Shown: positions 1-64,000 of the stretch, in pieces
How the letters are laid out: each line of letters begins with the position of its first letter
How positions within the stretch are numbered: the first letter of the stretch is position 1
Source of the DNA: Deltaproteobacteria bacterium
Lineage (GTDB): Bacteria > Myxococcota_C > UBA6777
Length of the DNA stretch: 64,000 nucleotides
Direction of reading: 5' to 3'
NCBI GenBank assembly: GCA_002731275.1
Contig: PCBK01000030.1
Span: forward strand, 98,609-162,608
Notes under the pieces: generated by a model
Told to the model about the DNA's origin: nothing
Seen by the model: the letters and a program-made list of their open reading frames with translations, nothing else
Database searches by the model: none
Position numbers and translations under genes: made by a program

Positions 1-1
1 C

Positions 2-316
2 GCGCTCTCCTGCCCTCCTCTTCTCAACGACATCTGGGAAGCCGAAAAGGTCGACGAGACGCTCAAGTCACAGATGCGCAAGGTGCTCAACGATGAGGCC
101 TTCGTCAGCCTCGGAAGTGACGGCAAACCGAGCGTCACGAGCCTTGTAGATTGGTACAATGTCGACTTCAAAACGGAGACACAAACAGTGGGGGCCTACC
201 TCGCGTCCTGGCTCGACGACAGCAAACAAGAATTAAAAACCGCGCTGATCGCCGCAGGCAACGATAAAAGTAAGCTCTCCTTCAAAAATTACGACTGGAC
301 CCTCAATCACCAATAA
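2..316 (+). CDS. DUF547 family protein, C-terminal end (partial)
   Basis: The reading frame is open from the left edge of the window and stops at 316, so only about 104 C-terminal residues are present. The segment with FVSLGSDGKPSV, a VDWYNVDF stretch and the terminal KNYDWTLN resembles the end of DUF547 proteins, which typically finish with a Y-D-W-x-L-N motif. DUF547 proteins are usually secreted or membrane-linked and of unknown biochemical role. The ATG at 74 is internal to the frame and is probably not the start. The gene converges on the kinase gene whose stop lies at 359. The family call rests on motif memory and needs a profile search. Confidence 0.7.
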   Translation, partial: ALSCPPLLNDIWEAEKVDETLKSQMRKVLNDEAFVSLGSDGKPSVTSLVDWYNVDFKTETQTVGAYLASWLDDSKQELKTALIAAGNDKSKLSFKNYDWTLNHQ

Positions 317-358
317 GCAGACTCCCTCTCCCTCCCACATGTCAGCAACTCACTTTCT

Positions 359-1879
359 TCAGCGAAGAAAGAAGCGCCACATCACCCATCCCATCCCACC
401 TGCGAGCCCAACAAACAGCAAGAAAAAGAAGACGAGCATACCAATAGAGACCGGCTGCACAGCCCCCTCCTCTACATCATCCAGCCCTTCCACCCGACTA
501 TTCAGAGCATCCTCATTGGCAAATGCATCAGCGAACGAATCCTCAGCCCCTGTGGAGACTGCAGGGAGCGCATCTTGCGAGTGTGCACCTGCGGTCGTGC
601 CTGCCGTGATCTTTGCAAGCTCGGAGAGAGGCATCGTGACTTTCACAGGGACAGCCTCTAGCGCATCTTGCGAGTCAGCGATCGCGTGGAGAACATCGCG
701 GGTGTCTTCTTCTGCGTGGAGTGAGACCGCGTCCCGACTCTGTTTGGGAGCGGCTCGCGCGATCGTCGGTGGTGGTGTAGGATCATCGCTTTCTTTGGGG
801 GGCTTTGACTGTCCACCGATAACGATCCCCATCCCTCCCTTCTTCTTCTCCTTCCTGCGCTCGATTTGTTGACACAACAACACTGAGCCCAACTCCTGGA
901 AGAAGTCAGGGATAGAAGCAGGCCGATCTGTAGGCTTTTTGGCGAGCAGACGTTTGATGATATTCTCTAACTCTTGTGGGTACACCAGATCGGGTCGAAC
1001 TTGTGCGAGGGTTGGGGGTGTTTGTTCGATGTGTGCTTTCTTCAGATCTTCGCTCTTTGTCACATTGAAGACCGGACGACGGGTCAACATCTCGAACAAC
1101 ATGTTGCCAAAAGCGTAAAGATCGGCGCGAGGTGTAATGACCTCTCCCAGGATCTGTTCCGGAGCCATATAGCGAGGTGTACCGACGATTTCACTGAAGT
1201 TGTTGTCCTCGGCAAGATCACAGGCGATCCCAAAGTCGATCAGGCGCAAACTCTTTTGCAATCCGTCGGTCCCTTCGGAGGAGACATCCATATGCTCGAT
1301 CAGGAAGACATTGTCGGGTTTGACGTCGCGATGAATGATGCCATTCTGATGGACAAAGTGAAGCGCGTGACCGAGCTGCTCGGCCCAACGATAGATCAAC
1401 TTTTGGTCGAAGAGTTGGCGACTCTCGCGGTATTTGTCCTTGAGGCTAAAGCCACGTAGCCACTCAAGTGACATAAAGTGTCCGAGTCCGTCGAGATAAC
1501 CATGTTCATGGAGTTTGATCACCCTGGGGTGGGATATCTTTTCGAGGATACGTGCTTCTCGCTGAAAGCGTTCGACAAAGGGGTCAAGTTTGGCGAACTC
1601 CTCACGTAACACCTTGATCGCACGCAGATCTTGGGGATCTACCTTGTGCTGTGCGCGGTAGATGTAGCCCATCCCACCGATCGCGATACGTTCAACAATC
1701 GAGAAGTCTCCAACCATCAGACCAAGATGTGGGTCATTATCCTCACCAGAGGGGAGCGCTGGGTCTTCCTCTGTTGAGGATGTGAGCGTGGAGATACGTT
1801 GCCCTTGAGGGTTCACGTCATCTTCGAGAAGCGCGGAGAGAAAGGGATCTTCGATTTGTTCAGGTTTCTTTTGGGACAT
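359..1879 (-). CDS. Membrane-anchored Ser/Thr protein kinase (Hanks type)
   Basis: 506 residues. The kinase domain covers roughly residues 55-335: glycine loop IAIGGMGYIYRA, catalytic Lys in AIKVLREEF, catalytic loop IIHRDVKPDN, metal-binding LIDFGIA and activation-segment end GTPRYMAPEQ, so all key residues are present. A low-complexity acidic/Pro linker of about 130 residues follows. One hydrophobic helix near the C-terminus (GMLVFFFLLFVGLAGGMGW) then ends in WRFFLR. The kinase is therefore predicted to be cytoplasmic and tail-anchored, with almost no external sensor. Its ATG lies inside the end of the upstream S41 protease gene (20-base overlap), and no strong Shine-Dalgarno is visible, which suggests translational coupling. 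Substrates are unknown. Confidence 0.9.
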   Translation of the reverse strand: MSQKKPEQIEDPFLSALLEDDVNPQGQRISTLTSSTEEDPALPSGEDNDPHLGLMVGDFSIVERIAIGGMGYIYRAQHKVDPQDLRAIKVLREEFAKLDPFVERFQREARILEKISHPRVIKLHEHGYLDGLGHFMSLEWLRGFSLKDKYRESRQLFDQKLIYRWAEQLGHALHFVHQNGIIHRDVKPDNVFLIEHMDVSSEGTDGLQKSLRLIDFGIACDLAEDNNFSEIVGTPRYMAPEQILGEVITPRADLYAFGNMLFEMLTRRPVFNVTKSEDLKKAHIEQTPPTLAQVRPDLVYPQELENIIKRLLAKKPTDRPASIPDFFQELGSVLLCQQIERRKEKKKGGMGIVIGGQSKPPKESDDPTPPPTIARAAPKQSRDAVSLHAEEDTRDVLHAIADSQDALEAVPVKVTMPLSELAKITAGTTAGAHSQDALPAVSTGAEDSFADAFANEDALNSRVEGLDDVEEGAVQPVSIGMLVFFFLLFVGLAGGMGWVMWRFFLR

Positions 1880-4800
1880 AGCTGATCAACAATCGCCTAT
1901 GAAAACGTCCTTGCGCGGTGCGAACGGTGATACGGATCGGGTTGCCACCTTTTTTGAGGCGCAACGGGATCGTCACAGTCAACGTCTTGTTGCCCTTGGG
2001 GCGCAAGTACTGCACAGATTTGTAAAAGACTTTCTTCTTCTTCTGTAACACATAGAGGTCGCGTATACCATCCTTTGACACGATCTTTACTCGCAATCCA
2101 TACGCTTTCGCCGTCGAGATAAGAGGAAGTGTCACGCCAGGGAAAGAAATCGCAGGCGGAGAAAACACCGTCCTCATCGACATTTCCTTTAGGAGTACAG
2201 TCCCTGACGCCTTTCGCGTGAACCAACGTTTATGCACCCACGCCCCAACCCCTCGCAATGTTCGTTCTTTACAGGGACGCTTTTTGCCCTCCTCACAAAG
2301 CACCCCCTTGCCAAACAACGCAGACGGCAAGGTGACCTTCACAAACTCTTTGTAGCGCCTGACGATACGAAGCACGCTGCCTTTGCCAGCCCATGCGACG
2401 AGCGCGGCGGAGCGACGAGGAGACATCCTGATCGGCGCACGCTTGGTGAAAACGGCCCACCCATTCGCGGCCGCAGTGAACCCAAAAAATGGCGGCGTGA
2501 TCCTCAACGTGAAGCGATGATGAATACGCACGCCCAACCCTTTCTCAGCGAGGAGCAAGTGGGCTTCTCGCTTGCCTTGCTTTTGGTTGCCAGGGATCTG
2601 TAGAGGAATGTCAAATGAACGTTTGGTGTGAGGAGGGAGTGTCCCAAGCTTCCATAAGGACTTGCGCAGAGGGAGCCCCGGAATGCGCAACACAAATCGC
2701 AGATCTTTCAGTGCCCGCTTTCCTTTGTGCGCGAGCGTAAAACGCAAGGAGACCTTCTCCCCTGGCTGGAGCGCCCCATCACCATTGCCATCGGGCGTTC
2801 GGTCTACGATGAGATAAGAGAGCGTGTATGGGGGCTGTTCTTTGGAGCGCCAATCGAGTGGATATCGAAGCGTCTCACTCGACTTTACCCCTCGCCCAGA
2901 GAACACAAATTTGAGCAGCTCACGACGTCCAAGCGACGATGCGGGGAGCGTAAAGGTTTGTTCATGAGAGACCTCTTTGCCCGGCGGGATCTTACCAAAT
3001 AAGAACTCTCTCAGAGAGAGCGCGCGGTTCTGGGCGAAGAGAATCCCTCGCACTCTGTAGGCAGTCCGCTTACCGGTATTTTTGACGTGCAATCGGAGCC
3101 GAAAGGAAGTTGTGAGAGGGATAGGCTGTTTGACATCGAGCAGCTCGACGCGTGCTTTGAGAACTGCGCCCTTTTTGATACGCTTTGGCACACTCCAATC
3201 GATCTTAAGAGCACGAAGTGCGCGCACAATGCGCTGCTCTTCGCGTCTCTGGATGTCCAGGATCTTGGACTTGATCTGATCGAAGAAGATCTTGCGCTTT
3301 CCGCTTGTCGCGTGGGCGAGCAAATAACGCGCAAACCAGACCTCAAAATCCTTCCTCGCAGGTGCGACGCCATATATCCAACGCTTAGGATCTTTGGTTG
3401 GTTTATGCACGACCTTCTTCATCGCATCAGGCATATAGCGAAGGTAGGAGATACGTGCCCACGCGCTCCCTCTCGTGTCGAGATTCTGCTGCAAAAATCG
3501 CGGCCATCTCTTCTTGCGCGTCTCAATATCACTCAAACGGCGACTGTAGTAAAAGAATCTCTTCTTTGTCAGATCGACAGGCTGGAGGATAACATCGGGC
3601 GCAATCCCAACAGCCTGGATCGAGGCATCTCCGGGCAGCATATATTGCGCGATCGTCACACGGTAGAGCGACTGAAACGCGCGCATAAAACCCATCACCT
3701 GAACGGTTCCTTTTCCATAGCTTTGCCGCCCAAGAATCAACGCCCTGCCGTGATTCTGTAACGCCCCAGAGAGCAGCTCACTCGCAGAGGCGGAGTAACC
3801 ATTGAGCAGCACGATCAAGGGATACAATTCCTCAGTGCGTCCGGGCTTCACTTTGTGTGTTCTTCTCTTCGTGTTGGCGCCGGCATAGGTCACAACATCC
3901 CCCTGCTCCAAAAACAAACTCGCGATATTCACGGCCTCTGAGACACGCCCTCCTGGGTTACTGCGCAAATCCAGGATCAACCCTTGCAAATTCCCTTTGA
4001 CAGCGCGTCGCAAACGGGCAAGCTCCTCCCTGATTTGCAGCGATGAGCCTCCTTTAAATTGACGAAGGCGGACATAGCCGATCTGCCCAGGGAGCGTAAA
4101 ACCAACCACATTCGGACGCGGCATCAGCGCCCGGATCAACACCACACGAAGCGTCTTGTTGGAGCGCGGTCGTAAGATCGAGAGTTTGACCCTGGAGCCA
4201 CGTAATCCACCGATCATACCGATGAGCTCGCGAAGTCCTTTCCCTTTCACAGAGACACCATCGACATGTGTGATGATATCGCCCTTGTGAAGACCAGCTT
4301 GCTGGGCGGGACCATCGACCATAATATGGGTCAACAGCAGGCCTCTCTTCTTGTCATCGAGCTTGAGTTGGACGCCTATTTTTCCGAGCTTGACCTTCTT
4401 TCGACCGGGAGGACGTGGAGCGTATTGTCTGCGAAAGATCCGCGTCTGTTTATCCAATGTAGAGAGACAGCCTGTGAGCAAAATCTGCTCGATTTGGCCG
4501 AAGGGAAGAGACTTATCGCTGTGCTTATAGACAAAAGCGGCGACCTCTTCGAGATGACGTTGTGTATCGTAGAACCCGATAAATTCGAGTTGTTCGAGTT
4601 GGAGTGTGTGGTTCCCCATGCGCAAGGTGAGTGTCTTTTTGTCTTTGCTGTATTTGTACCAAAAGGCGTCGACTCTTCGTGCCAGATCGAGGAGCGCCTT
4701 GTCGAACATCTTACGCGATGAAAACTGTGTGGGATCGACATACAATCGCTTGAGCAAACGCATTCCAGCGCTCAAAAAGGGCATCTGCTTACGTGGATAC

Positions 4801-4910
4801 GCTTTCCTCTCGGCGTCTACCGTGTACAGAGGTCCCCCAAAAAAGGACACACACAACACCACCCACACAAACCACCATCCCACTCTTTTCACTCGAATCG
4901 ATTCCGGCAT
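1860..4910 (-). CDS. S41-family C-terminal processing peptidase with PDZ domain and long C-terminal extension
   Basis: About 1016 residues from the ATG at 4910, chosen because it begins a clean signal peptide (MPESIRVKRVGWWFVWVVLC). The frame is open further upstream to 5078. A PDZ domain (GLLLTHIMVDGPAQQAGLHKG) is followed by an S41 protease core with the serine motif LLNGYSASASELLSGAL and the lysine motif GRQSYGKGTVQ, giving an intact Ser/Lys dyad. The C-terminal half has a CARDB/Ig-like region (DRTPDGNGDGALQPGE) and an SH3-like stretch (RAPIRMSPRRSAALVAW). CtpA-type proteases cut C-termini of exported proteins, so this one should be periplasmic or surface-exposed. It is far longer than a typical 400-550-residue Ctp. 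It overlaps the downstream kinase gene by 20 bases. Confidence 0.88.
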   Translation of the reverse strand: MPESIRVKRVGWWFVWVVLCVSFFGGPLYTVDAERKAYPRKQMPFLSAGMRLLKRLYVDPTQFSSRKMFDKALLDLARRVDAFWYKYSKDKKTLTLRMGNHTLQLEQLEFIGFYDTQRHLEEVAAFVYKHSDKSLPFGQIEQILLTGCLSTLDKQTRIFRRQYAPRPPGRKKVKLGKIGVQLKLDDKKRGLLLTHIMVDGPAQQAGLHKGDIITHVDGVSVKGKGLRELIGMIGGLRGSRVKLSILRPRSNKTLRVVLIRALMPRPNVVGFTLPGQIGYVRLRQFKGGSSLQIREELARLRRAVKGNLQGLILDLRSNPGGRVSEAVNIASLFLEQGDVVTYAGANTKRRTHKVKPGRTEELYPLIVLLNGYSASASELLSGALQNHGRALILGRQSYGKGTVQVMGFMRAFQSLYRVTIAQYMLPGDASIQAVGIAPDVILQPVDLTKKRFFYYSRRLSDIETRKKRWPRFLQQNLDTRGSAWARISYLRYMPDAMKKVVHKPTKDPKRWIYGVAPARKDFEVWFARYLLAHATSGKRKIFFDQIKSKILDIQRREEQRIVRALRALKIDWSVPKRIKKGAVLKARVELLDVKQPIPLTTSFRLRLHVKNTGKRTAYRVRGILFAQNRALSLREFLFGKIPPGKEVSHEQTFTLPASSLGRRELLKFVFSGRGVKSSETLRYPLDWRSKEQPPYTLSYLIVDRTPDGNGDGALQPGEKVSLRFTLAHKGKRALKDLRFVLRIPGLPLRKSLWKLGTLPPHTKRSFDIPLQIPGNQKQGKREAHLLLAEKGLGVRIHHRFTLRITPPFFGFTAAANGWAVFTKRAPIRMSPRRSAALVAWAGKGSVLRIVRRYKEFVKVTLPSALFGKGVLCEEGKKRPCKERTLRGVGAWVHKRWFTRKASGTVLLKEMSMRTVFSPPAISFPGVTLPLISTAKAYGLRVKIVSKDGIRDLYVLQKKKKVFYKSVQYLRPKGNKTLTVTIPLRLKKGGNPIRITVRTAQGRFHRRLLISYVPKET

Positions 4911-5100
4911 CCTCGGCTCCAGCACTCCAAACTCCCACGTCACTTTTTGCACGTGAAGAGATATGACCCAAAACAAATCACTTTGTGTTGATACACAGGC
5001 ATGATAGGGACTTTCCCCCGAAAAGTACAGGTCATCACAACGCCCCACAAGCACACCACCCAGACCACGTGGGGACACATCCCCTCCCCTGATGGCTATA

Positions 5101-5907
5101 CTAGGACATACAAATGATCAGCCCAGTGACGAGCTGAAGATAGGTCAAGATCACATCTGGTAGTTCGGATTGACTGGGGATCTCCACGACGAGAACCTGT
5201 CCGTAATGTGCACAATGATGGAAAGTCGAGTTGAGATACTCCTCTCCAATCTCGGGCATCAAAAAGAAACCTTCTCCCATCGGCTCGCTACAATACTCCC
5301 GATCAAGCTCGACACCATGATCCGTAAACAACGTGCGAACCCTCATCGCGATATCTTCGTCAATCGGCTTGGCCAATCCGATATAAGGCGCGACGTAGCG
5401 ACGGTGATGGTACTCATCGTGCAGTGGAAACGTAAAGATCGGCTTGTAGGTGTCTGCAATGTCCAACACAGCGGTCGTCTCTGGCCTCGGTGCGGAGACA
5501 CACCAATCGACCTCCTGTGAGGCGGTCTTCATCAGCTTGCGCAAAGAACGCCCCTTGTCGGGCTGATCGACAAAGTTGAGACAAGGTACAAACACCCAGC
5601 GGTAGGGAAGCGACGCCATGTACGAGTCGGGGTCCAGCAAAAGACGCAACAACGCGAGTAACCCTGTCCCACCGACAGCTTCACCGGGGTCAGGGAACGC
5701 ATACATGAAGATCGTCTCCTCACCATGTTCGACGTGATAGCTATAGAGAGGACGGCCAGATGTATCCTCCCCCCATTGCCTCCGAGTCAGCGCGGGATAA
5801 CGTTTGTACAGCGCCTCAAATCGTTCGAGTACATCGACAGGAGGGAGAATCGAAGGTTCATATTGGCAGGCGGTAAAGAGTTCGTGTAATCCAAGTTCCA
5901 GGGCCAT
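5101..5907 (-). CDS. M14 zinc-carboxypeptidase-like protein with altered metal site
   Basis: 268 residues from the ATG at 5907, preceded by GGAG at good spacing; an in-frame TTG lies one codon upstream. The layout DTSGRPLYSY, then FPDPGEAVGG, then FPLHDEYHH, then VVEIPSQ resembles M14 carboxypeptidases/deacylases. However, the canonical zinc motif H-x-x-E appears as D-P-G-E, so the first zinc ligand is Asp. No signal peptide is evident, so the protein is probably cytoplasmic. It may be inactive, may use an altered metal site, or may belong to an M14-like subfamily acting on a small-molecule substrate. The family call is moderate and the function is not known. Confidence 0.6.
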   Translation of the reverse strand: MALELGLHELFTACQYEPSILPPVDVLERFEALYKRYPALTRRQWGEDTSGRPLYSYHVEHGEETIFMYAFPDPGEAVGGTGLLALLRLLLDPDSYMASLPYRWVFVPCLNFVDQPDKGRSLRKLMKTASQEVDWCVSAPRPETTAVLDIADTYKPIFTFPLHDEYHHRRYVAPYIGLAKPIDEDIAMRVRTLFTDHGVELDREYCSEPMGEGFFLMPEIGEEYLNSTFHHCAHYGQVLVVEIPSQSELPDVILTYLQLVTGLIICMS

Positions 5908-6132
5908 CAAGCGTCTCCAAATAGATCGTCGTCAAAAGAGCAGAATGATAGCAGGGGAAGGGACAACAACACAACACACACGCATCGTTTGTGTGGATTT
6001 CTTGTGGAAGGGGGTTTTCAGAGAGGAAGAGTTACACTACATTCCCACAATTGTCATGGAACCATCCGCTTGTATACAGTCGTTTTTCTTTGCGCAAAGA
6101 GAAACGCCAACCCCTTGCCATGAGGCGAATAG

Positions 6133-7554
6133 ATGACACGTATCGCGCTTTTTGTGTGTGGCTCTCTTTTGTTGTTGTCCCCACTCGCGTCCGCTCAACC
6201 CCCCAACCCACACCCGCCGAAAACAGCTCCAACCAAACCGATGGGACGCGCAGTCCTTCCGCCTCACCCCGGAACAAAAGCGCTCGCTCCCAATCCCAGC
6301 GCTCTGCTTCGCCGCATCCATCAACAACGCCAAAAGCTTCGCAACTTCCGTGTGCGCAGTTTTTTCAAGAAGCGTCGCTATCGCGTCCGTCTCTTGACCA
6401 TTGGACAGGGAGATTGGCTGTTTACTTATTTTGGACACAACGCGATCCGTTTGACGGACCTGAGACTTCAGCGCGATCTCAACTTCAACTTTGGGACATT
6501 TGGCGGTGACAACCCGGCCAAACTCGTGATGGACTACATCCAATTTCGTATGCGCTACTGGTTGAGTTTGGCATATCCAGGCCTCGCCTTGCGTCGATAT
6601 CGCGATAAGGATCGTTCGTATAGAGAGCGTGACATCCTGCTCACACCAACAGAATCACACAAGCTCGCGACCTACCTGCGGACTCACGCGCTGCGAAAAA
6701 ATCGCTTCTACTCATATCACCACTATACGAGTAACTGCTCGACAAAGATCCGTGACGCTTTGCTCAAGGTGATCGGCCCATCATTCAAAGAGAAGGCCAT
6801 GATCAAACGCGGCGCGACTTATCGCAAACTTGTGATGCAGAAGACCCGCCCCAACCCATTCGTGATGTTGTTTATGGATTTTGGGATGGGTCCTTACGCC
6901 GATCGCGAGCTGACTTGGTGGGAAGAGATGTTCTTACCAGACAAGCTTGAGAGCTATATGGCTTCGACGTTTTGGAAGCAAAAGCGCGGTCGTCCACTGG
7001 TCTCCAAAGTCAACCACTCATACAAGCGCAAAGCCGGTGCGCCCTGGCCCTTTGAACCGATTTCACTGATCTACCTTCAGCTGATGGTCCTCGCAGGATT
7101 AGGGTTCTGGCTACGGAAAGGTCGACGTTTTCGAGTGTGGGCACGTTGGGTGTTCGCGTGGTTTGCGCTGTTGGGTTCGATCCTCGCCTTTATGATGTTC
7201 CTCACAAAAATGCCCGAACCTCCGAGTAATGCAAACATCATTTTATTTCACCCCTTCCATTGGATGATATGGTGGTGGGCCTCGAAGAAACGCTGGGCCT
7301 TACCAGAGGTACAACAGATGGTGCGGTGGTACTTGATCATCCATGTCGTGTTGGGTGCGCTTTACTTGTTGCTGAAACTCGTGGGCATTGTCCCCGTACA
7401 GACCAATATGCACTACATCGTGTATGCGATGGGGCTCTTTGGGCTGACAGCTTGGATTCTCCGAGAACATCCACCAACAGCAGAAGAGCAAGTGTCGCCC
7501 AAGGAGGCGAAAAAAGCAGAAGCAGAGGACGAGCAGATCGCCAAAGCAGCATAA
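6133..7554 (+). CDS. DUF4105-domain membrane protein
   Basis: 473 residues from an ATG preceded by GAGG. An N-terminal signal sequence (IALFVCGSLLLLSPLASAQ) is followed by a Pro-rich linker and a DUF4105-like domain, recognised by TIGQGDWLFTYFGHNAIRL, NFNFGTFG and the conserved YHHYTSNCSTKIRDALL segment with its invariant-looking Cys. The C-terminal 170 residues hold about four to five hydrophobic helices (LIYLQLMVLAGLGFWL, WVFAWFALLGSILAFMMFL and others), then an acidic/Ala-rich tail. DUF4105 (Lnb N-terminal periplasmic) domains face the periplasm. The NxC/His residues suggest a papain-like hydrolase fold, which is inference. glpK follows on the same strand after 123 bases. Confidence 0.82.
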   Translation: MTRIALFVCGSLLLLSPLASAQPPNPHPPKTAPTKPMGRAVLPPHPGTKALAPNPSALLRRIHQQRQKLRNFRVRSFFKKRRYRVRLLTIGQGDWLFTYFGHNAIRLTDLRLQRDLNFNFGTFGGDNPAKLVMDYIQFRMRYWLSLAYPGLALRRYRDKDRSYRERDILLTPTESHKLATYLRTHALRKNRFYSYHHYTSNCSTKIRDALLKVIGPSFKEKAMIKRGATYRKLVMQKTRPNPFVMLFMDFGMGPYADRELTWWEEMFLPDKLESYMASTFWKQKRGRPLVSKVNHSYKRKAGAPWPFEPISLIYLQLMVLAGLGFWLRKGRRFRVWARWVFAWFALLGSILAFMMFLTKMPEPPSNANIILFHPFHWMIWWWASKKRWALPEVQQMVRWYLIIHVVLGALYLLLKLVGIVPVQTNMHYIVYAMGLFGLTAWILREHPPTAEEQVSPKEAKKAEAEDEQIAKAA

Positions 7555-7677
7555 TCTCCTTGCGTCTCTATGCGACAAAAGGTACCCTTGCGTGGCGCAG
7601 CTGGAGACAGGTGCGCCATGATACGCCATTCCACCGACTACACAACGAAAAACATACGACTTTCAAAGGAGCATGCC

Positions 7678-9156
7678 ATGGGCCGATATGTCATGTCGAT
7701 CGATCAAGGAACCACAGGAAGCACAGTCATCATTTTGGATGAGCAGCTTCAGGTACACGGTCGTGCCAATTGTGAATTTGAACAGATCTTCCCACAACCG
7801 GGCTGGGTTGAGCACGATCCAGAGGCGATTTGGGCGTCTGTCACGACTGCGATGAAGGAGAGCCTTGCGCAGGCAGATATCGAGGCCTCAGCGATCGCCG
7901 CGATTGGTATCACCAACCAGCGCGAGACAACAGTTGTGTGGGATAAAGAGAGCGGAAAACCCATTCACAACGCGATCGTCTGGCAGTGTCGCCGTACAGG
8001 AGAGATTTGTGCACAGCTCAAGTCCCAAGGCCTCGAAGAGACCTACAAAAAGGGCTCCGGGTTGGTGCTGGATCCTTACTTTTCGGGGACCAAGATTCGT
8101 TGGATCCTGGACAATGTAGAGGGCGCACAAGCCCGCGCAGAAGCAGGAGAGTTGTGTTTTGGGACGATCGACACCTACCTCGTCTGGCGACTGACAGGTG
8201 GCGCAGCCCACGTCACAGATGTGAGCAACGCATCACGAACGTTGTTGATGGACCTCAACACCCTTGACTGGTCATCGACCCTGACAGAGCCTCTGCGCGT
8301 CCCTCACGCGATGCTCCCTGATATTCGTGGCAACGCAGAGGTGTACGGTACGACATCTGGACACGAGGTGCTTCCTGACGGGATCGCGATCGCAGGGATG
8401 GCAGGAGACCAACAGTCCGCGTTGTTTGGACAGGCCTGCTTTGCTCCCGGTGAAGCCAAGTGCACGTACGGAACAGGTGCCTTCTTGCTCGTGAATACAG
8501 GCGACGAGGTCCAGTACTCGGAGCACGGCTTGCTGACAACAGTTGGCTGGAAGATCGACGGCAAGACGACATATGCCCTTGAAGGGAGTGTGTTTATCGC
8601 AGGCGCAGCGATCCAATGGTTGCGTGACGAGATGCGCATGATCGACACCTCACCAGAGGTCGAAACGCTGGCGGCCTCCGTAGAAGACAGTGGAGGCGTC
8701 GTCTTCGTCCCGGCGCTCGCGGGGCTAGGGACGCCTCACTGGCGTCCAGAGGCGCGCGGATTGTTGTGGGGTATGACACGCGGTACAGGCCGCGCCCACA
8801 TCGCACGTGCAACACTCGAAGGTGTCGCACATATGGTCCATGAGGTACTTCACGCGATGGAGGAAGACATGGGGCGCTCACTCGTCGGACTGAAAGTCGA
8901 CGGTGGTGCCTGTGCCAACAATCTCATGATGCAATACCAGGCAGACCTCCTCGGGGCCTCAATTAGCCGACCTGAGATGATCGAGACGACCGCACTTGGC
9001 GCGGCCTTCCTCGCAGGATTAGGGGTTGGTGTCTGGTCCTCTACTGACGATATCAAACGCGCCTGGAAAGAAGATCGCCAGTTTGAACCAGAGATGAGCA
9101 AAGAAGATGTCGCGCAACGACTCGCCCGCTGGAATCAGGCTGTCTCCATGGCCTGA
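7678..9156 (+). CDS. glpK: Glycerol kinase
   Basis: 492 residues. The start at 7678 is fixed by AAAGGAG eight bases upstream and by the family-typical N-terminus MGRYVMSIDQGTTGSTVI. FGGY-kinase signatures are present throughout: GITNQRETTVVWDK, NAIVWQCRRT, GTKIRWILDNV, NASRTLLMDL, AGDQQSALFGQ, KCTYGTGAFLLVNTG, and the C-terminal signature GLKVDGGACANNLMMQYQADLL. The enzyme phosphorylates glycerol to sn-glycerol-3-phosphate with ATP in the cytoplasm, feeding phospholipid synthesis or catabolism. No glycerol facilitator or glycerol-3-phosphate dehydrogenase lies next to it, so this glpK stands alone. Length is normal for the family. Confidence 0.97.
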   Translation: MGRYVMSIDQGTTGSTVIILDEQLQVHGRANCEFEQIFPQPGWVEHDPEAIWASVTTAMKESLAQADIEASAIAAIGITNQRETTVVWDKESGKPIHNAIVWQCRRTGEICAQLKSQGLEETYKKGSGLVLDPYFSGTKIRWILDNVEGAQARAEAGELCFGTIDTYLVWRLTGGAAHVTDVSNASRTLLMDLNTLDWSSTLTEPLRVPHAMLPDIRGNAEVYGTTSGHEVLPDGIAIAGMAGDQQSALFGQACFAPGEAKCTYGTGAFLLVNTGDEVQYSEHGLLTTVGWKIDGKTTYALEGSVFIAGAAIQWLRDEMRMIDTSPEVETLAASVEDSGGVVFVPALAGLGTPHWRPEARGLLWGMTRGTGRAHIARATLEGVAHMVHEVLHAMEEDMGRSLVGLKVDGGACANNLMMQYQADLLGASISRPEMIETTALGAAFLAGLGVGVWSSTDDIKRAWKEDRQFEPEMSKEDVAQRLARWNQAVSMA

Positions 9157-9459
9157 AGCCATCAAAAAAATCCACGAGAAACGATCATAGCCTCCAATCC
9201 ATCCTAATAAACAACTCATCCGCACACTATCGTCTCTATGATAATAGGGAGTAGAGTCTGTCATGACGCTGGATGTACAGGACCTTGATAGGTAGGGTGC
9301 AATTTTTGAACTCGACTCGGATAGGTGACGATGGCATCCTAAAGGCCGATTGTTACAGTGAGAAAACTCCCCTCCTCACAGAAAACATCGTTTTCGCCGA
9401 GGAGATAGTGTGATAAAGACCACATTCCTTTTCACGTATTTACCGCGAGGTTGTAAAGT
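9157..9459. other. Intergenic region with small hairpin
   Basis: 303 bases between glpK and the next gene carry no plausible coding frame. GAAAAC at 9381-9386 and GTTTTC at 9390-9395 form a perfect six-base stem with a three-base loop, about 65 bases before the next start, and could be an operator half-site pair or leader hairpin. The ATG at 9460 is preceded by GCGAGG about ten bases upstream. No intrinsic terminator with a T-tract is seen after glpK. Confidence 0.4.
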
Positions 9460-10224
9460 ATGAATACGCCCACAGGTTTTGCCCAGAGATATTTGACAGG
9501 TCTGCTTTTGTGCGCCCTCACGCTTGTTTGCGTTCCCACAGCACACGCAACAACAGTCTTAAAACTGACAGATGAGCAGATTGTCGAACACTCGTCGATC
9601 TTTGTGCGCGCGACAGTTATCGATCAAAAGGCCATCTGGGCCCCCAAAAAGATCGGTATTGTGACATTGGTGAAGCTGAAAATTGAAGAAGAGATCTTCA
9701 ACCGCAGCACACCGACATATGTATATGTTCGACACTTTGGTGGCACCATCGGGAAGGTCACAATGCACATGCCCAGTGGCCCCAAGTTCACCAACGGTGA
9801 AGAGGTCCTCGTTGCACTGCAATCCTCTCCTTACCTGCCCAAAAATGAATACCTCCTTGTTGGTTTGACACAAGGAAAGTGGACCATCTCACCAGCAGAT
9901 CCACAAGCGCAAAAACAGGGTTTCACTTCGACACGCACAATCCTCCGTGCGTCCGAGGCCGGCCACCTCAAACTCGTCGGTGGCAACACAAACCTGAAGG
10001 TCGCCAAAGCGTCCCCCAAAATTCTCAGCGTCTTGCTCGGTCAACTGCGTGCACACTGGAAAACCATCCAACTCAAACGTCAAAAACAGACACTCCCCTT
10101 GCAGTTGAACAAACCGACTCCTCGTGTCGTGCCCCTGAAAAAACCCATCATCTTGAAGAAGCCCTTGCGTGTGGCACCCATCAAGCCAGTCCAACCCAAG
10201 AAAACCACAGAAACACAGCAGTAA
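9460..10224 (+). CDS. Secreted protein of unknown function, co-transcribed with matrixin protease
   Basis: 254 residues with a signal peptide (YLTGLLLCALTLVCVPTAHA) at residues 11-30. The mature part (LTDEQIVEHSSIFVRATVID, then YVYVRHFGGTIG, then GEEVLVALQSSPYL) resembles short secreted beta-rich proteins often found beside matrixin metalloproteases in myxobacterial genomes; I cannot name the family with certainty. The C-terminal 70 residues are rich in Lys and Pro (repeated KKP/PLK motifs), so the tail is basic and probably disordered. The next gene begins 24 bases downstream with its own strong Shine-Dalgarno, which suggests a two-gene operon. A role as partner, inhibitor or substrate of the protease is inference only. 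Confidence 0.8.
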   Translation: MNTPTGFAQRYLTGLLLCALTLVCVPTAHATTVLKLTDEQIVEHSSIFVRATVIDQKAIWAPKKIGIVTLVKLKIEEEIFNRSTPTYVYVRHFGGTIGKVTMHMPSGPKFTNGEEVLVALQSSPYLPKNEYLLVGLTQGKWTISPADPQAQKQGFTSTRTILRASEAGHLKLVGGNTNLKVAKASPKILSVLLGQLRAHWKTIQLKRQKQTLPLQLNKPTPRVVPLKKPIILKKPLRVAPIKPVQPKKTTETQQ

Positions 10225-10248
10225 TCCCGCCCAGAAGGAGTCGCAAGG

Positions 10249-13110
10249 ATGTATCATTTTTCAGAAACACAACGCACACGTGCTTACCGCATCGCCCTGC
10301 TTGTAGGGTGTTTCGGTCTCTTTTTGTTTGTCTCTTCTGCTCACGCATGGAACCCCCTCGTCGTCCGTGGACGCTGCCAACAGTCCGGCGTCCAGTGTAG
10401 TAGTACAGTCGGTAACGCCGGTGGCCAAGGCGCATGTTGCGATCCACAAAGTAGCACCATCGCGAGCTGTGAAAGTAACAACCGTTGCGCAGGTGGGAGC
10501 CCCTACAAATGGGCAGCCAATCAGATCCCACTGACGTGGTTCTTCAACCCCAACGGTATGGCTGGAAAATCTGGCTACGCAGGTTTGACTGAGGCCCAAC
10601 TTGAGGCAGACCTCAAACGCGCATTCGACGTGTGGACCAAACCTGTCTGTACCTCATTTCGCCACAGCTACCAGGGAAAAACCACAACGACACCCAGCTT
10701 TAACCGCCCTCTCGTGATGTTCCTCGCAACAGACGCACAATGGGCACAGCTCGGCGCACACAGCAGTACACTCGCCTTTACACGCCCCATCCCCAGCAAC
10801 AATGGCGCGCTCCAGGACGGTGACATCTACTTCAACCCACGCCCTGGTAACCGTGGTTGGGGAATCTCACCAAACGTCGCGAGAGGGAACATCGACTTTG
10901 CTGACGTCGCAGCACACGAGATGGGACACGCGATCGGCTTCGCACATACCAACAACAAAGTCTTGATGTACTACTCCATCCGCTGTACCGGGAACTGCTT
11001 TCGCAGCACTCTCTTCAAAGATGATCAAGACGCTGTGTGTACAACATACCCACGCACCGGCCCCTGCTCTTCAGACGCGGACTGTGGTGGATGTCTCAGA
11101 TGTAGCAGCGGAAAATGTGTTGCTAAAAACATCCCCCAAGCACGCAACCTCTGCAAACCCTGCACCCAACCCTCCGACTGTGGTGGCGCAAGTGACATCT
11201 GTGTCCGCCTCACAGAAGGTAACCGCTGCTCCATGGCCTGTGACAGCCAGGACTGCTGTCCTAACGGTTATCGCTGTACCCAGCTGACACTCAGCACCAA
11301 AGTCTGTATCCCAGAGGCCGGCGCGTGTGCGCCCGTCTCCTGTACAACAGACGCACAATGTGGTCCTGGAGAACAATGTGGCAGCAGCAAGACTTGTGAA
11401 CCCAAACCCGTCGCGGTCGCTGCAAACTCCTGTAAACTCTGCGCCAACAGCAGCGAGTGTGGGAGCGGAAACGCCTGTATCCAGGTCGACACAGTGACAC
11501 GCTGTGCGCAGCCTTGTGTCGCCGACAACTTCTGCCCCACAGGGTACTTCTGTAAGAGCACCTCTGCAGGACGACGTTGTGTCCCAGAGGACAACATCTG
11601 CCCATGTACACAGGACAGCCAATGTGACACTGGTCAAGTCTGCCGTAACAACAAGTGCCAAAAGCTCGGCGGTGGTAAATTTGGCGACACCTGTAGTGAC
11701 ACCACACCTTGTGCCGCAGGGTACAGCTGTGTCGACACAGGCCAATCCAAGATCTGTATCCAACCTTGTGGTCGCGCCAACACAGCAAACGGTGCGCCTG
11801 GTGGTCCTTGTCGTTCTGATGGCTCCTGTGATGGCGGTGCGCAGTGCTTCCGCGCTGGCGGTGGCACCATCTGTATGCCCCAATCCTGCCCAACAGGAAA
11901 CTGTGCATCCGCAGGTGGACAATGTTACCAAGTCGGAAACGGTGTAGGAAACAGATGCCTTTGCACAAGCGACGCACAGTGTGGCGCTGGGAAAGTCTGT
12001 AACACCTCTCTCTTGAAACAAGTCTTTGGACAAAACATCGGCGCTTGCGCCACACCATCCACACCCGCCAAGTGCGAAACTGGATACGACTGCGTTGACG
12101 CCACACAACAAGGCCAACCCGCATGTAATACCAGTCAGCCCGACGGATGCTTCTGCTTCCCAGGAAAAACACAAGGCCCCGGTGACCCCTGTGGACAAAA
12201 ACAATGTAAAGACGGAAACGTCTGTGTCCGCACCTCACAAACCTCCACCGACGGATACTGTCTGCGCACATGCCCCAGCGGCACATGCGACATCGGCGGC
12301 ATCTGCCAGGACGCCGGAAACGTCAAAGTATGTATCTGCGGAAGCTCGGCTCAATGTTCCAATGGCGGTACATGTAAAATCTTCACTGGTGTCAATTACG
12401 GTTCCTGTACCACAGGTGGCACCAACCCCTGTGGTGATGGCACTTGTAGCGCCAGCGAAAACTGCTCCACATGCCCCGCTGACTGCAAATGCCCCTCTGG
12501 ACAAAGCTGTCAAAGCGGGACCTGTAAAGGCGGAGACTGTGGCAACAATGCTTGTGAAGGAGCCAAAGGCGAAAACTGCTCCACATGTCCCGCTGACTGC
12601 GGCTGTGGTGCTGGGAAAAGCTGCCAAAATGGCGCCTGTGTCGAGCCCTCCGACTGTGGAAATAACGCTTGTGAAGGTGCCAAAGGCGAAAGCTGCTCCA
12701 CATGCCCCGCTGATTGTGGCTGTGGAACAGGAAAAAGTTGTCAAAATGGCGCCTGTGTCGAAGCCAAAGACTGTGGAAACAACGCCTGTGAAGGTGCCAA
12801 GGGCGAAAACTGCTCCACCTGCCCACAAGACTGTGCTTGTGGCTCCGGACAATCATGCGTCAATGAGACCTGTACCACCACCGTCAACAAAGAACCTACA
12901 GGAGACGCTGGAACAGGAACCACTGGCGAATGTAAAGATGATGAATACAAAGACTGTGACTCCGAAGGCAAAAACTGTGTCTGCGTCCAAGGGACACCTC
13001 CAGGGTGTGCTGGATGTAGTAGTGTCGACAGTCCATCAGCTTCCTTCCCCTACCTCCTCTTTGTCCTCTTCGGACTCCTCCTCGTCAACATCCGACGAAG
13101 ACGTGACTAA
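10249..13110 (+). CDS. Matrixin-type (M10-like) metalloprotease with cysteine-rich repeats and MYXO-CTERM-like tail
   Basis: 953 residues from an ATG with AGAAGGAG eight bases upstream. A signal peptide lies at about residues 15-35. The protease domain (about 80-265) has IPLTWFFNPNG, the zinc motif HEMGHAIGFAHT (HExGHxxGxxH) and a Met-turn candidate VLMYYS. About 600 residues of cysteine-rich repeats follow, with patterns such as C-x5-DCG and CxxGxxC, ending in three near-identical 39-residue units. The C-terminus (GCAGCSS, hydrophobic FPYLLFVLFGLLLVNI, RRRRD) matches the plan of MYXO-CTERM sorting tails. It should be exported and anchored at, or processed from, the cell surface. Prey or matrix proteolysis is inference. 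Confidence 0.9.
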   Translation: MYHFSETQRTRAYRIALLVGCFGLFLFVSSAHAWNPLVVRGRCQQSGVQCSSTVGNAGGQGACCDPQSSTIASCESNNRCAGGSPYKWAANQIPLTWFFNPNGMAGKSGYAGLTEAQLEADLKRAFDVWTKPVCTSFRHSYQGKTTTTPSFNRPLVMFLATDAQWAQLGAHSSTLAFTRPIPSNNGALQDGDIYFNPRPGNRGWGISPNVARGNIDFADVAAHEMGHAIGFAHTNNKVLMYYSIRCTGNCFRSTLFKDDQDAVCTTYPRTGPCSSDADCGGCLRCSSGKCVAKNIPQARNLCKPCTQPSDCGGASDICVRLTEGNRCSMACDSQDCCPNGYRCTQLTLSTKVCIPEAGACAPVSCTTDAQCGPGEQCGSSKTCEPKPVAVAANSCKLCANSSECGSGNACIQVDTVTRCAQPCVADNFCPTGYFCKSTSAGRRCVPEDNICPCTQDSQCDTGQVCRNNKCQKLGGGKFGDTCSDTTPCAAGYSCVDTGQSKICIQPCGRANTANGAPGGPCRSDGSCDGGAQCFRAGGGTICMPQSCPTGNCASAGGQCYQVGNGVGNRCLCTSDAQCGAGKVCNTSLLKQVFGQNIGACATPSTPAKCETGYDCVDATQQGQPACNTSQPDGCFCFPGKTQGPGDPCGQKQCKDGNVCVRTSQTSTDGYCLRTCPSGTCDIGGICQDAGNVKVCICGSSAQCSNGGTCKIFTGVNYGSCTTGGTNPCGDGTCSASENCSTCPADCKCPSGQSCQSGTCKGGDCGNNACEGAKGENCSTCPADCGCGAGKSCQNGACVEPSDCGNNACEGAKGESCSTCPADCGCGTGKSCQNGACVEAKDCGNNACEGAKGENCSTCPQDCACGSGQSCVNETCTTTVNKEPTGDAGTGTTGECKDDEYKDCDSEGKNCVCVQGTPPGCAGCSSVDSPSASFPYLLFVLFGLLLVNIRRRRD
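12535..12885 (+). repeat. Three tandem 117-base (39-residue) cysteine-rich repeats within the matrixin gene
   Basis: Units begin at 12535, 12652 and 12769, each with GAC-TGT coding DCGNNACEGAKGE, then CSTCP, DCxCG, SCxNxxC. Unit boundaries are 117 bases apart and in frame. The first two are almost identical in protein and the third diverges at its end. A shorter related unit precedes them from about 12429. The recent-looking duplication means the copy number could vary between strains. Confidence 0.9.
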
Positions 13111-13129
13111 GTGTTCCAAAATGGAACAC
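13111..13129. promoter_or_regulatory. Palindromic site 1 of 4 (putative enhancer-binding-protein site)
   Basis: GTGTTCCAAAATGGAACAC forms a perfect palindrome of eight-base arms around AAA. It starts directly after the TAA of the matrixin gene. Its centre lies about 298 bases upstream of the predicted sigma-54 transcription start near 13418. Confidence 0.75.
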
Positions 13130-13152
13130 CTCACATATACTTGATATAGTAT

Positions 13153-13171
13153 GTGTTCCAAAATGGAACAC
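13153..13171. promoter_or_regulatory. Palindromic site 2 of 4
   Basis: This site is an exact second copy of site 1, with GTGTTCCA arms around AAA. Its centre is 42 bases from site 1, about four helical turns, so the two sites face the same side of the DNA. Confidence 0.75.
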
Positions 13172-13218
13172 TATGACATCACTGTCTTGATTTCCCCTCC
13201 CCCCAAGAAGAATATACT

Positions 13219-13245
13219 GCAAGTGTTCCATTTTGGAACACTTGC
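13219..13245. promoter_or_regulatory. Palindromic site 3 of 4 (longest, 12-base arms)
   Basis: The core GTGTTCCA-TTT-TGGAACAC is extended by GCAA and TTGC on its flanks to perfect 12-base arms (GCAAGTGTTCCA) around TTT. It is the longest of the four and probably the strongest. The centre lies 70 bases from site 2. Confidence 0.78.
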
Positions 13246-13265
13246 TCCACTCTATTCTTGATCAA

Positions 13266-13284
13266 GTGATCCATTTTGGAACAC
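13266..13284. promoter_or_regulatory. Palindromic site 4 of 4 (one mismatch)
   Basis: GTGATCCA-TTT-TGGAACAC is the same motif with one arm mismatch (A at 13269). The centre lies 43 bases from site 3 and about 143 bases upstream of the predicted start of transcription, within the usual range for sigma-54 activator sites. Confidence 0.68.
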
Positions 13285-13391
13285 CTACACACAAAAATCG
13301 ATCTATTTTCATGAACATATGAACCTCCCTTATGCCCTTTCACCATATAAACACAAGATTAATATGAGTTTTTGCACCAAGTAAGATGTTT

Positions 13392-13407
13392 GGGCACATG
13401 ATATGCA
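13392..13407 (+). promoter_or_regulatory. Candidate sigma-54 (-24/-12) promoter
   Basis: GGGCACATGATATGCA fits the consensus TGGCAC-N5-TTGCA closely. The essential GG sits at 13393-13394 and GC at 13405-13406, exactly ten bases apart as sigma-54 requires. Transcription would begin near 13418 and give a leader of about 110 bases before the ATG at 13530. The downstream operon itself encodes a sigma-54 activator, and four palindromes lie upstream. The rest of the 13285-13529 stretch holds no other feature I can support. Confidence 0.72.
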
Positions 13408-13529
13408 TAAGGACTCTCCTACACAAACCTGTCTTAGGATGTAAAAGAGCACGGATTGTCAGAAGACATCCCAACAAGCAGGTCACAGTACCAGGGCATG
13501 TCCGGCCCAAGTCCTCCAAAGGAGCAATC

Positions 13530-14420
13530 ATGATAAAAGTTACTGTATGGGGTTCACGAGGCAGCATTCCAGTATCAGGCTCACAATTCCACCGACATGG
13601 TGGTTCGACGACGAGCATTGAAATTGAGCTTCTCGATAGCACAGAGCAAACCCCCTCACGCGTCTTAATCGACTGCGGAACAGGGCTCACAGAGCTTGGT
13701 AAAAACTGGGGAGATCGCGTCCCAGAGGCTCTGATGCTCCAAACACACATGCACTGGGATCACATACAAGGTTTCCCCTTCTTTGGCCCACTCTTCAACC
13801 CTGCTTCACAATTTGAATTGTACGCCGTCCCCAGAGATGGACAAACATTCAATGAAGTCCTGTCCCAACAAATGACCAAGCCGACGTTCCCCATCGGCAT
13901 CGACATCCTCCCTGCGACATTGGATTTCCACTCCCTCCCCCAAAATGGACAAATGCAAAAAGGCGAATTGACCTTGTCATGGGTCGAGTTGTGGCATCCT
14001 TCAGGGAGCACAGCCTTCCGTATTGACTACAAGGGCGCGAGCTTCGTATTTACAGGTGATGTCGAAGTCCAGCAAGGCTGTCGCTCCCAACTCATCGAAT
14101 TTGCAAAGGACGCAGATGTGATGATCATGGACGCCCAGTACTTCCCAGAAGAGTACGAAAGTCGCAAAGGCTTTGGACACTCCACCCCCGTCGACGCAGT
14201 CAGCGTCGCAAAAGAAGCCGGCATCAAACACCTCTACATGACCCACCACGATCCGTCTCACGATGACGAAAGACTCGATGAAAAGCTTCGTTTTGCGCAG
14301 TCGCTGAACAACGATGGTTTGCTGACTATCCATAACACCTACGACGGCTTACAGATCGATGTTCGCCCTAGCAATGCCCCTCGCGACGCTGACAACAGCT
14401 TGATCTCCGCCACTGCTTAA
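13530..14420 (+). CDS. MBL-fold metallo-hydrolase (cyclic-phosphodiesterase-like)
   Basis: 296 residues; the start at 13530 is supported by AAAGGAG six bases upstream and by the family-typical N-terminus MIKVTVWGSRGSIPVSG. The metallo-beta-lactamase motif H-x-H-x-D-H is THMHWDH at residues 72-78, with further ligands likely in ELWHPSGS, FTGDVE and the late TMTHHDPSHDD/MTHHD segment. The GSRGSIPV opening and the order of motifs resemble the PhnP/phosphoribosyl cyclic phosphodiesterase-like branch often linked to signalling domains. It is cytoplasmic. It is the first gene after the sigma-54 promoter and lies 68 bases before the sigma-54 activator gene, so it probably shares its operon. Cleaving a cyclic nucleotide sensed by the activator's GAF domain is a hypothesis. 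Confidence 0.85.
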   Translation: MIKVTVWGSRGSIPVSGSQFHRHGGSTTSIEIELLDSTEQTPSRVLIDCGTGLTELGKNWGDRVPEALMLQTHMHWDHIQGFPFFGPLFNPASQFELYAVPRDGQTFNEVLSQQMTKPTFPIGIDILPATLDFHSLPQNGQMQKGELTLSWVELWHPSGSTAFRIDYKGASFVFTGDVEVQQGCRSQLIEFAKDADVMIMDAQYFPEEYESRKGFGHSTPVDAVSVAKEAGIKHLYMTHHDPSHDDERLDEKLRFAQSLNNDGLLTIHNTYDGLQIDVRPSNAPRDADNSLISATA

Positions 14421-14488
14421 TCTATTCTCCTACCTGACAGTCTCAGCTCCCTCCGACCATCCAGGCTCATACCAAAGGTCACTTTACA

Positions 14489-16024
14489 ATGGATGAACCT
14501 ATTCTTTTGGACCTCGGTGAATGGGTCCGAAAAGAGATCAGCGCCGATCAGCTACTCGCACGCCTTGTTGACGTCGTCAAAGAATACCTTCAGGCAGATC
14601 GCGCCACCATCTACCTGATGGACGCCCCCAAAGATGAACTCGTCAGCGTCGCAGCCCACCTGCCAGAGCTAAAAGAGCTGCGCGTCCCCATCAGCCAAGG
14701 TGTCGCAGGATACGTCGCCCGTACACAGCGGATCGTGAACATCCCATACTGTGAAACGGACTCCCGCTTTTGGAGTGGCGTCGATGAGCGCACGGGCTAC
14801 ACAACCCGCTCCATGCTCGCGGCCCCTATTCCATCACCAGATCAACAGCTCATTGGGATCGTGCAGTGTCTCAATAAAAAAGACGGGGAGATCTTCACAG
14901 GTGAAGACGAAGACCTCCTCTCCAGCCTCGCCAAGCAGATCGGGGAAGTCATCCAAGAGACAACACTCGGTGATACTCCGGGCATTCAGCTAGATTCAGC
15001 TTACCAAGATCCAGAGACTCAAGATGACTGGCTACCTCTCGAAGATCGGATCAACCGAGTCATCGGCTTTGGACCGGCGATGAGAAATGTCTTCCAGAGC
15101 ATACGCCGTGTCGCATCGACAAAAGCTACGGTCCTGCTTCGAGGGGAGAGCGGAACTGGAAAGAGCTTGATCGCGCGTGCGCTACACTACAACTCCGCTG
15201 AGAGTCACGGCCCCTTCGTCCACCTCGACTGTACAACGCTCCCCGAAGGGCTTATGGAGAACGAACTCTTTGGACACGAGAGAGGTGCGTATACAGGCGC
15301 ACATGCCCGCAAGATAGGCAAAGTCGAAGCTGCCTCTGGTGGCACATTGTTCCTCGATGAGATCGGAGACCTCCCACTCCAACTACAGGGAAAATTACTG
15401 ACCCTGCTCCAAGAACGCACGTATCACAGAGTTGGCGGCACGAAACCCCTCAAAGCTGATATTCGCATCATCGCCGCGACCAACCGAGAGCTTGAACAAC
15501 TCGTAGAGCAAGAGCGTTTTCGCAAAGATCTGTACTACCGTTTGCAGGTCGTACAGATCGAGCTTCCCCCCCTACGTGTAAGAGGAAAATCCGATCTCAC
15601 AAGGCTCATCCATTATTTCCTACACAAAGCCGCCAAACACCACGGAAAACCGACCAGCACACTCACCCCACAAGCGCTCCAACGCCTCCTCGAATATCCC
15701 TGGCCTGGAAATGTCAGAGAGCTCGAAAACTGTTTAGAATCGGCAGTGATCTTTTCGGATGGTGAGATCGACCCACAACACTTACCCCTCGCGCAAAATC
15801 CGCCGCCACAACCACCTTCTCCGACAACAGAAGCGGCCGCTACCACCTCATCTCCTGCACAGATCTTTGCGCAGGAACCCACACTCAAAGAGCTTGAGGG
15901 ACAGTACATCGCGTTTTTGTTGCAGCAATACGATGGAAACCGCTCCACGTGCGCACGCATCCTCAACATCGGACGCAACACACTGGTACGAAAGATCAAA
16001 GAACATCAACTTGACGATCTTTGA
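14489..16024 (+). CDS. Sigma-54-dependent transcriptional activator, GAF-AAA+-Fis architecture
   Basis: 511 residues. An N-terminal GAF sensor domain covers about residues 15-155 ([40 protein letters not shown]). The AAA+ domain runs from about 190 to 425, with Walker A GESGTGKS at 219-226, the sigma-54-contacting GAYTGA loop at 266-271, Walker [14 protein letters not shown] and sensor [11 protein letters not shown] Fis-type helix-turn-helix follows at about 475-510 ([20 protein letters not shown]). This is the NorR/NifA-like plan: a small ligand binds GAF, and the AAA+ ring remodels sigma-54 holoenzyme. The gene ends 19 bases inside the convergent gene's 3' end, so there is no room for a terminator. 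Autoregulation through the upstream palindromes is inferred. Confidence 0.94.
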
Positions 16025-19000
16025 TCCACCCCTCTAAAGGACTTTCTTCTCGTCCAAAAGACAAAGAAGAGCCAACACAACACCCAAAACCATCCCGTCT
16101 CAACCCCTCCCCCTGTCGCCTGGCATCCACACCCTTTGCCCTTCTCCTCAGGCTCTCCCTCAACACCGACGATCACCTCGACAGGTGCGGAGTAAGCATA
16201 CCCATCGAAGACACGCAATTGAAAACGATACTGGCCCGGCTGCTTCGCCTGGAAGGTCACCTTCTGCGCCTCACTTTGGTCGATCACATCAGTCGGACCT
16301 GCGAGCTGCTTCCACTCATAAGAGAGCGTATCCCCGTCAGGATCTTCACTCAAACCTCCGTCAAGGACGACCATATCCCCGACAGAGATATCACCGAGTG
16401 GAGCGATACGTGCGATAGGCGTCCGGTTGATTCCCAACACCCTGATCGTCACAGTGTCCTCAATGGAGCGGCTCTTTCCGTCATCAACCTGCAAACCAAT
16501 GACGTACTTTTGGATCAACTTATCGCGTGTTGAAAACGAAGGTTTTTGCGGATTCGCGAGATTGAAATTCAGCACCGCGTTAGGTGGCTCGATCACCCGC
16601 CATGTATACGTCAGATTGTCTCCCTCATCGAGATCGACGCTCTTCGAACCATCCAGTGTCACGCTCTGCCCAACACGAACCTGCAGATCTTCGCCAGCGT
16701 GTGCACGGGGAACATGGTTGACCCCATCCTGATCGGCGACGATCGAGATCCGCGCAGGCATACTCCAGGCTTTTCCATCGTGGACTTCGAGAGAGAACGT
16801 GTAGATCCCATATGTCGGTGGAATAAAGGAAGCTGAGCTGTCTGTATCCAGTGGATGAAAGAGGACCACAGGAAATCCATCGACTTGGCGCCAACGATAT
16901 CGCAGCGCCTCCCCCTCAGGATCGTAACTTGTATGTCCCTTCAACTCTACAGCCTGACCGACATTCCAACTCGTCTGAGAGCTCGTGTCGATCTTCGCAA
17001 TCGGAGGTTGATTACCATCCACATTCCCTCGAACGAGTACATCGAGTGGTGCGGACTTTCCACCGGCGCTCTCCACCTCCAGACGAAATGTCAGATCACA
17101 AGAGTGCAACGAAAAGAACGATGGGCGCGCAGTTTTCGCATCCAGCAAGGTCACATCCCGCCCTTCGAGTTGCTGCCAAGAGAAAGACAACTGCCCCCCA
17201 CCAAAGTCGATGCTTTTGGAGGCATCAAGTGTCACAACCTGACCAAAATTTCCATGTAATGGACTGGCATTTGCGAGTGGTAGGAAATGCTCCTCACCAT
17301 CTTCGGAGATCGAGATCCCCACGACAGTCTGCAAAGAAGAGAGTTCTCCAGAGGTCACACGCAGACCAATGCGATAATACCCCGGACTTTCAGCGCGAAA
17401 GGTCACCTTTGGCTGCGCATCACCAGACAAAGAGGCGCCCTCTTTTGGACGCGTGTCTCCTGTTCGCTCCGGCAAAATAGTCCATTTGTAATTGACAGGA
17501 AGACCATCGAGCTGCCGACTTCGAGAACCATCGAGTACAATCGCTTCCTTCACCTTTGCGGCCTGCGGTGCGACAATGACGGCATGTGGTACGTAGGAGC
17601 TTGATGGATCGTGAATGGCGATCGAGAGTTCGCGACTCTGGCTCCCTCCTGCCTTGTCCCTCACCAACAACCGAAAATGATACACGCCCACAACAGCAGG
17701 CGTAAAATAGGCCCGCTCACTCTCAGCTTCTTGAAGTTCAACTTTGAGCTGACTCTCTGTGTTGAGCTGTGTCCATTTGAACGACAGCACATCACCATTT
17801 GCGTCGGAGCTTCCGCGTGCGTCGAGCGCGATCTTTTGGCCAACCTTACTCGCACGTGGTGCCCAAGCGTTGACACATGGAGGAACATTGTTGACGTTCA
17901 CACGCAAAAACGCAGGGACCCCTTTTCTCTCTCCACTGCTGACAGCGAGGCGAAAAACGTATACACCGGCCTTTCGCAACAGCGTCTTTGTCTTACACAA
18001 CGAAGGTTCCTGGATCTTCACTGTCTCAGCGTCGTCAGGTGCGCGCTCTAGGCTCCATTGGCAACTTACCGTCCCCCCTTTGGGATCAGAGCTACTACTT
18101 CCGTCAAGTATGACTTCTCCTGGCGCGGTCTGAAGATCTTTTCCAGCGACCGCGATCGGCTCTCCTTGGTTCTGTTGGACAGTCACAAAAAAAGACAGGC
18201 GCTCACTCGCACCTTGTCCATCAAAAACTTCCAGAATCACGAGTTGACGTCCGACATCTTCGGTTTTTGGCAGCCATTGAAGAGAGGCAAACCCCACGCT
18301 CTTTCCAGCCTTATTGGCGGTATTTGTGGCGTTGAGTGTCATCCCTGCAGGAGACTCGATCAGACGAAATCCCAGAACATCACCTGTATCGACGTCTTCT
18401 GCGCGCAATGACACACAGGAGAACTCGATCCCGACTTGCGCTTGAAGACACGGAGTTGAGACAAAGCGAGGCGCGTCGTTACGCCCCCTCACCTTGAGTA
18501 GAAACGTTTGTGTGACGGAGGCTCCGCGACCATCATCGACGAGCAGCTCGACGCGATGTCCTGTCGTGCTGAGATCTTCCTGGCGAGGTGTCCACAACAA
18601 CAACGCCCTCTCACGATCCAGACTGACGAGCTGCATCCCTGCAGGTCCACTCACAAAACGAAAATGCAGCATATCCCCGTTGGGGTCCGACGCTTTGAGT
18701 AGATATCTGTACTCACTTCGCTCTTCGGCGAATGTCACAGGCTGGCTCTCAAAAGAAGGCGGCTCATTGTCCTCAGTCACAGTCAAAATAAATGTCTGCA
18801 CCGCAAACAGACCGCCACGATCGGAGACACGAATGCGCACGAGGTGTTCACCTCTTTGGAGAGGAAGTGGAGACCATGTAAAGAGTCCGGACTGGGCATC
18901 CATTGCCATCCCCGTGAGGGGTTGTTCAAGACGAAAAGACAGCGGCTCTTGCTCAGGATCAGACGCCACAACCTGATACGTGTAACTTTGCCCCTGCTTT

Positions 19001-22000
19001 ACAAACAAAGAGGGACGCGAAGTAATCGTAGGTGCTTGGTTTGGGGTCGTCACATTGACCTGGAAGGTCGCAGACAACGTCCCACCTTTACCATCACAGA
19101 CTTCGACCTCAACGGAGAAGAGACCACTTTGCGCCGCCGAAGGACGCCACCACAACACGCCATCTGTGGTCAAAACCATCCCCTTTGGACCCTTGCGCAA
19201 AAAGTAAGTGAGCACATCCTTATCCGGATCGATGGCTGCGATCAGTTGCTGTAATGTCGCCCCCTGTTGCAACGTCAATACTCCGGAAGGAACGGACTTC
19301 CACGTCGGAAGCTGGTTGGTAGCGTGCACATAGACGACAAATGATTGTAGTTGTCTGCCTCCTCGCTTGTCTTTGACCTCAAGGGTAAAGAGTACGTACT
19401 TTCCGGCGTGTTCACTGCCAGGCGTCCACTGGAGCGTCGCACGTGTGCTGTCCAAAAGAGGCTGATGAGCAGGCAATTGCGCACTTGGAGCCTCCAACAA
19501 TGACACACTTAAGGTCTTGGGAGCGTCATCAATATCGCCAAGCAAGAAGGCGTATGTGAGGGTCTTTCCGACGGTCGCTCCAGTAGGAGGTGCTGAGAGA
19601 AACTGTGGTGATTGATTGATATCATTGACCTGTAGCTGAAAATCCTGCACGAGCGTCGCACCAGCCTGATCGTAGACGAGAATCCGCACATCATGTGTCC
19701 CAACATCCTGCTTTCCAGGAAGCCAGGACAGGAGACCACTTAATGTGCCGATCGTCAGACCTTTTGGACCCTCAAGCAAGAGGTAACGATGAACATCATC
19801 GTTGTCTACGTCGTTGATCGACAGACGAGAACGATAGGGAGTTCCCTCGGTCACTTGTGTCGCAGGTAGCTGCGCGAGTGTTGGGGGGGTGTTTTTCTTA
19901 CTCACATACACAAAGAAGTGCTGAAGTTGGCTCTCGCCGTGGGGTACATCCACCACTTTGAGCAAGACCTCGTGGACGCCTTCGTTGGTCGTAGCGTCGA
20001 GCCTTTTAGGTGTCCAACGCAACATCCCACTCGTCGCATCGAGTGTCATCCCCTTCGGCCCAATGAGCAAAGAATATTGGACTCCATCCTTCGTGGGGTC
20101 CGGGTCAATCGCGCGAAGTTGGTATGAATACGGTGTGTTCTCTGTGAGCAAGACACGAGGCTCAGAGTGGAATTGAGGCGGTTGATTGACATTGACGACT
20201 TCGATCGTCCAGTGATGGATCAACAAGCCCCCCTTCTGATCGTCCACACGAATCGTCACGTCATGACGTCCAACATCACTGTTATGTGGTGTCCAAGAGA
20301 GCAGCCCACTCTCGGAGACAGAGAGTCCATCTGGGCCTCTCTCCATCGCGTACTGAAGGACATCACCGTCAGGATCTGTCGCTTTTAACTGGTACGAAAG
20401 ACTCTGCTCTTCGGTCGCTTTTACAGGTGGGGCTTCTTCGAGAGTTGGGGGTTCATTGGCCTTGTATACCTGCAACTTATACGTATGAAGCGTCTCACCT
20501 CCGAGCGCATCAAACACTCGGACCTTCACCTCAAACCACGAACTCGCCTGGATCTCAGACGGCTGAGGCGTCCACGAAATCAAGCCCTTTTGGCTGATGG
20601 TCATCGTCTGTGGACCCCCTTCGAGCGCAAAGGAGAGTTGATCCCCGATATCAGGGTCTTTGGCGACCACTTGGTAGTAGTACTTCTTTCCAAGTATCGC
20701 GCCTTTTAAGGGGATAGAAGTGACCACGGGTTTGCTGTTGACGTTTTGCACCTGCAACGAAAAGCTCTGCTGCTCGCGTGCACCGTATTCATCGACAACT
20801 TCGATCATGACACTGTGCCCCCCCACGTCGTCGTTTGTCGGGAGCCAAGTCACTTCACCTGTATAGGCGATCTTCATCGAGTGAGGACCTTGTACCAAAC
20901 GGTAGAATAACTTCGCGTTTGCTCCATCGGGGTCTTCAGCTTTCACTTGATAACGAAACATCACCCCCTCAGAGGCCGTAGTAGGAGGAAGTGAGGTGAT
21001 CGCTGGCGTGTCATTCCGGTCCTGGACATGCAACACAAACGATTGAACGCTCTGACCGCCTCTTGTATCGCGTGCGACGATATGGACTTGATGGTCCCCA
21101 ACGTCGGCCTGACGGGTAGGACGCCAACGAATAGAGCCTGTAAGCGGATCGATAGACATGCCAGCAGGCGCGACATTGAGCGAAAATGTCAGGCGCTCTC
21201 CCTCAGGCTCATAGACATGTGGCTGGTAAAAGAATGTTTGGTGTTGTGATGTGCGCACAGGTGGTTGGGAGTGCCATTGTGGAGGGTCATTCACATCCTC
21301 GATGTAGATGGAAAAAGTGCGGGAGAGAACCCCACCCCTTTTGTCATCAAGTCCGATCGTGAAGCTCTGCGCACCTGTCTGCAACGCAGATGGTGTCCAT
21401 GTGAGCGTTGCGACCTGCTTACCTGTTTTTTGGAGGACCATCCCCTCAGGAGCACCCAACAGGACAAAAGCAAGATCGTCACCATCAGCGTCGAGAGCCT
21501 GCACAGGGAGCGACAGTGATGTGCCCTGTTTGTGCGAAGCTGGGACCTTCAAAGACAACGATGGAGAAGCATTAAGAGGTGCTTTCGCGACGACCTGTAC
21601 ACTCCACGTCTGGGTCTTCTCAAGGCCTGTGTCGTCCTTCACTACGAGCGTAATGGTGACATTTCCACTTGCCGAAGGTGTCCATCGCAGATGTCCCGTC
21701 GTGGGATCGAGTTTGAGATCTTTGGGGCCTGCTTTGATCGAAAATGTATGACTCGCGCCGCGATCTTCATCTGTCACCCATAACCTGTATATGTAGGGTC
21801 GCCCAACCGCAGCAAATGGCGAGGGCGTCGACATGATCTTAGGAGGCGAGGGAGTGTCTTTGACCTGAATCTGGTAGGGCTGGACGACAAATTGCCCAAA
21901 CTCATCGCGGACTTCAACGACCACCTGTTGCGTCCCAACGTCGCTCGCGGTAGGCGTCCAATGGATCACGCCATCTGCCCCAACAGTCATACCTTTAGGG

Positions 22001-22530
22001 GCTTCGATCAGCCGGTAGAACAATAACGCTGGCATTTGTGAGGCGTCAGGGTCTGTGGCCTGGAGTGTGTATGTGTATGCGAGACCTTCGGTGGCTTGTG
22101 TGATCGGGGTCGAGACAATCGTTGGCGCAAGAGGCGCTGCGAAGACATTATAATGACAGGTCTTTTTATCCTTGCTACCGGCACGATCAGAGACCTCAAT
22201 GTCAAACTGATATGAAAAATTATGGGGCGCTCGCTTGGGCCACCAGAGCAACATCGCTCGCCACGTGCAACAACCACGCTTGCCAATGGGGACAATGCGG
22301 ATCTGTTGCCCTCCAGGCGCGTTGAGGAGTTGAAATTTGAGTGACTCATCAACCCCATCTGGATCATACGCCTCTATCAGTTGTCGATAGACCTTCCCCT
22401 CAACGAGCGTTTCGGGCTGCGAGAGAGGTTGAAAGAGGAGGACTGGAGGCTGGTTCTTCGTGGGCTCTCCCCATGCACTCCCCCCACACAAAACGAGATA
22501 CCATGCAAAAACGGCAAAAAACCTTCTCAT
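16006..22530 (-). CDS. Giant cadherin-like repeat surface protein with PKD-like repeats and MYXO-CTERM-like tail
   Basis: About 2174 residues from the ATG at 22530, which starts a good signal peptide ([21 protein letters not shown]); another in-frame ATG lies 15 codons upstream. About fifteen putative-Ig/cadherin-like (He_PIG) repeats of roughly 90-100 residues follow, each with a DPDGD-like calcium motif and a GxLxWTPxxxDVG signature. About seven PKD/K319L-like repeats come next (AGxDLQ, LDGSxSxD, YxWxQ). The C-terminus has GCGCQATGG, a hydrophobic stretch [13 protein letters not shown] and a basic cluster. The protein should be an extracellular calcium-stabilised rod, perhaps adhesive. It converges on and overlaps the sigma-54 activator gene by 19 bases. 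Confidence 0.9.
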
Positions 22531-22748
22531 GCTCAAACCTGGTTGCAAACAACAATACAATTCTCTCCGCATCACACGGAGAATGTTTCAAAATGAATAC
22601 ATTTTCAGCATACTTGCGTACACTCTATATCCTATCGACTCTATCCCCAAACGACAACCCCCTACACACATATGAACGGACAACACCTCGCTCTTTCTTT
22701 ACATTCACCTTCTCGACGTTGGGGGAAAGCAGCCTCCTCAACGGCAAC

Positions 22749-23651
22749 TCAACGCAAAAGACGTTCAATCTCTCGTACAGCAAAACATGCCTGCCCTGCC
22801 GCCACACTCAACGAAGGATCAAGTGATGTACAGACATCACCCACTGCAAAGATACGCTCGTGTGTCGTTCGTTGTAAGCGGTCTGTCTGGACCGTTGACG
22901 TGTCATCAAGCGCACACAAAGACTCCACAAGCTGGATGTTCGGCTCAAGACCGATCTTGACCAATAGGGCACCGATCGCGAGCTCCTTTTGACCTTCAGG
23001 GCCTTCACAGAGGACCGATTCGACACATGCGTCCCCCTGAATCGACAGCACATCGTGTTGGCAAAGCAGCGTGATGTTTTCGGAGTTGTCGACTTCTTCT
23101 GTAAATTGAGGGCGCGCTCTGGGCGCATCACCTCGGTACAAGATCGTCACATGAGGCGATGTCTTCGCAAGGATCAGCGCATTCTCAAACGCACCGTCTC
23201 CTCCCCCAACGATCGCGACGTGTTTCCCCTCGAACATCTCAGGGCACCCACTCGCAGTGTATGATAACCCCTTCCCTTCAAACGTCTCTGCACCAGGAAC
23301 ACGAAGGCGACGACGTCTCAAGCCAGTCGCGAGGATACAAGCTCGCGCTGTCAGTTCGCCCGCCGAAGTCCGAAGGCGCAACGGCTCATCTTCGATCGAA
23401 TGCACCTCGACGTTTGTATGTACGGGGATTGAGAGAGAATGGAGCTGAGACGTCAACTGCGCAGCGAGCGCCGCTCCATCTCCTGTAAAGCCGGGATAAT
23501 CGGGAAGAGGATTGTAGATCCAATGGAGCTGCCCACCGAGCGCTTCGCGACGTTCGAGCACCACACAACGCAACCCAAGACGATGGCACCACAACGCCGA
23601 CGCGAGTCCTCCAAATCCTCCACCAATGATCGCAACATCAACACCTTCCAT
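22749..23651 (-). CDS. Thioredoxin-reductase-like FAD/NAD(P) oxidoreductase lacking the CxxC centre
   Basis: 300 residues; the start at 23651 follows GAGGAG by nine bases, and the protein opens with the FAD-binding MEGVDVAIIGGGFGGLAS. A second Rossmann motif, VAIVGGGDGAFENALIL, binds NAD(P)H, and the C-terminal FAD motif RIFAVGDVC is intact. In thioredoxin reductase the redox-active CxxC precedes the NADPH motif (…SYCATCDG…). Here the segment reads GLSYTASGCPEMFEGK, with Thr at the first Cys position and one displaced Cys, so normal disulfide chemistry is unlikely. It may be a ferredoxin/flavodoxin-NADP reductase-type enzyme or use another partner. The gene is divergent from the small membrane-protein gene at 23774. 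Confidence 0.85.
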   Translation of the reverse strand: MEGVDVAIIGGGFGGLASALWCHRLGLRCVVLERREALGGQLHWIYNPLPDYPGFTGDGAALAAQLTSQLHSLSIPVHTNVEVHSIEDEPLRLRTSAGELTARACILATGLRRRRLRVPGAETFEGKGLSYTASGCPEMFEGKHVAIVGGGDGAFENALILAKTSPHVTILYRGDAPRARPQFTEEVDNSENITLLCQHDVLSIQGDACVESVLCEGPEGQKELAIGALLVKIGLEPNIQLVESLCALDDTSTVQTDRLQRTTHERIFAVGDVCTSLDPSLSVAAGQACFAVREIERLLR

Positions 23652-23773
23652 CTTTCTCTCCTCTTGTGTTTGTGGTAGACACAACGGACCGTGACCTCTC
23701 CACATGACGCCGGGTCTACACTTGGGACACGCAAATGACTTCCTTGGATGAAAGAAAGGAGCACAACGCCTGC

Positions 23774-24592
23774 ATGACATACACACCCAACCAATTGGCC
23801 GTAATCGACGCAACATGCCCCCAAAAACATACCTCCGAAGAAGAGGTCCTCTACTTTTGGGGCGCGCCCAAACAACGCCCCGACGTACGGTGCTCGTTGT
23901 GTGATGCACAATACCAGATGGATGACTTCATCTCCACACAGCTCCCCTCTCGGCAAGGCTACTTTGGCCTCCTGCTCTCCGCCACAGCGATCGTAGGTGT
24001 GTGGATACTCCCCTGGTCCGTCATGGCCAAAGGCCTCACTGCGTTGCTTTGTGTCTTCTCGATGTTTCAAGCTCTCTGGATGTTATGGCATCAAAGACAG
24101 CGCTCACTCGTCTACCAAGCGATGTTCCGACTTGGTGCGCCTGCTGGTCCTCCAGCAGAGCTCGACATCAGCGGCGCCGTTCACGCGGTGGATCAATCTG
24201 CGTTCCTCAAAAAGAACGACGTCATGCGAAAAGAGCTCTTGTCTTTACTCGCGTCCATTCAACACTGGATGGAAGCCGAAGGTTTTCACTTGCAACATGA
24301 TCTGTTCTTGATCGAAAAGAAACGCCATGAAGACGTCGCGTTGGATCTTCCGTCACTCGACCTGGAAGAACAAGAGCGTACATGGCTGGCGTATCGGATT
24401 GACGAGCTGCGAACACTCGCTGAAGACTATGATGAAAAGAGAACGTTACTGCACCAATTCTACGATCTTCCCCGCTCTATCGAAGCGCTCCTCAATGAGC
24501 TTGAGCTGGCGTCAGGTGATGAAGCCAGCGAGCTGATGGCGGAGCTACAGTCCTGGATCAGCCAAAGCAAACAAGACCTCGCCCAGATCTAG
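23774..24592 (+). CDS. Membrane protein of unknown function with cysteine-pair N-terminus
   Basis: 272 residues if it starts at the ATG at 23774, which has AAAGGAG twelve bases upstream; an ATG at 23735 would add 13 residues but has no clear ribosome site. The N-terminal 45 residues include a CSLC pair and another Cys (DATCPQK), possibly a small zinc ribbon. Two hydrophobic helices (YFGLLLSATAIVGVWIL and GLTALLCVFSMFQALWML) follow, then a long charged alpha-helical cytoplasmic part ending in acidic/Gln-rich coils. I do not recognise the family. The stop overlaps the convergent dtxR-type gene by four bases. Confidence 0.75.
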   Translation: MTYTPNQLAVIDATCPQKHTSEEEVLYFWGAPKQRPDVRCSLCDAQYQMDDFISTQLPSRQGYFGLLLSATAIVGVWILPWSVMAKGLTALLCVFSMFQALWMLWHQRQRSLVYQAMFRLGAPAGPPAELDISGAVHAVDQSAFLKKNDVMRKELLSLLASIQHWMEAEGFHLQHDLFLIEKKRHEDVALDLPSLDLEEQERTWLAYRIDELRTLAEDYDEKRTLLHQFYDLPRSIEALLNELELASGDEASELMAELQSWISQSKQDLAQI

Positions 24593-25269
24593 GCTTCCTC
24601 TTCTTGAAAGAGCCAGATCTGGGGTGTCGCCTGTGAACCGAGTGAGACCTCTTCTCCATCGATCAAGAGCGACACACCACCTCCAAAACGATCCCGCGAC
24701 AAGACCTTGATCTGGGTGTTTGGATACACCCCCTTCTCTCCCACGTAACGAAGCAGTTCTGCGTCGTCATCTTCAATCTCTGCGACACAACCAGAGAAGC
24801 CAACTTCGACCTCGGACAAACGACACAGGTCACGCTGGAGCATCGAACCATCCTTCGATGGGATGGGTTGGCCATGTGGATCCACACGTGGATTCCCTAA
24901 CACTGCGACCATTCGGTCTTGTAGGTAAGGTGATATCACGTGCTCCAGCCGATGGGCTTCTTCATGGACACGATCCCACGGGACGCCTAAAATGTCGTGC
25001 AGAAATAACTCAACGAGGCGATGCTGACGAACAACTGCGAGCGCAGTTTTTTCGCCAAAAGCGGTCAACTTTACGCCCTTGTACGGCTCGTACTTGATCA
25101 GCGCAAGCTCCGCCAAACGCTTGAGCATTTTGGTAACAGAAGCGGGCGCGACATCAAGACGATCGGCGATCGCTGATGTACTCACCTTCTCCGTTTGCTC
25201 GCTCAGCTTGTGGATCGTGCGAAGATAATCCTCCATCGCATGACTGATACCTTTTTCGTTTTCCATCAT
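24589..25269 (-). CDS. DtxR/MntR-family metal-dependent transcriptional regulator
   Basis: 226 residues. The N-terminal winged helix covers about residues 10-70 (YLRTIHKLSEQTEKVSTSAIADRLDVAPASVTKMLKRL). The dimerisation/metal-binding domain has HRLVELFLHDILG, HEEAHRLEHVIS and DRM, with the expected His/Glu ligands, and a C-terminal SH3-like (FeoA) domain ends at WLFQEEEA. The family represses metal-uptake genes when bound to Fe2+ or Mn2+. An 18-base palindrome overlapping a good promoter lies just upstream, so it probably represses itself. No metal transporter lies next to it. The start could be either of two adjacent ATGs (25269 or 25266). Confidence 0.93.
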   Translation of the reverse strand: MMENEKGISHAMEDYLRTIHKLSEQTEKVSTSAIADRLDVAPASVTKMLKRLAELALIKYEPYKGVKLTAFGEKTALAVVRQHRLVELFLHDILGVPWDRVHEEAHRLEHVISPYLQDRMVAVLGNPRVDPHGQPIPSKDGSMLQRDLCRLSEVEVGFSGCVAEIEDDDAELLRYVGEKGVYPNTQIKVLSRDRFGGGVSLLIDGEEVSLGSQATPQIWLFQEEEA

Positions 25270-25291
25270 CCACCTGCCCTATACGCTCAGA

Positions 25292-25309
25292 TTTTAGCCT
25301 GGGCTAAAA
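25292..25309. promoter_or_regulatory. Operator palindrome of the DtxR-type gene
   Basis: TTTTAGCCTGGGCTAAAA is a perfect palindrome of eight-base arms (TTTTAGCC/GGCTAAAA) around TG, 23 bases upstream of the regulator start. It resembles MntR/IdeR-type boxes, which carry TTAGG/TTAGCC half-sites. It covers part of the -10 element of the promoter at 25307-25335, so a bound repressor would block polymerase. Confidence 0.75.
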
Positions 25310-25335
25310 GTATCCTTGCAAAGGCCTCTTGTCAA
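25307..25335 (-). promoter_or_regulatory. Sigma-70-type promoter of the DtxR-type gene
   Basis: On the minus strand TTGACA (25330-25335) and TACTTT (25307-25312) are separated by exactly 17 bases. The -35 box is perfect and the -10 box is fair. Transcription would start near 25300, inside the operator palindrome. Confidence 0.65.
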
Positions 25336-25395
25336 GCGCCAAGCAAGGACATGTTGGTGGGTGATGGAAGTCGTCAGGAGAGAGCGGAGGATGGG

Positions 25396-26757
25396 TCAGC
25401 GTTGGCGGAAGAAGAGTTTGATCGGCACCCCTTCGAAACCAAAGTTGGCGCGCAAGCTGTTGATGATAAATCGCTTGTACGTAACGTGCGCTGCGTTCGG
25501 CTGATTAGCGCTAATCATAAAGGAAGGTGGTGCCACACGGACTTGTGTGACGTAGTAAAACTTGATGGGTCGACCGCGGTAGACCGGTGGTGGATGGTAC
25601 TCAACCATTTCGGTGAAGAAGCGGTTCAGCTCACCTGTCGGGATACGATAGCGGTACGCTTCGTAGACCTCATCGATTTTTTCGAAGACTTTGTGTAGGC
25701 GTTTTCCCGTAAGCGCCGAACAAAAGACGATAGGTGCGTAGTGGAGATACTTGAATTTGTATCGGACCTCCTCTTCAAACTCCTTCATCGCTTGTTGGGA
25801 GCGTTTGACCAGATCCCACTTGTTGACGACGATGATGATCCCACGACCACGGTTATGGATGAGGCCGGCGATCTTTACATCTTGTTCGGTGATGCCAACG
25901 CTCGCGTCGATCATAAACAGACCGACATCACTTCGACCGAGTGAATCGATCGATTGGTAGACGCTGACTTTTTCGAGCTGTTCTTTGATGTACTTTTTGC
26001 GCCGAATACCAGCAGTGTCGATGAATTTGTAGGGTTTGCCATTGAATTCGACTTCGACATCGATGGAGTCACGTGTGGTCCCAGCGATCGGCATTGTGAG
26101 CAAGCGATCTTCGCCAAGGATCTGGTTGATGATCGTCGACTTTCCGGCATTTGGTTTTCCGAGAACGACGACACGTGGGATACGTGGAGCGTCTTCATCA
26201 AACTCCTCTTCTTCCCACTTCTCCTCACTGACCTCTTCTTCGTCACCCTTCATCGCGCGAAGATGCTCGACAACACGATCGAGCATATCACCGACACCAA
26301 GACCGTGAACAGCGCTGATCGCGAAGAGATCTTCAACACCCAAGCTGTAAAAGTCCGCGAGCATGATCTCTTGGGACAGGTTGTCGATCTTGTTTACGCC
26401 GACGACGAGTGGTTGTTCGGAGCGACGAAGATAACGCAGGATCTCCTCATCCTGTGGGAGCAGACCTTGACGACCATCGACGATCATCATAATCAGGTCG
26501 GCCTCTTCGATGGCGTACTCGGTTTGACGACGCATCGCCTGCAAGATCTCATCATCAGTCTTGGGTTCGAGACCACCGGTATCGATCATGGAGAAGGTGA
26601 GACCATTCCAGTCACTGTGTCCATATTGGCGATCTCGGGTGACACCGGGAGTGTCTTCGACGATGGCTTGTTTTTTGCCGATCAGACGGTTAAAAAGGGT
26701 GGATTTTCCAACATTGGGTCGCCCGATCAGGGCGACCCGGAACATTCTTTCGGACAT
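25396..26757 (-). CDS. der: Ribosome-assembly GTPase Der (EngA)
   Basis: 453 residues with two tandem GTPase domains, the hallmark of Der. G-domain 1 has GRPNVGKSTLFNRL, DTGG and NKID. G-domain 2 has GKPNAGKSTIINQIL, DTAGIRRKK and NKWDLVKR. An acidic linker joins them, and a C-terminal KH-like domain ends in FRQR. Der acts in maturation of the 50S ribosomal subunit in the cytoplasm. Length is slightly above the family norm because of the Glu/Asp-rich linker (EEEVSEEKWEEEEFDED). It lies 65 bases downstream of era on the same strand, so the two GTPase genes probably share a transcript. Confidence 0.97.
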   Translation of the reverse strand: MSERMFRVALIGRPNVGKSTLFNRLIGKKQAIVEDTPGVTRDRQYGHSDWNGLTFSMIDTGGLEPKTDDEILQAMRRQTEYAIEEADLIMMIVDGRQGLLPQDEEILRYLRRSEQPLVVGVNKIDNLSQEIMLADFYSLGVEDLFAISAVHGLGVGDMLDRVVEHLRAMKGDEEEVSEEKWEEEEFDEDAPRIPRVVVLGKPNAGKSTIINQILGEDRLLTMPIAGTTRDSIDVEVEFNGKPYKFIDTAGIRRKKYIKEQLEKVSVYQSIDSLGRSDVGLFMIDASVGITEQDVKIAGLIHNRGRGIIIVVNKWDLVKRSQQAMKEFEEEVRYKFKYLHYAPIVFCSALTGKRLHKVFEKIDEVYEAYRYRIPTGELNRFFTEMVEYHPPPVYRGRPIKFYYVTQVRVAPPSFMISANQPNAAHVTYKRFIINSLRANFGFEGVPIKLFFRQR

Positions 26758-26822
26758 ATCTCGTAGATTCCTCTATTGAACGACGACGGTGTGCTTTCGG
26801 GGTAGTAACGACCCGAAAGGGA

Positions 26823-27800
26823 TCAGATCTCTTCGTAACCGAGTCGTTTAAGGGAGCGCATATTTTGGCTCCAGTTTTTATCGACTTTGACCCACAGCTT
26901 GAGGAAGACACGACAGCCGAGGAGGCTCTCGATATCAGCTCGTGCGAGTGAACCTATTTCTTTGAGTCGGGCACCTCGTTTCCCGATGATGATGCCTTTT
27001 TGCGAATCGCGTTCGACACAGACAGTGGCTTCGATATGAATGAGACCGCGACGTCCGGCCTCTTCATCGACATCATCGCGCTCTGACTCATCAAACACAT
27101 CGACAACAATAGCGGTACTATGGGGGATTTCTTCACGTGTCGTGAGGATAACTTTTTCACGCACAATCTCGGAGACCAAAAAGCGTTCGGGGCGATCGGT
27201 CGCGTATTCGGGTGGAAAGAGTGGTGGTCCTTCTGGGAGTCGTTTTAAGATCTCTTGGACGAGGACTTCGGTGCCTTCGGCCTCTGTTGCGCTGATGGGG
27301 ATCACTTCGTCAAATTGCCCTTTGCCGTTGTAGTACTCGATGAGCGGCAAGAGATTGACCTTTTTGCTTATCAGATCGACTTTATTGATCACGAGAAAGC
27401 AAGGTGTATTGAGCTCATTCAGGCGGTCGATGATCATCTGATCTTCGCCATACCCGACGTGTGGTTTGTCTTTCTTGGAGGCGTTCTGCATTTCGACAAC
27501 GGCCTCATCAGGACGGCTGGCGTCAACGAGGTAGAGGATCAGGTCCACACCTTCGAGGGAGTGAAACGCGACGTCGACCATATAGCGGTTGAGTTGCTTT
27601 TTGGCCTGGTGGATACCGGGTGTATCGAGATACACGATCTGGCCTTCGGGCACATTATGGATCCCACGGATTTGATTACGTGTGGTTTGGGCCATGGGCG
27701 TAATGATGGAGACCTTGTCTCCAATGAGTGTGTTCATAAGGGTCGACTTACCGACATTCGGTCGTCCGACCAGTGCGACCATTCCAGCACGATTTTCCAT
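26823..27800 (-). CDS. era: GTPase Era
   Basis: 325 residues from the ATG at 27800, chosen over the ATG at 27806 because AAAGG then lies eight bases upstream. G1 GRPNVGKSTLMNTLIGDK, the switch region QTTRNQIRG, G3 DTPGIHQAK and G4 NKVDL are present. The C-terminal KH domain has VERDSQKGIIIGKRGARLKEIG and the typical end WVKVDKNWSQN. Era binds 16S rRNA and supports 30S assembly and cell-cycle progression. A short Lys/Asp-containing insert (NASKKDKPHVGYGEDQ) between the G3 and G4 regions is unusual. der lies immediately downstream. Confidence 0.96.
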   Translation of the reverse strand: MENRAGMVALVGRPNVGKSTLMNTLIGDKVSIITPMAQTTRNQIRGIHNVPEGQIVYLDTPGIHQAKKQLNRYMVDVAFHSLEGVDLILYLVDASRPDEAVVEMQNASKKDKPHVGYGEDQMIIDRLNELNTPCFLVINKVDLISKKVNLLPLIEYYNGKGQFDEVIPISATEAEGTEVLVQEILKRLPEGPPLFPPEYATDRPERFLVSEIVREKVILTTREEIPHSTAIVVDVFDESERDDVDEEAGRRGLIHIEATVCVERDSQKGIIIGKRGARLKEIGSLARADIESLLGCRVFLKLWVKVDKNWSQNMRSLKRLGYEEI

Positions 27801-28009
27801 CAACATATCCTTTTGTCTATATCATTCTGACGATGTGGTCAGGGATCATGAAAGGGGAAAAGAGAAGAGATAACACAAGTAACCACCATGAGCAACGACA
27901 TTCATCTTTATGATTCACAATTGACAAAAAGGAGTCGAAACATGGGGACAAGAGCACGCGGGGCATCGTGAAGAGGGAGAGTGATTCGCCAAAAAAAGAC
28001 CGACTGTGC

Positions 28010-29614
28010 TTATTTTTTGGTGGTTCGTTTGGCTTTTCGTGTCACCTTTTGTGATGTTTCTTTGCGTACAGTTTTGCTTTTGGCAGAGGACTTGGTTGAC
28101 TTTGTGGGCTTACTCGACTTGGAAGTCGACGCGGGCTTGGTTTTCTTGGTCGCCTTTTTGGCGGTCGAGGTTTTGCTTGTCGAAGTAGACTTGCTCTTTG
28201 TGCTTGTCTTCTTCGTGGCTTTCGCCGCTTTTTTGGGAGCCGATTTTTTCGTCGCGGTTTTTTTGGAGGCCGAAGTCTTGCTTACCGGTTTACTCGCAGC
28301 CTTTTGCTCGCTGTTTTTGGTATCGCGGCTTGTTCCCTTGGTAGGGGTCGAAGCAGTCTTCGACTCAGCTGTGTTTTTTGGTTTTGAGGTGGACTTCTTG
28401 GGTGTGGCCTTTGTGTCGGCTTTAGATGTCGACTTGGTTGCTTTTTTGGAAGCGGACTTCGTCGCCGCTTTGGTTGTCGTCTTGGTCGACTTGGTTGCTT
28501 TTTTAGGGGTGGTCTTCGTCTCGGCTTTTGGTGTCGTCTTGGTCGACTTGGTTGCTTTTTTGGATGCAGTCTTCGTCGGTGTTGACTTGGCCGTACTTTT
28601 CTTGGGCGTCGCTTTCGTCGCGGTCTTCTTAGGTGCGGCTTTGGCGTCGGACTTCGACGTCGCACTTGAATCCGCTCCAGAAGTCGATTTCGCTGGTTTG
28701 CTCGCCTTTTTGGGGTCTTTTTGGGTCGACTTCGTCGCGCTCTTTTTCTCTTTCGCTTCTTTCTCTTTGGCCTCTTGGGCTTTTTTCTCCTCAAGGGCTT
28801 GCTTTTGCTGCTCCATTTCGAGCTTTCGCGCTTTTCGAGCTTCGCGTTTTCTTCGACGTTCTTTAATGCCCTCTTCGATGAAGAGCAGCGCACTCTCGAC
28901 AGTATTGTTGACAGCGTCCTGCAAGAGTTTCAAGAGCAGACTCTCATCCTCCCAGGCCAATGCCTCGTAGTAACGGGCTCGCTCAACAGTGTGAACGATC
29001 GCAGGAGGGTAATTGTGTCTCATCAACCACATGTTCATAAACAATCGGATGACACGACCTGAGAAGCGGCCAAACGGCATCAAACGCATCAGGTCATAAT
29101 GAAGGCGTGCGGCAGAGACGAGAGGATGGACTTCATCGATACTTGTTTGGTTGAGCTCGCTCACGATCTTTTTAAGATTGGCTTCAACCTCTTCGTGGGG
29201 GCAGCATTTGTGGTAGTAGGCACCGTAGCGGCCGTCTTCTTGGCGCAATCCATCACCATCGGGGATACCACGCAGCTTATGTGTCAGCGTATCATAGAAG
29301 GCGGTAAGGACGGACTTGCTGTATCTATCTTTTTGGCGTTTTCCTTCAGTATACTCTCTCAACAACATAATCGATTCGCGAAGATTGCGAATCTCTTGAT
29401 GGAGTGCGACCGTTTGTCCGTCTTGGAGTTGTTTGTCATTAAACGCCGAAGAGATCTCGGAGTACTGGAGGACAACACCTTCGAGTCCGTGATCGTGAAA
29501 GATCCAGGAGTAATCGAGGCGGCTGTTGAATTCGCTCCAGAGTGAGCCGTGTTTGCCGGTGAGTGTTTTCAGGCGCTCATTCCGGGTATCCACTTGGAAA
29601 TAGGGTAAGCTCAT
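28010..29614 (-). CDS. Degenerate Fic-domain protein with histone-H1-like lysine-rich tail
   Basis: 534 residues; the start has AAAGGAG eight bases upstream. Residues about 30-250 follow the Fic/DOC plan, with SEISSAFND in the position of the usual SSxIEG segment. The catalytic Fic motif (HPFxDGNGRxxR) reads MPFGRFSGRVIR at residues 179-190: catalytic His is Met and the acidic and Asn positions are Arg and Ser, so AMP transfer is improbable. From about residue 255 to the end the sequence is almost only Lys, Ala, Ser, Thr and Pro (repeats such as KKATKSTKT), like histone H1 tails. DNA or RNA binding by the tail is inferred. It lies between the receiver-like gene and era on the same strand. Confidence 0.78.
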   Translation of the reverse strand: MSLPYFQVDTRNERLKTLTGKHGSLWSEFNSRLDYSWIFHDHGLEGVVLQYSEISSAFNDKQLQDGQTVALHQEIRNLRESIMLLREYTEGKRQKDRYSKSVLTAFYDTLTHKLRGIPDGDGLRQEDGRYGAYYHKCCPHEEVEANLKKIVSELNQTSIDEVHPLVSAARLHYDLMRLMPFGRFSGRVIRLFMNMWLMRHNYPPAIVHTVERARYYEALAWEDESLLLKLLQDAVNNTVESALLFIEEGIKERRRKREARKARKLEMEQQKQALEEKKAQEAKEKEAKEKKSATKSTQKDPKKASKPAKSTSGADSSATSKSDAKAAPKKTATKATPKKSTAKSTPTKTASKKATKSTKTTPKAETKTTPKKATKSTKTTTKAATKSASKKATKSTSKADTKATPKKSTSKPKNTAESKTASTPTKGTSRDTKNSEQKAASKPVSKTSASKKTATKKSAPKKAAKATKKTSTKSKSTSTSKTSTAKKATKKTKPASTSKSSKPTKSTKSSAKSKTVRKETSQKVTRKAKRTTKK

Positions 29615-29702
29615 ATTCCGGCTCCTTTACATTATGTTAAACCTTACTGTCGTGTGCAAAAGCTTACGAGAGTGAGGAGAGGAGTATCATTATAAATGAC
29701 CA

Positions 29703-31088
29703 CTACCGTGTGGACTTCAGCTCCAACAACCGACTCTCTCGATACACCTCCGCGAGTTGGGGATGCAGTCCAAGAATCCGTTGGTAGAGTCGCAGCGCCC
29801 TCTCGGGCTTGCCGCGATGTTGGTAGAACCGTCCGAGGCAGATAACAGCCTGCTCACAGGTCGATTCAAATTCCACTGCGGACAACATTTGTTGTTCAGC
29901 AGCGGGTATATATTCAGGTTTTTCGTCTGCCATCATAAACAGCGTCCAACCGTAGTATGCTTGATATAGCGCTTGGTGCTCAGTGGCCATCGCGCGTTGA
30001 AATGCGTTTAATGCGAGTCCCAATCGGTGACATTCGAGCGCATGCTTCCCCTCGTCAAACCAGCTTCGCGCGGAGCGAGGTTGGATGCGATTCTTTGTGC
30101 GCTGGATCACTTGCTGTGAACGACTTTGTCGTGCCGGTTTTTTGGGCACAAAGGGGGAAGTATTTTTGTTCGCATCGGCAGTCGAAGGAGCCCATCCAGG
30201 GGTTGTTTGCCGCTCACTCTGCAGCGCCTGTTCGAGGTGTTGGTTTTGTTGCCAATTAGAGGACCAGAGGCGCTCTTGTGTAGAAGTCACCTTGGGCTGT
30301 CCCTTTGGCGCCAATCCGCCAGTGAGCTGCGCAGCAAAGTCAGCAGGGACACGAAAGTCGACAACAGTTTCGGGAGGTTGATGGACGGGACGTCCTCGGA
30401 CAGGGGGGGGATCTTGTGTGGGAGCCGCGTTTCGCGAACTCCAGGGACCAGCAGTGGGCTCACCTTCGAGCTCATCTTCTGGACATAACATCGAGTCAGC
30501 CCACTCATCAGGATCCATCAAAAATTGACCTGGATCGGCTCCCATTTGCAAAGAAGGATGGGGCGTTGATGGGGGAGTAAAAGAGTGTGTCGTTTTGGGT
30601 GCTCTCAGCTCTCCCGCCTCATAGCGGTAGAGCAATGTCAAGATCTGCTCTTGTGTGATGGGCTTGTCGAGGTATTCGAGAGCTTGGTAACGAAGGAGCG
30701 TTGTATCTCGGAACAACGCGGCCGGATGCGTTGTGTTGAGAAAAACAATGTCGGCTTGGCATGTTGACGCTTGTTGACGAAGCCACTCGGCAAATTGGAA
30801 TCCACTTTCCATGTCAAGCATCACATTAATGAAGAAGAGCGACACAGGATAGCGTCCGACGAGCGCTCGCGCTGAAGCAAAATCATCGGCGATGTGAAGA
30901 GAGTAACCACGCGATTGCAAAAGCGGCGCGAGCTGATGGGCGAAAGTCGGCTCGTCATCCACCCAGAGCACACTCGCTGTGCCATTGGTTGCAAAAAAAG
31001 ACGCTGGCAAATGAAGCATCACACCATTCCAACAGGGCACACCTTCTCTTCGCAAAAAGTGCACCTTTATAGTAACCTTCTGGGTCAT
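29703..31088 (-). CDS. Receiver-like protein without phospho-acceptor Asp, with C-terminal helical repeats
   Basis: 461 residues from 31088; the ATG at 31019 would give a more typical short N-terminus and is an equal candidate. The receiver-like domain has the acidic pair in VLWVDDEP (D44, D45) and the conserved Lys in YLDKPIT (K142). The phosphorylation site, normally Asp, is Asn88 (LFFINVMLDMESG). A disordered Pro/Gln-rich middle follows. The C-terminal 130 residues have TPR-like helices (ALECHRLGLALNAFQRAM, ALRLYQRILGLHPQLAEVYRE). It is probably a phosphorylation-independent scaffold or protein-interaction switch. The Fic/H1-like gene begins 88 bases downstream on the same strand. Confidence 0.8.
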   Translation of the reverse strand: MTQKVTIKVHFLRREGVPCWNGVMLHLPASFFATNGTASVLWVDDEPTFAHQLAPLLQSRGYSLHIADDFASARALVGRYPVSLFFINVMLDMESGFQFAEWLRQQASTCQADIVFLNTTHPAALFRDTTLLRYQALEYLDKPITQEQILTLLYRYEAGELRAPKTTHSFTPPSTPHPSLQMGADPGQFLMDPDEWADSMLCPEDELEGEPTAGPWSSRNAAPTQDPPPVRGRPVHQPPETVVDFRVPADFAAQLTGGLAPKGQPKVTSTQERLWSSNWQQNQHLEQALQSERQTTPGWAPSTADANKNTSPFVPKKPARQSRSQQVIQRTKNRIQPRSARSWFDEGKHALECHRLGLALNAFQRAMATEHQALYQAYYGWTLFMMADEKPEYIPAAEQQMLSAVEFESTCEQAVICLGRFYQHRGKPERALRLYQRILGLHPQLAEVYRESRLLELKSTR

Positions 31089-31714
31089 GGAGAGTCGACA
31101 TCACAGCCTGCTCTCAGCACACATCCTCGATGTGTCAGTGTGTTTTCGCACACAACGTACGACCAGAAGGTGAAACATCGTATCATGTGTCCATACACAA
31201 ACATCCCAACGAACACCGTGGGATTGTACCTTGTATGACACGCGCACAAACAAAAATGTCTCTTCGCTTGCAACGCAAGCTCTACAAACACACTGTTTTT
31301 GAAATACTTTTCCACACACAACGTGGATCCAAGCTCACCTTTTTTTCCCACACCAAAACGTCAGGTTATGATACGGGACCATCATCATATTAGTTGAATG
31401 GGCTGTTTTTTGCAAGACCGATCTTTTCTTCTTTACCAAAGAGTCTACTGCCAAGAGAAAAAGTCGCGACAACGAACCTAAGACACTTCAAACAAAAGCA
31501 CATTTCCAAGCCCCTTGGGGTCTACTCACACGACAAACAAACGAGCAGCACCCCAAGTTGCACTTTTGGCCACATTCGACTAAGATACCCGCTGAGACTT
31601 TGTGCTCACGCCAACCCCACTTCTAAACTCCACAAACCGCATGCACCCTCCGCAGTGCTCCAGACGACTCCAAGGAAAAGCCCACACCGTCCGCATATGA
31701 AAGGCCCTTTTTTG
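31089..31714. other. 626-base intergenic region between divergent genes
   Basis: No convincing coding frame is present: the open frames here have no family resemblance and lack ribosome sites. The stretch separates the divergent receiver-like and DHH-like genes and should hold both promoters, but I see no element strong enough to name. The frame of the DHH-like gene is open upstream to 31394, and that extension has no recognisable domain and a basic, Ser/Pro-rich composition. Confidence 0.4.
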
Positions 31715-32713
31715 ATGACGAAAATTGAAACGATTATGACCCATGAGTACCCCGACTTCGACTGCTTGTACTCGGTCTACCTCCTACGCAAGTTTGGCCA
31801 GACAAAGTACCCTGGAATCCGCGAGGCTGCTCTTCAGTTTGTCCCCGCAGAGTCCATCCCCGAAGACCAAAATGGCCAACAGCTCCTCGAACAGGGAACA
31901 CTCGCCCTCGATCTGCACAGAGGGTACTACGACCACCACGAAGAGCTCGACAACGATCGTTCAACTGCTCGCATCGTCGCACAAGACCTCAACATCGAGG
32001 AGGACCCCTGCCTACAAAAAATCCTCGATTTCGTCGACCAAAACGATCTGCACGGCGTCTCTATTCAGTCTCGCCGCGCCGTCGATCAGCTGATCTGCAT
32101 TCCCAACATCATCAAAGGCCTCAATCTCAAATACAAAGATGACTACGCCAAGGTCTATCACGTCTGTGAGGAGATGTTCGAAGCCGCATACATGAACGAA
32201 CGCGACTGGTTTCTTGCGATCGACGACATCCAAAAAGGCAGCAGCCACAAGATCGGCAACATCAAAATCCTCTCTTTCTCTTCGGCGAGCAAGGCGAGCG
32301 CAAAGGCTGGGCGATACTGCCAAGGCGACTTGTGTGTCATTCAAGGCGAAGCGTTGACATACAACTTCACCACACGCCGCTCGAAGCGATGGCCTGAGCC
32401 CGATCTCACAAGACTCGCGAAGGTCATTCGCCTCGCAGAGGGACTACGCGCAGGGCACCCTATCGACGAAAAAAACCTCAACTGTATCGGTACGTTCGAA
32501 GACTGGTTCCTCCACCAATCGCGGGTCTTTTTCTCACGTGGGAGCTTTAAAAAGACCGACGTCCCCCCTTCCCTCCTCTCTCTTCACGAGCTCTTTCAAC
32601 TCGCGATCTTTTGCTTTGATCCACAACCTAAATTTCTGGGGAGCTTTTCCGAACACTTCGACCAATTTAAACAGGTCCTTCACACCCCAATGACTTCGCA
32701 ACTTCGTCAGTAA
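31715..32713 (+). CDS. DHH-superfamily phosphoesterase-like protein
   Basis: 332 residues from the ATG at 31715 with AAAGG ten bases upstream. The N-terminus IMTHEYPDFDCLYSVYLLRKF matches the THxxPDxDxxxS pattern of DHH phosphoesterases, and LALDLHRGYYDHHEEL resembles the DHH metal motif itself, followed by STARIVAQDL and FVDQNDLHG. The middle region has NIKILSFSSASKASAKAG. These enzymes cleave phosphodiester or pyrophosphate bonds with Mn2+ or other metals. The exact subfamily (nanoRNase, pyrophosphatase, cyclic-dinucleotide phosphodiesterase) cannot be told. The gene converges with the membrane-protein gene at 32728. Confidence 0.65.
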   Translation: MTKIETIMTHEYPDFDCLYSVYLLRKFGQTKYPGIREAALQFVPAESIPEDQNGQQLLEQGTLALDLHRGYYDHHEELDNDRSTARIVAQDLNIEEDPCLQKILDFVDQNDLHGVSIQSRRAVDQLICIPNIIKGLNLKYKDDYAKVYHVCEEMFEAAYMNERDWFLAIDDIQKGSSHKIGNIKILSFSSASKASAKAGRYCQGDLCVIQGEALTYNFTTRRSKRWPEPDLTRLAKVIRLAEGLRAGHPIDEKNLNCIGTFEDWFLHQSRVFFSRGSFKKTDVPPSLLSLHELFQLAIFCFDPQPKFLGSFSEHFDQFKQVLHTPMTSQLRQ

Positions 32714-32727
32714 CCCCCAAAAACTGC

Positions 32728-33435
32728 TCAGAAATGACCGGAGAGTGCAAACCCTCCAACGGCCCCACCCTTCTGATCCACTCCTCCCCAAGGCACGAGC
32801 GAGACTGGTCCCGGACCTTGTTGTCCTTGACGCCTCCTCATTTGGCGTTCCTTCCAACTACTGCGTTTATCGATGTACATGATCAGCTTGACGATCTCAA
32901 AGACCAATGTCAGCGCGCTCACCCCCAAAGAGACCCACATCATGACCGAAAACATCGGATGTAGATAGGAAAGGTCCATCCCACCGATCAACATCGCCGA
33001 GGTCGCGATCGACATCCCATTGAGCACGATCGAAGCGACCTTCCAACCGGTCAAATCGGCGCGCATACTGCTCGCAATAGACGTCCCCATGCTGACGACA
33101 ATCCCACCAAACAACAAGACCATATCCACGACAAAGAGATTAAACTCAGTCGTCCCTGGAGATGGAAAGAAATTCATGGGTTGTCCATTTGGCGGCACAG
33201 TCTGGGACTGACGCAAGACTCCTGTCTCTGTACTCAAGAGCAAACCAATGGATGTGGACGCAGGCAGACGAAGCTGATCCCCCTTGACCTGTTTGAGGCT
33301 CTTCACAGAAGGCACTTGCAATGTATAGGTTCCTCGCGTAGAACCAACCCAAGGTGAAGCAAAAGATTGTAGCGGCCAGCTCAACACACATACAACACAC
33401 ACACACCATGCTGCCAAAATGATGAATTTTTTCAA
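32728..33435 (-). CDS. Exported/membrane protein of unknown function, TTG start
   Basis: 235 residues. The start is a TTG at 33435, supported by GAGGAG eight bases upstream and by an immediate signal sequence (KKFIILAAWCVCVVCVLSWPL…FASP). Three further hydrophobic segments follow (FVVDMVLLFGGIVVSMG, VASIVLNGMSIATSAML and MFSVMMWVSLGVSALTLVFEIVKLIMYI). The C-terminus is basic then Gly/Gln-rich (RRRQGQQGPGP). I do not recognise the family. It is divergent from the NTAQ1-like gene. Confidence 0.75.
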   Translation of the reverse strand: MKKFIILAAWCVCVVCVLSWPLQSFASPWVGSTRGTYTLQVPSVKSLKQVKGDQLRLPASTSIGLLLSTETGVLRQSQTVPPNGQPMNFFPSPGTTEFNLFVVDMVLLFGGIVVSMGTSIASSMRADLTGWKVASIVLNGMSIATSAMLIGGMDLSYLHPMFSVMMWVSLGVSALTLVFEIVKLIMYIDKRSSWKERQMRRRQGQQGPGPVSLVPWGGVDQKGGAVGGFALSGHF

Positions 33436-33570
33436 GATGCTTGCTCCTCTTTCATGGCATCTCCGCTCATCTCACACAGAGGGAGCAGCGAAGCTTTTGT
33501 ACTCTTTTGTTTTTCCAATACAACGCCCATGTTAATCAGGATCGTCCCGAACCGCAATGAGGCAAAAGGT

Positions 33571-34197
33571 ATGTCGTCTCTCCAACCCCCTCCTATCCCT
33601 CCAGATATTGATTACCAGGCATATTATTGTGAAGAGAACATCTGGCGACTGTGCCAACAACCCCAGCTCCAGGTACACAAAAGCGAGGTGGTCTTTATCT
33701 CAAACCCCCGACGCACCTGCGCGCTCTGGTACCAACGTGCAGCGCCGTATCCAACCGAACCGGTCGTTTGGGACTACCACGTCATCTTACTGACGCAAAC
33801 CCCAGACAACATATGGCAAGTTTGGGATCTCGATACACTCTTGGGCTGTCCTCTGCAGGCTGAAGACTACTTCTCCATGACATTTTGGGGGACACCACGC
33901 ATCCCAGCACAGTACGCGCCGCGTTTTCGCGCTGTTCCCGCCGAGCTGTTTCTCCAACACTTCTCCTCCGATCGCTCCCACATGCGCGATGAGCAGGGGC
34001 ACTACATGCAACCGCCCCCACCTTGGAACGCTCCCCAACGAGGTACAGAGTCCACCAACCTCATGCGCTTTGTCGATGTCATCCACGAGTACATCGGCGA
34101 AGTCATGTCTCTCGCAGATACCCTGACGCGCTACACTGGTGACGCCAATCTGCTCAAGCGACCTGCTCCCCCACCACCTCCCCAATTTGACGTTTGA
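33571..34197 (+). CDS. Protein N-terminal glutamine amidohydrolase (NTAQ1/WDYHV family)
   Basis: 208 residues from the ATG at 33571, close to the 205 of the human enzyme. The family signatures are unmistakable: YYCEENIWRLC with the catalytic Cys20, VVWDYHVILL (WDYHV motif) with catalytic His70, VWDLDT with Asp86, then FRAVPAELFLQHFSSDRSHM and the Pro-rich substrate loop PPPPW. In eukaryotes NTAQ1 deamidates an N-terminal Gln to Glu in the Arg/N-degron pathway. The bacterial role is unknown, since bacteria have no arginylation of that type (the leucyl/phenylalanyl pathway differs). No degron partners lie nearby. Pro-rich C-terminus. Confidence 0.93.
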   Translation: MSSLQPPPIPPDIDYQAYYCEENIWRLCQQPQLQVHKSEVVFISNPRRTCALWYQRAAPYPTEPVVWDYHVILLTQTPDNIWQVWDLDTLLGCPLQAEDYFSMTFWGTPRIPAQYAPRFRAVPAELFLQHFSSDRSHMRDEQGHYMQPPPPWNAPQRGTESTNLMRFVDVIHEYIGEVMSLADTLTRYTGDANLLKRPAPPPPPQFDV

Positions 34198-34219
34198 TGA
34201 CATAGGACTTATCCAATAG

Positions 34220-34231
34220 ATGAACGTTCAT
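34220..34231. promoter_or_regulatory. 12-base palindrome upstream of the two-component genes
   Basis: ATGAACGTTCAT is a perfect palindrome in the 75-base gap before the histidine kinase gene and about 42 bases from its start. It could be an operator for the paired response regulator, but it is a single copy, so this is weak. Confidence 0.35.
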
Positions 34232-34272
34232 TCACCGTTTATCTTGACCTGAGGTCGACGCAGGAGGACAAG

Positions 34273-35295
34273 ATGTCCAAGCATTCGTGGTTTGATAACA
34301 TCAGACGCTCTCTATTGTTGCCAATCGCTTCTGGTGTCGCTGCGATCATCGCGACGATCGTCGTCCTTGTCACGTGGAGTGTCTTCTTCACCCGATACTA
34401 CATGCTCTCACGTGGGGTGCAGTTGCTATCCGACGTCGATCTCAGCTATTGGGTCTTTTTGTCCTTTGGTTACGTAAGCTTCGTCATGATCGCGCTTGTC
34501 TTGTTGCTCTTTTTGATCTCCAACGTTCGACAGCGATTGCACATGAGACAACAAACGACCTTCATCGACAGCGTCACACACGAACTCAAATCCCCACTTG
34601 CGAGTCTCCAGCTTTGTCTTGAGACGATGGAGATGCGCGAACTCACACCCGATCTACAAAAGAAATTTGTCGGCATGATGCGAAAAGATGTCGATCGACT
34701 CAGCAAGTTCATCGAACACATTTTGGACGCAGGACGTCTTGAGCATGACAACTACGACCTCAAGATCCAAAAGTGTCATGTCTCCGAATTTATCGAGAGA
34801 AATGTCCAACAAATCTGTCATAGACATCGCTTACAAGAAGGCGCGATCCAGCCGATCATCTCGCTCGATCCAGAGAGAGAACTCACCACAGACCCCATCG
34901 CGCTCGACACGATCCTGTTAAACCTGCTCGACAACGCAGTGAAATACTCACCACAAAAGGAAGGTATCGAGCTGCTGATCGATGAAGTCCCCCAAGGCAT
35001 CCGATTTCAGGTAAAAGACAAAGGTATGGGGCTGCCCAAAAGGCAACTCAAGCGAATCTTCAGACGCTTTTATCGCTTTAAGCGAGATCGACAATCGGCG
35101 ATCCGCGGGACAGGCCTTGGACTCTATGTTGTCGACTCTCTCGTCTCGCGGATCGGTGGCAAAATTACAGCCTTCAGCGAAGGTGAACAGCTCGGCTCGA
35201 CGTTTACAGTCGTGCTCCCATGGCAGCTCAAGTCAGAAGCAGTCATCCCCAACAAGCAAACCCCTCCTAGAACGACGAGTTCCCCACTTCCATAG
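34273..35295 (+). CDS. Sensor histidine kinase
   Basis: 340 residues; ATG with AGGAGG five bases upstream. Two transmembrane helices (about 17-38 and 58-83) enclose only about 20 external residues, so sensing is probably within the membrane. The dimerisation/phosphotransfer domain has FIDSVTHELKSPLASLQ with phospho-acceptor His103. The ATPase domain has N-box NLLDNAVKYSP, G1 DKGMGLP, F-box FRRFYRF and G2 GTGLGLYVV. There is no HAMP or PAS domain. The response regulator gene follows after 30 bases, so they form a cognate pair. Confidence 0.95.
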   Translation: MSKHSWFDNIRRSLLLPIASGVAAIIATIVVLVTWSVFFTRYYMLSRGVQLLSDVDLSYWVFLSFGYVSFVMIALVLLLFLISNVRQRLHMRQQTTFIDSVTHELKSPLASLQLCLETMEMRELTPDLQKKFVGMMRKDVDRLSKFIEHILDAGRLEHDNYDLKIQKCHVSEFIERNVQQICHRHRLQEGAIQPIISLDPERELTTDPIALDTILLNLLDNAVKYSPQKEGIELLIDEVPQGIRFQVKDKGMGLPKRQLKRIFRRFYRFKRDRQSAIRGTGLGLYVVDSLVSRIGGKITAFSEGEQLGSTFTVVLPWQLKSEAVIPNKQTPPRTTSSPLP

Positions 35296-35325
35296 ACAAC
35301 CACACACAAGAAGAAAGGTCCCTCG

Positions 35326-36051
35326 ATGACGGACAAAAAAGCCCGGCTCTTACTCGTAGAAGATGAAGAACACCTCGCCTTCACGCTGGAATTCAACCTG
35401 TCACAGGAAGGATTTGATGTCACAGTTGCGTCCACATTGGCCTCAGCGAGAGACGCTCTACAGGGAACCTTCGACATCCTCCTCCTCGACGTGATGCTTC
35501 CGGATGGACTGGGGTTTGACCTGTGTCGGGAGATTCGAAGAGATGGTGACGTCACACCGATCATCTTCCTGACGGCGAAAGGGAGCCCTGACGATATCGT
35601 CAAAGGACTCGAAGCTGGCGCAGATGATTACGTCACCAAGCCATTTCAGCTCAAAGAATTACTCGCCCGGATTACTGCGATGATGCGCCGGATACAATGG
35701 CAATCCGACGTCGACGTCCCGCAAGATATCCAGCGCTACACCTTCCAAGACAACGTGATCGACTTTGAGTCCCATAAAGTCACAGTGAGTGGTGTCCCCA
35801 CAGAGCTAACAGCGCTTGAGCTTAAGTTGCTCCACTTTTTTATCCAACACGCCGACAAAGTCGTCAGCCGACAAAAAATCCTCGAAGAGGTCTGGCAGGT
35901 CTCTTCCAACGTCAACACACGGACTGTCGACAACTTCCTCGTGCGACTCCGACGTATCTTTGAAAAAGATGCCAAACACCCAGCCCACTTTCTCACAGTA
36001 AGAGGGGCTGGATACCGCTTCGTCCCCAACCCGGCCCCCGAAACACAGTAA
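35326..36051 (+). CDS. OmpR-family response regulator
   Basis: 241 residues. The receiver domain carries the acidic pocket VEDEE, phospho-acceptor Asp55 in LLLDVMLPDGLG, the switch Thr in FLTAKG and Lys in VTKPFQ. The C-terminal winged helix (about 140-235) has ELTALELKLLHFFIQHADKV and TRTVDNFLVRLRRIF, with the OmpR-family ending GAGYRFVP. It should bind tandem direct repeats upstream of target genes once phosphorylated by the adjacent kinase. The gene converges on the TonB receptor gene with a 5-base gap. Its target is unknown; the TonB receptor is a plausible one. Confidence 0.96.
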   Translation: MTDKKARLLLVEDEEHLAFTLEFNLSQEGFDVTVASTLASARDALQGTFDILLLDVMLPDGLGFDLCREIRRDGDVTPIIFLTAKGSPDDIVKGLEAGADDYVTKPFQLKELLARITAMMRRIQWQSDVDVPQDIQRYTFQDNVIDFESHKVTVSGVPTELTALELKLLHFFIQHADKVVSRQKILEEVWQVSSNVNTRTVDNFLVRLRRIFEKDAKHPAHFLTVRGAGYRFVPNPAPETQ

Positions 36052-36056
36052 CACCC

Positions 36057-38402
36057 TCACCATCGACCTTCGAGCAAAAGTCTCGCGTTCTGACCTGGTG
36101 ATGGGACATACGACGCGTAGCGTCTATAACGCTCTCCCAATACATTGTCGATCGACGCGATGATGTGAAGATGCTTGACGAGCACGACATCTCCCCGCAA
36201 CGAGATCGTCACCCAGCTGGCGACATTGGCCAGCGCCTTTGAACGTGCAGAGAGCGAAGACGGCATCACCTGCGCAACCATCGCGTCGGCAAACTGGACA
36301 CGTACTTCGATCCCCGCAAGCTCACCAAACGAATATCGCGTCGTCGCACCAAACAGAAGAGGCGGACCTGTCGGCCAAAAAGCAGGCGTCTTGGGCAGCG
36401 TAGCGTCCAGCACATGCTGCCACGCGACGTCGAACTTGATCGACCATCCCATCCAAACATTCCACCACAAAGTCGCCTCTGTACCGAACATATTGGCTTC
36501 CGATATGTTTTCATACTGCATGACATCGCGGCCTTCGAAGGTCTCACTTCCCTCCCGCGTAGAAGATACCAACGAGATGAGTTGTTGCCACTGTTGCAGA
36601 TACACACGCGCGGAGAGCCGCAGGTTTTTCCATCGAAAAAAGCGCAGCTGCAGCTCCAGAGAGCGACTGTTCTCGGCCTGTAGTTCGGGCTGTGGGAGGA
36701 TATACATCAAACCACGTTGTCGCCCTCCAGATCGTTCTCTCAACGAAGGTGAACGCATACCGTAAGCGTACATCAAGCGAAGCTCACCAAGATCACGCAT
36801 GTGGACACGAAACCCGATCATAGAGGATGGTTCCCAATGTGCCCACGATTGCCTTTGACGCTCGACTTGTATCTCACCAAAGTGGCCTTGGACACGGGTC
36901 GCCGCCTCAATAAAGACCTTATTCTTTCCGTTGAGCAAACGAGCGTGTCCTCGCAAAAACGCGGCACCGATCTTCCGTTCGGCGTCCTGCCAAAAAGCGC
37001 TCGGGACATAACGATCTTCACCTTGCGAGAGGAGCGTCTCAGCGCCCCACCACTCACCTTTGCCTTCGACACCGTACACAAGGCGTAAAAAGGACCACGG
37101 CTTTGTCTCAAGGTGCAAAGAAACATGAGCGATTTGTCCGGGATACACGATGTGATGTTGCCCTTGAAGGGCACGTGTTCCTGGCGCAAGGTGGCGGATG
37201 TCTTCTTCTTCTTCTCGGCGCTGGTATGAAAAAAGGAGTCTCGCCTGCGTGCGCAAAGCTGGGAGCCCGAAAGAGAGCTTGAGGTAAGAGAAGTGATGAC
37301 GCCGCGCAAACTGCATCAGCTCCGCCTGTGTCAGATACAGATCATTTCGTCGCACATCGAGCAGTTGTGTGTATTGGTACAACGCCCTGACGTGAACGTC
37401 TCGCGCAATGCGCCAGTGTAATTTCGCGCTCGCGTGGAGGGTTTGATAACCACTCTCAGAAAGTGCCAGTCCGTCTTCGCCACCGATCCGCACGTTTTGT
37501 GCGAGCCGTGCCCCACCTGACAAGACGACGCCAATGTCTGGACCGGCAAAAGAGAGCCACGCATACCCCGAAGGCGCTTGATCCGCGCTCTCATACCCAC
37601 CTGCGATCTCTCCCTTCGAGATGAACGCTCCCTTCTTGGCAAACACAGGTCCACGTGTCTTGAGAGACAACGCCCCTGCCAGTCCATGCTCACCAAACAA
37701 AGAAGAGACTGGGCCACGAAACACCTCCACCGAACGCAATGTCTGACCTGGAAAGGCCCGAAGATGGGACAACCCATAGGGTCCATCCCACCCACTAAGA
37801 TAGGGAACACCATCCAGTCGAAGCGCGATCCGGCTGCCCCCTCCTCCTCTGATCATGGGTGATGTATCGGATGGATGGACTTGTTGGAAGAACCCTCCAG
37901 CCCACTCACTCACCCATTCGCCGATCGACAACATCCGCAACAGCCTCAGTCGCTCCTCCGAAAGGTAAGAAGAGGACCAAAGCTCGCCCTCTCCGTCAAA
38001 ACGTACATCATCCAACGCCCCCTCACGTTGATCCAACAACACCGCCACACCAACCCCAACACGCCACGAGGGGGTCGATGGTGCCCACCATTTTCGCGGC
38101 TTCTTGTGAGCCTGCGATGCCGCACGATGTTTGCGTTTAGCACCTGATTTTGAAGATGAAACACGCTTTTTCAGAGCACCCCGATGCATCTTTTTTGTGG
38201 ACGTAGGACGCGATGTGACACGATGATGTGCTTTGCTTTGGTGTGTAGTGGAAACTTCAGCGTGTGCAAAAGAGATGGTCATCAAGATCACACATACACA
38301 ACTGATACGATCCACCACATCGAACAAACATTTCAGTCTTTTTTTCAAATGATCCCTACAAACAGTCACAGTGAAGAGTGAAAGAAGTCTTTGTTTTGTC
38401 AT
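36057..38402 (-). CDS. TonB-dependent outer-membrane receptor
   Basis: 781 residues. A signal peptide (ISCVCVILMTISFAHA) ends at about residue 48. A basic Lys/Arg/Ser-rich stretch of about 55 residues precedes the plug domain, which is unusual. The plug shows IRGGGGSRIALRLDGVPYL and VEVFRGPVSSLFGEHGLAGALSLKT. The C-terminal barrel has alternating aromatic strands, with DNVLGERYRRYASYV before the closing strand ending QNARLLLEGRW. It is an energised importer for a siderophore, cobalamin or another large nutrient; the ligand is not determinable. It is divergent from the tandem reverse-transcriptase gene 152 bases away. Confidence 0.92.
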   Translation of the reverse strand: MTKQRLLSLFTVTVCRDHLKKRLKCLFDVVDRISCVCVILMTISFAHAEVSTTHQSKAHHRVTSRPTSTKKMHRGALKKRVSSSKSGAKRKHRAASQAHKKPRKWWAPSTPSWRVGVGVAVLLDQREGALDDVRFDGEGELWSSSYLSEERLRLLRMLSIGEWVSEWAGGFFQQVHPSDTSPMIRGGGGSRIALRLDGVPYLSGWDGPYGLSHLRAFPGQTLRSVEVFRGPVSSLFGEHGLAGALSLKTRGPVFAKKGAFISKGEIAGGYESADQAPSGYAWLSFAGPDIGVVLSGGARLAQNVRIGGEDGLALSESGYQTLHASAKLHWRIARDVHVRALYQYTQLLDVRRNDLYLTQAELMQFARRHHFSYLKLSFGLPALRTQARLLFSYQRREEEEDIRHLAPGTRALQGQHHIVYPGQIAHVSLHLETKPWSFLRLVYGVEGKGEWWGAETLLSQGEDRYVPSAFWQDAERKIGAAFLRGHARLLNGKNKVFIEAATRVQGHFGEIQVERQRQSWAHWEPSSMIGFRVHMRDLGELRLMYAYGMRSPSLRERSGGRQRGLMYILPQPELQAENSRSLELQLRFFRWKNLRLSARVYLQQWQQLISLVSSTREGSETFEGRDVMQYENISEANMFGTEATLWWNVWMGWSIKFDVAWQHVLDATLPKTPAFWPTGPPLLFGATTRYSFGELAGIEVRVQFADAMVAQVMPSSLSARSKALANVASWVTISLRGDVVLVKHLHIIASIDNVLGERYRRYASYVPSPGQNARLLLEGRW

Positions 38403-38419
38403 ACGTTACGAGAAATGGA

Positions 38420-38526
38420 AAGAGAGTTGCTTGTCGGCCCTCTCTTATGGTAAGGTAAGAGGATACTACCTACCGCACCAAGGCGACAATGGAAAAAACG
38501 GATTGCTAAAGCTTTTCAATGCTTTA
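38420..38526 (+). ncRNA. Candidate structured RNA upstream of the tandem reverse transcriptase
   Basis: Three consecutive potential hairpins lie between the divergent receptor start and the RT start. Hairpin 1 pairs 38420-38426 (AAGAGAG) with 38440-38446. Hairpin 2 pairs GGT (38449-38451) plus AGGTA (38453-38457) with TACCT (38467-38471) plus ACC (38472-38474), with one bulged A. Hairpin 3 pairs TAAAGC (38507-38512) with GCTTTA (38521-38526). Retron RTs use an RNA encoded just upstream as template and primer, so position and structure fit, but the stems are short, no flanking a1/a2 repeat is evident, and conservation is untested. Confidence 0.35.
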
Positions 38527-38554
38527 TACCAAATAGAAACAGAGCGAGGTTGCG

Positions 38555-40708
38555 ATGAGTGACAACTCAACAGTCCGCAAAAGAAATACATCTCACCTGA
38601 CGATACGCAAACGAAGTCCGCTAAGCAGCTATTCAGACTCAGCTTATCGCATCCTATCTCAATGGCTAGATGTCGACACGAGCCTCTTGTACGAAGTGCT
38701 CGAAGCGCTCAAAGCAGGCGAGGCCTACTACACCTACAAGATCCCCAAGCACGGCACCTACGAGTGGCGTGAAATCAATGATCCATACGGTGGTCTGAAA
38801 GAGATCCAGCGCCGAATCCTCGATCGTCTCTTGTACACAGTGCCCGTCTCCAACGCCGCACATGGTGCTGTACAAGCTCGCTCCGTTGTCACCAACGCAC
38901 TTGAGCACCTCCCCGATGCCAAAGAGGTCCTCTCACTCGACATCCGAAACGCGTTCCCCTCTGTACGATTTAGTCGAGTCCACCGTATTTTTCGCAAGTA
39001 CATCAAACCGATCTTGCGCAAACACGGACCACTCCCATCACCCAACACAGGTGGCAACCCCCCTCTCGACGAAGCCATCCACCTGCTCGCTGCGTTGACG
39101 ACATACCCACGCAGTATCAAGCAAAAGGGACAGACCCAAAAAGTGTGGTGCCTCCCACAGGGTGCACCAACCTCCGGTTATCTGCTCAACCTCGCTTGTC
39201 GCGCACTCGATCGCAAGATCTTCAAGATCTTCGACAAACATCCCAACCTGAACCTCCGATATTCACGTTACCTCGATGACATGACCATCTCATCATCCGT
39301 CGAGCTGCCTGCGGACGTTCAAAGAGAACTTGAGCTTGCGGTCAAAAAGAACGACTTCCGACTCAACAGAGACAAAACCAAAAAATACGGCCCAACTGAC
39401 ACACCTGTGATCTGTGGTGTCATGCTCCGCCAAGGACACGTCGAGGCCGAACCTGAGCTGATCCAACGTTGTAACGATCTGCTCAAGCGCTCCGTCCACG
39501 TCGATGATCCCCGCGTTGAGCTACAAAACAGACGAAAAATTCGCGGGATCCTCTCCTTCTTTAAGATGGTATACGGCGACCAAATGCCCACGGAGATCTC
39601 CGAGCCCTACAGCGAATACCGCTCGGCACGTAATCTTCCCCCCGAGCCATCGATCCCCGCGCCTGCACACCCGACCGTCTCCGCACGGGCTGTCGAACAC
39701 CAGAGCGCCATGTCACTGCTCGCCCAATGGCTCGACATCAGCATGGATACGCTCAACACTGCGCACCAAAAATCCCTCTCTGAAGACGGCTATGAACACT
39801 GGAGCATCGACAAAAAGAACGGAAGCAAACGACAGATCTGCTCTCCCTGCCTTGAAGTCAAAGACATCCAAGATAAGCTCCTCTCGCGCTTGCTCTACCA
39901 CATCCCTGTCTCCGTTGCAGCGCACGGCTTTGTGCCTGGCCGCTCGATCGTGACCAACGCGCTCGCACATGCCAACGCACGTTACCTGCTCAACCTCGAC
40001 CTGAAAGATGCCTTCCCATCTGTCAGCAGAAAGCGCGTCGAGCACTGTCTCAACGTTGGACTTGGTGGATTGATCAAGCGCTTTGGTCTGCGCTGCCCCA
40101 CGGCACTTCGCCAAGACGTCATCGGATTGATCGCGGACTTTGTGACCTATAAAGATGCGCTCCCACAAGGCGCTCCCACATCAGGTTACTTGCTCAACCT
40201 CGCCTGTCACACACAAGACAAACGCATCTTTGAGCTGCTCGAACGCACCGCCCCCAATGTCACATACACACGCTATGCAGATGACCTGACCTTTACCTCG
40301 ACAGAACCCCTTCCAGAGGGATTCCTCGAAGCGATCCAAAATGAGATCAACCGCTCAGGTTTCCGCTGGCACCCACAAAAAACACACTTCGCCGCTGTAC
40401 ACAAAGGCCAAAATATGGAGATCTGTGGTCTCCGCCTCGACGGCAGCACTTTGCGTATCCCACGCAAAAAACTCAAGCACTACAGAAGTGTTCTGCGACG
40501 AGCTACCAACAAGCTCGAAACAGGTGGACTTGATACTGAGACACGCCACAAAATTCAGGGGATCGTCGGATTTGTCCAGATGGTCTACGGTGAATTGCCA
40601 CGTTCGCTGTCCCAGCCTTACGCGGCCTTCTTGCAAAAACACCCCGAAGCCCGTCCTACAGGCTCGGCACACGAGAAGATCTCCTTCTACCCCAACATCC
40701 AGACCTGA
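38555..40708 (+). CDS. Tandem double-domain retron-like reverse transcriptase
   Basis: 717 residues holding two complete RT domains of about 340 residues each. Domain 1 (about 30-350): NALEH at 114-118, catalytic D129 (SLDIRNAFPSV), LPQGAPTSG at 200-208, active site YLDD at 239-242, ICG at 286-288. Domain 2 (about 385-695): GFVPGRSIVTNALAH with NALAH at 468-472, D482 (NLDLKDAFPSV), LPQGAPTSG at 536-544, YADD at 574-577, ICG at 623-625. Each has its own N-terminal QWLD segment and C-terminal MVYG segment, so the whole unit was duplicated. NAxxH is a retron-RT hallmark; the retron VTG motif is ICG here. Both sites keep all three Asp. Weak GCGAGG ribosome site. No effector gene is adjacent. Confidence 0.9.
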   Translation: MSDNSTVRKRNTSHLTIRKRSPLSSYSDSAYRILSQWLDVDTSLLYEVLEALKAGEAYYTYKIPKHGTYEWREINDPYGGLKEIQRRILDRLLYTVPVSNAAHGAVQARSVVTNALEHLPDAKEVLSLDIRNAFPSVRFSRVHRIFRKYIKPILRKHGPLPSPNTGGNPPLDEAIHLLAALTTYPRSIKQKGQTQKVWCLPQGAPTSGYLLNLACRALDRKIFKIFDKHPNLNLRYSRYLDDMTISSSVELPADVQRELELAVKKNDFRLNRDKTKKYGPTDTPVICGVMLRQGHVEAEPELIQRCNDLLKRSVHVDDPRVELQNRRKIRGILSFFKMVYGDQMPTEISEPYSEYRSARNLPPEPSIPAPAHPTVSARAVEHQSAMSLLAQWLDISMDTLNTAHQKSLSEDGYEHWSIDKKNGSKRQICSPCLEVKDIQDKLLSRLLYHIPVSVAAHGFVPGRSIVTNALAHANARYLLNLDLKDAFPSVSRKRVEHCLNVGLGGLIKRFGLRCPTALRQDVIGLIADFVTYKDALPQGAPTSGYLLNLACHTQDKRIFELLERTAPNVTYTRYADDLTFTSTEPLPEGFLEAIQNEINRSGFRWHPQKTHFAAVHKGQNMEICGLRLDGSTLRIPRKKLKHYRSVLRRATNKLETGGLDTETRHKIQGIVGFVQMVYGELPRSLSQPYAAFLQKHPEARPTGSAHEKISFYPNIQT

Positions 40709-40755
40709 TCTTCCCCACTCCCTCTGCTCCCTCAATCAGCCCTTCACAATCCAGC

Positions 40756-42363
40756 TCACTTCTTCACAATATTGTATGCCTTGAGCAGCGCCCCTGTTTT
40801 CTCCAACAAGGACGCGTGTACCTTTTGATAATCGACCCAATTCTTCACGATGGTGAGCTGCGCCGTCGCGAGATCTTGTTGGTATTGAAGGACCGCAAAC
40901 AACGTGCTCTTGTCGGCCTTGAGCTTCTCGCGCTCCGCGACGAGTTTCTTCTTGGCCCACACAACAGAGGCTTTGGAGATCGGCATTCGCAACTTCGCGC
41001 GACGTAAATTGCGGTAGAGTTGTTGGACCTCAAGCGCCACCTTTCTGCGCAAGATCATGATCTGCATTTGGGCGCGTCGAATCTCGATCTGCTCGCGGAT
41101 TAGACGGTTCTTTGCGGTGCGATTGTCCAAAGGCACCTTGAAAGTGATCCCCACCTGGAAGGAGTTGGAGCGAGGATCGAACATCGTTCCAAATGATCGA
41201 CCGATCGGATCGACATTCGTCGTCTGATCACTGGATTTACGACCGAAACCGACGAAGGTAAAGCCCGCTTGTAGATTCAACTCCGGAAGCGTTGCATTTT
41301 TGGAGGAGACGACCCCGAGCTGTGCGACCTTCAGCGCGTGCATTGCGGAGACAATATCGGGATGTCGCTTCATCGAAGCTCTCATCAAAGCCGTCAATGT
41401 CGCCGATGTTCTCATTTGTTCGGGTGATTCAGTTGGGATCAGCGTGACAGTGACGGGGAGATGAAGCAAGATCCGCAGCTGCGTCTCTGCCTGCTCGATA
41501 AGATCTTGGGCGATGAGCACTTCGGCTTCTCGGGCAGCGAGCACCTGTTTAATTTGGTATTTCTCGATGGCAGCGCGCTTTCCAGCCTTAATCAGCGCGA
41601 GTGTCGAGATCAACTCCTTCTTGGCGAGCGCGAGCGCGCTCCTTTTGATCGCGATGTTCTGTCGGGCATACACGAGGTCCCAATAGTAGCTGATCGCTTG
41701 CAAGACGAGTTGGCTGGTGAGGCGCTTGACCTGTTGGTGGGCCATCGAAACCCGCTCTTGTGCCTGTCGGATCGCCGCGAGATTGGTCTCAAACCACGCC
41801 CCCTTCAGTAGCGGCTGTACGACCTGAAAGAGCAGCGTGTTGGAGGCATTTTGCACATCAATCAACGGGTCTTGCGACCCCTGTAAGGCCTTTGCAAAGT
41901 CGAGCTGATCTTGTTGTCGCCACCAAGAGCGATAATTCATCGAGACAATTGTCCCAGTCTCAAAGCGCTTTGAGAGCAACAATGAACCATCGACACGTAA
42001 CGTTTGAAAGTCGAGATCACCGACCGCGCTGAGCAAACTGGGGTTTACCTGCATATCCGCCGGGAGATTGGAGCGATCCAACGACAAACCGAGCTCTAAA
42101 TCAAAGGCAAACGCACCTCGCGCCGCGTTGACATCTGCGTGAGCCTGTTCGATGGTCAGCCGCTCTCGCAACAGAGATGGGTTTCTTTGAAGCAACATCC
42201 TCAACATCTGCGTAGAGGATATACGTCTGGTCTCTGCCTGTGCCTGTTGTGGACACAAGAAGGCGACAAACACAGACGCCCAAAAGGCGGCTAACAGGCA
42301 GTAAAAGCGTGCGTGCAAGTGAGAGGTGGACAGGGCACGAAATTCCCAATAGGCGACGGTCAA
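40756..42363 (-). CDS. TolC-family outer-membrane efflux protein
   Basis: 535 residues from a TTG at 42363, chosen because AGGAGGAG lies six bases upstream; the frame continues eight codons further, through the ribosome site itself. A signal peptide (FYCLLAAFWASVFVAFLCPQQAQA) leads into two repeated TolC halves with long coiled-coil helices (SLLRERLTIEQAHADVNAARG; QVLAAREAEVLIAQDLIEQAETQLRI-type; later EIRRAQMQIM). Strand segments (LELGLSLDRSN, LNLQAGFTFVG, QVGITFKVPL) complete the barrel. It is an outer-membrane exit duct. No inner-membrane pump or adaptor gene lies nearby, so its partner is elsewhere. It converges with the RT gene. Confidence 0.9.
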   Translation of the reverse strand: MTVAYWEFRALSTSHLHARFYCLLAAFWASVFVAFLCPQQAQAETRRISSTQMLRMLLQRNPSLLRERLTIEQAHADVNAARGAFAFDLELGLSLDRSNLPADMQVNPSLLSAVGDLDFQTLRVDGSLLLSKRFETGTIVSMNYRSWWRQQDQLDFAKALQGSQDPLIDVQNASNTLLFQVVQPLLKGAWFETNLAAIRQAQERVSMAHQQVKRLTSQLVLQAISYYWDLVYARQNIAIKRSALALAKKELISTLALIKAGKRAAIEKYQIKQVLAAREAEVLIAQDLIEQAETQLRILLHLPVTVTLIPTESPEQMRTSATLTALMRASMKRHPDIVSAMHALKVAQLGVVSSKNATLPELNLQAGFTFVGFGRKSSDQTTNVDPIGRSFGTMFDPRSNSFQVGITFKVPLDNRTAKNRLIREQIEIRRAQMQIMILRRKVALEVQQLYRNLRRAKLRMPISKASVVWAKKKLVAEREKLKADKSTLFAVLQYQQDLATAQLTIVKNWVDYQKVHASLLEKTGALLKAYNIVKK

Positions 42364-42648
42364 AGGTTTCTCCTCCTGATTCGGCAATCTTTTTTCGCGA
42401 GATCACTTTCCATCTTCGAGCTGTATACATATGTTGCGGAGTATGTTGCGCAGTCAAGGCCGATAGAAGGTTTCATCCAAGGGCCTTAGGTAACAATGGC
42501 CTTCACACGGGCATGGTAGCCACTGACATAGACGAGCACAAGAAGAGCTTGGGGATAGACGCACACAATGACACCTGTTATGATGGCGCGCCCTCGGTCA
42601 AAAGGCGCACTTTTAGACAGTCACAATTCTCTGAAAAAGGACAGCTTG

Positions 42649-43674
42649 ATGAGCCAATTACAACAACGCAAAGACGATCACCTGCGCATCTGCCTTGAAG
42701 AAGAGGTAGGCTCGGACATCTCCACAGGCCTCGGCGGATACCGCCTCGAATACGACGCCTTGCCCGAGATCGATCTGGTAGACGTCGATCTGCGCGTTGA
42801 GCTCCTCGGTCGCTCATTGCAAGCGCCTATCTTGATCGGTTCGATGACTGGTGGTAGCGAACGTGCAGGTGAGATGAACAAGCGCATCGCCCGAGCAGCC
42901 GCCAAAGTCGGTCTGGGTATGGCACTGGGCTCACAACGCGCAATGATCCCACACCCGGAGCTACGAGAGACGTATGCGGTCCGCGATGCAGCCCCTGATC
43001 TTCCTCTGCTCATCGGCAACATTGGTGCAGTCCAGCTCCGCCACGGGCTCGGACACAAAGAGTTGGCATCGCTCGTCAATGATGTCCAGGCTGACGCTCT
43101 CTACTTTCACCTCAACCCCCTCCAAGAAGCGATCCAACCAGAAGGTGATACGGAATTTCGTGGGCTCAAAGCCATGATGGCCGAATACGTCGAAGCGCTC
43201 CCATTTCCCTGTCTCGCAAAAGAAGTAGGCGCCGGGATCTCCGAAAAAACGGCCAAAAAACTAGCGGGCATCCCCTTCGCAGGGATCGAAGCCTCAGGTG
43301 TTGGTGGCACCTCATGGGCCCGTGTCGAAGGATATCGCGCTCCCTCCCAGAGTGTCTCCGCACAGCTCGGCGAACGGCTTCGTGGCTTTGGTACACCCAC
43401 AGCCCACTCCATCCAACACTGTCGTCAACACTTCTCCGAGCGTTGCGTGATCGGCTCTGGTGGTATCCGGACAGGGCTCGACATCGCCGTAGCCATTGCT
43501 CTTGGTGCCGATGCTGTCGCGATCGCACGTCCTGTCCTTGAAGCCGCACACCAATCAGAAGAAGCGTGCGAGCAATACCTCACAAACCTCCTTCACGAAC
43601 TGCGCGTGATCTGCTTCTGTACAGGCGCCGCAAACATCCAAGAACTTCGAAACGTCCGTCTGCTCACACACTAA
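42649..43674 (+). CDS. fni: Isopentenyl-diphosphate delta-isomerase, type 2 (FMN-dependent)
   Basis: 341 residues from the ATG at 42649, with AAAAAGGA seven bases upstream; a frame-open extension of 27 residues upstream is discarded. The TIM-barrel signatures are intact: QRKDDHLRICL, APILIGSMTGGSERAGEMN, GLGMALGSQRAMI, GNIGAVQL, LYFHLNPLQEAIQPEGDTEF, CLAKEVGAGIS, GIEASGVGGTSWARVE and VIGSGGIRTGLDIAVAIALGADAVAIARP. The enzyme interconverts IPP and DMAPP using reduced FMN, Mg2+ and NADPH. HMG-CoA reductase lies 76 bases downstream, so both serve isoprenoid synthesis by the mevalonate route. Confidence 0.96.
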   Translation: MSQLQQRKDDHLRICLEEEVGSDISTGLGGYRLEYDALPEIDLVDVDLRVELLGRSLQAPILIGSMTGGSERAGEMNKRIARAAAKVGLGMALGSQRAMIPHPELRETYAVRDAAPDLPLLIGNIGAVQLRHGLGHKELASLVNDVQADALYFHLNPLQEAIQPEGDTEFRGLKAMMAEYVEALPFPCLAKEVGAGISEKTAKKLAGIPFAGIEASGVGGTSWARVEGYRAPSQSVSAQLGERLRGFGTPTAHSIQHCRQHFSERCVIGSGGIRTGLDIAVAIALGADAVAIARPVLEAAHQSEEACEQYLTNLLHELRVICFCTGAANIQELRNVRLLTH

Positions 43675-43750
43675 GTTTCCAGCCACAGACATAGGGTGTC
43701 TTCCAGACCGCTGCAAAAAAGCCCACTCCATCTTGAAAAGGTTTTGTACG

Positions 43751-45049
43751 ATGAACAGCGAATTTCCCGGTTTTTACAAGCTCTCCATCGAGGAGAGACG
43801 CAACGTATTACTCAAGCGCGCAGAGATCTCCGAGGCTTCTCAAAGAGCCCTCCAAGGAGAGGACACACTCACCACACAAAAAGCCGACAAGATGGTCGAA
43901 AATGTGCTCGGTATGTTCCGCCTCCCCCTCGGTCTGTGTACCTACCTCAAGGTCAATGACAAAGATTACGCTGTCCCCATGACCATCGAAGAGCCCTCTG
44001 TCGTTGCAGCTGCGTCCAACGCCTGTAAACTTCTTCGTGCCGGAGGTGGAATCACTGCGAGCGCAACAGCCCCCATCATGATCGGTCAGATCCAGTTGTC
44101 AGACATCCCGGATATGGACGCAGCCATCGCATCCATCGAAGGTGCCAAAGAAGCTCTCCTCACAAAAGCCCGCAGTTTTTGTGAGCGCCTTGTCAAACGA
44201 GGTGGTGGACCACAAGACATCGAATGTCGTCAGCTCCCCCCTCTCAACGAGAATGATCCCCTCGGCCCCATGCTCATCGTTCATATCATGATCGATGTCC
44301 GCGATGCGATGGGCGCCAACCTCGTCAACACGATCTGTGAAGGTGTCGCCCCCACCCTCGCCACACTCAGCAAAGGCCGAGCACGTCTGCGTATTCTCAG
44401 CAACCTCACCGATCAACGTCTCGTCACTGTGAAAGGGCGCATCCCCTTTCACGCATTCTGTAAGGGTGACCAACCACTCTCTTTTGGAGAAGAGACCGCC
44501 AAAGGGATCGAAGAAGCATCAGTCTTCGCAGAGCGCGATCCATACCGCGCCGCGACACACAACAAAGGCATCATGAACGGCATCGACGCTGTCCTCATGG
44601 CCACAGGACAAGATTACCGCGCCGTCGAAGCAGGTGTCCACGCATATGCATCGAGAGACGGACGTTACACCGCGCTCTCCCAATGGCGTGTCAAAGAAGA
44701 TGGCCTCCACGGCGAGATGACCATTCCACTCGCCGTCGGGACTGTTGGTGGAATCACACGCGTTCACCCTAAAGTTCGCGCAGCTCTTGAGCTGCTCGAC
44801 ATCGAACGCGCACATGAGCTCGCACAAGTCGCAGCTGCCGTTGGATTGGCACAGAACGTCGCCGCGCTTCGCGCCCTCGCCATGGAAGGTATCCAACGAG
44901 GACATATGCGACTCCATGCTCGAAACCTCGCCGCTGAAGTGGGGGCCACAGACGAACAAATCCCCATCGTTGCACAAAGAATGTTCGAACAAAAGACCAT
45001 CAATCGCGACGCTGCCGCAAGTATCCTCGCACAACTCACACAAGACTGA
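43751..45049 (+). CDS. mvaA: Hydroxymethylglutaryl-CoA reductase, class II
   Basis: 432 residues; the ATG at 43751 has AAAAGG nine bases upstream (an in-frame TTG lies six codons earlier). Class II signatures: ENVLGMFRLPLGLC, the catalytic Glu in MTIEEPSVVAAAS, the DAMGANLVNT Asp segment, AATHNKGIMNGIDAV, the VGTVGG motif and the near-terminal HMRLHARNLA His. Class II enzymes reversibly convert HMG-CoA to mevalonate. Together with the type 2 isomerase this supports mevalonate-based isoprenoid synthesis, as known in myxobacteria. A GC-rich hairpin begins at its stop codon. Confidence 0.96.
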   Translation: MNSEFPGFYKLSIEERRNVLLKRAEISEASQRALQGEDTLTTQKADKMVENVLGMFRLPLGLCTYLKVNDKDYAVPMTIEEPSVVAAASNACKLLRAGGGITASATAPIMIGQIQLSDIPDMDAAIASIEGAKEALLTKARSFCERLVKRGGGPQDIECRQLPPLNENDPLGPMLIVHIMIDVRDAMGANLVNTICEGVAPTLATLSKGRARLRILSNLTDQRLVTVKGRIPFHAFCKGDQPLSFGEETAKGIEEASVFAERDPYRAATHNKGIMNGIDAVLMATGQDYRAVEAGVHAYASRDGRYTALSQWRVKEDGLHGEMTIPLAVGTVGGITRVHPKVRAALELLDIERAHELAQVAAAVGLAQNVAALRALAMEGIQRGHMRLHARNLAAEVGATDEQIPIVAQRMFEQKTINRDAAASILAQLTQD

Positions 45050-45067
45050 GAGCGAACGCGCGCTCTC
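45048..45067 (+). terminator. Hairpin at the end of the HMG-CoA reductase gene
   Basis: GAGAGCG (45048-45054) pairs with CGCTCTC (45061-45067) around a six-base loop, starting inside the TGA stop. The stem is GC-rich, but no T-tract follows, so it may be a weak or factor-assisted terminator or a transcript-stabilising 3' hairpin. Confidence 0.45.
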
Positions 45068-45321
45068 CTGTGTCCTCCCCTCAGCTCTCCCAATCAAGCA
45101 CACAAACCTTCCCAAACATATGATGTTCTCACAAAAAAGACGCAGACAAGCCACCCAACACCATGATCTGTGAATGACAAACAACAAGAAATCAAAGCAT
45201 TAGCCCCACAGGAACTTGCTCTTTCCTCACACAGATGTCAAAATAGTCCAGCCCGCGAAGAGATACACACTATTGTGAACCAAAAGCTATTGTATTTATC
45301 CGGCATCATCGGAGTATTGTA

Positions 45322-46227
45322 ATGATCATACGATCGAAAATTGTCTGGCTCTCTTGTTTACTTTTTAGCCTCGCGATCCTTCCCGATTGCTCAGCTCCTG
45401 AAGGAGCCTGTACGGAAGGTATCAGCTCAACGAGCATTAACCCCAATGAAGCCCCTTGCACAGAGAATTGCAACTGTAACAACCAACGTTACGAGGGGAT
45501 CTGTGATACATCGACCAAAAAGTGTGTCTCCGAAGGCAGAGAATCTTGTGAGGTCGCAGGGAAAAGACGAATCTGTCTTGTCTCCGAAAAACTGCAAGCC
45601 CTTAAAAATTGCGAAAAAGGTGCACAAACTTGCAAACCCAAAGGCATGGAAGGCCTCTACTGGGGAGACTGTAAGTGTGGAAATGAAGAACCTCCTCCCG
45701 AGCTTCCTGACAAAGTCAAGATCTGCAAGGGAACGGATTGTGTCACATTCACGTCCTGTGGAAAGGACAAAGCATGTGAAGACGGCGTGCACTGTTATGA
45801 CATACTAGAAAATGGCGATGGATATTGTGTGCCCAAGTGCGATGGTGGCAAAACCTGCCCCAAAGGCTTCGAATGCGAAACAGGCAGTCCTTCATACTGC
45901 ATCCCTGTTGGTTCCAAAAAAGAGCACGATGCGTGTGAAGATCCATTTATGGGGAAAGAAAAGATTGACGCGGAAAAGTTTTGCGGGGAAGGTTCTTACT
46001 GCTTTGCAGAGTTTGACGCTGACACTGGCATTTGCATCAAATACAGAGACACAGGGTGTACAAAAGACGCAGATTGCGGAAGTGGTGAGTATTGCGTTCC
46101 GCTCGGTGAAGAAGAAAAAGTCTGTATGTTGGCGTGTGACAAGGACGCAAACGTCTGCAAATCGGAGACAAAGTGTAACAACGCTCCAGATGGGTCCAAA
46201 CGCAAAGTCTGCCAGGGAGTTTGGTAG
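45322..46227 (+). CDS. Cysteine-rich secreted protein, possible lipoprotein
   Basis: 301 residues; ATG with GGAG seven bases upstream. The N-terminus IVWLSCLLFSLAILPDCSAPEG is a signal sequence followed by Cys in an imperfect lipobox (LPDC). The mature part has more than 25 Cys in patterns such as CDTSTKKC, CGKDKACEDG, CPKGFEC and DADCGSGEYCVPLGEEEKVC. These resemble the Cys-rich repeats of the matrixin at 10249-13110. It is probably a disulfide-bonded extracellular protein, perhaps surface-tethered. It has no nearby partner and I do not know its function. The gene converges with thyA. Confidence 0.8.
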   Translation: MIIRSKIVWLSCLLFSLAILPDCSAPEGACTEGISSTSINPNEAPCTENCNCNNQRYEGICDTSTKKCVSEGRESCEVAGKRRICLVSEKLQALKNCEKGAQTCKPKGMEGLYWGDCKCGNEEPPPELPDKVKICKGTDCVTFTSCGKDKACEDGVHCYDILENGDGYCVPKCDGGKTCPKGFECETGSPSYCIPVGSKKEHDACEDPFMGKEKIDAEKFCGEGSYCFAEFDADTGICIKYRDTGCTKDADCGSGEYCVPLGEEEKVCMLACDKDANVCKSETKCNNAPDGSKRKVCQGVW

Positions 46228-46271
46228 GTTCACAAAAAGATCCCCCTCACCTCCTCTCCCTTGTCACTCCC

Positions 46272-47159
46272 TCACACAGCCATGGGCATTTTGATCGCCG
46301 GATGACATTCATACCCGACAAGCTCCAAATCTTTAAATGTCATCGCCTCAATATCCTCGAGCTCGCGAAGTTCTTTGTGGATCTTCAGTGTTGGTCGTGC
46401 ATACGGTTTACGTTGAAGTTGTTCCTGCATACCGTCGAGATGGTTGAGATAGAGATGTGTGTCTCCACCGACAAAGATCAACTCACCAGGTTCAAGATCA
46501 GTGATCTCGGCGATCAAATGGGTGAGTAGCGCGTAGGAGGCGATGTTAAACGGGAGTCCCAACGCCACATCGATCGAGCGCATGTAGAATTGGCAACTCA
46601 AGCGTCCCTTCGAGACGTAAAACTGGTAAAGCAAATGACATGGTGGCAAGGCCATACGTGAGAGCTGTGTAGGGTTCCAAGCAGAGACGAGCATCCGACG
46701 ATCGGTTGGGTTGTGACGCAGTGAATGGATGACTTGTGCGAGCTGATCGATCCCATCATCCTTTTTGGTGATGATACGTTTGCTCTCTTCGCCCTCCTGG
46801 ACATCGCACTCATAGGACCCGCCCCAATTTCTCCACTGGAACCCATAGCCTGGTCCCATCTCCCCTGCGGGGTAAGGAAGTCCACGTTTATCGAGGAAGT
46901 CACGCGTCGTGTTGCCTTTCCAAATGTTGATCTTTTTGTCGGAGAGCAGGTGTGTGTTGGTGTCACCACGCACAAAAAACAGCAACTCTTCGACGATCCC
47001 TCGCCAAAACATCTTCTTGGTGGTGAGCAGCGGAAATCCCTCTTGTAGATCGATCCTCCACTGCTCTCCAAAGACGCTCCTGGTCCCGACGCCAGTACGA
47101 TCGGGGCGGTCTTCCCCTTCTTCGATGATCTTGTGTAACAGCTCAAGATATGAACGCAC
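46272..47159 (-). CDS. thyA: Thymidylate synthase
   Basis: 295 residues. Clear ThyA features: opening YLELLHKIIEEGEDRPDRTGVGT, FPLLTTKKMFWRGIVEELLFFVRGDTN, PGYGFQWRNWGG, the active-site Cys in ALPPCHLLYQFYV, the D/N substrate motif RSIDVALGLPFNIASYALLTHL, and the folate-binding GDTHLYLNHL. It converts dUMP to dTMP with methylenetetrahydrofolate. It is somewhat longer than the E. coli enzyme (264) because of a short insert around SKRIITKKDD. pdxJ lies 18 bases upstream on the same strand, so the two are probably co-transcribed. Confidence 0.97.
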   Translation of the reverse strand: MRSYLELLHKIIEEGEDRPDRTGVGTRSVFGEQWRIDLQEGFPLLTTKKMFWRGIVEELLFFVRGDTNTHLLSDKKINIWKGNTTRDFLDKRGLPYPAGEMGPGYGFQWRNWGGSYECDVQEGEESKRIITKKDDGIDQLAQVIHSLRHNPTDRRMLVSAWNPTQLSRMALPPCHLLYQFYVSKGRLSCQFYMRSIDVALGLPFNIASYALLTHLIAEITDLEPGELIFVGGDTHLYLNHLDGMQEQLQRKPYARPTLKIHKELRELEDIEAMTFKDLELVGYECHPAIKMPMAV

Positions 47160-47177
47160 GTTATCGCTCCCTTTCTA

Positions 47178-47903
47178 TCAAATGGGGTGACCGAGCAAAC
47201 GCAACATCTCACGCACAGCCTCGTGTAATCCGACGAAGATCGCACGTGCGACGATGCTGTGTCCAATGTTGAACTCGACGATCTCAGGGATCGTCGCGAC
47301 AGCTTCGACATTTGTGTAATCGAGTCCGTGTCCAACAGCGACCTCCAGCCCAAGTCCATGTGCGTACTCGGCTGCTTCGCGCAATCTCGCCAACTCTTTC
47401 GCTCTTTCCTCGGCGTTCTCAGCTTCACAGTAAGAAGCTGAGCTTAACTCGATCAAATCGACACCAACACGTTTACACGCGTCGATTTGTGGAATATCAG
47501 GATCGATAAACAGCGAGACACGGCTTCCAACTGCCTGCAAGGGGGGCAAAAACGCAGCAAGCGCTTCGTGGTGTGCGATCACGTCAAAGCCACCTTCCGT
47601 CGTCAGCTCTTCCCGGCTCTCAGGGACGAGCGTAACGGTCTCGGCTTTCACTTCGACGGCGATGTCCTGCATCTCTTGTGTCATCGCCATCTCGAAGTTA
47701 AGAAGAGTTTGCACAGTCTCGCGCAACATACGTACATCACGATCCTGGATGTGACGTCGATCTTCGCGAAGATGGACGGTGATCCCATGTGCGCCTGCCA
47801 TTTCAGCGATAGACGCGGCTGCGAGAGGCTCAGGGTAGCGTGTGAAACGTTGTTGTCGGATCGTGGCGACGTGATCGATATTTACGTGTAGGCGTGCAGG
47901 CAT
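47178..47903 (-). CDS. pdxJ: Pyridoxine 5'-phosphate synthase
   Basis: 241 residues from the ATG at 47903, which gives the family-typical opening ARLHVNIDHVATIRQQR; the frame continues upstream but without domain sense. GAHGITVHLREDRRHIQDRDV, VTLVPESREELTTEGG, VSLFIDPD, ELSSASYCEAENAE and HGLDYTNVEAVATIPEIVEFNIGHSIVARA are intact. The enzyme condenses 3-amino-1-hydroxyacetone phosphate with deoxyxylulose phosphate in vitamin B6 synthesis. Using DXP while isoprenoids use mevalonate implies that a DXP synthase exists for cofactors. It lies between glmM and thyA on the same strand, downstream of repeats at 48069-48199. Confidence 0.97.
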   Translation of the reverse strand: MPARLHVNIDHVATIRQQRFTRYPEPLAAASIAEMAGAHGITVHLREDRRHIQDRDVRMLRETVQTLLNFEMAMTQEMQDIAVEVKAETVTLVPESREELTTEGGFDVIAHHEALAAFLPPLQAVGSRVSLFIDPDIPQIDACKRVGVDLIELSSASYCEAENAEERAKELARLREAAEYAHGLGLEVAVGHGLDYTNVEAVATIPEIVEFNIGHSIVARAIFVGLHEAVREMLRLLGHPI

Positions 47904-48068
47904 TCTTCTCTCTTGTCGTGGAGTGTAGGGTAGAAAAGGCCGCCACAAACACAGCGCGACCTTGGAAAAATGAGGTTTGGGCCCTTATCAGGGCATCGGA
48001 TTCAAAACCGCCCTCTTGCATCTGACGGCCTTGTTGGTTCTCTGGCGAAATAAACATATGGCAAATGG

Positions 48069-48199
48069 TCGGACACAAGGCCCGACCCTACGGAAAATGA
48101 CATCACGGTCGGGCGCAAGACCCAAATCTACAGGAAGTGACATCACATGCTTTAGCGATCAAGCATAAGGACCGAATCTACGGGAAATAACATCATGTT
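48069..48199. repeat. Three degenerate REP-like elements between glmM and pdxJ
   Basis: Within the 323-base gap three related units occur. Each has GGTCGGxCxCAAGGCCCGA-like sequence followed by CTACGGGAA and TGACATCA; TACGG or TACAGG and ACATCA recur at about 48089-48105, 48129-48145 and 48179-48195. The first can fold, with GGTCGG pairing CCGACC; the others are more decayed. The look is that of repetitive extragenic palindromes, common across a genome rather than local regulators. No gene is seen in the rest of this gap. Confidence 0.6.
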
Positions 48200-48226
48200 T
48201 GTGCGTTTGCTTCCCGAGAGAACGAC

Positions 48227-49597
48227 TTACTCACCAAGCTCATCGACAAAACACTGTGCAATTTGTTCGGCGAGTTGTTCAATTTGGTTAGTATCAGTCC
48301 CTTCTAGCATGACGCGCGCTTTGTTCTCCGTCCCGGAGTACCGCACGAGAATACGTCCCTGATCGCCGAGCAACGCTTGCGCCTCGTCGATCGCTGATTG
48401 GATCGCGGGGATGGTCGTCCAATCTTTCTTCTCTCGGACACGCACATTGCGCAGAACTTGCGGTAAGCGCGTCATATTGGACGCCAATGTCGACAAGGGT
48501 TGGTTCTCGGACGTTGCGACTTTGAGCAACTGGATCGCAGCTGCGAGTCCGTCTCCTGTACAGGCGTGCTCAAGGAAGATCAAGTGACCAGACTGTTCAC
48601 CGCCGAGAGTTGCGCCGAGTGCGCGCATCTTTTCGAGTACATAGCGATCACCGACTTTGGTGCGTTCAAGCGTGATTCCTTGTGCCTTGAGGGCTCTTTC
48701 GAGACCGAGATTGCTCATCACTGTCGCGACGACCGTCGCGTGTGGGAGCACCTGATGCTTGAGCATAAAGGGCGCGTAAATGGCCATCAAGAAGTCACCA
48801 TCAAGCACTTGGCCTTTCTCGTCGGAGACGATCAGACGATCAGCATCGCCGTCGAGCGCGATCCCGACATCGGCCCCCAGCTCACACACGCGTTTACAAA
48901 GCTGTTCGGGGTAAAGCGCTCCACAGCCTTCGTTGATATTGAGTCCATCAGGCTCCACACCCATCGTTGTGACTTTGGCACCGAGCTGTGTAAAGAGTTC
49001 GACACCAACCTCGAAAGCGGCTCCATTGGCACAATCAAGCACGATATGAAATGACTCCAGTGACAACTCTTTTGGCCACTGTTCGAGGAGATGAGCGAGG
49101 TACTCTTTGTGCCCTTCATCCGAACGAATGACTTCGCCGACGTGGTGTCCATCTATCAGTGGGAGGTCGTTGTCGAGCGCGCGTTGCAGGTAAGCCTCGA
49201 TCTCCAACTCTTCGGCATCGGAGAATTTAAATCCATCCGCACCAAAGAGTTTGATACCGTTGTCGTGGTAGGGGTTGTGCGAAGCAGAGATCATCACACC
49301 AACGGATGCGTCGGTTGTTTTGGTCAAGTAAGACACCGCAGGGGTTGGAAGGATACCGACGAGTTGGACATTCGCCCCCATCGAGCAGGCGCCTGCGACA
49401 AATGCAGCCTCAAGCATATCACCAGAGCGGCGAGAATCACGTCCGATCAAAAACAATGGTGCCGAGGCCGGAGCCTTCTCTTTGCGCCATACGGTGGTTG
49501 CAGCACCGAGGGCGTGCGCAACGAGTGTGGTCATGGGATATTGGTTTACGTGTCCGCGTATACCATCGGTACCAAAAAACTTTCTCTTTTCGGCCAT
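48227..49597 (-). CDS. glmM: Phosphoglucosamine mutase
   Basis: 456 residues. GlmM/alpha-D-phosphohexomutase features: FFGTDGIRGHVNQYPMT, the phosphoserine loop GVMISASHNPYHDNGIKLFG, the metal loop ALDGDADRLIVSDE, the sugar-binding GGEQSGH and the phosphate-binding VRYSGTENKARVMLEG. It interconverts glucosamine-6-phosphate and glucosamine-1-phosphate for UDP-GlcNAc and hence peptidoglycan and LPS. It lies downstream of cdaR and cdaA, the conserved order in which c-di-AMP synthesis is linked to cell-wall precursor supply. Length is normal. Confidence 0.97.
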   Translation of the reverse strand: MAEKRKFFGTDGIRGHVNQYPMTTLVAHALGAATTVWRKEKAPASAPLFLIGRDSRRSGDMLEAAFVAGACSMGANVQLVGILPTPAVSYLTKTTDASVGVMISASHNPYHDNGIKLFGADGFKFSDAEELEIEAYLQRALDNDLPLIDGHHVGEVIRSDEGHKEYLAHLLEQWPKELSLESFHIVLDCANGAAFEVGVELFTQLGAKVTTMGVEPDGLNINEGCGALYPEQLCKRVCELGADVGIALDGDADRLIVSDEKGQVLDGDFLMAIYAPFMLKHQVLPHATVVATVMSNLGLERALKAQGITLERTKVGDRYVLEKMRALGATLGGEQSGHLIFLEHACTGDGLAAAIQLLKVATSENQPLSTLASNMTRLPQVLRNVRVREKKDWTTIPAIQSAIDEAQALLGDQGRILVRYSGTENKARVMLEGTDTNQIEQLAEQIAQCFVDELGE

Positions 49598-49651
49598 AAC
49601 TTCTCTCTCAGTGATGGGTAGCCAGGATTATCAACTCGCCAAAACAGCATA

Positions 49652-49669
49652 CATCTTTTGCAAAAGATG
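49652..49669. promoter_or_regulatory. 18-base perfect palindrome between cdaR and glmM
   Basis: CATCTTTTGCAAAAGATG is fully self-complementary and lies in the 99-base gap after cdaR, 55 bases before the glmM start. It could be an operator, or a hairpin separating cdaR from glmM expression; no T-tract makes it a clear terminator. Confidence 0.45.
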
Positions 49670-49696
49670 CCCCTTTGGTCAATCTGTATATCGCTC

Positions 49697-51295
49697 TTAT
49701 TCTTTTGAAGTCTCTGCAGATCTTGATTTTTGCTTCGGATCTTTTTTGGTGAGACGTTTTTTGGTGGGGTGTGTTCCGCGCTGTCTGTGGACAGTCTTTG
49801 GAGTCGAGGGGGTTTTGTGGCGGTGTTTGGGGACTGTGTTCTTTGTGGGCTGAAGCTTTTTGGGTCGTTTAGAACGTTCTGGGCGTGGAAACAGTGTAGG
49901 ACGCGGCCTCATCGGTTCGTGTGCGACCTTGCGATTGAATCGACGACGTAATTGGGGGACATCGTGTATACGCTCCACGCCCAAGGTGTCCCGAGGAATA
50001 TGCAGGCGTGCCTTTTTTGGACGTGCGAGTGTTGTGCGTTTTTTGGGTACGCTCCTCTTCGCGACGACCCGGTGTCGTGAGGGTGGTTTTCGAATAGGTT
50101 TCGGTTTACCAGGACGTTTATAGCGATGTGCCCGACGTCGCTTTATATTTGCTGGCGTACGGGCTTTTGCCTTCTTGCGCTTGCGCTTTCGTCGCTTGCG
50201 TGGTCGCTTACGCGGTCGCTTACGTTTACGAATGCGTCGACGCTTGCGTCTCTTTTTTCCTTTCCGAGTGCGTTTGCGTTTACGAGGCGCTGGAGGATCA
50301 TCGTCATCATCAGACGCATCAGGCACCTTTTCAGGCGCAGCGCTCTGCTTCAATGTGAGGATCACGTTGACCGTTTTTTGCGCTTTTGACGCGGTAATGT
50401 CAGGCGCAGGGAGGTGCACAGACACCTTCACTGGATACTCACCCGGTGGACGATTGGAGAGCTGTGAACCATTCACCTCTGCGGTGATATCCTTCACCTT
50501 GAGAGGATGAATTTGTGCAAGTGGACCAAACACCTCCACCTTGATGTGGTCGGGTTTGAGGCTCGCGTTCATCTTGGGATTGAGGAAGTTCATCAACTTG
50601 ACAGGTACGTCTTTGAAGACCCGCCTGGACTGGACTTGTAAAAATTGCAGCTTCACCCGGACTTTACGTGTCCCAAGAAATCGAATGGAGGGTGCAGGGT
50701 GGATCAGCTTGACGTTTCGAATGCTCTCACGAGCTTGCCCTGTCAAATCGATCTGTTCAGTCTCGACATAACGCAACCGATCGAGCCTGCGTTTAGGGCC
50801 TTCGAGAGGAACCTTCAGTGGCGCAGGCTGAACAGGGAGCAGGAGTCGGTAGCCGAGTAAAGGTTTCCCTTTCAGACGTACACGTACTGGTAAAAATCGC
50901 TTCTCAAGGCGGCGCAAGACGATATCGATGATAGAAGGTGTAATCCGGATCACACGGACATCAGGTGGGAAAATGGAGCGAAGTTGATCTGTGTAGAATT
51001 CGATCTGGCTCGGTCCCTCAGCTGCGTTGCTGAGATCGAGTGTGTAACGCAAGATCTTGCGATCCACGCCACTGAGTTGGCTCTCGGGACCACGCAGTGT
51101 CACCATCAGATTGCTTGGAAGAGAGCGAGATGTCTGGATAAAGCCTTTTGGTGGCTTGACCAAAAGTTTGACCGCGACCGTGGAGATCCGATCTTGATCG
51201 CCTTTGACATAGCGATACAAAATCAGCGCCAGGATGAACGCAAACAATTTGAGCCCCAAATTGTCTAAAAATGCACTACGAATCCACCTGAGCAT
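49697..51295 (-). CDS. cdaR: CdaR/YbbR-domain protein with very basic C-terminal tail
   Basis: 532 residues. An N-terminal membrane helix (LGLKLFAFILALILYRYV) is followed by about three YbbR repeats (LLVKPPKGF, VPLEGPKRRLDRLR, VKLMNFLNPK, DITAEVNGSQLSNRPPGEYPVKVSV), ending near residue 335. CdaR regulates the diadenylate cyclase CdaA from the outer face of the membrane. Unusually, about 190 further residues are almost entirely Arg, Lys, Pro and Thr (RKRKRTRKGKK-type blocks), a strongly cationic, probably disordered tail. If topology follows the family, this tail is periplasmic and could grip anionic envelope polymers; that is inference. It lies 67 bases downstream of cdaA. Confidence 0.88.
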   Translation of the reverse strand: MLRWIRSAFLDNLGLKLFAFILALILYRYVKGDQDRISTVAVKLLVKPPKGFIQTSRSLPSNLMVTLRGPESQLSGVDRKILRYTLDLSNAAEGPSQIEFYTDQLRSIFPPDVRVIRITPSIIDIVLRRLEKRFLPVRVRLKGKPLLGYRLLLPVQPAPLKVPLEGPKRRLDRLRYVETEQIDLTGQARESIRNVKLIHPAPSIRFLGTRKVRVKLQFLQVQSRRVFKDVPVKLMNFLNPKMNASLKPDHIKVEVFGPLAQIHPLKVKDITAEVNGSQLSNRPPGEYPVKVSVHLPAPDITASKAQKTVNVILTLKQSAAPEKVPDASDDDDDPPAPRKRKRTRKGKKRRKRRRIRKRKRPRKRPRKRRKRKRKKAKARTPANIKRRRAHRYKRPGKPKPIRKPPSRHRVVAKRSVPKKRTTLARPKKARLHIPRDTLGVERIHDVPQLRRRFNRKVAHEPMRPRPTLFPRPERSKRPKKLQPTKNTVPKHRHKTPSTPKTVHRQRGTHPTKKRLTKKDPKQKSRSAETSKE

Positions 51296-51362
51296 CAGCC
51301 ACCTGTCCTCTTTCTCCAGAAGCCTTGTCTATGTTCAAATCAATCGATCGACATCGAATGAT

Positions 51363-53018
51363 CTACTTCGTCTCGTCTTTTGCCGAGTTTGTTTCCTCGT
51401 CACTTACAGCGCTCTGTGTGTCGGATGAAGCGTCCTCATGATCTTCAGACGCATCTTCTTGTGTAGACGATGATTCCGCATCTTGATTCACATCCTCTTT
51501 GTCTTTTGTGACGCCCTGAGCAACGTCATCGACGCTCTCTTCGCCCTTTACGACGCCCTCTTCACCTTCAGTCGTGCTTTGTTCGTCTTCAGTGACGTTC
51601 TTTTCATCTTCGTTGAGAGGTTTTTTGCCCTTTTCATTGGACAGATCAAGAGCTGGTAGATCGACATCAGTATCTCGCAGAGGCACCTTTTTGCTGGCGT
51701 ACTCTTTGGTGACCTGCCCTGTGTTTTTGGACGGTTGTTCTTGGGCTGGTTCACTCTTCAAAGCGGACTCTGTCTCGCTCTGGTACGAGCTCGCGAGGCT
51801 TCCTTTACGAGACGCCTTCTTCGCTGATTCTTCGACCTTCTCGACTTCTTTTTGAGAGAAGTCGTATGTGCTGCTTAAGTTCCCACGGTTGAGCTTTTCA
51901 CCGGTCTTGATGTTGTACTCACCGCTCTCTTTTTTCTTCTTCTCAGCGGAGGCTTTGTAAGGTACTTCCGCTTTCATCCGCTCTGAAGAGTCGTACAGAT
52001 CTCGCTTTTTCACTTTGCGACCAGGATCGGACTTGTATTTGTCCTTCTTGGGTTCTTTCTTGTCCTTTTTGGACTCTTTGGGTTTGGTCTGTGGTGGTTT
52101 GAGATCGGGCTTTTTGAAGTTGGGCTTCTTCAACTCTGCGGTGTTGTGCACGCGAAGGGGTTCGCGTTTTTTGGGTTCCTCGGACTTGCCTTTGGGTTTG
52201 GCTTTTTCAGCTTCTCCATCGAGCTTCGCGAGCATCTCGTTGTAAATGGAGGCGGTATCCAATCCACGTTTGATCTGTCCATCTGCACAAAGAGAGATGG
52301 TCCCGTCTGTCTCAGAGACCACGATCACAAGCGCATCAGTCGACTCGGTGAGGCCGATGGCAGCCCGGTGACGTGTCCCCAGGTGTTTGGAGATCGAGGG
52401 GTTTTGGGTCAACGGCAAAAAGCAACCAGCCCGCACGAGTCGTCCTTGGTGGATGACGACAGCCCCATCGTGAAGAGGTGAGTAAGGCAAAAAGAGCGAG
52501 AAGAGAAGCTCCTCGGAGATCACCGCGTCCAGCTCAGTCCCTTCCTGAATGTAGTCGAGCAGATCGGCCTCACGCTCCCAAATGATCAACGCACCGATCT
52601 TTTTCGTAGAGAGCGTCCCTACAGCCTTGATGACCTCTTCGAGGCGACTGAGCTCTTCGCGGTTGATCGTGCTCCCACCAAAGGGATTGATCCCAAAACG
52701 ACTCAACGCACGTCGGATATCATCCTGAAACAGGATCAACACGACGAGAATAAACGAAGAGAAGAACTGATCGAGCAACCATGAGACCGTGTGCAGGCGC
52801 AAAAACTTGGAGAGGAAGTAAAAGACAACAAGGAGCATCAGACCGAGCAACATCCGCACGGCCTTTGTCCCTTTGAGGAGCAGCAGTCCCTGGTAAATGA
52901 TGTAAAAGACCAACAAAATGTCGATCAAAACCAACCACGTGGCGTAGTCATTCCAGATAAGCCGAAGTTGTAGGCTCGATTGGAGTTGTGTGTACAGTGA
53001 TTGGAAAAATTGCATCAT
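51363..53018 (-). CDS. cdaA: Diadenylate cyclase CdaA with long charged C-terminal extension
   Basis: 551 residues. Three N-terminal membrane helices (about 28-50, 54-73, 83-98) lead into the DAC domain (about 100-270), which has the catalytic LHDGAVVI (DGA 184-186) and GTRHRAAIG (RHR 216-218) motifs and IGALIIWERE. The product is c-di-AMP, made from two ATP at the inner membrane. A normal CdaA ends near residue 275. Here about 280 more residues follow, first Lys-rich (EEPKKREPLRV, KPPQTKPKESKKDKK) then Glu/Asp-rich (NEDEKNVTEDEQSTTEGEEG). Two adjacent ATGs exist, and the first overlaps the folP stop as ATGATG (4 bases), so translation is probably coupled. Confidence 0.92.
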   Translation of the reverse strand: MMQFFQSLYTQLQSSLQLRLIWNDYATWLVLIDILLVFYIIYQGLLLLKGTKAVRMLLGLMLLVVFYFLSKFLRLHTVSWLLDQFFSSFILVVLILFQDDIRRALSRFGINPFGGSTINREELSRLEEVIKAVGTLSTKKIGALIIWEREADLLDYIQEGTELDAVISEELLFSLFLPYSPLHDGAVVIHQGRLVRAGCFLPLTQNPSISKHLGTRHRAAIGLTESTDALVIVVSETDGTISLCADGQIKRGLDTASIYNEMLAKLDGEAEKAKPKGKSEEPKKREPLRVHNTAELKKPNFKKPDLKPPQTKPKESKKDKKEPKKDKYKSDPGRKVKKRDLYDSSERMKAEVPYKASAEKKKKESGEYNIKTGEKLNRGNLSSTYDFSQKEVEKVEESAKKASRKGSLASSYQSETESALKSEPAQEQPSKNTGQVTKEYASKKVPLRDTDVDLPALDLSNEKGKKPLNEDEKNVTEDEQSTTEGEEGVVKGEESVDDVAQGVTKDKEDVNQDAESSSTQEDASEDHEDASSDTQSAVSDEETNSAKDETK

Positions 53019-54229
53019 TGAAAAATAGGCCTCCGAATGGCTTCAAGGACGCGCAGCAACTTGCTCGTCTCAGCCACATCGTGAACACGAATAAAGTGGG
53101 CTCCATGTATGGACGACACTGCCGCCGCCGCCAAAGATCCTTCTAAGCGCTGTGTCGCAGGCTCATCCAAAATGCGACCGATAAACGACTTGCGCGATGC
53201 ACCAACAACAACAGGTAATCCAAAGCTACGCAGAACAGGCAGCTCGCGCAAGATGCGCAGGTTATCGATTTGGCGTTTTCCAAAGCCAATCCCCGGATCT
53301 ACTGCGATATGCTCACGTGAGACACCCGCACCTACAGCCGAAGAGATCGCATCTTCCAGTTCACCAAGCAGCTCTCCCCACAACGAATGGTAGTGAGGTT
53401 GTTTTTGCATATCCTGTGGTACATGGCGACTGTGCATGAGCATCATATAAGCACCATGTGCAGCGACAACATCTGCGAGTTGCGGATCAAAACGCAGCAT
53501 ACTGATATCATTTACCACATCTGCGCCTTCTTGAAGAGCTGTATCTGCGACAGAGGCTTTATAAGTGTCGACGGAGATCGGCACAGAGACCCCTCTATCC
53601 ACGAGATCTTGGATGACAGGAATCACCCTCTCACGTTCTTCCTCAGCGGAGACAGGGAGCGCCCCTGGACGTGTCGACTCTCCACCAATGTCCAACAACT
53701 CAGCCCCCTCGTCGATCAAACGCAGCGCATGTTCGACCGCTCGCTCCCGACGCAAAAATGCGCCACCATCGGAGAAGGAATCGGGTGTCACATTCACGAT
53801 CCCCATGACGTAAGGTCTTGCGCGAGAAAAATCGAACGTAGCACCTCGCTTGCATTTCCAAACAGGTGGAGGTGTCTGTGCCCTTTGACACAACACCTCC
53901 ACCTGCTCTCTCCATTCACTCGCGACGACATCATCAACGTCACAAGAGACGCACCATTCGAGCAGGTGCGAACATGAACCCTCGAACAAGACGACGTGTT
54001 CACCTGAAGATGTAGAAGATACGAAGGCGCGACCAAATGGAAGAAATGAGGCGTGAAGCGCTTCTGCAGCAGAGAGAGAGGAGGCGGTGATCCGAAGCCA
54101 CCTGCAAGGTGCGTCGGCGCGAAGAGACGCGAAGAGTTGTGCAGAAGATGAGGACCGTAACGTCTCCAACACGACGTCTTCTTCCTGTGTCTCAGGAATA
54201 TATACCCATCGAATGGAGCGAACGGACAT
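53015..54229 (-). CDS. folP: Dihydropteroate synthase with N-terminal extension
   Basis: 404 residues; ATG with AGGAG six bases upstream. The catalytic TIM barrel starts near residue 130 with YVMGIVNVTPDSFSDGGAFL, then LLDIGGESTRPGA, ISVDTYKA, VVNDISMLRFD, MLMHSRHVP, DPGIGFGK and VVGASRKSFIG. It joins p-aminobenzoate to the pterin in folate synthesis. The first 130 residues (RSIRWVYIPETQEEDVVLETL and beyond) are not part of standard bacterial FolP and resemble the small N-terminal domain seen in some long DHPS proteins. It sits between ftsH and cdaA in the conserved order. Confidence 0.95.
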   Translation of the reverse strand: MSVRSIRWVYIPETQEEDVVLETLRSSSSAQLFASLRADAPCRWLRITASSLSAAEALHASFLPFGRAFVSSTSSGEHVVLFEGSCSHLLEWCVSCDVDDVVASEWREQVEVLCQRAQTPPPVWKCKRGATFDFSRARPYVMGIVNVTPDSFSDGGAFLRRERAVEHALRLIDEGAELLDIGGESTRPGALPVSAEEERERVIPVIQDLVDRGVSVPISVDTYKASVADTALQEGADVVNDISMLRFDPQLADVVAAHGAYMMLMHSRHVPQDMQKQPHYHSLWGELLGELEDAISSAVGAGVSREHIAVDPGIGFGKRQIDNLRILRELPVLRSFGLPVVVGASRKSFIGRILDEPATQRLEGSLAAAAVSSIHGAHFIRVHDVAETSKLLRVLEAIRRPIFQ

Positions 54230-54268
54230 GGCGTCTCCTGCAATCCTTACAACATCAACACAACAACT

Positions 54269-56287
54269 TTAAGACTCTTTGGAGGCGTTGTCTTCGGAGT
54301 CATTTTCAGTGCGTTCCTCATCGCTTTTTGGCGCACTGACTTCCTCAGACGTCGTCTCGTCATCTTTGTCAGACTTGGACTTAAGCGCGAGAAGAGGCTC
54401 CTCTTCATCTTCCGAAGAGGTCTCTGTTTGTGTTGATGTTTCGAGTGTTGGCTTGGGGCTAGATGCTTTGTCCTTGCCTCCGAGGAATGGGGGCAAAGGT
54501 TTTTTGTCGAGCAAGAGATCGAGATCTTCGCTAGATAAGACCTCTCGCTCCACGAGCGCTTCAGCCATAGCATTGAGGACATCGATGTTGTCAGCGAGGA
54601 GCTGCTTGGCTTTTTCGTAGCCTTCAGAGACGATCCTGCGGATCTCCTCATCGATGTCGATCGCTGTTGCCTCAGAGTAATCGCGTTGATGACGTGACAT
54701 TTCGCGACCGAGGAAGATCTGCTCTTGCTTCTCACCAAACGCGAGAGGTCCGAGTTTTTCACTCATCCCCCACTCGCACACCATCCGACGCGCCAAGCCC
54801 GTTGCTTTGTTGATATCATCGGATGCGCCAGCAGTTTTTTGATTATAGATCAGCTCATCCGCAGCACGTCCACCCATGATAAACGCGATCATATTTTCGA
54901 GATACTCCCGAAACACATCTTTGCGATCTTCGATGGGGAGTGTCATTGTCACACCAAGAGCCCGACCACGTGGAATGATCGTCACTTTATGAACGGGATC
55001 CGTGTGGGGCAAAAGTTTGCCGACGATCGCGTGTCCAGCTTCGTGGACCGCAGTGCGTCGTCGCTCATCCTCACTGAGCATCATCGAACGACGCTCACGT
55101 CCCATCATGACTTTGTCTTTGGCAAGCTCAAAGTGTTCCATGTATACGCGATCTTTGTCATCTCTTGCGGCTGAAAGTGCGGCTTCGTTCACCAAGTTTT
55201 CCAGATCAGCGCCTGAGAAGCCAGGTGTCCCACGTGCGATCACACCGAGTTTGAGATCATCCCCTTTGGGAATGCGTTGGGTGTGAACATCGAGGATCTT
55301 TTCACGTCCACCAACATCGGGCAGCGGCACGATCACTCGACGGTCAAAACGACCGGGCCGTTGGAGTGCTGGATCGAGAACGTCAGGACGGTTGGTCGCT
55401 GCGATCAAGATCACACCTTCATTGGACTCAAACCCATCCATCTCGACGAGGAGCTGGTTGAGCGTCTGCTCTCGTTCATCGTGCCCGCCGCCAAGGCCAG
55501 CACCACGATGACGTCCAACTGCGTCGATCTCATCGATAAAGATGATACACGGTGCGTTGCGTTTACCTTGCTCAAACAAGTCACGCACACGGGAAGCCCC
55601 CACACCAACAAACATCTCGACAAAATCAGAGCCTGAAATACTAAAGAACGGCACACCCGCTTCACCTGCGACAGCACGCGCGAGCAGGGTCTTCCCTGTA
55701 CCAGGCGATCCCATCAACAGCACACCTTTGGGAATACGTCCGCCTAGTCGAGTGAACTTCTTGGGTTCTTTGAGGAATTGGACGACCTCTTCGAGCTCCT
55801 CCTTCGCCTCATCGACGCCTGCGACATCTGCGAAGGTCACCTTGTTGTGGTGATCACTCAGCAGCTTGGCACGACTCTTCCCGAAGGACATAGCCTTGCC
55901 ACCGCCACTTTGTAGCTGACGCATAAAAAATATCACCAGCACAACGAGCAGTAAAATCGGTAGCCAAGTGACGATAATTTGTTGCCAAAAAGAACTCTGT
56001 TCTTTGCGCTTGTAACGCACCTCAACACCGTGTTTCAGGAAAAGTGCGTTGATCTTTTCGCTGGCAACAGGTCCTACAGAGCGGAACTTCTCGCCAGATT
56101 TAAAAGTCCCTTCGTACGTCTGACCGTGGATTTGCACCTTGGTCACACGCTTGGCTCTCACCTCAGTGAGGAGCTTGCTGAAGGGTGTACTTTTGACGTT
56201 ACTCTGACCAACCAACAGCTGGTACATCGCAACGAAGATCACAATGATAAAGAGCCAGAGAAGCATAGTCCGAAGCGATTGTTTCAA
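54269..56287 (-). CDS. ftsH: ATP-dependent zinc metalloprotease FtsH
   Basis: 672 residues from a TTG at 56287 with AAAGGAG seven bases upstream; an ATG eight codons in is the alternative. Two membrane helices (about 8-26, 103-122) flank the periplasmic part. The AAA+ module has Walker A GSPGTGKT (193-200), Walker B IIFIDEID and the second region of homology [12 protein letters not shown]. The protease motif HEAGH is at 414-418. It degrades misfolded and regulatory membrane proteins. The C-terminus is extended by about 70 acidic Ser/Glu/Asp/Lys residues. A terminator-like hairpin at 56363-56392 separates it from the upstream gene. Confidence 0.97.
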
Positions 56288-56362
56288 CCTTTTGCTCCTT
56301 TATTTGGGGTCATCTCCCCCAAGGATAGAAAAGAGTGGGACGTTGAAGTCCCCCATACATAA

Positions 56363-56392
56363 GAAAAAATGTCTCTCTGAACGCGAGACATT
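56363..56392 (-). terminator. Intrinsic terminator upstream of ftsH (minus strand)
   Basis: Read on the minus strand, AATGTCTC and GAGACATT form a perfect eight-base stem around a nine-base loop, followed by TTTTTC. It ends transcription of the hypothetical gene at 56624-57259 before ftsH, so ftsH needs its own promoter within 56288-56362. The remainder of the 336-base gap (56288-56623) shows nothing else I can name. Confidence 0.65.
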
Positions 56393-56623
56393 GACGGGCC
56401 CTTTGCACACAACACCAACGGCTGTAAGTGAGACCCAGAGTCCGGCAGGAAAGCCATTATATCTACGTTTACAGCTTCACTCAAGGGAATGAACGCCTCT
56501 TGCGCTCTCATGAGTGTCTGTTTTGAACCATCACAAGGCGTGATCGTTGCATCGATTTGTATCATACGGAAAATGGATTGTGGAAAACAAAAAACAGGCA
56601 GGGGTAAATTTGCAGGTCGTCGA

Positions 56624-57259
56624 TTATGGAGAGAAGACGAAGACAAGTTCGGTCGGCATGGAGAGCTTGAGGATCCCTTTGTTCCCTTTAGGATACGGGT
56701 CGCCTCCTTTGACGCGGAAGCTGACAACAAAGCGAATCTGGATTTTATGTGTCGCCATGATCTCATGTATGCGTTCTTGCCCTTTGGGCTCCCACAAAAA
56801 CATCGAGCTCGTCTTGGAAACTTCTGCTGGAAGCTCGTTGAAAGAGCCAATAAGCTCAAACGTTTTGCTACCAAAAGGCGCCACCTCAACCTGAATGCGT
56901 GAGAGGTCATATTCAAACGTGTTGGTGTCCACATCGAGGTGGATACGGTTGACGTAAATCGAATGAATTTTGCTCCCATACTCCGTAAAGATGGCTTTTG
57001 TTTTCTCATGATTATCGAGATCAAGATCGACAGTCTTTGTTCGGTACGTGATGGTCTTATCAACACCATCAGGAATTTTTCCGTTTGACTCCTTGATGCC
57101 AGCCTCTGCCAGGATCTTTGGCATCTCCACTGTTTGTTGAAATGGATTGAGGACTTGGATCGTAAAATTCAACGCCCGACCACACACCATCCCACTTAAC
57201 ATTGTATAAGAGGTAAACATCAAAAGGAACAAAGCAAATTTTTTATGTCGAACCAACAT
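56624..57259 (-). CDS. Secreted protein of unknown function (paralogue A flanking tilS)
   Basis: 211 residues from the ATG at 57259, with AAAGG nine bases upstream (a TTG one codon earlier is in frame). The signal sequence FALFLLMFTSYTMLSGMVCG ends at a Cys-Gly also present in the protein at 58847-59494, so a lipid-modified Cys is possible though the lipobox is imperfect. The mature part (NGKIPDGVDKTITYRTKTV, YGSKIHSIYVNRIHLDVDTN, VEVAPFGSKTFELIGSFNELPAE) is a beta-rich domain that aligns over its length with that protein. No known family is recognised. It is expressed separately from ftsH, judging by the terminator downstream. Confidence 0.75.
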   Translation of the reverse strand: MLVRHKKFALFLLMFTSYTMLSGMVCGRALNFTIQVLNPFQQTVEMPKILAEAGIKESNGKIPDGVDKTITYRTKTVDLDLDNHEKTKAIFTEYGSKIHSIYVNRIHLDVDTNTFEYDLSRIQVEVAPFGSKTFELIGSFNELPAEVSKTSSMFLWEPKGQERIHEIMATHKIQIRFVVSFRVKGGDPYPKGNKGILKLSMPTELVFVFSP

Positions 57260-57343
57260 CAATCATGACCTTTCATCAGACAAAAACTTCCTTGTGGCTG
57301 AAGCACACAAACACCCTCCCAAAGATGAGGAGGGTTGTCTTCA

Positions 57344-58840
57344 TCAAGTCGCCACAGGTGTCTTCTTTTTTCCTTTTTTTCGCTGACGATTCAACCACAC
57401 ACGAGCGACCTGCGTCAATGTCTCGTCTCGGGGGACAAACCGAAAGACCCACCCAGGGCCTTGCCCACGTTCTTTCAATGCGCCTCCGATATGCCAGCCA
57501 GGGATCCACGTGACACCCTCTCCAGCGTCGATCATCGCAAGCCCTCCACGCAGCATCTTTGGGATCTTTCTCTTGATCATCCAACGCTTCATATGTCGAG
57601 ACACACCATCTGTGTACAAAAGTCGATCGCCTGCACGTCGTCCGCGAAGAGACCAAACAGCACCTTGTTCGGATGACATTTGTTGTTCAGCGAGACATAC
57701 GCTCCAAGCATCATCACACATAACCATCGCCTCTTCCATCATTTTCGTCTTCTCGATGCGCAACTCCCCCCACACAGTCTGAAGCGTCAATATATCTCCC
57801 AAAGAGGGCAGCGAAAAATCTATCGCTTCGTCCGTATCCCACCCTGGAGAGAGCACACCCTCTCGATACAAAAACAACACATCATAACAGCGTGTACATA
57901 CGATGTTTCCGGAGAGGTGTAGGGTTTTTTCGCCCTGTATGTCTCGGCAAAGTGCGTCCATCTCTTTGAGATGATGTGTCTCGACATCTCCGCCCTTCAC
58001 CTGTGACACGAGCGCACGCAAGACACGCCACTGAAGCGCCTGATGCCATTCAGACCAATTGGACAACTCCAGCATACACCCACCTTCAAAAGACATCACA
58101 GCGGGCGCCTGACAGTGGATGTCGAGCTGCTCCTGCCAGTATGCGTGATCCATCCGAGCTTGCTCGGCAAGCTGCAAGAGGCCGTGTTTGACTTGTGGGT
58201 GATAAGCAGACGTCAACAATGGCAGCAACGAATGACGGATTTGGTTGCGGGTGTATTTTAGGGTGGCGTTACTTGGATCTTCGATCCAGTGGATCTCTTG
58301 TGCCTCACAAAGAGAAGTCAAGCAGGCCCGTGAAAATGGTAGCAGCGGGTGAATCCACCGACCACGAACAGGATGAATACCAGCCAGCCCACGTGGTGTG
58401 GTGCCACGGATCAACCGCAACAACAACGTCTCGACCTGATCGTCTGCATGGTGTGCCGTGGCGATCCAGCGCAGATTGTATTCATCAGTGATGGTCTCAA
58501 GCGCAGCTCGTCTCGCCTGCCGTGCATCGTCTTGGATCGAGCCCAGTCCGTCCTCTGGCAGCACGATCTGACAAGAGACCCCTTTGATGCCTAGCAGCCC
58601 AGCCTGTTCAATCACAAACGCAGCCTCAGCTGGAGTCTCCGCAGGACGTAAGCCATGATCGATATACGCAGCGATGAGTGTTCCAGGTGAAAGCTCATCA
58701 CGTAGCGCTGCGAAGGCATGCATCAACAGCATCGAATCTCGCCCACCTGAGACCGCCAAAAGGATCCCGTCACCAGGAGAGAGGAGTTGTTCTTGTTGGA
58801 TAAAGATGTGTAACTGAGAGAGAAAAGAGCGCCAATTCAC
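57344..58840 (-). CDS. tilS: tRNA(Ile)-lysidine synthase
   Basis: 498 residues from a GTG at 58840; the upstream gene's stop is only six bases away, so translation may be coupled. The PP-loop ATP pyrophosphatase motif ILLAVSGGRDSMLLMHAFA is intact, followed by IAAYIDHGLRPAE, IATAHHADDQVETLLLRLIRGT, GLAGIHPVRG and the TilS-specific DPSNATLKYTRNQIRHSLLPLL. The C-terminal substrate-binding domain has WSLRGRRAGDRLLYTDGVSRHMKRWMIKRKIPK. The enzyme converts C34 of tRNA-Ile(CAU) to lysidine so that it reads AUA, and is essential. It belongs to the tilS-ftsH-folP cluster, interrupted here by paralogue A. Confidence 0.95.
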   Translation of the reverse strand: MNWRSFLSQLHIFIQQEQLLSPGDGILLAVSGGRDSMLLMHAFAALRDELSPGTLIAAYIDHGLRPAETPAEAAFVIEQAGLLGIKGVSCQIVLPEDGLGSIQDDARQARRAALETITDEYNLRWIATAHHADDQVETLLLRLIRGTTPRGLAGIHPVRGRWIHPLLPFSRACLTSLCEAQEIHWIEDPSNATLKYTRNQIRHSLLPLLTSAYHPQVKHGLLQLAEQARMDHAYWQEQLDIHCQAPAVMSFEGGCMLELSNWSEWHQALQWRVLRALVSQVKGGDVETHHLKEMDALCRDIQGEKTLHLSGNIVCTRCYDVLFLYREGVLSPGWDTDEAIDFSLPSLGDILTLQTVWGELRIEKTKMMEEAMVMCDDAWSVCLAEQQMSSEQGAVWSLRGRRAGDRLLYTDGVSRHMKRWMIKRKIPKMLRGGLAMIDAGEGVTWIPGWHIGGALKERGQGPGWVFRFVPRDETLTQVARVWLNRQRKKGKKKTPVAT

Positions 58841-58846
58841 GGAGGG

Positions 58847-59494
58847 TTATTTGAAGGGGTTGATGGAGAGTTGGATCTTCAAGTTCAGATCGATTGTGAC
58901 CTTTCCTTTGGGAACATCCTGGCCACCTTTGAGAGTCATGGTGGCCTTTCCTTTGGTTTTGAGCGCAAATTGAACAAACAGGCTGCTCGCGTAATCGATC
59001 GCGGCGCTTGTTTTGAGGAGACTTTCGCTCTTACCAGTCTGTCCAGCGGGTACGCCAGTGAATGTCCCAACGACCTGGTAGGACTCAGAAGAGACAGGGC
59101 TCATGGAGATCTCGACAGGTGGGATATCGACGTTTGCGGTGTTGCTCTTGACGGTGATAACAGAGCCTAGAATTTTTGCGTGCTGGAGCTTGCTGCCATA
59201 TTTTTGGACATCGGGGTGATCCCTGAAGTCCAAGGTTTGACCGGGGATATCCATAGGAACAGTGATGGTTCCAGCTTGTGCAGGGATCTTTCCGTTTTGC
59301 GACTGGACATTTGCACTGGCCATGTATTGGTCTACATCGATCGTGAAGGATTGTGTACGTTCGATGGTGATTTTGATGTTGGCGTTGTCTTTCGCCTTGT
59401 TAAACAGGTCACCACACATCGCGCCCATCATCAGGGGGTATGCCATCATACAATAAAGAAAAAACAATTTGATACGTCTTTGTGATACTATCAT
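58847..59494 (-). CDS. Secreted protein of unknown function (paralogue B flanking tilS)
   Basis: 215 residues; ATG with GAGGAG seven to eight bases upstream. The signal sequence LFFLYCMMAYPLMMGAMCG ends at the same Met/Val-Cys-Gly as paralogue A. The mature part (TIERTQSFTIDVDQYM, QNGKIPAQAGTITVP, KYGSKLQHAKILGSVITV, VSSESYQVVGTFTGVPAG, KGKVTIDLNLKIQLSI) shares with A the NGKIP, YGSK(I/L), (I/V)GxFxxxPA and final KxxLxxxxxxxxx(S/I) pattern. It is a beta-strand-rich domain of unknown function, in an apparent two-gene unit with tilS (6-base gap). Confidence 0.75.
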   Translation of the reverse strand: MIVSQRRIKLFFLYCMMAYPLMMGAMCGDLFNKAKDNANIKITIERTQSFTIDVDQYMASANVQSQNGKIPAQAGTITVPMDIPGQTLDFRDHPDVQKYGSKLQHAKILGSVITVKSNTANVDIPPVEISMSPVSSESYQVVGTFTGVPAGQTGKSESLLKTSAAIDYASSLFVQFALKTKGKATMTLKGGQDVPKGKVTIDLNLKIQLSINPFK

Positions 59495-60001
59495 CAGTTA
59501 CTCCTCATCCGGTCATATGCTGATTGGGCTTTTCCTTCAGTAGGATAGCGCCTTACATGGGTTGTCGCAAGGGGCAACAACGAGAAAATCCCAAAAGCCA
59601 CTATCTTCCTATACGGACGAAGCCTGCATGATCTATACTCACATGATGTGAAAAAAGTACATTTTCATTTCAGGCACTCATCTACATGACCTCCCGTCCA
59701 TAAGAAGGTCTCCAACTTTTTGGATAGACGTGCTATATGTATGTTTATTCTCCAGAGAACGACATTCACGTGGACTTTGCCACCCAACACAATGTGGGTG
59801 TCTCTATCCACGCACACAAATTGACACAAAACACCAAAGCGCTTAGCTTACGTGTCGTATAACAGGTGTGTACCCTGAAATTGTACACCGATGTGATGGA
59901 CGCCTTCATTTCCCAGCACACCACCACATCATCAGCTCACTCAGACAACACGGTCATGAGCGGAGCTTCCTCAACCCATAACTTCCATGGAGCGTGCTTG
60001 A
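59495..60001. other. 507-base divergent intergenic region with promoter and hairpin candidates
   Basis: No plausible gene is present. TTGACA at 59821-59826, then 17 bases, then TAGCTT at 59844-59849 is a fair sigma-70 promoter for the kinase gene at 60002. CACCCA (59781-59786) and TGGGTG (59795-59800) form a stem just upstream and could be an operator. The rest is AT-rich and featureless to my reading. Confidence 0.4.
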
Positions 60002-61315
60002 GTGAAGTGCGGATATTGCAAACGCCCACTGACAAGTCGACAGGCCATTTGTGACTGCGGTGAAGATCCATTTTCAAAGTTGGTACTGGGCAGTCGCTAC
60101 GAACTTTTAGGCAAAATTGCAGAGGGCGGCATGGGGATGATTTACCGTGCACGCGATCTAGAAAATGATCAACTCTGCGCCGTCAAGATCAGTCGCTGGG
60201 TCGATGCGCTTAAGCAGCTCAGACAGCTTGACGAAGAGGAAGCAGAGCGCGAAGAAGAAGCTCGCGTGAAACGAGAGGTCACCCTCCTCCAAAAATCGGC
60301 GAGTCAAAGCGAACACATCGTGCAAGTCTATGGTGATTATGGCTCGGATTTTCGCGTCGGTCTCTGGTACCCCATGGAGTTCCTCGAAGGCACACTTCTC
60401 AGCCAACACCCCAAATACAAAGAGAAGTTCCCACCAGAGCAAGCCGTCAAGTTGATGCTTCAACTTACAGAAGCGCTTGGACTCGCCCATGGACTTGGTG
60501 TCGTCCACCGCGACCTCAACCCCGATAATATCTTCATCGTCCGCCGCGACGAACACGACGAATTTATCAAGCTGATCGACTTTGGGATCGCACGCAATCT
60601 ATACCACCGGCGCAAACTCTTTGACACAGGTGAGAACCTCGGTCTTGGACACCTTCACTACCTCTCTCCTGAACAAATCGGCTACTCCGCGAAAGATGGC
60701 TGCTACAAGAAAGGCACCTCACAAAAACTCGATCACCGCGCCGATCTTTACAGTCTCGGCTGCATCATGTTCCACATGCTGTGTGGCTACCCCCCCTTCC
60801 TCAATGAGACCTTTGAAGATCTCCCCAACCGCGACTGGGACTTCCCTCCCGGGTTGGAAAAAGCCCTTGAGGATGGTTCACTTCCAGAAGATCTTCGCGA
60901 CCTGGTGATGTCCTGTCTCGATCCAGATCCAGACAAACGTCTGCCCGACCTTTATGTCTTTCGTGACAACTTGCAGATCGCCCAGAGACGTCTGCTTGGG
61001 CTCCCATCCAACGAAGCTGCCGCCTTCTCCCTGACACTCACCGTTGACTTTGATGACGAAAATGGCTTCCCAATCAACCCCTTCGGCGAAGAACCGACAG
61101 CGCCAACGCCCCCACCTCCTCCAGCTGCAGCCAAAAAAGCTCCACCGCCGCCTCCTATCGCAGCCAAAACACCTCCACCTCCCCCACAGGCTGCAACGCC
61201 CCAACAAACCTCTATCCCATCAGACAGAGGTTCCAGTAAAATCCCATTGTTGATAGGCGTCGGTGTTATCGCGATCGCCCTGCTTGGCGCAGGAATTTAC
61301 TTCCTCACACAATAA
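60002..61315 (+). CDS. Ser/Thr protein kinase with N-terminal zinc ribbon and C-terminal membrane anchor
   Basis: 437 residues from a GTG at 60002 with GGAG about nine bases upstream. The N-terminus MKCGYCKRPLTSRQAICDCG carries CxxC and CxC, a likely zinc ribbon. The kinase domain (about 30-320) has IAEGGMGMIYRARD, Lys in CAVKISRW, catalytic loop VVHRDLNPDNIF and LIDFGIAR. The usual Lys of HRDLK is Asn here, which may lower activity, while the Asp residues are kept. A Pro/Ala-rich linker (PTPPPPPAAAKKAPPPPP) leads to a final membrane helix (IPLLIGVGVIAIALLGAGIYFL). It converges with the TonB receptor gene. Confidence 0.9.
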   Translation: MKCGYCKRPLTSRQAICDCGEDPFSKLVLGSRYELLGKIAEGGMGMIYRARDLENDQLCAVKISRWVDALKQLRQLDEEEAEREEEARVKREVTLLQKSASQSEHIVQVYGDYGSDFRVGLWYPMEFLEGTLLSQHPKYKEKFPPEQAVKLMLQLTEALGLAHGLGVVHRDLNPDNIFIVRRDEHDEFIKLIDFGIARNLYHRRKLFDTGENLGLGHLHYLSPEQIGYSAKDGCYKKGTSQKLDHRADLYSLGCIMFHMLCGYPPFLNETFEDLPNRDWDFPPGLEKALEDGSLPEDLRDLVMSCLDPDPDKRLPDLYVFRDNLQIAQRRLLGLPSNEAAAFSLTLTVDFDDENGFPINPFGEEPTAPTPPPPPAAAKKAPPPPPIAAKTPPPPPQAATPQQTSIPSDRGSSKIPLLIGVGVIAIALLGAGIYFLTQ

Positions 61316-61341
61316 CCCCTCCCACCAACATGCTCACACCA

Positions 61342-63855
61342 TCAAAATGAAGCTGACAGATTGAAGTAAGCGTTAATACCGGGCTGCTGGACAAGTGGAG
61401 AGTAGTTCGGAGAGCGACCACTTCGGATGCCGAGGTCGTAATAGGTCGTGTTCAGCAGGTTCTCCATGACAAAAGAACCGTGAAGTCTCTTGAGGACAGG
61501 AAATCCCTCTGGCGCAACCCACATATACCCGGCAGAGAGGTGCAGGACAAACTGCGTATCAGTCTGTGCCCCCCGAACCACTTGGATCTGACCATTTTCC
61601 AACTGATCAAAACCTGTGTTGGTGCGTGCGGTTTGGACGTTCATCCTCACGCTGCCAAAAAAGTGAGACATGTCCGATGGTCCGGAGCGAAAATCCGCGA
61701 TCAGGTTGCCCTGAAAGAAGGGAACGTCTTCGAGCAAGATACTCTCATCACTGTTATCGTTCACCACGTCAAGTCGTGGCAGTAAGATCGCAAAGTTGGC
61801 GACAATATCGAGCCATTTGAAGAGTTTATAAAAGGCATAAAAGCGCCCCCCGATCGTCGTCTGGTTACCGATATTGAAGTTTCGGTTTTCATTTTGTCTG
61901 TAGGGCAGCACGACGATCGCGTTGACGTTAAACAGCCAGTTGTGGAAAACACTCATCGTGACAAAGAGTTTGGACAGTGGTTGGAAGAACAGGTTCAACT
62001 CAAGCGCGTGTTTATCTTGTGGGAGCAGGTCACGGATGTTCTGGTTGTTGGGATCTGCGAGTGAGTTGCCATACAGCTGCCAATTGGAGGGGGAGAGGAA
62101 CGCATACCCATAGGAGAGCCGTGCTTGAAAACGTTTGCTAGGTTTGAAGATCAATGAGCCACGACCGACAAGTGGTGAACTATATCGATAGCAAGGTGTC
62201 AGTGGACGTTGGCAGTTGGGGACAACCTCAAGATTACCTCGAACGAGTTCCCAATCACTACGCAAACCAATGTTGGCGACAAAGATTTTGGAGAACGTCA
62301 GCTCACTTTGGAAGAACGCACTAAAGAATGTGTGTTCGAATTGGTTGCCAGCCCCTCGCTGATTTTGTGGTTCAGCATAAAGCTCTGGTGATTCGCGGTT
62401 TGAGGTGACGTAGTTTCCTTGAAGAAAAGACGCTCCAGTATCAAATCCGATGGAGAATTTGAAGTTCCCTTCAAGGAGACGAAAATCGAGCTTAGGTTGA
62501 GCACGAAATGAGTTGGACACCACGTAATGGTAGGTCGGCGTCCAAGTATACTCTTTCCATGTGCAAGGGATATCATTGGCGCCAGTAGGATCTTTACACG
62601 TCCTGCCGTAGAAAACCCGCGTCTGCGGTGAGAAGGTCACACGCAGAGACGAACTGGGGATCTCATGGCGCTGAAAGTACATGTTGAGATTGAAGTAGAT
62701 CACTTGGGCCTTCTCACCCACACCAGAAGACCAGAGCTCGCTTTTGAGGTGGTGAAGAGAGAGTGAGAGGTTACGTACGGTCCACTGGTGCTCCGTTTGG
62801 TGGAGGAAAGAAGGATAGCGCAGTCCCGGCCCAGTGCTCATGTTCCACAAAAAGAAACGCAAAAACCAGTTATCAAAGCGCAAACCTGTTTCGACAGCGA
62901 AGGAGTTGTTTTGGTTTCGGTGGATGGGTTTGGCAAACAGACCACTCTTTGAGGCGTCATCGAGAAACTCGCCGAGAAGTTGTTGGCGATACTTATCAAG
63001 TGCGGCTTTGACTTGTGTGTTGGTGCAACCGTCGTCTTTGATCCCATAAGCACGTTTGTAGTCATCACAGTAATCATCGACACGCTTTTGAATAAAGGCT
63101 TGGACATCAGGGTCTGCGAGGGTCCAGCGCGAATCAAGCGAAGGGTCGCGCTCTTCGCTGAGATAAAGTCGACCGCGCAGGTACCATGAGAACAAACTCT
63201 TTGCGAGCTTTGGGTTGTTGCGTTTGTTGTAACTGTGACCGAGCATAAAATCGACCGCCCACATGTTGGTGCGGACATCCTTGGTGATGGAGATATCACC
63301 ATATCCATCACCAAGATCTTCGGCCTTCTTGGTGTCGATGAAGATAACACCAGAGAGCGCATTGGCCCCAAATCTCGTGGCTGCAGCGCCGTAAAACACG
63401 GTGATGTTCTTGATCGCAGCGACGGAGTATTGTGTGGAGAGCCAAACAGAACGTCGCCACAGATCTTGCTCAAGAACACCGTCGATGTACAGGAGAAACT
63501 TTTCGTTTCCCTGTGACTGTTCGCCATCCATGATCACAGAGATGGGGCTCTCTCCAAACGCTCCACGAGTTGTAAAGCCTGGCAAGTCGCGAAGGATCTC
63601 ATAAACCGTCCTGTAACCACGAACACGGATCTGTGAATTGGTCAGGACGATCACCATACCAGGGATCTCATTGGAAATGAGGGAGTAGTCGGAAGAGGTT
63701 TCCGAGGTACCTTCGATGGGATTGACTCGCTCGTCTGCAAAAGAGAGGGAGGGAAGGCAAACACACCACGTCACGATCCCACATAAGAAAATCAGGGGGA
63801 CAAGGCATGGTGACAGCAAACGGTTTATGGAGGTACAGCGATTATATGTCAGCAT
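61342..63855 (-). CDS. TonB-dependent outer-membrane receptor
   Basis: 837 residues from the ATG at 63855 (a TTG one codon earlier is in frame). A signal peptide (LVPLIFLCGIVTWCVCLPSLSFA) precedes the plug domain with VIVLTNSQIRVRGYRTVYEILRDLPG, VIMDGEQSQGNEKFLLYIDG and ITVFYGAAATRFGANALSGVIFIDT. The barrel has many aromatic, Asn/Gly-bounded strands and ends NAYFNLSASF with the expected terminal Phe. The substrate is unknown; an insert around DDYCDDYKRAYGIKDDGC contains two Cys in an otherwise Cys-poor extracellular loop. It is probably transcribed from the region near the right window edge. Confidence 0.9.
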   Translation of the reverse strand: MLTYNRCTSINRLLSPCLVPLIFLCGIVTWCVCLPSLSFADERVNPIEGTSETSSDYSLISNEIPGMVIVLTNSQIRVRGYRTVYEILRDLPGFTTRGAFGESPISVIMDGEQSQGNEKFLLYIDGVLEQDLWRRSVWLSTQYSVAAIKNITVFYGAAATRFGANALSGVIFIDTKKAEDLGDGYGDISITKDVRTNMWAVDFMLGHSYNKRNNPKLAKSLFSWYLRGRLYLSEERDPSLDSRWTLADPDVQAFIQKRVDDYCDDYKRAYGIKDDGCTNTQVKAALDKYRQQLLGEFLDDASKSGLFAKPIHRNQNNSFAVETGLRFDNWFLRFFLWNMSTGPGLRYPSFLHQTEHQWTVRNLSLSLHHLKSELWSSGVGEKAQVIYFNLNMYFQRHEIPSSSLRVTFSPQTRVFYGRTCKDPTGANDIPCTWKEYTWTPTYHYVVSNSFRAQPKLDFRLLEGNFKFSIGFDTGASFLQGNYVTSNRESPELYAEPQNQRGAGNQFEHTFFSAFFQSELTFSKIFVANIGLRSDWELVRGNLEVVPNCQRPLTPCYRYSSPLVGRGSLIFKPSKRFQARLSYGYAFLSPSNWQLYGNSLADPNNQNIRDLLPQDKHALELNLFFQPLSKLFVTMSVFHNWLFNVNAIVVLPYRQNENRNFNIGNQTTIGGRFYAFYKLFKWLDIVANFAILLPRLDVVNDNSDESILLEDVPFFQGNLIADFRSGPSDMSHFFGSVRMNVQTARTNTGFDQLENGQIQVVRGAQTDTQFVLHLSAGYMWVAPEGFPVLKRLHGSFVMENLLNTTYYDLGIRSGRSPNYSPLVQQPGINAYFNLSASF

Positions 63856-63947
63856 CAATTTGACCGACCTTTCCGAGCAGGAAGTACGGTGGGTATAGGT
63901 GTGTTTGTGGATAACCAGTGGTGGTCATGTCGCTTGGGAATGCCGAA

Positions 63948-64000
63948 TTATGGGGTTTTTCCTTTGATTTTGTCAAGGAGTTGTTTGGCGAAGGTGTCTT
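63948..64000 (-). CDS. C-terminal end of a gene running off the right edge (partial)
   Basis: On the minus strand one frame reads DTFAKQLLDKIKGKTP then TAA at 63950-63948. This is amphipathic and protein-like, with a normal charged C-terminus, so it is probably the last codons of a gene that starts beyond the window and precedes the TonB receptor gene. Too short to assign. Confidence 0.35.
   Translation of the reverse strand, partial: DTFAKQLLDKIKGKTP

Follow-up and report, generated by a model that had tools for sequence, protein, structure and literature searches.

In the DNA analysed here, a stretch of 64,000 nucleotides that we call the window, we found an operon of two genes which very probably forms an autoregulated one-component sigma-54 circuit. 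That is, the sigma-54 activator encoded by the second gene would bind a set of palindromes upstream of the operon and drive transcription of the operon itself, and its regulon would be essentially the operon alone. The first gene encodes an MBL-fold hydrolase. The features of the locus, in window positions, are as follows.

13111 to 13129, no strand: operator 1, GTGTTCCAAAATGGAACAC, 0 mismatches; centre 13120, 274 bp upstream of the -24 GG
13153 to 13171, no strand: operator 2, GTGTTCCAAAATGGAACAC, 0 mismatches; centre 13162, 232 bp upstream of the -24 GG
13223 to 13241, no strand: operator 3, GTGTTCCATTTTGGAACAC, 0 mismatches; centre 13232, 162 bp upstream of the -24 GG
13266 to 13284, no strand: operator 4, GTGATCCATTTTGGAACAC, 1 mismatch (GTGATCCA); centre 13275, 119 bp upstream of the -24 GG
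13392 to 13407, + strand: -24/-12 sigma-54 promoter element, GGGCACATGATATGCA (GGGCAC-N5-ATGCA); predicted start about 13418
13418 to 13529, + strand: predicted 5' leader, with AAAGGAG ahead of the ATG
13530 to 14420, + strand: gene of the MBL-fold hydrolase, 296 aa; Pfam Lactamase_B_2; metal motif THMHWDH (T72-H78) intact
14489 to 16024, + strand: gene of the GAF-sigma-54 AAA+-Fis HTH activator, 511 aa; GAF about residues 20-153, AAA+ 192-358, HTH_8 465-505
15881 to 16003, + strand: Fis-type HTH, residues 465-505, with an NtrC-like recognition helix

Operators and promoter

The palindrome GTGTTCCA-N3-TGGAACAC occurs four times at 13111-13284, three times perfectly and once with a single mismatch. 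The four copies and their centres are thus as the initial annotation gave them. Its statement that they lie 140-300 bases upstream of the promoter needs correction, the true distances from the -24 GG being those listed above. The centres are spaced by 42, 70 and 43 bp, and all four sites lie upstream of the -24 element.

When up to three mismatches were allowed, the window contained four matches against 0.46 expected, and none of 100 shuffles reached four. A pattern search of the 10.75-Mb assembly found no matches with one mismatch or fewer other than these four. The next best were four places with two mismatches, and all of them lie within long open frames, for which reason we rejected them as evidence of a wider regulon. 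These results indicate that the operator is private to this operon. The genome-wide total at up to three mismatches was 45, below the 64 of the reversed-pattern control, and therefore the palindrome is not a dispersed repeat. A dispersed repeat unrelated to promoters had been named in the initial annotation as one of the cases that would speak against its reading. That case is excluded by these counts, and it is also answered by the operator-like sites and the promoter that are conserved before the same operon across Myxococcota.

Other candidates for a wider regulon were rejected as well. Five other exact matches to TCCA-N3-TGGAACA were found in the genome, where about five are expected by chance by our estimate; only one of them has a promoter-like match near it, and that match falls within an open frame, on the upstream side of the site. 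A site shared by five Myxococcaceae genomes was read in three loci, and in each of these it lies within an open frame that, from its translation, we take to be ClpX. No plasmid match to 13000-16030 was obtained, so a plasmid origin was set aside.

The gene upstream of the operators is on the same strand as the operon, and operator 1 begins directly behind its stop codon. The palindromes therefore stand in front of this operon only. This gene (10249-13110) encodes a protein of 953 aa that combines a matrixin (Peptidase_M10) domain with Cys-rich repeats and whose tail is MYXO-CTERM-like, consisting of a Cys motif, a hydrophobic stretch and an Arg cluster. On the other side of the operon, 16006-22575 (- strand) encodes a 2189-aa protein with many Ig/cadherin/PKD repeats and a similar Cys-hydrophobic-Arg anchor at its end.

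The promoter element has GG at 13393-94 and GC at 13405-06 with the correct spacing, just as had been proposed for GGGCAC-N5-ATGCA at this place. Promoters were scored against first-order shuffles in the 150 bp that precede the MBL start codon, with p <= 0.02 taken as significant; the weight matrix was built on approximate literature frequencies rather than fitted here. The element of the window gave a shuffle p of about 0.004. It carries G in place of the T of the consensus TGGCAC, and this counts against the sigma-54 reading. One rpoN was detected in the genome. A consensus scan of 13000-14520 found no sigma-70-like promoter on the + strand; basal expression would need to come through leakage, read-through or another promoter type. 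There was no convincing IHF site between the operators and the promoter.

Conservation of the operon and its control region

Five genomes represent the GTDB phylum of the window (G000, the window's own, and G001-G004), and the MBL gene is present in all five. In G000-G003 the activator gene adjoins the MBL gene, and only in G004 are they found on separate contigs, both near contig ends. Sites related to the operators lie upstream of the MBL genes of the same-phylum relatives (CTGCTCCAGAATGGAACAC, CTGATCCACAATGGAACAC, GTGTTCCAAAACGGATCGT, GTGATCCAAAATAGACCAC), and closer to the gene stands TGGCCC-N5-TTGC, CGGCAT-N5-TTGC or TGGTCT-N5-TTGC. The genes farther upstream vary between relatives, which indicates that the sites travel with this operon.

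In Myxococcota (the myxobacterial lineage, phylum of G032), an MBL orthologue with E <= 1e-70 was found in 91 of 195 genomes. The activator gene is directly behind the MBL gene in nearly all of the 42 loci, which were mostly one per genus. Of the 41 operon loci scored, 37 have a significant -24/-12 element; without three duplicate records the figure is 34 of 38. For control we used MBL homologues with no accompanying activator, the majority of them from other phyla. Here such an element was found in only 4 of 81 upstream regions (median p 0.51), and a promoter score of 12 or more in none of the 81. Thus the promoter element, with its GG at -24 and GC at -12, is conserved at orthologous loci.

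The core TCCA-N3-TGG was found 13 times in 33 Myxococcota upstream regions against 0.64 expected, the maximum over 500 shuffle sets being four, and four times in three same-family upstream regions against 0.05 expected. Core sites of Myxococcaceae recur at -58 and -92 from the -24 GG. About half of the Myxococcota upstream regions lack the strict core, so that the operator is degenerate or different there. In L063 (of G032) and in the Myxococcus loci L101 and L107, a gene that begins a short way upstream of the operator sites is directed away from the operon; judged by eye from its translation, it presumably encodes a ParA/MinD-like ATPase.

The activator and its recognition of the operators

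The initial annotation described an MBL protein followed by a GAF-AAA+-Fis activator with a GAYTGA loop, and both genes are indeed present, the second starting 68 bp behind the stop codon of the first. The Pfam domains of the activator are GAF, Sigma54_activat, AAA lid and HTH_8. As in a bEBP, it contains an AAA+ sigma-54 interaction domain (PF00158, E 4.3e-68), a Fis-type DNA-binding domain (PF02954, E 2.7e-9) and the GAFTGA loop, which is GAYTGA here and GAFTGA or GAYTGA in the orthologues. It is not an NtrC equivalog (330 bits against the ntrC cut-off of 558.6), a GAF domain taking the place of the receiver, nor a NifA equivalog (368 bits against 528.85). PADLOC matched it to RtcR models alone, through the common AAA+/HTH part, and a defence role was rejected.

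The recognition helix of the activator, GRNTLVRK, has the NtrC-type residues (GRNTLxRK). GRNTL occurs in one of the 22 Fis-type HTH matches found in the genome, namely that of the operon's activator, and this NtrC-type helix is absent from the other 21. The other same-family EBP loci that we examined also have no GRNTL. Set against the wild-type NtrC helix, GRNTLTRK, the R, N and R are changed to Ala in the solved NtrC domain 1ntc; all three are present in the activator. They are also retained in the orthologues with a readable helix, except for one with GRSTL.

We therefore think of the following mechanism. Activator dimers would bind the palindromes through the NtrC-type helix, whose residues would contact the CCA-N3-TGG core just as their counterparts do in NtrC. 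Once bound, the dimers would assemble, form a DNA loop and act on sigma-54 polymerase at 13392-13407 to remodel it. In this way the operon would drive itself and, given the right GAF signal, reinforce its own expression. Its regulon in this genome would be essentially the operon alone. The proposal of the initial annotation that the regulator drives its own operon is strongly supported at the level of sequence by the conserved sites and promoter, the uniqueness of the operator and the helix that matches the operator core.

Could it be that some other activator, either a genuine NtrC or a further EBP of the Fis type, occupies the operators, and that the GAF protein acts elsewhere? The operator core is that of the NtrC box (PMC8743547), and cross-regulation among EBPs is reported in myxobacteria for Nla28 (PMC9765219). 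The assembly is 94.65% complete, so that an NtrC may have gone unseen. Against this, GRNTL is confined to the operon's activator as described above, the genome contains no perfect NtrC boxes, and the sites precede this very operon across genera. We consider this explanation unlikely. It is even less likely, and in our view improbable, that a repressor or local regulator outside the EBP class uses the palindromes, near a sigma-54 promoter, as its operators. Perfect two-fold symmetry is usual in many repressor families, and a far-upstream position does not prove an enhancer; but all the sites are upstream of the -24 element at positions typical for enhancers, sigma-54 promoters require an EBP, and the core matches the HTH which the operon itself encodes.

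The palindromes may also be considered as RNA hairpins, for example terminators for the upstream gene or stabilisers of an mRNA end. Site 1 is directly behind the stop codon of that gene, folding of the repeats is strong (z -5.9 and -5.2), and there is one terminator-like match on the - strand (1.3 expected). The + strand, however, has no T-run, the locus has no Rfam match, and the sites of relatives stand behind unrelated genes and are often imperfect, retaining the CCA/TGG core over full pairing. The chance of this reading seems to us very slight. In operator 3 the perfect arms are longer (13219-13245, GCAAGTGTTCCA...TGGAACACTTGC), with a T-containing tail on the - strand; its terminator-like match is at chance frequency. 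Binding of the palindromes by the operon's own activator is thus the reading that we prefer.

Possible ligand, and comparison with known systems

The activator probably senses a small nucleotide, as judged from its GAF domain. The best solved sequence relatives of this domain are CyaB2, PmGH and PDE2A, and the folds nearest to its model (mean pLDDT 84.6) are PmGH, PDE10A, PDE2A, CyaB2, PDE6, PDE5 and Lcd1-cAMP. The NKxnFx3DE motif is complete in the window protein (N129-K130-x5-F136-x3-D140-E141) and kept just partly in orthologues, among which the lysine and glutamate vary; D99-x2-T102-G-Y-x-T106 is invariant in 20 orthologues. F and D residues that contact cGMP in PDE2A are not retained.

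The MBL enzyme probably cuts a small nucleotide. H73, H75, D77, H78, H156, D177, H217 and H240 are invariant in 29 aligned orthologues. The structure model (mean pLDDT 89.6) matches the folds of RNase Z (best) and YhfI, to which the identity is about 20%. Residues 72-78, THMHWDH, fit [T/S]HXHXDH, a motif known from the atypical class-II PDEs (PMC9293780), and YhfI prefers cAMP/cGMP (PMC9117128). The scores against NCBIfam families were far below the cut-offs, both for the cyclic-nucleotide PDE family NF041851 (61.7 bits, cut-off 400) and for RNase Z (63.8 bits, cut-off 292.95). PADLOC gave no defence match for the MBL protein.

We picture the PDE-type GAF as gating the ATPase in response to a small ligand, which would most likely be a cyclic nucleotide. 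The phosphodiesterase-like MBL hydrolase would lower this ligand or a related nucleotide, giving feedback. Such feedback is plausible because the GAF domain resembles those of cyclic-nucleotide PDEs and CyaB2 and the MBL protein resembles YhfI-type phosphodiesterases and RNase Z. A cyclic-nucleotide loop is our best guess for the signal, at slightly less than an even chance. The initial annotation suggested that the MBL enzyme could make or remove the GAF ligand. This idea agrees with these resemblances and with the class III cyclase genes of the genome, of which there are at least five, and is likewise plausible. An alternative to the feedback step only, which we hold to be equally probable, is that the circuit is real and the MBL protein has nothing to do with the GAF ligand, being a nuclease or a phosphoesterase of another kind, so that a metabolic loop would be absent. 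The best fold match is RNase Z, both family scores are weak, and GAF ligands are diverse. On the other side stand the constant pairing of the two genes across genera, the PDE type of the GAF domain, YhfI among the nearest solved folds, and the several cyclase genes. For the system as a whole we tentatively propose, with less confidence than the feedback alone, a deeply conserved, self-contained myxobacterial homeostat for a second messenger. Its GAF activator, of NtrC-like DNA specificity, would respond to a cyclic nucleotide and use a private operator to control itself as well as a signal-destroying MBL phosphodiesterase.

If the feedback is true, cyclic-nucleotide levels would be tied directly to sigma-54 transcription by a compact two-gene loop. 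Myxococcota have many sigma-54 activators. The present analysis offers a predicted ligand class, operator, promoter and targets for one such uncharacterised activator, which occurs in many genera of the phylum, Myxococcus species among them. For Myxococcus xanthus, sigma-54 has been reported as essential (PMC12316311). A search of mostly open-access literature found no description of the MBL-activator operon. What appears to be new is the identity of the conserved operon together with its predicted operator and promoter, and also that a GAF protein, a one-component sensor, would reuse operator recognition of the NtrC kind.

The NtrC box consensus is TGCACCA-N3-TGGTGCA (PMC8743547). The present system shares with NtrC the CCA-N3-TGG core, the identical spacing, the helix R/N/R in GRNTLxRKxK, sigma-54 activation by an AAA+ domain and several upstream sites. 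It differs in the outer arms of the operator (GTGTT/AACAC instead of TGCA/TGCA), in a GAF sensor instead of a phosphorylated receiver, and in a regulon that seems to be its own operon only. Autoregulation and small regulons have been described before for one-component EBPs. Examples that control a neighbouring operon or their own are DVU2827 and DVU2894 of Desulfovibrio, where most EBP regulons comprise one to four operons (PMC4641369). The comparative footprint of an EBP site and a sigma-54 promoter at the EBP's own locus is alike, whereas the operator and the enzyme partner differ. The MBL protein resembles YhfI, Rv1339, CpdA (PMC9293780) and Apyc1 (PMC9117128) in the RNase Z-like MBL branch, the [T/S]HXHXDH motif and size; it departs from atypical class-II PDEs in its low identity to YhfI and its PDE family score far under the curated cut-off. 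CyaB2, PDE2A, PDE10A and Lcd1 are among the closest solved sequence or fold relatives of the GAF domain, which has NKxnFx3DE and D-x2-TGY-x-T. Unlike them, it is joined to a sigma-54 AAA+ domain, some of its ligand-contact positions differ, and its ligand binding is predicted.

Follow-up and report, generated by a model that had tools for sequence, protein, structure and literature searches.

A vertically inherited bacterial protein with two retron-type reverse transcriptase domains in a single chain

We report a protein of 717 aa that contains two full retron-type reverse transcriptase (RT) domains. It is encoded by one uninterrupted open reading frame (38555-40708, + strand) in a 64,000-nucleotide stretch of contig PCBK01000030.1 of a Deltaproteobacteria bacterium, referred to here as the window. 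Retron-type RTs, as described so far, have a single domain and work with a noncoding RNA (ncRNA), and many retrons are patchy in distribution and tied to effectors. In the double RT both active sites are intact and differ from each other, the gene is conserved, a split form exists in a distant genome, and no adjacent ncRNA or effector was detectable. These features suggest a paired DNA-making enzyme that serves a core function and differs from the typical retron, which defends against viruses.

RESULTS

Two complete RT domains in one open reading frame

The protein begins with a conserved tail (aa 1-27; 38555-38635) that is mostly disordered in the structural model and in which R8, R10, N11, HLTI at 14-17, P22, and S25-Y26-S27 are invariant. 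The N-terminal (N-type) RT domain follows (aa 28-360; 38636-39634) and carries NALEH (N114-H118), the motif-A residue D129, LPQGAPTSG (200-208), the catalytic box YLDD (239-242; 39269-39280), ICG (286-288), and a thumb. After a linker of low model confidence (aa 361-382; 39635-39700), the same order recurs in the C-terminal (C-type) RT domain (aa 383-700; 39701-40654), with NALAH (N468-H472), D482, LPQGAPTSG (536-544), YADD (574-577; 40274-40285), ICG (623-625), and a thumb. A conserved C-terminal tail (aa 701-717, RP...EK...YPNI; 40655-40705), also of low model confidence, completes the chain. All of these features lie on the + strand. The two halves align over their whole length with 33% identity.

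The motif positions are those given in the original prediction, which had read this motif set in both halves and had held that all catalytic residues are kept twice. The latter was borne out by comparison of five orthologues from independent assemblies, in which all six catalytic Asp residues are invariant. NAxxH (region X), the motif-A Asp, LPQGAPTSGY, and YxDD were present in both halves of every orthologue. The region Y triplet was ICG or VCG in both halves of all five, and the VTG that serves as a retron criterion was therefore absent. VTG is present in 14 of the validated retron RTs (PMC6868368), and VTG or ITG was the region Y triplet in most of the single RTs that we sampled.

The presence of two complete retron-like domains, also claimed by the original prediction, was confirmed with Pfam, whose RVT_1 model matched the protein twice. 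When each half was searched separately against RT profiles, both were of the retron type. The NCBIfam St85 retron model matched the N half with an E value of 1.5e-40 and the C half with 3.5e-56, and the best PADLOC models were RT_III-A for the N half and RT_XIII for the C half (219 bits). Far weaker scores were obtained with group_II_RT_mat (28-78 bits, cut-off 300) and with the Drt3a profile (22-47 bits, cut-off 200), and Drt3b was not among the matches listed.

The full-length AlphaFold2 model (mean pLDDT 85.5, pTM 0.74) shows the order of RT elements twice. Its best matches among solved structures were retron RTs, with the Eco2 RT first (Z 26, rmsd 3.4 over 279 residues); this comparison spans mainly residues 378-711, that is, chiefly the C half, and the evidence for the fold of the N half therefore comes from its sequence and the full-length model. 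Folding of the isolated N half without an alignment produced a poor model (pLDDT 38.7), which was set aside. By profile, tree, and fold, both halves sit among the retron RTs.

A vertically inherited gene under purifying selection

Each of the five genomes in the phylum-level group of the window (G000, the genome of the window, to G004) contains a full-length gene, with 57-61% identity and no internal stops; these genomes, which are independent assemblies, represent one family and three genera. An assembly, frameshift, or joining artefact was rejected, given the same stop-free layout in five independent assemblies. The long single RT open reading frames (690-909 aa) of Myxococcota-like genomes were considered as further doubles and rejected, each having one RT domain.

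The phyla of G032, G333, G472, and G518 yielded no full-length double in 195, 343, 68, and 386 genomes, respectively, and neither did about 380 diverse genomes; in all, about 1,400 genomes outside the group of the window were covered. This sample is a draw and not exhaustive, and the scan of the whole collection relied on peptide patterns of the N half, which distant doubles would escape. Plasmids, phages, and viral contigs likewise contained no full-length double, and their protein matches were single-domain only. The gene had no match in a search of plasmid DNA, and the N-type profile had none among viral contigs. A mobile or phage origin was rejected on these grounds. An HMM scan of 178 RT-bearing open reading frames from the collected loci found two RT domains only in the five doubles.

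The gene is flanked in the window by a divergent TonB-dependent receptor (36057-38402, - strand) and a convergent TolC-family outer membrane protein (40756-42387, - strand). Neighbours were shared wherever contigs allowed the comparison: G002 and G004 have the same two GTPases upstream, the divergent TonB receptor, and the convergent TolC, and G004 additionally keeps an IPP isomerase and an HMG-CoA reductase. TolC is retained at the G003 locus, and the G001 contig ends too near the RT for comparison. In the window itself, a type 2 IPP isomerase adjoins a degradative-type HMG-CoA reductase (42568-45049); these are mevalonate-pathway genes of the lineage.

Identity between orthologues was 60% for the RT, 61% for the essential, adjacent GTPases, and 62% for HMG-CoA reductase, well above that of TolC (39-45%) and the TonB receptor (about 30%). 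Between G002 and G004, dN/dS was 0.088 for the N half and 0.073 for the C half. These values support strong and equal purifying selection on both halves and imply that both are needed. The double RT is thus an ordinary chromosomal gene of the whole lineage, inherited vertically.

The two active sites differ consistently

The N-type catalytic box was Y[L/I]DD in six of six sequences, that is, the five N halves (YLDD in three; YIDD in G002 and G004) and the RT1 protein of the split pair described below. By contrast, all C halves and RT2 of that pair have YADD, as do 90 of 92 other single retron-type RTs. The set of 92 was gathered by profile and not by the YADD pattern; the viral RTs of an earlier motif comparison had partly been gathered by that pattern and were a biased set. 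G2L4 RT takes part in microhomology end joining as a dimer (PMC12337344; PMC13015716), and having I where YADD has A shifts it towards strand annealing and away from primer extension (PMC12337344). The suggestion in the original prediction of an intramolecular heterodimer or a division of labour gains evidence from this fixed difference between the halves.

No retron cassette was detected at the double RT

The region upstream of the gene is a 152-bp intergenic segment (38403-38554) without conserved or unusually stable RNA. Alignment revealed no conservation of the upstream sequence across orthologues, and the flanks showed no unusual RNA structure (z -1.8 to +1.4). As a control, nine Mx162-type retrons of myxobacterial genomes gave z values of -8 to -13 in the same folding test; the sensitivity of the test is incomplete, with three retrons of known types (L002, L012, and L172) not standing out. 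No Rfam msr model matched at the double RT, and Rfam did detect the msr of an Ec78-type retron used as a control. The element GCGCAGTC, found upstream of related single RTs (see below), was absent from the intergenic flank. A copy at 42448 in G000 was considered as an element of the double RT and rejected; it lies near TolC, is not shared, and was taken as chance.

No effector or accessory gene was found beside the double RT, whose neighbours are the TonB receptor, TolC, IPP isomerase, and HMG-CoA reductase, and no partner gene was kept there beyond unrelated membrane proteins. Type XIII retrons are present elsewhere in G000 (L002 and L003) and in G003 (L012), each with a SWIM_XIII neighbour. 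Since true type XIII retrons occur in the same genome, the double RT is an addition to ordinary retrons. G000 also encodes a further RT of the retron type, 521 aa in length and with an extensive N-terminal part (L004, contig C164), and an overlapping downstream open reading frame resembles, by eye, a protein of the formylglycine-generating-enzyme type.

A split pair and a sister family of single RTs

A wider search identified nine genomes with far closer relatives, scoring 301-347 bits versus at most 183 for other single RTs. Eight of them carry a single RT (L212-L219), about 400 aa in length, whose N-terminal part weakly matches a zinc ribbon. In the ninth, a distant genome of another phylum-level group (G643), RT1 and RT2 are encoded by two genes that overlap by ATGA (L220; contig C1089, 1494-3508, - strand), and the boundary between these genes coincides with the linker of the double RT. 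RT1 (331 aa) resembles the N halves in its YLDD and an HLPxAQ stretch, and RT2 (340 aa) the C halves in its YADD and ICG. Motif B of RT1 is altered to LPMGSPSS, which may weaken catalysis.

The doubles, the split pair, and the zinc-ribbon singles formed one clade within the retron-type RTs with support of 100/100 after removal of long-branch rows; this clade is new. A single RT of a viral contig (L138, IMGVR_UViG_3300016457_000282), with PTSG and an MVY thumb end, was basal to it on a very long branch. In the tree without long-branch rows, RT1 and the N halves formed one group (97/93) and RT2 and the C halves another (94/78). An earlier tree without the close relatives had joined the two halves (100/99), and a recent duplication within the lineage was read from it; this reading was given up when the sister clade came to light.

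On the best tree, the occurrence of N-type and C-type RTs as separate, overlapping genes indicates that the gene in the window arose by fusion of an earlier RT pair, whose members had already been selected together as separate proteins. Most likely, an old RT gene pair fused later in the lineage of the window, an order that rests on support values, shared residues, and a one-residue indel, with the AU test leaving alternatives standing: neither a clade uniting the N and C halves (p 0.25) nor a sister relation of RT1 and RT2 (p 0.16) was rejected. The head-to-tail duplication of the original prediction holds in that the halves are paralogous, and is too simple in that the two types predate the fusion. 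Of its counter-case, homologues split into two genes with a sequencing error joining them here, the split homologues do occur once; the fused layout is nonetheless no error, because five independent assemblies share it.

The zinc-ribbon RTs, which form a new RT family, keep VTG and are accompanied by a conserved upstream RNA, also denoted GCGCAGUC RNA. A GCGCAGTC-like element lies upstream of the RT in all eight loci (as the variant GCGCAATC in L219), with a terminator-like hairpin within about 100 nt after it in most. Structure was evident in their upstream regions (best z of each locus -2.9 to -6.4, seven tested), as in that of the split pair (z -4.6). In five of the eight loci pnp follows downstream of the RT in the same orientation, in three of them with rpsO between the two genes, and five of six genomes of the class of this family carry the RT. 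None of the five double RTs is near pnp.

DISCUSSION

Comparison with known systems

We found no bacterial protein with two RT domains of this kind in the literature searched or in profile libraries, in agreement with the original prediction, which tentatively held the layout to be undescribed. The double RT shares its fold, NAxxH, motif order, and thumb with retron RTs (St85, Ec67, Ec86, and type XIII families), but has two RT domains per chain, ICG/VCG for VTG, and PTSGY for PTSPx, and is a vertical core gene for which neither msr-msd nor effector was found. Among named profiles, that of type XIII comes nearest to the C half; true members, however, score 533-605 bits and stand beside SWIM_XIII, a partner that the double RT lacks. 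Compared with the zinc-ribbon family and the split pair, it has in common the PxSG motif and the MVYxxxP thumb end; the former differ in their single RT, N-terminal zinc ribbon, VTG, upstream RNA element, and partly rpsO-pnp setting, and the latter in consisting of two separate genes.

Two comparisons concern systems of other RT families, of which DRT3 comes closest in concept. In DRT3, two different RTs, Drt3a and Drt3b, cooperate to make double-stranded DNA (PMC13174585). The resemblance, which concerns only how the system works, lies in two distinct RT sites acting as one system and, for the split form, in adjacent genes; DRT3 differs in its RT families (UG3 and UG8), separate proteins, ncRNA, and hexamer. 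G2L4 RT is likewise a chromosomal, domesticated RT with a bulky YxDD residue and two RT units together (PMC12337344; PMC13015716), but it is group II-like and an unfused homodimer of identical subunits with one gene per subunit.

A proposed function and its rivals

Our preferred reading, to which we assign a probability of roughly 0.35, is that the double RT is a stand-alone, vertically inherited, two-site enzyme derived from a fused RT pair, a built-in heterodimer for host DNA synthesis rather than for msDNA. An ancestral adjacent pair of retron-related RTs would have fused into one chain with two active sites, whose halves would act together as an asymmetric heterodimer. The C half (YADD) would be the main DNA-extending site, and the N half, with its bulky residue (YLDD/YIDD), would hold or anneal strands and extend more slowly. 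The product would probably be host DNA synthesis such as the joining or filling of DNA ends, as for the YIDD homodimer G2L4 RT, and the enzyme would not make retron msDNA that guards an effector. The broader statement, that a co-selected and then fused pair became an asymmetric two-site RT for conserved host DNA synthesis with neither ncRNA template nor effector, seems to us slightly more probable, though still short of even odds.

We infer the heterodimer geometry, the division of labour, and the role in DNA repair by analogy; the division of labour is proposed mainly because of the Y[L/I]DD/YADD difference and the likeness to G2L4 RT. That likeness crosses families because G2L4 RT is group II-like, and three of the five orthologues have L rather than I. 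A search for Ku in the five genomes of the group was negative, which fits this reading but is weak evidence. That the gene is neither patchy nor effector-tied, together with the position of sister RTs upstream of rpsO-pnp, was counted in favour of a host function.

The strongest competitor, which we consider rather unlikely, is that the protein is a retron after all, one half making msDNA from a distant or unrecognisable ncRNA and the other serving as effector or regulator. Both halves are nested in the retron-type RTs and retain NAxxH. Among their sister singles, VTG and the upstream GCGCAGTC element with its terminator are present, and the split pair has structured sequence upstream; the double RT may therefore have an ncRNA too, in trans or undetected. 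Vertical inheritance alone is compatible with a retron, since the Mx162 retrons of myxobacteria are also vertically inherited (PMC6868368). It is the locus itself that argues the other way: ICG/VCG replaces VTG in both halves of all five orthologues, only 152 bp separate the divergent genes in the window, and this flank has neither an Rfam msr match, a stable or conserved fold, nor GCGCAGTC, with no known effector beside it.

Distinctly less probable is a one-protein analogue of DRT3, in which the two sites would make complementary strands, one RNA-templated and the other protein-templated or copying the first, to yield double-stranded DNA for defence. DRT3 provides the precedent (PMC13174585), and the two active sites differ and exist as adjacent genes in the split pair; however, the halves are unrelated to Drt3a/Drt3b by profile, no ncRNA was found, and a vertical core distribution in five of five genomes is unlike that of defence islands. 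We give marginally less credence still to a housekeeping RT tied to RNA metabolism, for example one that copies or marks structured or decaying RNA. The association of the sister family with pnp, which encodes PNPase, and its presence in most genomes of its class are consistent with such a role, but the double RT is near pnp in none of its genomes, and neighbourhood is indirect evidence.

Dual-RT biology has so far involved two separate proteins, as in DRT3 (PMC13174585), whereas the double RT is one chain. If the preferred reading is correct, a retron-derived RT has been recruited for a core function, and the protein would offer a heterodimer fused by nature, in which simple point mutants could tell the role of YADD from that of Y[L/I]DD. 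The zinc-ribbon singles, the split pair, and the fused doubles would then represent an evolutionary series from single to pair to fusion.
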